Below, in pieces: positions 1 to 42,260 of a DNA stretch of 42,260 bases. Origin of the DNA: Spirogloea muscicola (taxonomy: Eukaryota > Streptophyta > Zygnematophyceae > Spirogloeales > Spirogloeaceae); NCBI GenBank assembly GCA_009602725.1, contig WELB01000146.1, positions 224,135 through 266,394 of the forward strand, in the 5' to 3' direction. Numbering within the stretch: position 1 is the first letter of the stretch; each line of letters starts with the position of its first letter. Position numbers and translations under genes: made by a program. The notes beneath the pieces were generated by a model. That model was given only the letters and a program-made list of their open reading frames with translations, was not told the DNA's origin and ran no database searches.

Positions 1-26
1 CGGCTCGGGCGCCGCGGCCCTCCGCC

Positions 27-3000
27 ATGTGGGAGGCCGGGCGGCCGGACGAGCGCCGGCGCCTGACTAGCATGCCCGCGACGGGCGCCGCCCCCGCCGC
101 CGTCGCCGCCGCCTCTGACGTGCCGCTCATTGACTTTGGCGACGATGACCAGGCCGCAGCCGCAGCTGCTGCCGACCCGTTCCTCGGCGAGGCCGTGGCC
201 CGCTCGTCAGCCGCGTGGTTGCCGCAGCAGCCCGAGCCCGTGGTGACGTTGGCAGCACCGGCGTGGTTGGATGGCGGCGCACCAGCGTCGGCCGCAAGCG
301 CATCGGCATCGCTGCTGGCCGTTGGCGGCAGCCAGTTCCAGGGGCCGCCGCCGAGCTCCACGAATCCCTTCGACCCTTACGCGCAGCTCGCGCCGCCGCC
401 GGTGTCGCTGAGTCGTACTTCGTCCGGCAGCCAGCCGCCAATCGTGAGCCCTCCTCGCTTGGGCGACGTGGGGCTTGTGAACGGCGGCGGCCTCCTGCAG
501 CCCTCCTTCCGAGACTACTGGGAGCCGTCGTTGCCGTCCAGCCGGGCTCACAGCGTCAGCAGCGAGGGTGGCGGCGACCACAGCCTGCCTGCGAGCCCGC
601 TGAAAGCTGCTGCTTTCAACAACGGGGACGACCTCGACTTCTCCTTCTTCCGGCAGCAGCCTCCGCAGGTCGCATCCCCGTCACTGCCACCTGGGCCGCC
701 ACGGCAAAGCAGCCAAGGCCGCCGCAGGAGCACGTCAGACGAAGCCCTGCCGAATGGAGCTCGCTCGGAGGCCGGGACGGCCTTCGAGGCGGCTGGGCAG
801 ACTTCGCCGCGGTACGGGTCGTCCCCAGACACGACGAGGCAGGGCCTGAGGCAGTTGCCGAGGGCTGGGTACGGCGGCGCTGGCGCTGGCGCTGGCAGCA
901 TCAGCAGCTTCTTGCCTCCGGCCAGCGGGGGCAGTCCAGCAACAACTGAGTATAGGGGCCCTGTGCGTCACCCTGTGCATCCCGCACGACCGGTGCCCCT
1001 GGAGATCCGGCCGCACCCTTTGGAGGGCACGCTGCAGTCGGAGCAGCGCGTGAAGCACATAGCCTGCTCCAAGACGGCAGTCTGGGGCGCCACGTCCGCC
1101 GGGCTGCCAGTGTGGGACTTGGGGGTGGCACTCGGCAAGGGCGCACAGAGTGATGGCAACCCGCCGTCGGAGGATGGGTCTGCCGCCTGCGCATTCGTGC
1201 CCGTCCACGGGCCGAGCGTGACCTGCCTCGCTGTGGACACAGTCCAAAACATTGTCTGGGGTGGTGATAGAGACGGCCGCGCGCGGGCGTGGCCGCTGGA
1301 TGTGAGTGCTGAGCCAGGTAGGAACGAGCAGGAGGTAGCAGCTGCACTCCTTGTCTGGCAGGCACACAAGTCGGCAGTGACGGCCATCACAGTTACCCCT
1401 TATGGTGAGAGGGATGCCTTGCCTGTCACTTGGGCTCGCTGCTGATGATGCATTGCATTGAGACAATCGTGCGACTGCTATGTGACTGTGGTCAAGGACT
1501 AGTCAGCTACTGTCCAGGGGCTCTTCCCTTGACACCCTGTACATTTGTGACTCCCACTCTGGCAGTGGCCTTATGCAATGGCCGCTCGGTTGAAGAGCAG
1601 GGGAGCTTTGGACCGGCTCGGAGCATGGGAGCATCCGAGCGTGGCCCTGGGAGTTTGCGAGCCGCGCTCTAAAGACAGTGGCTCGCGGCGACCCATCGGC
1701 GGCCTCGTTCCTGGCTCAGGCTGGTCAGGATGTACGGGGCCAGGTGGCCCTTGGCAGCAACTCGTCTGGCCTCGTCCACTCGGATGTGAGATTTCTGATT
1801 GCTGATCGCGCCAACGGCCGCGTTTGGAGCGGCGGTTTCCATTGCATCGCAATTTGGTGAGCGCAACGAGGGGCATTTGCACGGCCATACGGATCATAAG
1901 AACCGTTCCTTCTCTGGCTCAGCTTCTCCTCACGGCTCCATCAGATGTCTAACATTGTACCCTGTATCTCCCAGTATTTAAGTTGCATGTTGTGTTTTGA
2001 CGGTGCAGGGATGCCCAGACACGCGACTTGCTCAGAATTATTGGCCCCAATGCCCAGCACGAGTTTGGCGGGGTGTCACCAACATGGACTGAGCGCGAGC
2101 CCGTGGCATCGTCGCCCACTGAGGAGGGCGAAACACCCGTGCTTGACGACCTCAGCCGCGGGTACATGAAGGTGAAGTTCAACAAGGAGCGCAAGGACAA
2201 GGGAGGGCGCGAGGGTGGTGCCAGGAAGGAGCCGTGGGGCTTCTGGCAGAAGAGCCTGGGCGCTGTGCGGCGCGCCGCGACTGGCGAGAGCAGGGCGGTT
2301 GGCGAGGATGGTGGTGGCAGACTCGGTTGGGGGAAGCTTGGGGCACTCGCTGCGGCGCCAGACGGCACGGTGTGGGGCGGCTTTGGTAGGGGCGTACTTG
2401 TCCAGTGGGACCGGCATGGCAGCCGGCTGCTGGAGTCTACGCCACACAGTGCAGTGGCCATTCGCAGCCTTTGCGTTGTCGGCACGCTTGTCTGGGTCGG
2501 CTACAAGGACGGCAAGATCGTCGTCGTGAGCTGCAAGAGCGCAAAGAAGCTTGGTGGCTGGGAGGCCCACAGCAAGAGCATCAGCCAGCTGGCAGCCTGC
2601 GGGGGTTACATCGTCTCGCTGGCCTCGCATGGCGGCATCCGTGCCTGGCTCTCCCTCTCGCCCTCGCCAGTGGACATGGACCTACGGGCCGCAATGTCCA
2701 CGCGCTCTGAGCTCTACACCCGATTCCGAGACCTGCAGATACTGTGCACCACCTGGAACGTGGGTGAAGGGCGGCCCAGCATGGACGCCTTCCAGTTTTG
2801 GCTGGGTTGTGCGGAGGTGGACAAGGCAAGCATAGTGGTCGTTGGATTGCAGGAGATTGAAGTTGGGGCTGGGTCCATAGCCGTGGCCGCAGCCAAGGAA
2901 TCGGTAAGTCGGCGGTCACAAGGAACAGCGCCCCACATACTAATTCAGAGCCCCACATATCAATTCAAGACCACAGATGTTGGACACCAACTGTGGTTGT

Positions 3001-6000
3001 CACAGATCCGAGAGCACGTTGAGCAATTGTCTTAATGTGGAATCATGCAATACAATCTTGATCGGATAGCAACATCTGAACTTTTGTCCTCCTGCAGGTG
3101 GGCATGGGGCTGCAGGAGAAGGGCAGCGCCAATGCAGCCTGGTGGCTGGCCAACATCTCGGCCACCCTCCGCAAGCACGAGCGGCTGGTGTCGCGGCAGC
3201 TCGCCGGCATGCTTATTGGTGTCTGGTGCGGTTAGCCACTCTCGTCTGGATCCTTGTGTCTTTCTCCTGGGAAGCAGCAGCCCAAATCCACTATGCTACT
3301 GTGCATGGCACCTGGCCAGATCACTTTATCATTCTTCGGCAGGCATTGACACCGTCTCACCTTGCCCCTGTACTATATGCTCTTGCTTTGTCAGCTAGTT
3401 GATATCTGCAGTCAGTACTTAACAGGGTCAAGCGGAGGCTACTGCCCTCAGTTGGCCAAGTGGAAGTGGGTGCAGTCGCCTGTGGATTTGGCCGGGCCCT
3501 GGGCAACAAGGTGCCTCCAGCATAGCAAGCCGCCATTCTTGATGACTTCATAAGAGAATAGGACGCTACCAGACTCTCCCTGAAGATCCTACATCTATTA
3601 GTCTTGTATTTCAGCCTCAACGAGCTGCACTTAGCCCCTCCTTCCTCACTCCGTGTCTGAGCAGCAGTTATGCAGAGTGGCAAATGGCAGTGCTATATTA
3701 AGACAAGCTCATCTGAGAGTGAGACACTGGTAATGTGTCCAGGGCTCAGTGGGCGTGCGGATGCTAATTGACAGGAGAGTGCTTTGCTTCGTCAACAGCC
3801 ACCTGGCAGCTCACCAGGATGCCATTGACAAGCGGAATCAGGACTTTAGGCACAGCTATCACCATTTAGTATTTGGCAGGGTCCTGGGCACTGTGGGCAC
3901 TGCGGCGACGAGTGTGGCAACTGCAGCGGCAGGTGAGCAGATGACTGGTTGTCCGAAGAACTAATATCATGCAGGCACTTTACAAGCAGCAAGAGGCACA
4001 TACTTTAAAACTTGCTTCACTCAATACTTTCCATGCTTGTTCGGTGGCCTGCTTTGGCTGCTTGGCACAGCTGGCGTTTCGTCGAGCGTGAAGGGCTTTC
4101 GGAAGTTTGCCCGATCGCGTGCGCAAGCGGTGCAGCCAGTCACGGATGGGGATGACACTGAGTTGGATGGAGAGTCGGCGCCAGCAGAGGTTAGTCTTAA
4201 AGAGGCAATGTGATGTAATTGAACGCTGTGACCCAGAAAGTTGATAAGACTGCAATTGTTTAGCGATTAGTTGTGCTTTCTTCATCTGCAGGACTTCAGA
4301 AGTGAGTACGAGACGTGCCGGCTGGTTGATGTGCAATGCCATTTGCTGCTGGTCTGTATGAATTCCGGTCTTGATCAGGAGGCAATTGCGTGTGTTCAGA
4401 TGTGGCTCAGTAGGTTGACTAGCAAGCTTGACCACTGCAGATCATTGATGATGGGCTTCCAGATAGCAACATACTGCCAGACCTTGCGGATGCTGATCTA
4501 CTCCTGTGGATGGGCGATTTCAACTACCGCATTGCCAACCTGACTTACGAGGAGGTTGTTGGGGCTATCAAGGATGGGGACCTGGCAACTCTCCAGGCCA
4601 ATGACCAGCTGCGGCTGGAGAACGCTGCAGGCAGGACATTTGTTGGCTTGCACGAGGCCGCCATCACGTTCCCTCCGACCTACAAATTTGATAAAGGCTC
4701 CAATGATCCATTGGGTGAGGTCTTCCTATCCACCTGCGGCATGCAGGTAGCGTGAAGCCAGTGTGTACTACTAGTTTTGCAAGCTTCATAGAAGATGTAG
4801 TAATTTCCGGCATGCAAATCCTTATGCAATTGTTGCAGATGCTGCATGACTATCAATTGAGCTGGTACATATGTTACTGTCCTCTTTAGGTTATGATTCT
4901 AGTGAGAAGAGGAGGATACCTGCCTACTGTGACAGGGTCCTCTTTCGCGACTCAGCGCAAGCCCCCCAGGAAACACTTGCAGTAGCTCTGTGCCACCCAA
5001 TACATGCTAATGTCCTCAGGTGTGCTTGTGTCCTAATTAATTCAGCTGTGGTTTCAAGCTGTGATTGTCAATACTGCAAGCACAGCCAACACCTGCTTGC
5101 GGCAAGCATATCATTTGAGACTGTGAGATTGTGAAAGCGAAAGAGCTCTTTGAAAATGTGCAATGTGTTGGCAAGTTTGTTCCTGCTCTCTGGCATAAAG
5201 GAGAGGTGCGTCTTAGTCCGTGGCCAGGGCATCAAAGAGCAGCAGACAAGTGTTGAGTCACAGCAGACTCTCACATAGTTATGTAATATGCTGACAGGTA
5301 CGATGCTTGCATGGGCGTTATAGACAGCGATCACAAACCCGTCTTTTGCTTGCTTGATGTTGAAATGGCCGTTGTTGACGACGCGGCACAGCGGGAGCAA
5401 TATGGCAACGTGCTGCGCACGGACCCCATGGTGAGAGGCCCTCTCCAACAAGCGCCATGCCCTCGCACAGTCTGCTCGCTAAGCTTGTCCTGTGGAACAT
5501 ACTCATTAGATAGGTGATGTGATGGGCGCACACCCGCATGAAGTCTCATTACCATGTCTACAAGCACTCATCCAATTGTATTCTACGACATGGACACCAC
5601 ATTGAAAGCGGAACACATTGACCTTCGTGCAGGTGGTGGGAGCGCTTCAGCAGGCAGAACTGGTGCCTTCCGTGACAGTGAGCTCCAGGAGGCTGTTGCT
5701 CTCTGGGGGGTCGCCGAGCAGCGTGATGGTGGCCAACACCAGCCCGAGCGACTGTGCTATATTTGAGATCTGCAGCGACGGTGATCCAACCCCCGCCAAC
5801 TGCCATTGTGGTAATGAGGACCACGGAGTCCTCAGCGCCGCGAAGGGGCCCAAGCCGGGCGGTGGTCTCCCAAATTGGCTGCAGGTACTGCAACCGACGA
5901 CAAGCCATTAGCATCTGGATCATCTTTGTCGCACGCTTCTGCAGTCTGACTGCATCTTTGGAACACTGTATCACTGGTTCAACACATCCTCTATTCTCTA

Positions 6001-6491
6001 GCCGTCAGAACGCCCATGCCCCCTTATCAATATCTTCTGGTCACGTACATGGCTTGTTCTGCTTCGAGTGTTGCGTTTGGTGACAGGTGTATCCGGCCTC
6101 GGGCATGCTTCTTCCCAAGGAGGCGGCGGTGGTGCAGATAACGTGCTGTTCTGGGCAGACCAGGGACGGCGATAGCCCGCGGGGCAACTCATGGACGGAG
6201 AGCCAGCGGGACAAAGCAGTGGTGCTGGTCATCACGGTGCGCGGGCCTTTCTCTGCCAGCAGCTCAGAGCACCGGTTGTGTATCTGCCACGGGGTGTCAG
6301 TCAAGCGGCTGGCTGGCTACGAGCAGCAGGAGGACGCGGCTGAGCTGCAGGAGCAAGGGCAGCCGGCATGGGAGCACCCACAGGTGCACTCAAGCGGCGT
6401 CGAGGAAGGAGAAGAGCAGCCCTCAAAGCCTCAGCCCTTACCGCAGGAGCGCAGCCCGCCTCCCTTGCCGGATCTTTTGCAGTGGGACTAA
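27..6491 (+). CDS. FRA3-like WD40 / inositol-polyphosphate 5-phosphatase (type II 5PTase)
   Basis: Removes the 5-phosphate from phosphoinositides or soluble inositol phosphates. The architecture is that of plant FRA3 and 5PTase12-14. Exons inferred: 27-1404, 1601-1856, 2009-2903, 3098-3218, 3416-3510, 3743-3932, 4071-4189, 4292-4330, 4441-4714, 4890-5019, 5298-5430, 5633-5884, 6087-6491; phases agree and give about 1428 aa. The first ~330 residues are low-complexity Ser/Pro/Ala. WD40-type repeats follow (GELWTGSEHGSIRAWPWE, GRVWSGGFHCIAIWDAQTRD, GTVWGGFGRGVLVQW). The catalytic domain starts at ILCTTWNVGEG and carries VVGLQEIE, CFVNSHLAAH, WMGDFNYR, IPAYCDRVLFRD and DSDHKPV. The last two exons match the C-terminal region of FRA3 (SDCAIFEI, DKAVVLVITVRGPF). 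In-frame ATGs lie at 27 and 72; the first is used. The catalytic motif has Tyr where Trp is usual before CDR. Family assignment is firm; the exact splice sites of the short exons (3098-3510, 4292-4330) are less certain. Confidence 0.9.
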
Positions 6492-7589
6492 AATTGTTAT
6501 TGCAGCTCACTGCTACAGTCTGAGGCACCGCTGCCTTTAGCCAGCATCTTTGCATCTCAGAAAGGGCATCGCTGCCTCCTCCCATTACATAATTGTGGCC
6601 GGCGCCCAAGGCTGGCTTCGCCCAGCCTCGCACTTGAGCTCAGTAGTCTTGCCACATGATTGTACCAGTATTTGATGCTCGTTGCTTATGGCCAAGCTGC
6701 CCAGGCCACCATTTGCGCTGGTCAGAACTGATTGCTTGCATGCTGCTTCCAGGCTCGGGCTGAATCCTAAAGTGCTGTAGTTGCAACTCGGAGCTCGTGA
6801 AACCCCCCCCAACCCCCCCCCCGGTAGAGCAACTGGAGCGGCCTCTGCGCTGATGCCACAAGTGGTGTGAGCAAGACCGCTGCTGCTTTATAGTGATCGC
6901 AGGCGGTAGTCTGTCCAGACGATCTCCATATGGACTCGCAGTCAGCGCAAGTTACTCAAGCTGCTTGACGCTCAGCATCTCCATGGTGCTGGCTAGAGGC
7001 TTTTAACAATATGTGCAAGTTGCGTCCCCTCATTGCGCACCTAGCTCCACCTGAAGACTTATGCACTTTGACTATCCGACCTTCAGCTGCAGCTCGAAGA
7101 AAGTTTCGTGTTGCAGTGAGCTTTCGCGGTTTTCTGGCCCCTTCGATCCTTGCTTTTCCTTCATCTGGGCTGGCCAATCACCGCCATTGCCCTCTTCTGG
7201 AAGAGTATTTCTACTTGGGCTGGCGCCTCTCAGCCACCGTCCCATTCATTAGACATTTGATCACACTGTCCAGCTTCGTCTTGTATGCATTCCTGGCCCC
7301 TTTCGGACTTTATCCACCAATCGGTGGGCTAGCCTCTGACAGCTATTTGCCCCCTTCAGAATCAGAAGAGTTCTTCTCCGGAAAGAATACGCCAGGTCTC
7401 CTGAATCCCTACGACCAAGAGCCTACTTGCTGTCACCTAGCACAGCGGCAGACTGTGCCCCAATGCTGCATTGACTCCCGCCGCCAGTGCATAAGCGCAG
7501 TCGGTAATCTATAGCAGCGCTGCATCATCGCCACCGGAAGACTGCCACCGCCATCGCTGCCGCCCGATGCTGCTGCCGCTCCCGCCTGG
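6492..7589. other. Intergenic spacer between the 5-phosphatase and methyltransferase genes
   Basis: This 1.1 kb holds the 3' end of the upstream gene and the promoter side of the downstream one. A C-rich run lies near 6803-6824. A 167-codon open frame at 7011-7514 (+) has no recognisable domain, no splice continuation and unremarkable composition, so it is not called as a gene. No RNA gene or mobile element was recognised. Confidence 0.5.
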
Positions 7590-10012
7590 ATGGCGGACTC
7601 GGTGACACCCGCGTGTAACGAGGACTACCTCAAGACGGACTACTGGTAATGCGCCCCACGCTGGCCCCAGCCTTCTGCTTCGACAGGACGTCAACAAGGA
7701 CAGTGGGCGCTGCGGCAAGCTGGCCTTGGCGTCTTATCCCGCCTACTCACTGCGCTGACGCTTTGCGTCGCTGGCCAGGGATGCCCGGTTCACGCTCGAG
7801 GAGGGGTATGAGTGGTTCAAGGGCTACGGCGCATTCCGCGACATCCTGTGGCAGCACCTGCGGCCGTCTGACAGGGTGTGCACAACTCTAGTTGTCAACC
7901 CATTTGGTCAATTTACATCTTGATGCCACAAAGGCCTAAGCATCATTCCCAGGAGTCCAATCAGGTAAGTAAACCTTGGCAGATCGTCAGCAGATGTCAG
8001 TCTTCAGCTTACTGCCATGATTTTTGGCAGCGCACAGCCTTGGAGCTGGTCATCAGGGGCTGTAAGAAGCCCCTAACCTAGCCTTAACGCCTCAGATTTG
8101 GTATTTGTTACTAGTACCCTCTAGAAGCTTGCTTCAGACATGGTTCACTACCCAACCAACATGAGGCCACTTGCAAGCCAACGTTCTGCTAAATGTGAGC
8201 TTAAAGTCCTTGCAGGCTCCGTGCTTCTGTAGCAATATTAACTAGAAGACCTAAAAACGGTCTCATTTCAGTGTCAGCAGAATTTTGCAAGGTCCTCCTG
8301 AGGGACGCAGACCCTGGTCAGGGCGACCAAGGCTAGGCGCTTGAAGTCCTGCTGTGCTGGATCCTCCAGTGGGTAGCCTATCAGGTCAAGCCCTTTTCAT
8401 CCTGATTTCTGATGCCTACTGGCAGGTCCTGATCCTTGGTTGCGGCAACTCGAGTCTCAGCGAGGACCTCTATAGGGATGGCATCACGCAATTGACGAGC
8501 ACCGATCTCTCCTCAGTAGTTGTCAACCGCATGCGCGAGCGCTGCCGGTCCAATGGCTGCGAAGGTGCGCTGGGCGTACCTTACGCCCTGGAGGCCAGAC
8601 TCGCGGCTTGAGGCCCAAATTGCCTCAGTGCTTGCAGTACTACAACAGGATGAGCTTGGTTGTCTGCAGCCCCAGAGCTAGACAACCCACGAGTCCTCTA
8701 TCTATCATCACTCTTGTGTCTCTCTATGTTGATCATCAGTCAAAAGTATGCTGCTGTGGTTGCAGGAATCAGCTGGCAAGTGGCGGACATGACGGACCTG
8801 CGCGATTTTGGCGCCGATGCCTTTGATGCTGTCATTGAGAAAGGCGCCATGGTCTGCTCCAAGTACTTCATGTACTTCTGTGATGCCTTCCAATGACTGC
8901 ATCTACATTTGCTTCATAGCACAAGCAAATCTGCACGATATAGCATCATCCAAAGTCAAATATGCCTGACACACTCCGCATACTTTGATCTCAAAGCCCG
9001 ATCATGTTGTTGACCGTTTGCCTGTGGATTGCTTCTGGTACCTAGGCACTCACTCCGGAGGGTCAGAGTCTCGGCAGCTCAAACTGGCATGGCTGCACTC
9101 GCAGGACGTGCTCTTTGTTGACAACGAGTCACCTTGGGACCCCTCGGAGCGAGTTCGTGCCCGCGTCCATGCGATGCTGAGCGAGGTTGACAGGGTCCTC
9201 GGCAGCTCAGGCGTGTTCCTCTCCATCACCTTTGGTCAGGTTTCTGCCACGCAATACTCATCTCAATATAGCTCCCCCGCCACGCACTCTTCATCACAAC
9301 ATAGCTCTCCCAAGTCATGTTGAATATATAAGTCGCTTGAGTCACTCTGGTATAGGCCCTTGGAGTTGTGCAATTATCTTATGTGCGGACCTTCAAAGTC
9401 TGTGCATTGTCGGGTAGTTTGCAGCCCCTGTTAGGGACTAGTCAGTGCCTGTTAAGGGCCATATTTTCGGCATATTTTGAATTTGTTTTTAGTCCCCAGT
9501 CTCCAGTGCACAACATCGTTTTGGCACTTACTCAAAGATCAAGCTGACAGCCTCCCACTGCACTGCAGCCGCACTTCCGTGGACCACTATTTGAAACAGA
9601 CCCCTTCACGTGGGCACTCCGCTACGACACCTTTGGAGAGTCTTTTCATTACTTTGTCTTCATTTTACGCAAGGCCCGTCCCCGTCACCGTCATCCCCTT
9701 TCTCTCTCTCTCTTTGAGAAGAGCAGCACCATGTATGCATCTCGTGCATCAGCACCAGCAATGTCGAGCATGGTGGCGAGCATGGGGTCTTCGCGACTTG
9801 CCGCGGCCTTTCTATGCGCAGAGCAGACCCACTGAGGCAGCCTGGCCTGTGCGAGACAGGGCACTCGCCGAGCAGGCGACAATGTGCACAAAGTTGGTGC
9901 TGACATCGGGCTGCCAGCCAAGGATGTGCTGGACATGAGCCACGACCAGATGGACTCAGCCGACTACCTCCTACGCAATCTGCTTCTGGACGAGGACAAG
10001 GAGTCCAGCTGA
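7590..10012 (+). CDS. EEF1A lysine methyltransferase 4-like (class I SAM methyltransferase)
   Basis: A small SAM-dependent methyltransferase of the EEF1AKMT4/METTL family; family members methylate lysine on translation elongation factor 1A. Exons inferred: 7590-7645, 7779-7875, 8426-8564, 8766-8851, 9105-9239, 9569-9673, 9860-10012. Phases agree and the product is 256 aa, close to the ~255 aa of human EEF1AKMT4. Visible motifs are an N-terminal CNEDYLKTDYWDARF, the SAM-binding glycine motif LILGCGNSSLSEDLY with the acidic residue in STDLS, the motif VADMTDL, and DAVIEKGAM. The C-terminal strand is PHFRGPLFETDPFTWALRYD. The last exon (ending DYLLRNLLLDEDKESS) joins in frame only if the preceding intron uses a GC donor (AAG then GCCCGT). 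Otherwise the frame runs on about 15 residues and stops near 9717. The substrate is inferred from the family. Confidence 0.85.
9246..9311. repeat. Imperfect 33-bp tandem duplication in a methyltransferase intron
   Basis: Two adjacent units (9246-9278 and 9279-9311) both begin GCCACGCA and end in a TAGCTC plus C-run block. They differ at several positions. They lie in the intron between the exons ending at 9239 and starting at 9569. Confidence 0.75.
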
Positions 10013-10346
10013 CGGCGGAGCCCAGCCACCACGTGGGCCAGCAAGACTTAGGACGGTACCCTCCTTTCCACAATGACTGAAGTAGTCAGATGTTAATTTT
10101 TAGAAACAGGAACAGCAGCCGCCATTGATTGACCAGCGGTACCTGCGTGCTACACTCGGGCTCTGTTCCCAAGAGGCACGAGCATCTCAGCAATGGCAGA
10201 TTCATGCCAAAAACAGTGACCAATTTGGTGTCCTTTTACCTACTAGATGCAATCTAAGCATTTCACCTGAGAATCATAGTACTGAGCAAGTGGTCAGCAG
10301 TGGCAAAAATCTTGGTGGGAGTAGATGTCAAGGTTTAGGCGTTCTC
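10013..10346. other. Convergent 3' spacer
   Basis: A 334-bp spacer between the stop codons of the methyltransferase (+) and the EF-Ts polyprotein (-). It must hold both 3' UTRs. No gene or repeat is visible. Confidence 0.6.
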
Positions 10347-13300
10347 TCAGGCGCGCCCACCAGTGACAGCTGCAATCTCAGCGGCAAAGTCTGCAGACCG
10401 TCGCTCAAGGCCCTCGCCGAGGTTGAACCGCTCAAAGCGCCGGACCTGGATGTTTTCGCCCAGCGCGGCGACTGTGGCCTTGACCAGGTCCTTCACCTTC
10501 AGCTTGTCGTCACGGATGTAAGGCTGCTCCAGCAGCGCAAGCTCATCGTACCGCTTGGCGACTCGCCCGTCCACGATCTTGGCCCGTACGCCCTCCGGCT
10601 TGCTCTTGAGGTCCTCCTTCTGCTCCTCCAGCTCACGCTCTCGCGCCCGTGCTGCTGGGTCGATGTCATCCACGCTAACCACCCGCACGGCCGGCGACGC
10701 CGCCACCTGCACAAGTGCCGCCGAGACAGTTGCCACGCTGCTGGCTCAAATTTTTGGCGCACAAACGTGAACAGCGGCAGGCATGCCGGGCCTTGTACCA
10801 GGACTTACGATCACCGCAGAATTGGCAGCATTGGCATATGACTGTGAAAAGCGCGGTCGTCGACCAAGGCCCGTGATGCGTGTACCTGCATGGCGAGGTT
10901 CTCAACCAGTTCCTTGAATTGGTCGCTGCGGGCGACAAAGTCCGTCTCGCTGTTGACCTCGATCAAAACCCCAATGCGACCGTCGTGAATATAGCTGCCA
11001 ACGAGGCCCTCCGACGCAGCGCGGCCGGCCTTCTTGGCAGCGCTGGCCAGGCCCTTCTTCCGAAGGTAGTCGGCAGCGGCGTCGAGGTCGCCGCCACACG
11101 CTGCCAGCGCCTTCTTGCAGTCCATCATGCCCGCGCCAGTCGACTCGCGCAGCTCCTTGACCAGTGCTGGCGCCACCGCCACTGCAGGTGCCGGCGCCGG
11201 TGCCGCCTCGGGCGCAGCAGCCGCCGGCTCGGCGGCCGCCGGCTCGGTGACCGACGGCTCGGCCGCTTTAGGGGTGCCGCCGGCTGCCGCTGCCGCAACC
11301 TCGGCAGCAAAGTCGGTGGACTTTTTGGCGAGGCCCTCGCCGAGGTTGAAGCGCACGAAGCGCCGGACACGGATGTTCTCACCGATGCGTGCGACTGCAG
11401 ACTTGACGAGGTCCTTGACCTTCACCTTGTCATCCTTGATGTATGGCTGCTCTAAGAGCGCAAGCTCGTCCAAGCGCTTGGCCACGCGGCCGTCCACGAT
11501 CTTCGCACGCACAGCCTCTGGCTTGCTCTTGAGGTCCTCCTTTCCCAGCTCCAGCTCGCGCTCCCGCGCCTTGACCCCCTCCTCGATCTCGTCCGTGCTG
11601 ACAACCATCACCGCCGGGCAAGCTGCCACCTGCATGCCCAGGTCCTCCACCAGCTCCTTGAACGCATCGCCGCGTGCCACGAAATCTGTTTCGCAGTTCA
11701 CCTGGCCCCAGCAAACAACCGATGGGTGAGCTTACTTGCAGATATTGGCTGTCAATGGAGCTACTATTCAAGCTGAGTGAGCATGTCAATATCTTTCTCC
11801 TTGCTACTGAGGTATTACAATAATCACGTGTCTTGACTTCTCCAACAGCGATATCGTCTATCACGACTGCAGCATCGAGGAGGGCTGAATGCAGATGCAG
11901 AATGCCCTGGCAAGCACCCACAAAGCTAAGCCCAGTTGCCGGCAACGGAGCGGCCCATTGCTACTCACCTCAATGAGGACGCCAATGCGGCCGTCGTGGA
12001 TGTAGCTGCCGACGACGCCCTCGGCAGCGGCGCGGGATGACTTCTTGTCGGCAGAGGCCAGGCCCTTGCGGCGCAGCACGTCGCGCGCGGCCTCCAGGTC
12101 GCCCTTGGCCTCGGCGAGCGCCTTCTTGCAGTCCATCATGCCCGCGCCCGTCTCCTCCCGCAGCGCCTTCACGACTGCAGCTGACACGCCGCCACCGCTG
12201 CCACCGCTGGCGCCGCCACTACTGGCTGAGGCAGCCATGGCCACCACTGGCAAACCACTGGCGGCGTTGAGCGCGACGCCGGAACTGGCCGCAGCTGCAG
12301 CCGGCGGCGGCGGGACGGCCTCCAGGGCTGGCTGCTCCGTCTCCTTGGGTGCGGCCTCCACCTCCGGCGTCTCCTCCACCACTGCCGCCTCCGTCGACTG
12401 CGGCGCCTCTGACTCTGCTGGGGCCGAAGCCACCTTGTCTTCGGATGCCGGGGTGTCAATTGGGAGCGGCGTTGCCTCAGCTGGCGTGGCCGCGGCATCA
12501 GGGACAGCCGCAGGCTCCTCCGCTTTCGGCACAGCCGCTGGCAGCTGCGGCTCCTCCAGTGGCGGCGCTGCCTCTGGCGCAGACTCCTCGACCGCCGGCA
12601 GCACCTCCTCAGGAGAGCTACCTGCCTCGCTAGCCTCTTCCGACGCCGGAGGCCCCTCGGCAGCCATGATGGACGGGCCCCCTGCAGCAGCCATCACCGC
12701 CGCCGCAGGCTCTTCAGCTGTCGCTGCCGTCGGAAGCTCCTCAGCCGCTGCTGCTGCCACCGGAGGTTCTTCAGCCGCTGCTGCCGCGAGCGAAGCCTCC
12801 ATGACTGCAGCCTCAGCTTCCGGCGCAGGCTGCACTTCGGCCTTCTCCACTACTTCTGGCACTGGCGCCACCTCAGCCGCTGCGCCAGCCTCCGCCTGGC
12901 CCGGTGACAGCAGGGAGGGCGACACCGCGGCAGGTACCTCGGACACGAACGGAGGCAGCGGCGCTTCCTCCACCAATGCAGCATCCACTGCCGCCGCAGG
13001 AGGAGGCGGCGGCGGCAGGTCCTCCGCTGGCGCTGCCGCCAGCAGAGGCGCCTCATTGGCCGCAACCTCGAGCTCCTCGGCTACCGCAGGCGCTGGCGGG
13101 GAGGCCGAAGCCTCAACAATGGGCTCCGGCGACAGTGCCGGCACCTCGTCCACCGCGGGCTCTTCGACTGCCGGCGCCACGGCCAAGGGCTCCGCCTCAG
13201 AAGCTGCTGGCGGTGCAGGCTGCTCTTCTATCTCTACTGCTGCCGGCGCAGCTACCGCAGGCTCTGGCACTGGTGGCTCCTCTTCCACCGACGGCAGCTC

Positions 13301-16300
13301 CGTTGCCGCTGCAGCGGGTTCCTCTGGAGTCGGCGGAGGCTCCTCCACTGCCGGCTGCACTTCCGCCGACCCGGAGAGCGCCGCCTCTAGCTCCGGTGCA
13401 GACTCGGGCTCGATCGTGGGCGGCGCCCGACTGGCGATAGCCGCCTCCGGCAGCGCCGCCTCCACCTGCGAGATGGCCGCATCCTCAGACTCCACCGGTC
13501 GTGCCGCATCCTCCTCTGCCGGCACCTCCTCGGTGGCCACGGGCTTGGCGTCCTCCACCTCGGCAACCGCTGACACCTCGGGCTCTGCCACTGCCTCCTC
13601 CTCCCTCGCTTTCTTCTCTCCAATCGCCGGCTCGGCGTTGTCGACCTCATCCACGGTGGCCTCCAACACAGAGCTGGTGGCCGCCTCCTCCGCTGGCGCC
13701 TCCTCAGTGGCCGCCAGGAGAGGGTCCTCCTCAGCATCTACTGCTGTCATCACCGCCTCCGGCTCTGCAGTAGGGGCAGCCAGCGATGCCTCCACCACCT
13801 TGTCTGCTTCCACCTGCTCATACGAGTTAGATGCTCAGGGTCGTTTGAACAGGAGCGGCGCAGCGCCGGCATTGCACCAACGGCGATCTCACAGAGCCTT
13901 ACTTTGTCCTGGATGAGGTTTGCGCGCCGGAATGCAAGCTCGAATGGATTCAGTGCCTCATCCGTGTCATTGATTGACGTATTGATGCCCTTCAGCTGCA
14001 GGAGGCAAGGCAGCAGCGGCGGCAGCTCTCAGTGGCGGCAACGTTGATTGCGGCAAGTGATATGCCAGGATGACCACTGCGCACCAAGGTCTGGGCAAGA
14101 GCTCTGGAAAGAAGGGAGGGGCGAAAGGGGGACAGAGCACAGGCTGAGGAGGGAGGGACGGGAATGAGGGGACAGACAGAGAGGGAGAACGTGGGTAGGA
14201 AGAGGAAGGAGGGAGGGAAGGAAGCTGAGGGCCGAGGAAGAGGGAGGGAGGCGGAGAGTGGAATGGTTCAGGGAGGGGGGGACGGAGTGGCGGCTGTTGT
14301 TGGTGGTAAGGACGAGCAATGCTGCTCACATCAACACGCTCCCGCATGGTCAGACTGATCTTGTTCCGCTGCAGGCACCATCCGCACATCGCTGCAGCAT
14401 CAGTGCTGCCGCAGTGAAGCACCACAGCCGCTGCCATCGAGGAGGGCAGCGGGACCTTCGCTTCCGTTAAGGACATCCCAGAGAGGAGGGAGGAGACAAG
14501 AGCGGCGAAGGTAAAAGCAGGCCCGCACCTCAATCCTGAGAATGCGCACGTTGACCTCCTGGCCAGCCGTCACCATCGACTCCACGGACACATTCTCGCC
14601 TGCGCAGTTGCCGCATGCGCCAGCGGCCGCCGGGCCTTGCTCCCCTCAGCTCGGGCCTCAGGCAGTCACTCCACAGACCAGACGCCAGAGCAAGAGAAGC
14701 GAGGGAGAGAGAAAAGAGAAAGAGGGGATGAGGGGAAGAGGAGGAGAGAGGAGGAAGGAAAGAGGAGGGAGGAGGAGGAGGGCAGTGAACGGGAGAGCAT
14801 TCGTGGACTCGCCTCCTTCCGCCATCTCAGAGGCATGGAGGAGGCCCTCGACGCCCTCTGCGAGCTCTATGAAGGCCCCGAACGATGCAAGATTCTTGAC
14901 CGTGCCCTTCACCATCTGATAGCCACAGGGGGGCGCTGTGGGTGGTCAGCCGACCTGGACAACTGGCAGAGACGCAGCCGCGGTGCGGCATGGACGGCTG
15001 CGGCTGCGCCTGCGCACCTGGCCCTTCTTGAAGTCATGCGCAGGTCTCTTGTCGTCTGCCGCCGGCGTCCGGCGACCGCCACCGCGGCCGCCGGCGACCT
15101 TGCCGCGGTTGCCCAGGCGGCCGCCCGGTGCAGCGCCGATCCCGGCCCCCGGCGCATCCCCGTCAGCGGCGCCACCATCCGCCGTCACCGAGCTGGCCAC
15201 CGCTGATGGGGCTGCCGCGGCAGCAGCTGCAGCCTCCGACTCGCGGTCGCGCATGGTGAGTGCGATGCGGCCCTTGTCGGCATCCACCTCCTTGACGCGC
15301 ACCGTCACGTCCTGCCCAATGGCCACCACATCCTCCACCGCCTGCACGTAACCATTCTGCAAGAAAACAGCCACGGACCGCGCCACGACGGGTCAGCAGG
15401 CTGACCCTCTAAACGCAGACATGGAGTCGACCAGCAGCGAAGGCGGAGCCGACGTCGGCAACGGCGGCTGGGACTGCGGGCGGATGCAGCGGACCTGGAG
15501 CTCTGAGATGTGGACGAGGCCGTCGGTGAAGGCACCAATGTCCACGAAAGCGCCGTAAGACTGGATCGACTTCTGCAAGCCGCAGTTTGGGGGCCGGCTG
15601 GTGGTGAGGCAACGCTTACTGCCGCTAATGACTGGCAAGCGCCGCCATGGCGAGCGCCGGCGCCGGCAGCGGCACTGCCATGGCAGCAACAGCGGCGCCG
15701 GATTGGCGGCGGCAAGGCGGCTGCAGTGGTGGCGCTTACCACTTTTCCAGGCAGTGACTGGCCGACAGTGAGATCCTCGAGCTGGACAGTGATGTTGCGG
15801 CGCTGGGGGCGGCCACCGGCGCCGCCGCCGCCGCCGCCGCCGCCAGCGGCACCGCCGGCACGGGTGGTGCGGATCACACGCTTCCGCGGCTGGTCCTCAG
15901 AGGCGGCTCCTGCCGAGGCGGCGTCCGGCACGGCATCGTTGGCCGCCAGCCCCGGCTCCGCCGCCAGCGCAGCGGCCGCGTCCTCGACGGCCTCTGCGGC
16001 GGCCTCCACGGGCGGAAGGTCCTCCACGGCGGCCTGGCCGAGNNNNNNNNNNNNNNNNNNNNNNNNNNNNNNNNNNNNNNNNNNNNNNNNNNNNNNNNNN
16101 NNNNNNNNNNNNNNNNNNNNNNNNNNNNNNNNNNNNNNNNNNNNNNNNNNNNNNNNNNNNNNNNNNNNNNNNNNNNNNNNNNNNNNNNNNNNNNNNNNNN
16201 NNNNNNNNNNNNNNNNNNNNNNNNNNNNNNNNNNNNNNNNNNNNNNNNNNNNNNNNNNNNNNNNNNNNNNNNNNNNNNNNNNNNNNNNNNNNNNNNNNNN

Positions 16301-16308
16301 NNNNNNNC

Positions 16309-16340
<32 letters not shown>

Positions 16341-16352
16341 TGCGGCCGCCAT
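10347..16352 (-). CDS. Chloroplast EF-Ts polyprotein (S1-S1-linker-EFTs-EFTs; PSRP-7/PETs type)
   Basis: Encodes a plastid translation polyprotein. The S1 part corresponds to plastid-specific ribosomal protein 7, and the EF-Ts modules exchange GDP for GTP on EF-Tu. Exons inferred (descending): 16352 into the gap, gap-15740, 15572-15495, 15356-15018, 14915-14813, 14599-14529, 14368-14330, 13995-13903, 13813-11969, 11701-10886, 10706-10347; all are phase-consistent downstream of the gap. S1 domain 1: [38 protein letters not shown]1 domain 2: [28 protein letters not shown]. Then comes a Glu/Ala/Pro-rich linker of more than 500 residues. Each EF-Ts module has a UBA/TS-N helix ([12 protein letters not shown]) and the core ETDFVAR motif; both end with a very similar KIVDGRVAK...FNLGEG block. 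The start MAAAAAAAA is provisional because it is an alanine run beside the gap. The fusion is known from Chlamydomonas and plants. One intron (14812-14600) has a GC donor. Confidence 0.93.
14109..14790. repeat. GGGAGG-type purine tracts in EF-Ts introns
   Basis: On the + strand, 14109-14280 and 14694-14790 are almost pure G/A (AGGGAGGGA, GAGGAGGAGG). On the sense (minus) strand of the EF-Ts gene these are CCCTCC polypyrimidine tracts, and both lie inside introns. Similar tracts occur in the CbiA-BtuF gene. Confidence 0.8.
16043..16307. other. Assembly gap 1 (265 N)
   Basis: A run of N within the N-terminal coding or 5' intron region of the EF-Ts polyprotein, probably the transit-peptide region. 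Its right edge abuts a (GGC)n repeat (16308-16340), which probably caused the break. The true length is unknown. Confidence 0.99.
16308..16340. repeat. GGC trinucleotide repeat beside gap 1
   Basis: A pure CGG/GGC run directly after the Ns. On the minus strand it reads as the alanine run following the provisional EF-Ts start. Confidence 0.95.
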
Positions 16353-16835
16353 GGCGGCGGGGTGGTCTGCGGAGCGCCGAGGAGGCTGAGGAAGAGGGGG
16401 GAGGAGGGAGGTTGGGGGTTAAGGCCTGGGCCCCCAGGCCGGGCCGCGTGCGCGCGCGGGCGCCACAGAGCGGACCGGGGAAGGGGGAGGAGGAGGGAGG
16501 GAGGCTCTCAGGCGAGTCTCAAGAGGGGGAGATGATATGGATTAGGGGAGGGAGAGATCGTGCGCCGGGTGAGAGGGAGAAGCAGGGGGATGAGGGAGGG
16601 GCGGGCCCCCGGGAGGCGCGCGACGAAACGGCGGGGCGGACGGCCTGGTGCCGCCGTTCTCAGCCGCGCCGTGCAGGATGTCCACGTGGATGCCAGTCTG
16701 GCTTATTTCTAAATGTGGGAACGGGCCATTGCCACGTAGGCGGTTTTGAGCTCATCTCGTGAGGGCCTCCGTTAGCGAGCCTCGCGGCGGGCGGCGGCGG
16801 CGGCGGCGGCGGCTTCGGCGGCGGCGGCGGCGGCG
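16353..16835. promoter_or_regulatory. Shared upstream region of the EF-Ts polyprotein (-) and TFIIH p62 (+)
   Basis: About 480 bp separate two divergent starts. The region is GC-rich and purine-rich on the + strand up to about 16615. A second GGC run (16785-16834) ends just before the p62 ATG. It must contain both 5' UTRs and both promoters. No TATA box was picked out; the call rests on gene orientation. Confidence 0.55.
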
Positions 16836-19800
16836 ATGGAGGTCGTGGCGACGGTGCGGGCGAAGCTGAAGCCGACGCCCAAGGCGCCGGGCATCGACGG
16901 CGTGCTCATGATGGTGCGTGCCCCCAGCCGAGGAAGCTCTGAGGCCGCGCAGCCGCCGGGAGGGTCGCCCGGCGGCTGCCCGTGGCTGGCGGGCGACGAC
17001 GACGGGCCATGCACAGAGGCCGCAGCGCTCCACGGCCTCTGGAGATGCGGCGCATTGTGCCGCTTGGAGCTCCGGCGGTGCTTGGGCGCCGCATCTTTGG
17101 CTGGCTAGGGGACGTGCGTCCGTGTCCCGTCCTTCAGACTGCGGTTCTCTCGTCGCCCTGAGGCGATCAGCGTAGAAGGCGCGTCGCCCGCTCTCGCGAC
17201 CTCTTGACGCCCGAGGCGCGCCTTGGCATCGAGCGAATTCCTCGCTTATTGGCGTCGGAGCTGTGCGAGAGTGAAGTGAGCGAGCTAAGCACTTGCGCTG
17301 AGCGCCCCTCCTCCTGCTCGTCCCGCAGGCTGCCGACCAGTTCGTGTGGTCGCCGAACAACCCCGCTGCCGCCGTCAAGGTGGAGCTGCACCACCGCGCA
17401 ATCACAAGTGAGGGGCCAGTCGTGGTCGTGTTATTCACTGAAGGACAGCTACTGCACTTGATTAAGCTGAGCACCTTGTCCAAGGCCAGATCAGGTGTCA
17501 GGTGCTTGACAGTGCCTTGTCCAGTCGCGAATCTCGCGAACTGTACAACGCTCTTGGTGCCATTACACTGGCGTCCTGTGTTTGAGAATGTCAACGGTGC
17601 AGAAGCGACTTTCCGCACAGGAAGCTCAGTGAACTGCCTGTTTCCTGTCCGGTTGTAGCAAACATGTACAGTGCTGAAAAGACTGGCAAGGCCCTCGCCA
17701 AGATCTCCACCAAGAGCAAGGTCAGCACCCCACCTGCATAGGCCTCTAGTTTGCACTTGTTAGGGCCATCAGTTGTTGAGGTCATCAGGTATCAGGCTAT
17801 CAGAGTAGTTGCCAAAGGTTGGACTCCATGGGAAGGACGATTAGGAGTCCGATTCAAGTCCTGCTTGAGGGGATGTCGTGAATCAGAACATTCGTACTGT
17901 AATGTGCTCGCAAGATGCAGTAGGTTTTACTAGTTGGTTGTTAGAAACTCCTGACCTTTCCATGAAGACTACTGACTCTACATTGCTGTGTTTTGCACAG
18001 ACCGATGGATACATTTTTGAGTTTGCAACTTTTGCAGATCGAGACCAGTTGCGCAGTCTTGTGAGTATGTCTGTTCAACCCTCCAGCAGCAGCTCTGACG
18101 GGTTTCAACGGACTAAGTTGTCCTACTAGGAAAAAGATCATACAGTGACTCCTGCAGGCATACTTAGCAGCATGATTGCTTCTCATGCTGCTAAATACTT
18201 GCTGCTGCTTTGCTGCTGCATGCCAGCAAGACAAGTGGGCAAGCATGTGCATGTTAGATTCAAACAATACACAAATTCATGTTATTGCCTCTGGTGCAGC
18301 AAGCTACCTCGCCAAGCACGGAGCAGTTGCGGCCCCTGCAACGGCTACCAAAGACAAAGCGACTGGAGCACGTCAATCTGCTGTCAACTTGAGCGAGGAG
18401 GAGATAAAGCGTCGACATGATCTTCTCATGTCTGACAGGTGCAGTGCCACGAATTTAGTTGCTGTTTCTTTGTTGTCGCTGCTCGTCTTGTTGCACCTGC
18501 TTGGACGTTTCCGCCAAGGTGGGCAAGGTATCAAGCACGTTGGTCATTGTTCTTCTGAGTTCTTCTGAGCCATTCATTCACTTCGCTTGCAGCAAGCTTC
18601 GGGATTTACATCGAGAGCTTGTTATGAAGGGTGCACTAACGGAACCCGAATTTTGGGCTACTCGCAAGGTTGACTCTCCTGCTTATTGTAGTAGGTCTCC
18701 TGAAGTGCCAGTTCCAATGGTTGCAGCCAATGGGCCTTTCTGCTGTCAGTGCTTTGTGCAGCCATTTTGTTCTGCATTGTTGGGTACTCAGATGCACCGC
18801 AGAGCAATCATGACAATGCCTGATTGCTTTCCATATCGGAATCAACTTGCACTTTGCTATCTAAGTTCTTCAAACCTTTTGGGCTTGTCTGGCTGTAGGC
18901 CATGCTGGAAGGGGAGGCCAATCAGAAGACCACGCAGAAGACAGGCTATGCCAGTGCTATGTTGGCAGACCTGCGCCCACAGACTGATGGCAGGGTATTC
19001 ACCCTTTCCATCGTCTTACTTCACCTACAACTCAGTCTCCTCATGTCCATGAAGTGGGCAGCATCTCTGGTGCCTATGAGGGAAAGTTGGTGTTTTCTCT
19101 ATTGTTGAAATATTTCTTCAACAATATATATATTCATATTGTAGAAATGGGACACAGAGAGCGTTTGTATCAGCATCACTCATGACATGACGAGGAACTT
19201 CCCCTCCACTTCAAGAATGTGATTGCTGGCAATTCCCTCTCTTTCAGACAAATACAGTGCAATTCAACCTGACTCCTGAGATCATACACCAGGTATCTGC
19301 AACACCCCCGACAAAAACTTGATAGGGGGACTGCTCTTGCTTGTCGGTGTCTGTCAATCTGCTGCAACACAGAATTTGTCTATCTGCATCCACGGCGTAT
19401 TTTGCAAATTTTTGGACACCAATATTGTCCTTGACGAGGATGTGAGCAAGACAGTGAGACTCATGGTGTGGTCGCAGATATTTGCAGAGAAGCCAGCTGT
19501 ACATAAGGCTTTCCTTGAGTGTGTGCCTGCCAAAGTAAGGAAACAATGACCTTGATACAAGTAACAAGGATGTATACCAGACAGAAGGGCAGCTTCATGC
19601 TGTGGACAATGGATGCAGGCACTTTCTCTCCACGCCCTCAAGCTAACCCTATCACAAGTCTTACTTGCACTTATCTAGATGAGCCAAAAGGAGTTCTGGA
19701 CGAAGTACTTCAAGGCCGAGTACTTCTTCCGGAAGCGCCACAGTTCTGCAGCCTTGGAGGCTGCAGAGGACGACGATGATGTTGCCATGTTTGTCCGAGA

Positions 19801-22800
19801 GGACCCGCAGCTCGCGGAGGAGGCCCGCCGTAAGGTGATCTAAGAATTCAAGCAGATAGTGTACGGTCTCGCTATTGTATCTACCTTCTGCTGATAGCGA
19901 CAATGACGTATTTCTAACAACAAATTGGCATGCATTTCTATCAGCGCTCCTGCTGGAATGCAGCCAGCGTGATCTATGCTAATATGAGCCAATAATCATG
20001 ATGACTCAGATAAGGAAGGTGGACCCAACATTGGACATGGCTGCTGATGACGCGGACGACTACCTCAGAGCAGCAGTAAGTAGTCACTGAAGCGTTTAGC
20101 TTGAAGCATCACTTTGCCCACCTGCCAGGCAGCACCTTAGCAAGCAATTGCTAAGGAACAGACCGATATCAGACCGATTTATAGTCTTTCAAGCATGCAC
20201 CTTCTAGCATCCATATATTTCAGGTCAATAGAAGGGGGGAGCCTTCCCTTGGCTTTGCCTGTGAGGAAAGCTAGGTGCTTGTCCTCTGATCATTTTGTCA
20301 AGCCAAGTACGTTGCAGTTCTATCACTTACGAAAGTGTGAGTGTATGTCATGAAGCACAGTTTAGAGCTTTGAGAACATAGCATGCACTGCACCCTCTTT
20401 AGCACACTAATTTTTTGATTGCTTGACCATTAGGGCCATGGTTTACCTGAAGAAGATAGAAGGGACAAATCAGGAGGTGCTCGCAGGAGCATCTTCCAGG
20501 ACCTCAACCGCCACGCTGCTGTTGTGCTTGATGGCCGACCTCTAGGTCTGTGAAGTCCTGATGGATTGAAGACTCATGGTTGAAGACCACGTCAATGTCT
20601 CTGGCCCTTTCTGTATTTTCTGACGTAATTATACATCTCGACAAGACCAAGTATATACTTTCTGGATCTCTTAGTTGTCTGCATTTGACAAAAGCAAGTA
20701 TGTGCGCAGGTGTGGAGGTCACGGATGCAGAAGCTGCAGCCTTAGCACTGAAGGAGAGCTTAGGTCAGAGAAGCTTGTTGTTTCATTTATTACAGAAGTG
20801 GAATAAGTCAGGAGTACATGCCAGCTTGATGTCAGCTTAAAAAGCACTGACCACCGAATATTCCTGCTTAGTACCTTGCACTTCATGGCTGATTATCAAC
20901 TTAAGCGAGTCTGAGGATATCTTGGATCCGCAGATGTCCCTTGCCTAGGAGTGGTTGCAGCTGATACAAGGACGCCACAACCACATCTTGCTGACAACCT
21001 GCTGTAGCACAATCGTTGTGTGCAGAAGTTCGACTAAGGGAAAGTGATGCACAGGAAGTTGCAGTGGACGACAAGCAGCGGAAAGAGAGGGTGGAGGAGA
21101 TGACAGAGATGGAGGACCTGCAAGGGCCCCAACCCGCCTCCACTGTCCCTCTCCTCATCCAGGTACACATTCATGGGCTGTCTGTATTGTGACAAGCCTA
21201 GTGAGGTGTAGTATAGGTTCAGAAGCCTTGAAGCAACTGCAGGACTGACCTCTACTGCATCCCCAGTTGATATTGTCGGTTCTTCTTTGGCAGTGTTGTC
21301 TCCTAAGTGTAGCAATCCATCAGCTATGTACTGTGCAGAGTTGCTCCGTTGTCTTCAACATTGTAGATGCCTGATGCCAAGGCCAAACTTATGTACCTGC
21401 ATTTGTGTTTGCAGGATCCAAGAAAATATTTCGATGCTCAGGAGGCTGCTGCTGCCTCACAGGATACTTTAGCATCTGCTGCTCGTTCTGGATCCATTAG
21501 GGGTTCTTCGTCCAGCACAGAAGCTAGTCAGGTGGCTGAGCTTAATCTGGAAGAGTATGGTCGTGAACTTGCCCGTCAGATTACGGGCCTGCAGAGTCAG
21601 CACTTAGGGTGCTTAATCAGCCCTGCTGCAGCCACTAGGGTAAGGCACTCACCGCACCGTGTTCTCCTTATCTGCAATACTGCTCTGAAGATCTTGCGCC
21701 ATTGGTCACACCGTATTTGTATTACCACATGGAATAAATTTGTGTGCAACAAGTGACTGTGGATAATGGAAGACAGGTGTTCAATGAACTCAACGGAAAG
21801 ATTAGAGCTGCCCAGCAACGTGAGGGACCAAATGCCGAGGCTGCATTCCTTTCCGGCCTGTCAGAGAATATCAAGACTGTTCTCTTTCAGGTACTTTTTG
21901 ATACAAGATGAATTGCAATCACTAGTTTGGATGGCTTGGTTGAGCATTTGTGCAGATGCCATCTGCTGATTTGTTGCCTTGCTGCCCCCAGTCGGCAGAG
22001 ACTGTGAAGGAGTTGCTGAAGCACTTCTGGGCTGCCTATCCACTGACGAGCCAACTACTTGCAGACAAGGTGGAAATACTTAGTGAACTCTGTCCTGACT
22101 TGTTGTCTGTTTTCTACCTTCTACTCTAGCCATCTCTTCATTGATCCCTCCGTCATTCTATTGAAACGCTGTATGAAGCATGTAGCAGGAATCAGATGGC
22201 ATCACTGTCCAGGTTTCTCTGGCTGGAATGGCCATATTGTACCCAAATTATTCCATTAATTGCAGATTGGCACCAGATTTTGGGGGCAAAACACCGACCA
22301 AGGCAGTCACAGAGAAATCTCTTTGCCTTTGCTTGCGTCTGCAGGTGGATCGTGTCAAAGGGGCCATGGACAAAATTTACGACGAACTGACGGTAAAGGA
22401 ATCCACTTCATTGTGTAACGATAGCTTGGCGAAGTGCAGTGGCCTCGGGTTGCGAGCTGACAAGTCCTTGTTTCAGAAGACGTATATACGTGTGCTGCAA
22501 CCCTTTACCATTGGTCTCCTTGGTGAACCTCCTGTGCAACTTCCTGCATCCTGTATTTCAATGTAGAGTAGCTGCTGCTCTGTGGGCATCATTGATGTTT
22601 TCTATCACCTTTGTGACTTGTGATCATTTAACCCTGTGTTTACCAGGAGCTAAGTGAAACAACACCCTCAGAGCACCGGCATCAAGTCTCTCACCTCTTT
22701 CGGCCTATCTTCCAGGCATGGTGCTCTTTGCTGTAAATTGTCATAGCTTCTGAAGCACGCAGATCTGCATCAATGAGCTTGGATATTGATTCTGGCAGAT

Positions 22801-23105
22801 GTCTGGTGAAAATACCAAAGCTGAACATATTCATGTCACTGCTTTGTGAAGCATGATCATGACAGAATGGATCAGTAATTTACCCAAAGGTCTATTTCAC
22901 TGAAAAGTGAGATACACCAGCATGACAAGGCTAATAGGAACACAAGCCGTATATATGCGATGATTGAACACTGAGTCTGGCGAGGCCTGACACCCTTGCG
23001 GTCTTGCAGGCTCTGGATGCAGCATTCGAGCACCACAAGGAGGCAGAAAAGCGGGCTACCAGAAGGCAGGCTTCACATGCCACTCCTGATGGCGTCAGAG
23101 CCTGA
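16836..23105 (+). CDS. TFB1: TFIIH core subunit p62 / Tfb1
   Basis: A structural subunit of the TFIIH core, which opens DNA at RNA polymerase II promoters and in nucleotide excision repair. Exons inferred: 16836-16913, 17329-17407, 17659-17720, 18001-18064, 18300-18438, 18593-18668, 18899-18994, 19248-19292, 19478-19534, 19679-19834, 20010-20075, 20434-20545, 20710-20763, 21026-21162, 21415-21639, 21777-21890, 21992-22069, 22345-22392, 22647-22715, 23010-23105; they are phase-consistent and give 616 aa. The N-terminus resembles the PH-like domain (DQFVWSPNNPAAAVKVELHH). Two BSD domains follow: TEPEFWATRK, with MLADLRPQTDGR and QFNLTPEIIHQIF after it, then MSQKEFWTKYFKAEYFFRKR. Family-typical blocks are SIFQDLNRHAAVVLDG, ETVKELLKHFWAAYP and a C-terminal HLFRPIFQALDAAFEHH. 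The last intron (22716-23009) starts GC. The exon 4 boundary was placed by phase. Confidence 0.93.
19101..19141. repeat. Two adjacent AT-rich inverted repeats in a p62 intron
   Basis: ATTGTTGAA (19101-19109) is a perfect inverted match to TTCAACAAT (19117-19125), with a 7-base loop. It overlaps a second arm pair, CAATAT (19122-19127) and ATATTG (19136-19141). The pairs could form alternative hairpins in the pre-mRNA. Confidence 0.7.
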
Positions 23106-24382
23106 CACATTCAGATCAGCACCCATTGAAGGAGGTGCTATTGTCGCGGGATGAAGCTGGGCTTTGCATTCATGCTCCACAACCTGTGGGGCATGCAGTC
23201 GCCCTTCATTTGCTCGATGTCCTTGGTCACCTGCTGGCTTGATACTCCAGGATATTGTGGAGGGTGATGCTCGACCTAGCACTGTGATTGTTGCACTGAT
23301 AGGAAAGGGTGGTATGAGCTGCCGCCTGCTTATCCCAATGTCACCCAGCTACTTCTGCTGCACCGAGCATCCAGGAGAATTCTTTGCGCTGCTTCTTAAG
23401 TGCAAAGTCTTCTATCACAGTTGACTCCCGAAGTTTCAGTGCCCTGGCTTCACTCCCGTGTGTGATGTCCTGCATCCAAGCCTGTGCTTGTCATGACAAA
23501 GTGAAGGCAGCACTCAGCTGTAGGCCTTCGCTGCATTGCAGTCACTCTCAAGCAGATTCTCAATTACCCAGGAGCAAGGTGACAAGTATCATGCCATGGG
23601 AATAACACTCGGTCTTTGGCTCGTAGCCAAAGCGTATCTGTCCTAGTAATGTCTGAGCCACTTGAAGATGCTCTTCTTTGTGCGAGCCCTTAACATGGAG
23701 AGTCCTGAGCCAGGAATGGCTGAGCAATTGGTGTCTGTCTGGTTGGCTTTTACGACTTGATTGTCAATTCTGCGGCCAACTGCCCTTGCAAGTCTTTCTT
23801 GCAAAGTGTGCAATGCAGTGCAGCTTCATCTCCATAGCAGCTACAAGCAGCAATCAAACACACTTGCTACAGCCAAGCACAGACATTCAGCAGCAGCAGC
23901 GGGCGGCTGAGATTGATCAAGAGCGCCGTGGGCCGCGAGCCGGCTGGCTTTAAGTGGAGACTGCAGCAGGTAGAGGGCGGTGGCTGCTGGCACTCAAGTG
24001 ACGACTTCACATTGGAGCTCGGCAGCGCTCGCCGAAGGTGCGCCCAGCTCTGAAGAGTCAGAGCCTCTATCTGCTCCAGGCGTTTCCTGGAGACTACTTT
24101 CTATGACATGCGGCTGCTCAACAGGGGATATTGAGCACCCAGTGGTCAGATTAAGTCGCTCTCTAAGTGAGTCGCTGTGTGCTTTAGCGCTTTTCTGGCC
24201 ACTTGATAGTTTGTTAATTCCTATTTTCTGGGCCGGCTAAATCGCAGCCATCGCCCTCAAACTGGAATAGTCCATACTCCTCCAGGTGCTGTGGCACTTG
24301 GTCGCAGGCAGATGCGGCTTGGTGACAGGCGCACGCCTTCCCAGCGTGCTGTCCGGGCCTACATTGCAGCGTGGCAGTCGTA
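23106..24382. other. Intergenic spacer between p62 and glycerate kinase
   Basis: About 1.3 kb with no recognisable gene, RNA or mobile element. Short open frames on both strands show no known motifs. It should hold the p62 3' UTR and the glycerate kinase promoter. Confidence 0.5.
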
Positions 24383-27300
24383 ATGCAGGCCTTGCAGCTG
24401 CGGTTGCCAGCGGCGGCGCCCCCGGCGACCAAGTCGCGGCGCAATGAGCAGCCTCCTCCTGGCCACCACTGCTTGCCGCCGCCGGCGGCGCAGCTGGGCG
24501 GCCGCCTCGTAGCTCAGCCCGGCCTCCTTCGCAGCGCAAGGCGGCAGCGGGTTCGTCCTCCGAAGTGGGTCCGAGATGCCGGGACGTCCGTGGGTACCAC
24601 GATGCCGGACCTGACGGCGTACGTGACGCAGGGGCCGCTCTGGCCAAAGCTGGGCTTGCAGCCAGACGACATGGAGAGGTTCGTTTGTGAGTGATGGCGG
24701 CGTATCCACAGCTGCGGCTTTCCAGAACCCAAGTGTCGTAGATAGGCTTCGTCATATCAATGTTATCGCTGGCCAGGGCAGCTCTGTGGGCATTTGCCAT
24801 GTACGTCTCAGGCAGCTCCTGTCCCTGCCACTTCTAGCAGTACATGACGGCCTCCTAAGGAGGTAACATGAGGGGGTTGACGGTGGTCGGAAGCATGGCA
24901 GAGTCTGGCACTCTATGAGTGGAGCGCTCACTGACGGCTGCACGTTGAATAGCCCCGGCTGCAGCAATTCTTGCAACTTCGCACCTGTAGTTGTCGCTCT
25001 TCTTGGGTCCGGTGCCAGCTTCGAGCTCCACAGTCAGGAGTTGCAGGGCAGGGGCCAGCTCGGCATGTGCTTGGGAAAACAGACCCAACTCTGAAAGCCT
25101 AAGCTTTTAATATTCACAGTCCTTGACCTGAGTAGTACGTGTATTGTAGATGCAGGTGTTGAGCCTGATTTCGTGCTTGTGGATATGCATACATTGTCCA
25201 CTGTGTCAGTGAGATGGACAAGTGGCAGCAGCTCGGGCAGCAGCTCGCTGAGCAGCTTGGCTTCGACAAGGGCGGCGCTCTGGACGAGAGCCAGCGGTGT
25301 CGGCTGTACCGCTACTACGTGCCCGCGTTTCTGTGGTGCCTCAAGCAGCTGGAGCAGTACCAGCAGCAGTCTGGCGGCGCGGCTGCTGATCGCAAGCCTC
25401 TTGTTGTGAGCTCCAGTCTCTCTGAGTGTCGCTGCATCTGGAACCTTGAACTTGTACCCTGTGTCGTGCACAGCTGTTGGCCGCAGCACCACATGTCGAC
25501 CATGCCTTACTTGAGCGCTTCTGGTCTTGGCTTCGCTTTGCCACCAATCAAGTCAAGGACGGCTGGAGAAATTGCACTTATGTAGACAGTACTCTTCTAC
25601 CTCGGCCAGAACAATATAACCACGGCAGCTGCCTCCTGTGCACTGTGCAGGTCGGCATCAGCGCCCCGCAGGGCTGTGGCAAGTCAACCTTGGTTGAGTC
25701 ACTCGAGTACCTCTTCAACAAGTCCAGCAGGTTGGTTACGGCCCAATGTGGTCAGACCATGACTTGCACAAGAGAAGCAAACCATTGGTCGCTAATTGCG
25801 GGTATTAGCCAGCCATAGGATTTCTAGTCACATGAGTGTCCTACCCTACTTTGCAAGCTTCCATGGAGGGCCTGTATTAGTAGGATCTGAGTAGATACTA
25901 CTCAAAGAATTGCAGAATACTGTTATAAGCTGTTTTCTCCTCACTTTGTCATTGCAATGTAGTTTTGGGCTTCACCCTGCTGATCTGAAGCTGCACTCAC
26001 AGGAAGGCTGCTAGCATTTCAATTGACGACTTCTACCTGAGGGCTGCTGACCAAGTCAGTACATGCAAGGACCGCTGTTGCCGCTCACCTTCATCCTCAA
26101 TCTTGCGCGACCTTCATCTGATCTTTTTGCACATTGCTCGTGTCACATCCCATGTCATTACACGTGGTTGTGCAGGAAGCTCTCAGGGACGCGAATCCAG
26201 GAAATCAGTTACTTGAGGTGTACAACCAGCTCCTCTGTTTGTGTAAATCTGACAATCACTGCGAGCTTCTGCCCTGATTGTCAGTGCCAACCACTGCTTG
26301 AAATTAATACCCTCCGCAATTGCATGGCCGATGCTTGGCCTGTGGAGTCGTGGGCCAGCTGACATTCGGCAGCTCCATTCTGCGTCTCATTAGCTGAGGG
26401 GAAATGCCGGCAGTCACGATCTGGCACTCGGCATGGCCACTTTGAAGGCCCTGAAGGGGCTCTCAAAGCCAGGTAAATTGACTTAAGCCCATCCTAACTT
26501 CAACTTTCATATTCAAGTCCTACAAGTGATCATGACCCCACTCCTTCAGCAAGTGTTGGGCCGATCTCGGTGAAAACACCTGGCAACTAGACTGCCTACT
26601 GAGGAAGAGCAGTTCTCGCGTGGACATGATGGAGAAGCCAAGGTCGATGTCTTGTCTGTCATGTCCTCACAGTTCAGAAGCTGATGCGCTTGCTCTCACC
26701 CACACAATGTGCAGGGGCCAAGTTTCGTGTACCAAGGTACAACAAGGTGAGCTGCTGCCACACCCCAGATACATGAAGTTGGGAGCCCATGTATGTCTCA
26801 TACACCATGCAGTCTAGCTACAAGCTCAATTACAAAAATGTCACAGCCAGAGATCAACTTGTGGCTGTCTTTGTCTCAAATGTATGCTGGAGTCAGTTGG
26901 ATTGTCCTGCACCTACTAAGAGGCTGCATGTTCTAGGCTGCAGTCAGCACGCGCTGGGAAGGGCGATCGTGCTGACACGTCTACCTGGCCCGAAGTTGAG
27001 GGCCCACTGGAGGTTCGCCCCCTGCCTGATGCTTGCGGGCCTCATAAGCCTGACCAGCAAGTGCTGCATAGTGACTTACTGATCTGTCACAGCACAGTGT
27101 CACTACTTTGAAATGGCGTTCAAAGTTGGCATGTTGTGATGGCCGATCTCATAACGTATGACAGACTGGCCTGTCTGAAGCATATAGAAGTTCATACATC
27201 AGAGCCTGACATCTGTCTCGTTGCGCGTCTGTTACTTAGATTGTGCTTTTTGAGGGCTGGATGCTCGGCTTTGAGCCACTACCCATGGAGAAAGTTGCAA

Positions 27301-28287
27301 ATGTTGACCCACAGGCAGGCACTCTGTTTGCTTTCAAGCTCATTTGTCATTGCAGACTCCTTACTGCTGCCAGGGTCACTGTTACCAGCTAGCCAATCTG
27401 AAGGCTCAGCTTAGAGCAAGCTGGATCACTTGTGTGCTGAGTTGTTATGAGTTCCTGTGCAAGACTCGCTTTGATAGGTGATACAGGGTGACAATGGGCC
27501 GTGAGTGCCCCCGGCCTGCTTGTGCCGTGAGCGCGCAGCTGGTGGTGGTGAATGACAAGCTGGCGGACTACGCAGCATGGCATAACGAGGTAGATGCCTG
27601 GATCATTATCGAAGTGGACGACCCCAATTGGGTCTTCGACTGGCGCCTCCAGGTGGCCACCATTGCGCTGCTCCGCGGCATCATAGTGATTTTGTATGCT
27701 GTTTATGGCCTAGGTACACAACAGAGGTCAAGTAGCAGGTTCCATGGACTTGAGAGTGGCCTAGGACTGAGCTAGCATGTTGCCAAATCTTCTTGTATGC
27801 CATCTAGACAAGGCCCTCCTTAGACTGCAAGCTGAACATTAGCGTGGGGCTAACTGCCCTGGCATTGGCTTCTGCAGGCCGAGGTGGCAATGCGGAACAA
27901 GGGGAAGCCGGGCATGACTGATGAGCAGGTCTGCCAGCCGCACCCTGTACTTGAACCCCTAATGTAGGAGCAATTCGGCTCAGAAGCTCAGCAAGCTGAA
28001 CCTTGCAGACCAGAGCATACGGTAATTGACGTGCAATGCCTGACTGGCAATCATGAGCTTTGATGTGAGCTAGCCGGGGGCATATCAGCAATTACTCTTG
28101 GAGTTTCTGGGTTATGCAGCTTTCCACATCAAATGTGGCTTGGGTGCAGGTCGCGGACTTTGTGTCCACATACATGCCGGCGTACAAGGCGTACCTGCCG
28201 CAGCTATACAGCCGCGGTCCGCAGCATGCCGAATCGGAGAAGACGCTCAAGCTGGTTATTGACAAGGGCAGGAACCCGATTGGGTAG
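24383..28287 (+). CDS. GLYK: D-glycerate 3-kinase, chloroplast type
   Basis: Phosphorylates D-glycerate to 3-phosphoglycerate with ATP, the last step of photorespiration, in the plastid. Exons inferred: 24383-24678, 25210-25405, 25651-25730, 26003-26054, 26176-26217, 26394-26472, 26715-26746, 26944-27012, 27240-27314, 27539-27652, 27878-27928, 28150-28287. They sum to 1224 bases, exactly 407 codons plus stop. The first ~75 residues are basic and rich in Ala, Pro and Arg, as in a plastid transit peptide. The P-loop is ISAPQGCGKST. Other family blocks are SISIDDFYL, NPGNQLLE, RGNAGSHDLALG, RVPRYNK, GDRADTSTWPEVEGPL, LFEGWMLGF, DWRLQAEVAMR and the closing STYMPAYKAYLPQLY...RNPIG. The intron after 27314 has a GC donor (CAG then GCAGGC). 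Length and motifs match plant GLYK. Confidence 0.95.
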
Positions 28288-28450
28288 GAGGCTCTGGGGG
28301 CCAAGCGGAATCACTGTTGTCGAGCTGTTTGCAGATCTCAGGGCAGTATAAGCTGCTTGGACTTTAATCACCTAAATGCGCTAGAGGGGCAACAGCTACC
28401 TGTGATATGGAGTGTCGGTGTAGCTGCAATGGCAGCTGCTGCTGTCCCGG

Positions 28451-29744
28451 TCAGTTGGCAAGATGTCTTTGCAGGACAGTCAGGCCAGTCGGCGTGAAGT
28501 TTTCAGACGCCGTGAGCTTGCAGACATCCTCCAGGTCCATCCAGCGGCTCCACTCCACCTCTTCCTTCTGCACAGGATCAGTGTTGCAAATGAAGACGTA
28601 AATCATTCTCGAAGAGTCGACATGATAAACCATGCTTCTTGTCCTGCAAAAGGCAATCGGTTGCTTTGTTTGTTCATTCCAGCAACTCAAAGAACTGCCA
28701 CTGATCCAGCCGCTTTCAATAACGTCGGACAATAGTCGAGCTGCTCGAGGCAAGATCTGATGCCCGTTAGGTCCGAGCTCTGCAGGAGTAACATCATACC
28801 GACACAATAGCACCAATGTTTGCATTGCTGGGGTGGAGGAGTACTTGAAGGACGAGCTCGACAAGGGGGGGGGTCGTCGAGCTTGAATGCGCAGCCCCAG
28901 ACTCGACATGTCTGGTCAACGTACTTGAAAGTGAAGAGCTCCTTGAGCGCGTCGTTGTTAGGAGTGCCAGCTGTTCAGTGCTTAGACCGCCAGTCCAGGG
29001 TTCTTGGTAACAGACCTCCTGCAGCTAGCCCGGTTTGTGGCGCCATCGGGGTCTGCAGGCAAGCCTGTACTTGCATTTGGGCGAGCTTGACAGGCTCCAC
29101 GGAGCAAGCGACGGTGGCCGAGGCTCTGGGCGTCGCCGCATCACCTCACGGCAGCTTCGAGGCCCAGCTCCTCGCGGAGCTCCCGGCGCATCGCCGCCCC
29201 ATACGATTTGCTGTCACGGGCAGTGGGTGCACCCGGCCACGCCTGGGTTTAGGACTATAGGCGTTACGGGTTAAGGGTATATGGATTTAGGGTTCAAATC
29301 CACGCAGACTGGCGGCACCTGAGGTTTGGGATTTGGGATCTGAAACCCAAAACGGATTATGGGTTTCAGGGTTCAAACCCACGCACAGCGGCGCTGCCTC
29401 CACTGACCAGCCGACGAGGCCTACGCTGGCGTGCTTCGCAGTCGGCGTCAAGGAGGTGGGCGGTGTAGTCTACGTCAGGAGGTAAGGCCTTGGGGTTAGG
29501 CTTGCGCTCTGAGTTGAAAGATCGGGGTTCAACTTGGCGTCGGGATTGAGATTATGGTTTCTGGGCGCTGGCTCATCCGGCGTTCACGACGCCCGCTGTG
29601 ACGACGTCCAGGTGGCCCGGGTACACGTCCTGCTTAGCGGCGCACCGGCGCTCAGCCTCGGCGGCGGCGCTCTTGGCTGCGGCGGCGGCGGCGGCGGCGG
29701 CGGCGGGGACGCACCTTGGCGCCGCTGCGGCGCTGCACCAGCAG
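28451..29744 (-). CDS. YfcD-like Nudix hydrolase (5' part lost in gap 2)
   Basis: A Nudix hydrolase resembling bacterial YfcD and the isopentenyl-diphosphate isomerase-like branch; the substrate is unknown. Pieces seen on the minus strand, descending: LLVQRRSGAK (29744 to about 29715, then a GT donor), DVYPGHLDVVTAGVV (from 29629), SYGAAMRRELREELGLEA (29210-29150, the Nudix box half), NNDALKELFTFKY then QTCRVWGCAFKLD (from 28970), and a last exon EEVEWSRWMDLEDV...FTPTGLTVLQRHLAN (28567-28451). The joins between 29588 and 29210, and between about 28865 and 28567, are not resolved. A long G run near 28865-28873 may hide an indel. The residue expected to be the first Glu of the Nudix box reads as Lys at the 29210 boundary, but this depends on an unsettled splice. 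The gene is convergent with glycerate kinase (164 bp between stops). Confidence 0.75.
29289..29385. repeat. Duplicated GGGTTCAAA(T/C)CCACGCA element in a Nudix-gene intron
   Basis: AGGGTTCAAATCCACGCA (29289-29306) recurs as AGGGTTCAAACCCACGCA (29368-29385). A weaker relative, GGGGTTCAAC, lies at 29524. The core resembles a tRNA B-box, and the surroundings contain TTTAGGG-like words, but no cloverleaf can be folded around it. Confidence 0.6.
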
Positions 29745-30636
29745 NNNNNNNNNNNNNNNNNNNNNNNNNNNNNNNNNNNNNNNNNNNNNNNNNNNNNNNN
29801 NNNNNNNNNNNNNNNNNNNNNNNNNNNNNNNNNNNNNNNNNNNNNNNNNNNNNNNNNNNNNNNNNNNNNNNNNNNNNNNNNNNNNNNNNNNNNNNNNNNN
29901 NNNNNNNNNNNNNNNNNNNNNNNNNNNNNNNNNNNNNNNNNNNNNNNNNNNNNNNNNNNNNNNNNNNNNNNNNNNNNNNNNNNNNNNNNNNNNNNNNNNN
30001 NNNNNNNNNNNNNNNNNNNNNNNNNNNNNNNNNNNNNNNNNNNNNNNNNNNNNNNNNNNNNNNNNNNNNNNNNNNNNNNNNNNNNNNNNNNNNNNNNNNN
30101 NNNNNNNNNNNNNNNNNNNNNNNNNNNNNNNNNNNNNNNNNNNNNNNNNNNNNNNNNNNNNNNNNNNNNNNNNNNNNNNNNNNNNNNNNNNNNNNNNNNN
30201 NNNNNNNNNNNNNNNNNNNNNNNNNNNNNNNNNNNNNNNNNNNNNNNNNNNNNNNNNNNNNNNNNNNNNNNNNNNNNNNNNNNNNNNNNNNNNNNNNNNN
30301 NNNNNNNNNNNNNNNNNNNNNNNNNNNNNNNNNNNNNNNNNNNNNNNNNNNNNNNNNNNNNNNNNNNNNNNNNNNNNNNNNNNNNNNNNNNNNNNNNNNN
30401 NNNNNNNNNNNNNNNNNNNNNNNNNNNNNNNNNNNNNNNNNNNNNNNNNNNNNNNNNNNNNNNNNNNNNNNNNNNNNNNNNNNNNNNNNNNNNNNNNNNN
30501 NNNNNNNNNNNNNNNNNNNNNNNNNNNNNNNNNNNNNNNNNNNNNNNNNNNNNNNNNNNNNNNNNNNNNNNNNNNNNNNNNNNNNNNNNNNNNNNNNNNN
30601 NNNNNNNNNNNNNNNNNNNNNNNNNNNNNNNNNNNN
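29745..30636. other. Assembly gap 2 (892 N)
   Basis: A run of N between the divergent Nudix (-) and sugar symporter (+) genes. It probably contains the 5' ends and promoters of both. A GGC run (29680-29707) lies shortly before it and a GCC run (30851-30874) after it. The real length is unknown. Confidence 0.99.
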
Positions 30637-30979
30637 CCACGCGGCCGCCGGCAACTGACGCGCCGTCGCCGTGCTTTGCGAGCACGGGCCAGGCATTGGG
30701 CCCAGAGGCCGCACCGCAGGCCGAGCACGGCGCAGGCGACGACGCCGCCGCAGAGAGCCCGGCGGCGGCTCCGTCGCTGCCGGAGGGCAGCGGCGGCGCG
30801 CCGCCCTGGGCTGACGTGCTCCTCCCGTGAGCGCCGCCGCCGCGAACAACGCCGCCGCCGCCGCCGCCGCCGCCAGAGCTGCCCCTGGTGGCTGCCAGCC
30901 GGCAGCAGCTGCCGGGATGGGCCTTTGCCGGACTGCCGGCAGTCGATCGTGACATGGAACGCTGTGCAATGAATCCCAG

Positions 30980-33900
30980 ACGTCCTGCCGGCATGACGCT
31001 GACGCTGATGCTGACGACGATGCCGTTGACGGCGATGCTGATGGCGACGTGGGCGCTCATGCGCCGCGGCGTTGGCGCCGCAGCTTCCTCTTCCCGGCGC
31101 TCGGCGGCCTGCTATTCGGCTACGACATCGGCGCCACGTCTGGCGCCGTCGTGTCCATCAAGGTGTGCGCCGCAAACCGACCTGGCCGTGTGGTGTCTGG
31201 GACTAGTGATCCTACTGCTTATGTAAGTACCGCTTCTTTTGGTCGCGTACTGCCATGGGGTCCACTCCAGCCATTTGGCCATACTTGCAAGCAATTGTGA
31301 GTTAAGTTGAGTAAAGTAAGTCAGGGAGTCAATTGAGTCATTATTGTTCTTCCTATATGCGGGCCGTGGCCTCCACTGCCGCGTCATTGTAGCTCTGGGC
31401 CTCACAAAGTCAGGCTGCCCTTAGGAAAGCAAACCCCAGCGGCGGCCCCATTGCCGAGACTCCAGCTCGCCTCCTCGGCGACGGCGCGCAGGACGCTGCC
31501 CACAGCGGCGTGGACTGGTGGAACCTCTCCCCACTCGCCACCGGCTTCGTGGCAAGTCCTCGCCGCCCGTCCTAGTGACCCCTGACAAGGTGGGTCATGC
31601 TGGTAAGCTGAGGAGCGGCCGACGGACGTGCTCGCTGCCCTCTGCAGGTCAGCGGCTCGCTGGGGGGCGCAGTCGCGGGCTCTGCCCTGGCATTCGTCGT
31701 CGCCGACCGCCTCGGTATACTGTCTCCGCCGCTCTCGGCTCGCCAACTGTTTCCATTGGACTGTCGACTACGGGCCTCCAACCTGCGCCCTGTACCTATG
31801 TATCCGCCATTAAGGAAAACCCAAATGTAACACAAGACATTTATCTAGGCCCTGGACCTTCGATCCTAAACTGGAGTTGACACATGCCCTTCTGCATCAG
31901 CATTCGCAAAGCTCTCGCTTCGTTTGCTGCGTGGCAGGCCGGAGGCGGGAGCTCATCGTGGCGGCGGGGCTCTACCTCCTGGGAGCCGCCGTGATGGCCG
32001 GAGCTCCCACGCTGGAAGCCCTTGTCGCTGGGCGCTTCATCTACGGCTTTGGCATTGGCTTGGTGAGCCTCCGCCATCAATCGACAGCCTCAACCAGAGC
32101 GCGTAAGAAGAAGAGGACGAAGATGGAAAAGAAGAAAACTCCAGCGAGTTCAGCGCGGCCAAGCATAGACGGGCACTGCACTGCCATGTGCATTGCCACA
32201 TGCATTGCGTGCTGAGGTCGCCGAGCCAGTCGGCATACTGTGGTCGTGCAGATGCTTCCGCCTTGTCGCTCACGCCGTTGCCCTGCCGCCCATGCAGGCG
32301 ATGCACGCTGCACCCATGTACATTGCCGAGACCGCCCCCCCCAGCCTGCGAGGCTCCCTCATATCCCTCAAGGAGGTCCTCATCGTCGTTGGCATTCTGG
32401 TTCGCAGCAAACTCAAAGTTCACAGTGATCACTTTGCTACACAGTCGCTCTAGCACAGCTAAGACCTGGGCAGGTTGCGATGAGACAGCAAGCTTAGGTG
32501 CATGGAAGGCAGCGCCTTGCTATGTCTGGGGCCTCCTGCAGGAGCGATGTGTAGAGGGGTAGGCCTCACGTTCTGGGGTTTGGGTTCTCAGCCAGGGCTA
32601 TCAAATCTGCACAAGTAATAAGCACAAGTAATGCACAAATAGTACTAATTATCTCTGCAATCAGGTCAGCATTAGTAGTTACCAAGTTAGCATTAGTAGT
32701 TACCAGCACATCGCGAACCTTCAGTGGCGGCAAGCATTAATATTGAAGAATTTCTACTATTGTTCCCAGATAAGAGAGGCAAGGGGCCGGCCAGATGTAG
32801 TCAACAGGTGGTTATCTGCAGAGGTACGGGCTGCAGGTCTGACGGTGCTCCGAGGCCGGGATCGCAGATGGGCTACCTGATCGGTGATGCCCAGATTGAG
32901 GCAGTCGGCGGCTGGCGAGTGATGTACGGCGCGAGCGCGCCCGTGGCGCTGCTCATGGCGGCGGGCATGCTGTGGCTGCCGCCCTCGCCGCGCTGGCTCT
33001 GCCTCTGCGCGTCCCAGGCTGCTGGTGAGGCTCGTCCCACCGGCAAATGCGCCTCCCTGCCCGCAAACGAGCAGGGCACGCGTCCATGCACTGCTATGCC
33101 GCACTATTACACTCAAACTTTTCCAGAGCAACAATTAGTATAGAAAGTAATCTGTGGACTAGACGATTCAAATCTCGTGATTTGTTGTTGCATCGTGCTG
33201 CCTGCCAGCCAGGGATATGAGTGTGCAGGTTTGTTGTCGTGCATGTGTATGTCTGCTATGCAGATGCCAAGATGGTAGTTCAGCTGAATTCTCGAGCCGA
33301 GGGCTCGCTGCGGAGGCTGAGGGGTCAGAAGGTGGAGGACAGCGAGGTCGTCCGTGAAATGGACGAGATTGTCACCGCCTGCCAGGTCTTGTCGAGGCCA
33401 AACCTCCCACAACATGAAGTCAGGCATGACATACTGTACATACTTGTCTTCTGGGCAAGTTGAGCCGCCTTGCGACTCACCGTCACCCTTAGTCTCACCC
33501 TCACACTCACCATCAAAACCTGAACATGCAGCGGCTGAATTGAAGTTTGAGTGCAGGATCTCGCGGGCGGTGCAGGGCCTGATCAAGGGGGATTCCAGGA
33601 CTTGCTCCAAGGGGCGAGCCTGCAAGCGCTCATCATTGGTGGGGGGCTTGTCTTCTTCCAGCAGGTAGGTGTTAGCATGTGCTCTCGCTCGCTATGCTCA
33701 CTTACTATGACACCAAAGCTCCTTCATCTGGCTCTTAGTCGAGCCTCGATTCCTTCTATTAGCGTCTTCGCTTCATAGCCCGTCCCAGCTCGCTTTCTGT
33801 AGTGGGCCTTGTACCTCCTGTACAAGGCCTTTGTAGCACTGGGGCCATTCCAATGATAACTCAACGTATTGTTTGGTCTGCCAGGTTACAGGTCAACCAA

Positions 33901-35501
33901 GCGTCCTCTACTATGCAACCAGCATTCTCAAGGTAGGACTTGGCCCTTACCAGTGGGGCTTGACTGCTTGCTCCTGTTACTTTTGTGCTGGCAATTTTGA
34001 GCTCCAATCACTTCAGTTTGTTTTGCATAGTGGCAAAGACCTCAAAGAGGATGTAAGCTTGCTCTCAAGAGCTCCTATCTTAGTCCTGACATGCAAGTCA
34101 GCTTCTTGAGAAAAGTGTCTATTGTCTCTCCAGGATGCAGGCTTTGCAGCAGCTACGGATGCAACTCGAGTTGCTGTTTACCTTGGGACGTTCAAGGTCT
34201 GCACCACAGAGTTGCCAGGGCACAGGTCTCACTTGTAGTCCACTGCACTGCAGGTTCATGCAACAGGACCTCGTATTTTTTACTGCTGCAAATGTAGCTG
34301 CTACTGCCCAATGCTGGTCTGGACGTGGTTCAGACTCCTCACGGTAGAGCCAAATGTTACAGATGCAGCTCATTTGAGGGGCTCACTTGGAAGCCAGGAT
34401 CAAGTACACATCACACTCGCCGGTGATGATGACCTTGTTTGACTGCCAGTTGGCAATGACAGCAGTCGCAGTCCTGACGGTCGACAAGTGGGGCCGAAGG
34501 CCATTGCTTCTTGTCGGCATCAGTGGCGTGGTGAGCGTCCCAGTGGCCTCAGAACCTCTTACCTGGGTTGACGGTGCAGACGCGTCACTGGTCCCGCCTA
34601 CATTGCCTTTGCCAAGGAGACATGATATAAGTTAAGACTCCATTTACACTGACTTTGACCCAGGATTGACATAGTCCCTCTGCCTTCGGCAGGTTGCTAG
34701 CTTGGGCCTGCTCACTGCTTATTATTACTTTGGAGGAGGCGTGCCTGCTGCCAGTGTCATCGCCCTCCTGCTCTATGTGGGCAGCTACCAGGTCTGACTC
34801 AGGCATGGCTTTGAGTTCAAAGGCTCGCCACTCCAGGCAATTAGCAACGTTGCAGGCCTCCTTTTGTTCCTCCAGGGTGAGCCAGTTAATATGGGCTGTG
34901 TGTCAACAATTGAGGTCCTTACTTGCTACAACAACCATAGTGATTGGAGGCTCCTTCTCTTTATGCTGGTAATTTTCTGTCTCATGTGCTAATGGGTGCG
35001 TGCAGATCTCATTTGGGCCAGTGAGCTGGCTGATGGTGAGCGAGGTCTTCCCACTGCGGGTAAGAGGGCGCGCCCAGAGCCTCGCCACCTTGATCAACTT
35101 TGCCTCCAATGGCCTCGTGGTGTTTGCCATCCCGCCATTGGAGGTACGCAGCAGAGACAATCATCGTAGTCAATTGTCTTGCAAACCTTCTATATATGTA
35201 TACGGCTCGGACTTGCAACTCTGCTCGGACTTGCAACTCTGCAGCAGCACACAGCTGGCAATGAAGAGCAATGTATGTAGCGATATATTGGTATCCCGAG
35301 CTGCTCCAGTCAACCGGATTTTGGTGTTACGCACATAAGCAATACTTGTGGTGGGACCCCATGCAGGAAAATGTTGGTCAGAGCGGGACATTTTTCCTCT
35401 TTGGGCTGATCGCAATTGCCTCCCTGGCTTTTGTGTACCTGAAAGTGCCTGAGACCAAGGGCTTGAGTCTAGAGCAGATTGAAGCTAAGCTCGTTGAGTA
35501 G
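30980..35501 (+). CDS. Plastid-type sugar/H+ symporter (MFS; D-xylose-proton symporter-like 3 family)
   Basis: A 12-helix major facilitator sugar porter most like the plastidic Arabidopsis At5g59250 family. Exons inferred: 30980-31162, 31414-31551, 31648-31714, 31938-32062, 32298-32399, 32868-33024, 33264-33385, 33557-33664, 33885-33932, 34134-34196, 34450-34530, 34693-34791, 35006-35143, 35367-35501; all are phase-consistent, about 521 aa from 30980. Family motifs: FPALGGLLFGYDIGATSGA (helix 1), ADRLGRRREL (loop 2-3), GRFIYGFGIGL, APMYIAETAPPSLRG, GGGLVFFQQVTGQPSVLYY (helix 7), VDKWGRRPLLL (loop 8-9), GPVSWLMVSEVFPLRVRG and PETKGLSLEQIE. The true start and any transit peptide are upstream. 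An open + frame at 30637-30828 ending at a GTGAGC donor could belong to it. An acidic D/A-rich stretch precedes helix 1. The intron 31552-31647 has a GC donor (GCAAGT). The transported sugar is not determined by sequence. Confidence 0.92.
32609..32706. repeat. Short tandem repeats in a symporter intron
   Basis: A 21-bp unit built on AGCATTAGTAGTTACCA occurs twice in tandem (32665-32685, 32686-32706). Just upstream, GCACAAGTAAT occurs twice (32609-32619, 32622-32632) with a partial third copy. Confidence 0.8.
35205..35240. repeat. 18-bp exact tandem duplication
   Basis: GCTCGGACTTGCAACTCT occurs twice back to back in the last intron of the symporter gene. Confidence 0.85.
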
Positions 35502-36265
35502 CCTTACATTCATGTCTAGGTCCCCCAAGAGATGTGCAGCATCGAGACCACCATCAGGAACGGTAGCCCGCAGCCATGTACAGCATAGTCAGCCCAATCC
35601 AGTGGATTGCATTGCAACAGTAGCATACAGCCAGGCTTGCGCAAGTGGCAGCTGGTCATGCAGCTCGTTCCATAGTGTAACGGGCAAGAGGTTCAGCCCG
35701 ACCCGCTACAACACATAGCCAACACTTCAGCATCATTTCAAATCAAGCATCTAAATGCAGGCTATCGTGGGAAAACTGTCAAACATTCAGCAGTAGTACT
35801 TACTAGCATTATCCAGGTGGGGCATTTTGAGCACAATCAAGGTGGGGCATCTTGAGCACCAAACAGGCTTCAGTTAGACTTCCTACAGATTAAGTAGAGC
35901 ACCCTTGACAGCGAACATGCTAGAGTTTGCATTCTAAAGAAAGAGTGACAAGCTACATTGTATCCTAGTCATAGACTACGATACGTCAGGTGCTAAACCA
36001 GCTTGTCTGCTTGGCTGCTGGCTCATGAACGAGCTTGCAAGTGGCCTGCTCGCGGGCTCACTAACAGTTGACCAGGGCGGTCACCTGTAGACCATGTCCC
36101 CCCGCGGGCAAGTAGCCCATCTTGCGGACATCCGCTCAGTCTGCAGGCGAAGGGCCACTAGCGAGGCTGACTGTGCACTTCGCGCTCTAGGCCTGAGTCC
36201 TTGTGCCAGGTGGGGGGCGCAGAACCCACAACTCAAGGATCTCACCTCTAAAATCCTCTACTAGC
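35502..36265. other. Convergent 3' spacer with a direct repeat
   Basis: A 764-bp spacer between the stops of the symporter (+) and CbiA-BtuF (-). It must hold both 3' UTRs. A 21-bp unit starting AGGTGGGGCAT and ending TTGAGCAC is repeated at 35815-35835 and 35840-35860. No gene was recognised. Confidence 0.6.
35815..35860. repeat. 21-bp direct repeat, 25-bp period
   Basis: AGGTGGGGCATTTTGAGCACA and AGGTGGGGCATCTTGAGCACC... (first 20 bases compared) differ at one internal position and are separated by four bases. Confidence 0.8.
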
Positions 36266-39200
36266 CTAAGGCGGGAATGGGTGGAAGAGCTTGTGGACCT
36301 CGTCGGCGCGGGGGTAGGTGCCACCTCCCGCGGCCGCCGGACTCAGCGGCGGCGGCGAAAGCTTGAGTACAGTCTCCGGCGGGATTCTGCCAGACACGGC
36401 AGCCGGATGGAGGATCTGCGCAAGCACCTCGACGCCGTCGACGAGCCGCGGGCCGGGCCGGCTGAAGAACACATGGTCCACGACGTATACCTCGCCAGTG
36501 CGCACGGCTGGTAGTGACCAGAACCCTGGGAGGCCTGCCAGAACCTCGACCTGCGCACGAAAGCATAAGGGGTGTCGCAACCGTCACCAGTTGCGATAGC
36601 ACCATCTGTGGATGAGGCATCCATCCCTTTGGCGCAGTGGCTATCGACAAACTTAATTTATGTCCTCCTTGATGAAGTCGAGAGTATGTCGAGGTTGGCT
36701 ATGGAGTCTTATAATTTGGGGCTATGATTATAGGGCTTAGTGTGTGCACGGCAGATATACTGTTCATCCAAGGTGCTGACCTCAGTGAGAGTCCGGTTGG
36801 GCGAGGAAGAGCAGGGGCTGAGGACGAGGACATCAGGCGCAGCCGCGAGGACGCGCTCCCATGCGATGCGCTCGGCGGGCGCGCCCGGCTCATGCAGGCA
36901 GTCCTCGCCACCAGCCATGGACTTCACCTCACTCAGCCAGTGGCCGCCGAGTGCCAGCGGCACGAGGCCCTCGAGCGACGCAATGCGCCGCCGGCCTCGG
37001 CCAGCCACGGCCGTTGCCACACCCCGCAGCCGCTTGCGCAGACCGTCTACGAGCCGCTGCGCGAGCGGCTGGCTCACGGCCGCCTCGCCGACCTGCAAGA
37101 TGGCTGCCAGCACCTCCGACAGCTGCGCAGTGCAATGCAGCAAGGGTCGACCCTCAAGTCACCACCATAAGAGAATGCGATGAGCAGCAGCGTACAGTGG
37201 GCAGGGCCGGCACTGGCACCGGTGGTCAGCACCTCCATGGACGTGCATCTAGCTCAACCATTCACCAGAAAAGCTTACAGTGCGGGGCCGCAGAACGACG
37301 ATCTTGAGGCTGGGCGACCCAAGTAGGCCAGCGCCAGCGAGCGCGCGGCCCACCTCGCTCTCGCTGGCATCGCACCGCTCGCATGAGTCCTGGCAGCGCA
37401 CGGATGAAGGAAACAGCCTCTGGTAAGAGGGGCCGAGTGCGCTGCTTGGTTGCAGCAGCCATGAATGTCATGCAGAGAGGCCTGGCGCAGAGGCTGGCGG
37501 GCGGACCTGCGTGAACACGAGGTCCGGCTTGGCGCGGCGCAGCCAGTCAGTGTCCACTTCGAACGGGCTCTCCCCGCTCTCCTCGAGCCGCCGCATCTGC
37601 ACATGCGCGCTCTCTGAGAGCCTCAACAGGGCAACCACGTCCACAGTACAGGCCCAAGGCTGCCCAGCAGCGGCGGCCAGAGCTCGCCAAGAAGTGAAGC
37701 CTCACCGCGGCCTCGACGTCAGCCCTGGACATCTTGGCGGCATCCACCTTGCTCCGGCTAACCTGCAGACAGCCAAGGCCGCATCAGCGGGCCTATCGGA
37801 GCGACCATTGGTGCTCCTTACGACAGCAGCAAGGACAGGCCCTGCCCTTATGAAGCCAAGGAGGAGGGCAGGGCAAGTACGACGTGCCGCCCGCGGTCAA
37901 CGTCCGCGGGGTAATCGCATAAGCCCGAGATGCCAATCAAACGGTCGCCCACGCCTGTGGCACCAGAGCCGCAGCAGAAAATGATGGAGGGGCTGAGCTC
38001 GACAACAAACGCTGAGCCTTGAGTGGAAGCACAGGCGAGTGCACGGGCGAGCGCTGAACTGCTGGCAGTGGCAGGGGTGAGTGACTCAGTGGCGGCGGCA
38101 GCAGCCATGACACACCGAGCTTCGCGAGGATCTCGGTGGCGGCGGGCAAGAACGAGACAATGCGCAGCGGCGGCGGCGGCTGCAGCAGCAGCATGCGGGC
38201 GCCGCCGCCGCTGCCTCCCGTTGCTGCTGCTGCCGCCGCCGTNCGGCGGCGCGCGCGGTGAACCCCGAGCGGCTCCGCTGCCGCTACGCCATGGTGTAGG
38301 CCGGTTCCTGTCGCCGCTGTCGCTGCCCGAAGTCGGCGACGGGAACTCCGGCGGCGACGCCAGTGAGTCCTCATCTGCAGCCGCTGGCCGCCCGCTGCGC
38401 CGCACCCCCGCAGCGAGTGGTCGCTCGACACTGCTGCGCCGTTGCCGGCTCTTGCTGCTGCGCGGGCTCCCCCGCCCCCGGTCATCAACTCCACCGCCAC
38501 CGCCGCTTGTGCTCGCTGGCGGCGCCGCAGGCCAGTACTCGGATGTCGACCGCCGCAGCACACGCACCTTGCTGACAAACTCCCCGCCACCACCGCCAAC
38601 TCCACCAGCACCGCTCCGCCGCGTGCCGCTGCTGACGCGGGCCTCTGCTGATGCCCGCCGCCGGCCGCCAAGCCCGCCACCGCCACCGCCACCACCGTCC
38701 TCATCCTCCCACTCTTCGCCGCCTCCACCGCCGCCAGAGACGGCATATGCAGACTCTGAGCGGTACAACGGAGGCGCGCGGCCCCAAGGATTGCGGCCAT
38801 CGGCAGCGCGGCCCTCGGCAGCCATGGTGGCAGTGGCGGCGTCAGCAGAGCGGTGACGCCCTGCTCCCCCACCTCCCTCCTCCCACCATGCCTCCCTCTC
38901 TGCTCCGCCGCTTCCCTCCTCGGGCCGGACGTATCCTGGCTGCCAGCTTACCTCCCTCCTGAGCTTTGCCCGCCCGCCGCCGCCGCTGAGCTCTGTGACG
39001 ACGACTGGCGGTGCCGGCAGGCCGTACGGCACAATGTCTGTCAGGTGGTGCTGGTGGTGGTACAGGCCGTCGCCGCTGCCATCATCTGCACCGGAATTGG
39101 CCTCGGCAACAGCGGCAGCCGCCGCTGCACCCGCGGCTGCTGCCGCCACGGGCCCGGCCGCATACACTGCTGATGCTGACGCCGCTGCCACGGCGGCTGC

Positions 39201-41953
39201 CTTGGACCCCTCGCGCCTGTGTGGGGCAGGCGGAGGCAAGAGAAAGCACAATAAGAGGAAAGGGATGAAGGATAAGGAGGGTGGGAGGTGAGAGGGGGGA
39301 GGGAGGTGGGGACACGACACAGAGAGGAGAGCAGACGAGAGCCTTGCCAAATTTGAGAAGAGCGCGGAGGTTGCGACGCTGCTGGCCACACCTGGCGCGA
39401 TCGACAAAGGCATGCGCCGCAGCGGTGTTGGACCCGAAATGCACGTGCACGTATGTTGCGAGCACGTTGAGCCGCACGTAGCCCTCGGGCTCGGGCGCTG
39501 CGCCTGGTAGCTGTCGCTGCACTGTGAACCTGCGGCGTGGAGGGTGGTGTTAGCTCGCTCCAGCTTACGGCGCAGCCGGCGCCAGACGGAAAATGGAGAG
39601 AGGGAGGCAGCTGATTGATGGCAAGCGATGCACGGTGCTTGAAACGGCAGCAGTAACGTACGCAGTCGGCAGTGCTGCTAGCGAGCCCCCGCCAGCGCCA
39701 GCGACGACCTCGCTGAAGTGGAAGTACTGGCCGCGCAGCGACCCGTGCTTCTGTGGGAAGTGCTGGCAGCCCTCCTGCGGCACAACCTGCACTCGACCGC
39801 AAGTGGCACGCTGCCTCCTCCCGTCAGTGGCCATGCCGCCGTCTTTCCCACTGTCTTTCCTCCCTCCTCCCTCCCTCTGCTCCAGGCTCAGCTCCCTCCC
39901 CATTCCCTCTCCATCCCATATTACAATCTGCCCGACGGACAGGAAAGGGGGGGAGGGAGGAGGGAGGAGGAGCAAGAGTCCCACCGTCACATAGCCCATC
40001 TTCATTTGCGGCACCATCCGCGTCCAGAAGGGGAACACGCCGCACATCGGATACCGCTCCCCCTCACGTGTCTGCGGCGCACCGGCGGCGGATCAGGACG
40101 GCTGCATGGCCAGGCCACAGTGCTGGCGGCATGCACCGCACGCTGCACCCGAGCTGGAGGCAAGGGCAAGCGGGTATCGCGAGTAGCGGAGGGGGGTGGA
40201 GGGAGGAGGAAGCAAAGGGGAAGGAGGGACTAGCATAGCAGGGAGGAGGGAGATGGAGGTGGGATGAGACGGGCGTAAGAGAGGGGTTGTCACTTGCCTG
40301 GATGCCCTGAGAGAGGTACATGAGACCGCCGCACTCGCCGTAGATTAGGCCGCCGGCGGCGGCAAACGCGCGGAGGCCGTACAGGGCGCGCGTGTTGCGC
40401 GACAGCGCGAGCGCGTGCAGCTCCGGGTAACCGCCGCCGAGGTAGATGGCGTCCAGCCGCGGCGGCAGACCTGGGCCGTCGACCAGCGAGAAGAAGACGA
40501 GCTCTGCTCCTGCATCTGCGGCGTCCGGTGGCGCGGCCGCAGCATGGCTCTGAGCTGCTGTTTGGCAATAGCAGTAGAGGTGGCGGCTCGCTGACGCAGA
40601 AGGCAAAATGAGGTGGGTGGGAGGGAGGAGGGAGGGAAGAGGAGGTGGAGATTGGTGGAGTGAGGAGGAAGAAGAGCAGGAGGCGAGGTGCAAAGGGGAG
40701 GGGTGTAGAGTGCGGGGGAGCGAGAAGGGAAGGAGGAGGGAAGGGGCACCATGGAGGAGGGCAAGGTTCTCGTGGTAGTAGAAGCAGAAGGCGGCGTCCT
40801 GCGCGACGCCGATGCGTACCGCCTTGCCAGGCGTGCGCGGTATGCCCGCATCGCTGCCGCCGACCTCGCCAAACGGCGGCGGCTGCGGCGGCGGCGGCGG
40901 CTCGAGCTGGGCGGCGAGCTGCAGGATGGCGTCAAGGTCGAGGTGTGCCTCGACAAGGTCAGAGAGGCGGGCGATGTAGTCCGCCGGCACTATAGGCTCG
41001 CCAGGCATTGCCAGCCCGAGGTGCCGCTCTGGCAGAGTCGCGGCCTCCGACTTGGGCACGCCGCCGAGCACCGTCGCGCCGACCTCAGCAGCCTCCACAG
41101 CCTCCTGCAGCCACTCGGCGTGCGCTGCTCCACCCACCTGCCGCCACCTCCGCCGCTCTGCCCAGCGTCATCGAAGGCGGCAGCTAAGGAGGAGGGGCGC
41201 AATGGTGGGTAGCTGAGGGGAGGAGGGAGGGAGGAGGGGGTGAGGGTGTTCAAGGACCTTGTTGAAGACCACGCCAGCAAAGACGAGGTCGGGGTCGAAG
41301 GAGGCGTAGCCGAGGACCATGGCGGCAGCGGAGCGCGCAAGAGCCCAGCAGTCGAGCACCAGCACGACGGGTGCGCCGAGGATCTTGGCCATCTCGGCGG
41401 TGCTCCCGGCCTCGGACCGGCCGTCGCGGCCGTCGAAGAGGCCCATGCAGCCCTCGACGACAGCGAGGTCGGTGTCCGGCGCCGCACGCAGAAAGCACGC
41501 AATATTCACGTCCCTGGACGGACGAGGAGGAGGACAGGCGTTCTGAGAAGCGGAGGAGGCGAGGAGGGAGGTGCAGGTGCAGGCGGGACGAGGGCGGAGG
41601 GAGTGCAGGGAGGGGGTTCACCTGCTGAGCATCCAGCCATCGAGGTTAAGGGAGTCGCGACCTGTCGCCGCCTTGTGGTGCATCGGGTCCAGGAAATCTG
41701 CAGCAACCAGCGACCGCCGGTGGTGGCCGGCGTCACAGAGCCATAGACAAGGAAGGGCTACTCGTCGCCGCTAGCGGCAGACCGGGCCGGCAGTCAGGGC
41801 CAAGCGGCGGCGGAGTCGGGATAGCAACGGACCTGGCCCGACTTTGAACGGCTGCACGCGGAGGCCGCGGCGGCGGTACGCCGCCATGAGGCCGATGGCG
41901 ACGCACGTCTTGCCGACACCCGAGTGCGTGCCGGCAATCACCACGGCCCTCAT
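36266..41953 (-). CDS. cbiA-like: Cobyrinate a,c-diamide synthase (CbiA/CobB) fused to a BtuF-type corrinoid-binding domain
   Basis: The N-terminal 465 residues match CbiA/CobB, which amidates the a and c side chains of cobyrinate (or a related tetrapyrrole) using ATP and glutamine. Exons (descending): 41953-41833, 41697-41622, 41513-41258, 41137-40750, 40515-40298, 40071-39985, 39774-39662, 39529-39392, 39216-38116, 37954-37881, 37762-37706, 37596-37507, 37389-37279, 37122-36781, 36550-36266. Motifs: P-loop [58 protein letters not shown]; in the glutaminase domain [15 protein letters not shown] with the catalytic Cys, and YVHVHFGSN with the His. A Gly/Ser/Ala-rich linker of about 350 residues follows. 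The BtuF-like domain then reads [57 protein letters not shown] and PDVLVLSPC. Phases close at 1151 aa if one base near the N at 38243 is removed. The intron after 40298 has a GC donor. Alternative: two tandem genes, the second starting at the ATG near 38824. Confidence 0.82.
38243..38243. other. Single ambiguous base at a frame change
   Basis: One N sits inside a GCC/CGG-rich stretch of the CbiA-BtuF linker. Upstream the linker is open in one minus frame; downstream the BtuF start (RIVSFLP) is in another. Removing one base here joins the two frames exactly. Confidence 0.85.
39240..41250. repeat. GGGAGG-type purine tracts in CbiA introns
   Basis: G/A-rich tracts on the + strand lie at about 39280-39330, 39945-39975, 40190-40230, 40618-40750 and 41200-41245. 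Each falls in an inferred intron of the minus-strand gene, so its pre-mRNA carries CCCTCC tracts. They resemble those in the EF-Ts introns. Confidence 0.75.
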
Positions 41954-42260
41954 CTCTCGCTGCGCCTGGCCGCAGAGCGGCCTCTCCTAGGAGGTCGGGG
42001 GGCGGCGCAAGGCTGAGCTAGTACTTGAGCTTCCCCGACCTCCCTCCTCTCCGGCCTACGTCCCTGCCCCTGCACGCCCTCCGCCCTCCCACGCGGGGCG
42101 CCGTCTCCCGCAGCCCCGCATCACGCCCTCCTCCCTCACTCCGCCGCCGCCGCCGCCGCCGCCGCAGGTCGCACCGCAGCTCCAAGCTACACCTCCGGCC
42201 CTCGAGCGCACCGCAGCCGCAGCCGCCGGCTGGCGAGGAGGCCGCCGGCGCCGTCGGCGC
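41954..42260. other. Region upstream of CbiA-BtuF; possible missing 5' exon or next gene
   Basis: GC-rich, with + strand pyrimidine tracts and a GCC run at 42141-42166 followed by an acceptor-like GCAGGTCGC. An in-frame TAG lies about 45 bases upstream of the CbiA ATG, so any targeting peptide would need a spliced upstream exon. Whether the right end belongs to a + strand gene cannot be decided here. Confidence 0.4.

Follow-up and report, generated by a model that had tools for sequence, protein, structure and literature searches.

Structure of the gene and its three copies

The window (the whole stretch of 42,260 nucleotides analysed here) carries on its minus strand, at 41953-36266, a single gene model with 14 introns, which runs from a CobB/CbiA-type a,c-diamide synthase through a long low-complexity linker into a BtuF-fold domain (Table 1). 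Introns are present in both domains, their phases fit throughout and their borders are GT-AG, plus one GC-AG donor at 40297. Exons 1-8 supply 482 codons of the CobB/CbiA part, whose final residues fall in exon 9. In the latter exon the CobB frame runs on through a stretch of about 320 codons in which Ala, Gly, Ser and Arg abound. The Peripla_BP_2 domain that follows is complete and is spread over seven coding stretches.

Table 1. Features of the probable fusion gene (positions within the window)
Feature	Position	Strand	Basis or remark
CobB/CbiA-type a,c-diamide synthase, exons 1-8	39392..41953	minus	splice model, profile scores, dN/dS
CobB exons 1-4	41953-41833, 41697-41622, 41513-41258, 41137-40750	minus	
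CobB exons 5-8	40554-40298 (GC donor), 40071-39985, 39786-39662, 39529-39392	minus	
P-loop SGVGKT, residues 11-16	41906..41923	minus	S11, G12, G14, K15 and T16 invariant with four bacterial CobB
Cys355 codon in GECGGLMYL	40331..40333	minus	E354-L361 invariant with four bacterial CobB
Exon 9: final CobB codons, ~320-residue linker, N, start of BtuF fold	38116..39216	minus	linker coding up to the N
Single N between linker frame and BtuF frame	38243		frames part by one base
ATG opening the BtuF-fold domain, possible internal Met	38194	minus	within exon 9
Remainder of BtuF fold and C-terminus	36266..37954	minus	splice model, PF01497, dN/dS
BtuF-fold exons after exon 9	37954-37881, 37762-37706, 37596-37507, 37389-37279, 37122-36781, 36550-36266	minus	
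Cys39 of BtuF-fold domain	37919-37917	minus	86/86 sequences
CxxC motif (Cys103 and Cys106 of BtuF-fold domain)	37372..37383	minus	Cys103 in 86/86, Cys106 in 84/86 sequences
Cys241 of BtuF-fold domain	36813-36811	minus	84/86 sequences
Stop codon	36268-36266	minus	

Two further copies of the gene are located in the same genome (L001 on contig C18 and L002 on contig C72), and the domain order is the same in all three. Identity between the copies is 87-90% across the whole locus with its introns, their splice dinucleotides are identical, and the divergence between their introns is 5-23%. Such a triple locus points to a genome that is polyploid, hybrid or triplicated.

Comparison of the copies gave dN/dS values of 0.028-0.091 for the CobB part and 0.095-0.114 for the linker, each from three comparisons, and of 0.067-0.074 for the BtuF-fold domain, from two. 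A wrong-frame or chance reading is excluded by these ratios, which are 0.03-0.11 in the true frames vs >2 in every wrong frame tested. Bacterial contamination is ruled out by the 14 introns in both domains together with the three genomic copies, and is also countered by further ORFs of the window, with matches to an IP5P beta-propeller and to elongation factor Ts. This is a genuine eukaryotic gene on which selection is strong.

The CobB/CbiA part

The N-terminal part of the protein is a member of the CobB family, scoring 439 bits with the CobB equivalog NF002204 (cut-off 254) and 398 bits with TIGR00379 (cut-off 261). Pfam-type matches within it are GATase_3 (97.1 bits) and CbiA (69.7 bits). 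The model of CfbB, the Ni-sirohydrochlorin a,c-diamide synthase, gave 355.8 bits, below its cut-off of 560, so the protein is not assigned to that family. Alignment to four bacterial CobB proteins (41-47% identity) has shown that the P-loop, GPDFLDP, a longer stretch beginning with EGx, and FHxS are kept, and all of the CobB motifs looked for (P-loop, GPDxxDP, EGxMGLxDG, the glutaminase ECGG and FHxS) are present. We take these motifs to have their catalytic roles in the algal protein, Cys355 being the presumed glutaminase nucleophile. A PDB sequence search with the CobB part found no match at 0.001. The complete CobB/CbiA amidotransferase with P-loop and glutaminase parts described in the initial annotation is thus borne out by both the equivalog score and the invariant motifs.

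The likeness to cobyrinic/hydrogenobyrinic acid a,c-diamide synthases of the CobB/CbiA type extends over the whole length, the motifs and the curated score. Unlike its bacterial counterparts, the algal protein is eukaryotic and intron-rich, has a long C-terminal tail and carries a second domain, and its host differs in that the partner pathway genes were not detected.

The linker and the join

From 39216 to the N, the linker is coding in the CobB frame. Over this part of exon 9, third positions account for 49 of the 64 changes between the window and L002 (p = 1.8e-12) and for 19 of the 23 changes between the window and L001. Linker indels of 15 and 6 nt are common to both other copies, and an additional 6-nt gap in L001 sits at the join itself.

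The join consists of repeated GGC/GCG units. The window has its linker and BtuF frames offset by one base, with a lone N in between. L001 has one N at the same place, and its frames agree if the N stands for one base; L002 has no N, is about 70 nt longer at the join and has its frames off by two. In both copies with the N, this letter is followed by A at the same GC-repeat. The N is likely to be an assembly artefact, one that could break gene predictions, and we infer from the three phases found in three copies that the join suffers from assembly trouble. An in-frame ATG (38194 in the window) opens the BtuF-fold domain in all three copies. In the 47 nt between the N and this ATG, 3 of 4, 2 of 5 and 5 of 7 changes fall at third positions in the three comparisons, numbers too small to judge. 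Part of the linker could be read as an intron, since the donor-like gtaagc (38951) and gtgcgt (38567) could each restore the frame; we consider this unlikely, given that the stretch shows codon-wise evolution and that L001 has gtcagc in place of gtaagc.

An uninterrupted reading from CobB into BtuF had been proposed earlier. It holds insofar as the linker frame meets no stop before entering the BtuF exon in any of the three copies and the intron phases fit within both modules; it is not confirmed across the join, where the frames of the window differ by one base at the N. We consider it highly probable that CobB, linker and BtuF-fold module are translated as one fused chain. The fusion is strongly supported, short of proven, and the remaining doubt comes mainly from the frame mismatch at the join and from ATG 38194.

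The BtuF-fold module

The C-terminal module belongs to the Peripla_BP_2 superfamily (PF01497: 54.5 bits, cut-off 27.5, profile positions 1-232 of 235). With the BtuF equivalog NF002894 it scores 33.4 bits, which does not place it in that family (cut-off 234). The export expected of a BtuF is not apparent either: the domain is internal, the protein starts at the CobB P-loop and no leader is seen. In L002, a one-base indel lies just before the ATG, which counts against a coding leader there.

Four cysteines are near-invariant among the 86 aligned sequences, the alga included: Cys39 and Cys103 are found in all 86, Cys106 and Cys241 in 84. The algal module has all four and so belongs to a signal-less four-cysteine subfamily. 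In 73 of 80 cyanobacterial relatives no start codon lies more than 18 residues ahead of the fold; where 18 or more residues precede it (8 relatives), the highest 11-residue hydropathy is 1.47. Such short N-termini and low hydropathy make signal peptides unlikely in the subfamily. Since no leader precedes the P-loop, the fused algal protein is, judging from its sequence, probably cytosolic as well. The name "BtuF-like periplasmic" given to the module initially is therefore appropriate for the fold, which is of the BtuF/heme-binding class, but not for the rest: the module falls outside BtuF proper, being a relative with four cysteines and no signal peptide, and is probably not periplasmic.

The predicted structure of a cyanobacterial relative of the module (pLDDT 92.5) finds its fold matches in 2r79 (Z 24.5, rmsd 2.5, 263 aligned), 5ysc (Z 23.4), 2q8p (Z 23.3) and 1n2z (Z 23.1). 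Heme-binding proteins and BtuF match this model about equally and the top ranks are occupied by heme and B12 binders; unassigned or siderophore binders also appear at similar Z, and some of the matches are Ni binders. The equivalents of the four cysteines in the model (30, 92, 95 and 229) are placed in loops that follow strands, and it is in such loops that BtuF-type folds bind their ligands. At the position of the first cysteine, two aligned PDB relatives have Ser and Asp. With BtuF of the BtuCD importer the module shares the fold (5ysc and 1n2z, for the relative's model), whereas its probable lack of secretion, its low equivalog score and its conserved cysteines set it apart.

Prokaryotic relatives and their neighbourhoods

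Signal-less BtuF-fold proteins with four near-invariant cysteines are widespread, occurring in cyanobacteria, actinomycetes, alphaproteobacteria and haloarchaea (L016-L095 and the plasmid loci L003-L007). They have the same Cys39, Cys103, Cys106 and Cys241 as the algal module, lack a secretion signal and are 31-43% identical to it, but are free-standing in the loci seen, with CobB not nearby. Their annotations read "cobalamin-binding protein" or "ABC transporter substrate-binding protein", and none of the five members tested matched an NCBIfam model above its cut-off.

The plasmid collection contains 17 records with relatives, the best from Embleya (42%), followed by Qipengyuania, Haloferax and a cyanobacterium (34-35%). 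A cyanobacterium-led query yielded at least 588 relatives in prokaryote genomes, of which the best 80 were kept, all of them cyanobacterial by title; as these are the best-scoring ones for such a query, other phyla are hardly sampled. CobB was found near the subfamily gene in none of the 80 loci from cyanobacteria (the best 80 of at least 588; 4.6-12.9 kb long, with complete flanks in 60) and in none of the five plasmid loci. A scan of genome contigs with the algal BtuF-fold domain alone found no relative.

A partial parallel is offered by a plasmid of Deinococcus proteolyticus (L099:2441-7973), where a BtuF-like gene is located directly before cobO-cobB-cobU-cobT. The cluster also includes an adenosylcobinamide-GDP ribazoletransferase (cobS-type) gene, and no ring-synthesis gene is present in the 9.3 kb read, so it looks like a corrinoid salvage cluster. 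Unlike the algal module, however, the Deinococcus BtuF-like protein is of a secreted type, with an N-terminus that resembles a signal peptide and not a single cysteine.

Host and B12-related genes

Ten of the 35 listed ORFs of at least 150 aa in the window were scanned, seven of them without an informative match. Two exons on the plus strand (3-1442 and 2001-3032) code for an inositol-polyphosphate 5-phosphatase-type beta-propeller (PF23754, 64 and 96 bits), and elongation factor Ts domains (EF_TS 124 bits, with EF-Ts_N-like matches) are located on the minus strand at 10814-11731 and 11864-13834. The latter include four EF_TS stretches, an arrangement which we take to resemble the plant plastid EF-Ts polyprotein. 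Both are as expected for a plant nuclear contig.

The genome also includes plastid DNA, a 56.9 kb contig that matches psaB and psaA and on which we read further ORFs as rps14, chlB, tilS and odpB. The best PDB match of PsaA is 8htu, presumably a moss photosystem. The plastid odpB and the match to 8htu make a streptophyte host likely. The host had initially been called a chlorophyte, which is probably wrong, as odpB is, according to PMC1781420, one of the plastid genes of streptophytes that have not been found in Chlorophyta.

The GATase_3 profile matched the genome at the three fusion loci only, hence no separate CobQ was seen. An exon-by-exon profile search of the genome gave no match for CbiC, CobT and CobS, nor for PduO-type and CobO-type adenosyltransferases. 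This absence is weak evidence because the search runs exon by exon: with Peripla_BP_2 it found the two other copies and missed the window's own. METH, a B12 user, is present at two loci with intact-looking matches. METE matches were also found at two loci (contigs C56 and C59), some with stops inside the matched stretch that may be introns or decay. As CobT, CobS, CbiC and adenosyltransferase are unmatched, the product of the CobB part has no known next step here. Since the steps that usually flank CobB were not detected on either side, its substrate is probably taken up (a precursor or damaged corrinoid) or is another tetrapyrrole, e.g., sirohydrochlorin. To our knowledge, eukaryotes are held not to make corrinoids.

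Known algal systems offer two comparisons. The cobalamin acquisition protein CBA1 has, in the accessible part of PMC10828217, a BtuF-like structure by that paper's model and little sequence similarity to BtuF. Both it and the fusion are algal and described as BtuF-like in structure, and a CobB part is not mentioned for CBA1 in that part of the paper. Pseudocobalamin remodelling in algae uses COBT, COBS and COBC according to the accessible part of PMC4850488, and likewise involves bacterial-type corrinoid enzymes inside algal cells; "CobB" is absent from the main text of that paper. As CobT and CobS were not detected here, the fusion would be an activity distinct from this known remodelling. 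No description of a CobB-BtuF fusion was found in the open-licence PubMed Central papers searched. Both domains belong to known families; the novelty lies in the way they are combined, in their host and in the pathway being missing.

Proposed function and alternative explanations

Taken as a whole, the data are best explained by a streptophyte nuclear fusion gene coding for a cytosolic ATP/Gln-dependent a,c-diamide synthase and a four-cysteine corrinoid-type module, an explanation that we regard as evenly balanced between right and wrong. The BtuF-fold module would capture a carboxylated tetrapyrrole in its cleft and present it to the CobB enzyme, which is predicted to amidate the a and c acetates using ATP and glutamine. 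The likeliest substrate would not be made by the alga itself but be a corrinoid that is scavenged or damaged (side-chain-hydrolysed). That the module indeed holds a corrinoid or a similar metallo-tetrapyrrole, and passes this ligand on to the amidase for conversion of the a and c acetates to acetamides, is plausible, although we put it somewhat below an even chance. We count in favour of the best explanation the CobB score and motifs, the full Peripla_BP_2 domain, dN/dS, the three loci, the stop-free frame between the modules in every copy (with L001 open throughout if its N is one base), METH and the Deinococcus parallel. Counted against it are the frame offsets in the window and L002, ATG 38194, the lack of CobB in all 80 cyanobacterial and all five plasmid loci, the different type of the Deinococcus relative, the unmatched pathway genes and a CfbB score (355.8) not far from that of CobB.

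The frame offsets in the window and in L002, the ATG at the domain start in all three copies and the bacterial relatives being single proteins would fit two neighbouring genes, one for a CobB extended by a long C-terminal tail and another for a free-standing four-cysteine BtuF-fold protein that starts from ATG 38194. This arrangement is very improbable, as the CobB frame is open up to the BtuF exon in every copy, L002 without an N among them, the tail is selected up to the N, and the ~130-180 nt between the two parts are too few for a terminator, a promoter and a leader. If the fusion is real, its substrate could still be a non-corrinoid tetrapyrrole acetate bound by the four-cysteine module, e.g., (metallo)sirohydrochlorin as for CfbB in F430 synthesis. 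Siroheme is made in plastids in plants, and the lack of a visible plastid leader ahead of the P-loop argues against this substrate, as does the CobB equivalog score above its cut-off while CfbB stays far below its own. On the other side are the undetected corrin ring and loop-assembly markers, the fold matches that do not separate heme from B12, and the close homologue CfbB (355.8 bits with its model), which acts on Ni-sirohydrochlorin (PMC7242693, accessible part). We consider a non-corrinoid substrate possible but doubtful.

The cysteines allow yet another interpretation, in which the module is not a tetrapyrrole binder but a cysteine-ligated carrier or sensor of a metal (Co, Ni, Zn or Fe-S) that feeds metal to the CobB part or regulates it. 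Their near-invariance, the Ser or Asp found at the first position in two aligned PDB relatives, and the Ni or siderophore binders among the fold matches are consistent with this, and in the predicted model the cysteine equivalents may lie in the very loops where the fold generally binds ligands. We find such a metal module unlikely, given that heme and B12 binders lead the fold matches and that the partner enzyme is an amidase of tetrapyrroles.

Returning to the capture and amidation of a tetrapyrrole by the fusion protein, we tentatively speculate that the streptophyte alga possesses a one-protein machine for both tasks outside the known cobalamin pathways, which may repair or complete scavenged corrinoids or make an a,c-amidated tetrapyrrole new to eukaryotes, its binding half being a member of a four-cysteine BtuF-like family that is widespread and cytosolic and for which no function has been named. 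A conserved CobB in three copies, with other cobalamin markers undetected, implies a plant-lineage tetrapyrrole amidation that has no place in current maps. As the partner domain represents a common bacterial family without a matching NCBIfam equivalog, the fusion provides a direct clue, open to testing, as to the ligand of this family. If the capture-and-amidate machine is true, the fusion would reveal what the four-cysteine BtuF-like proteins bind.
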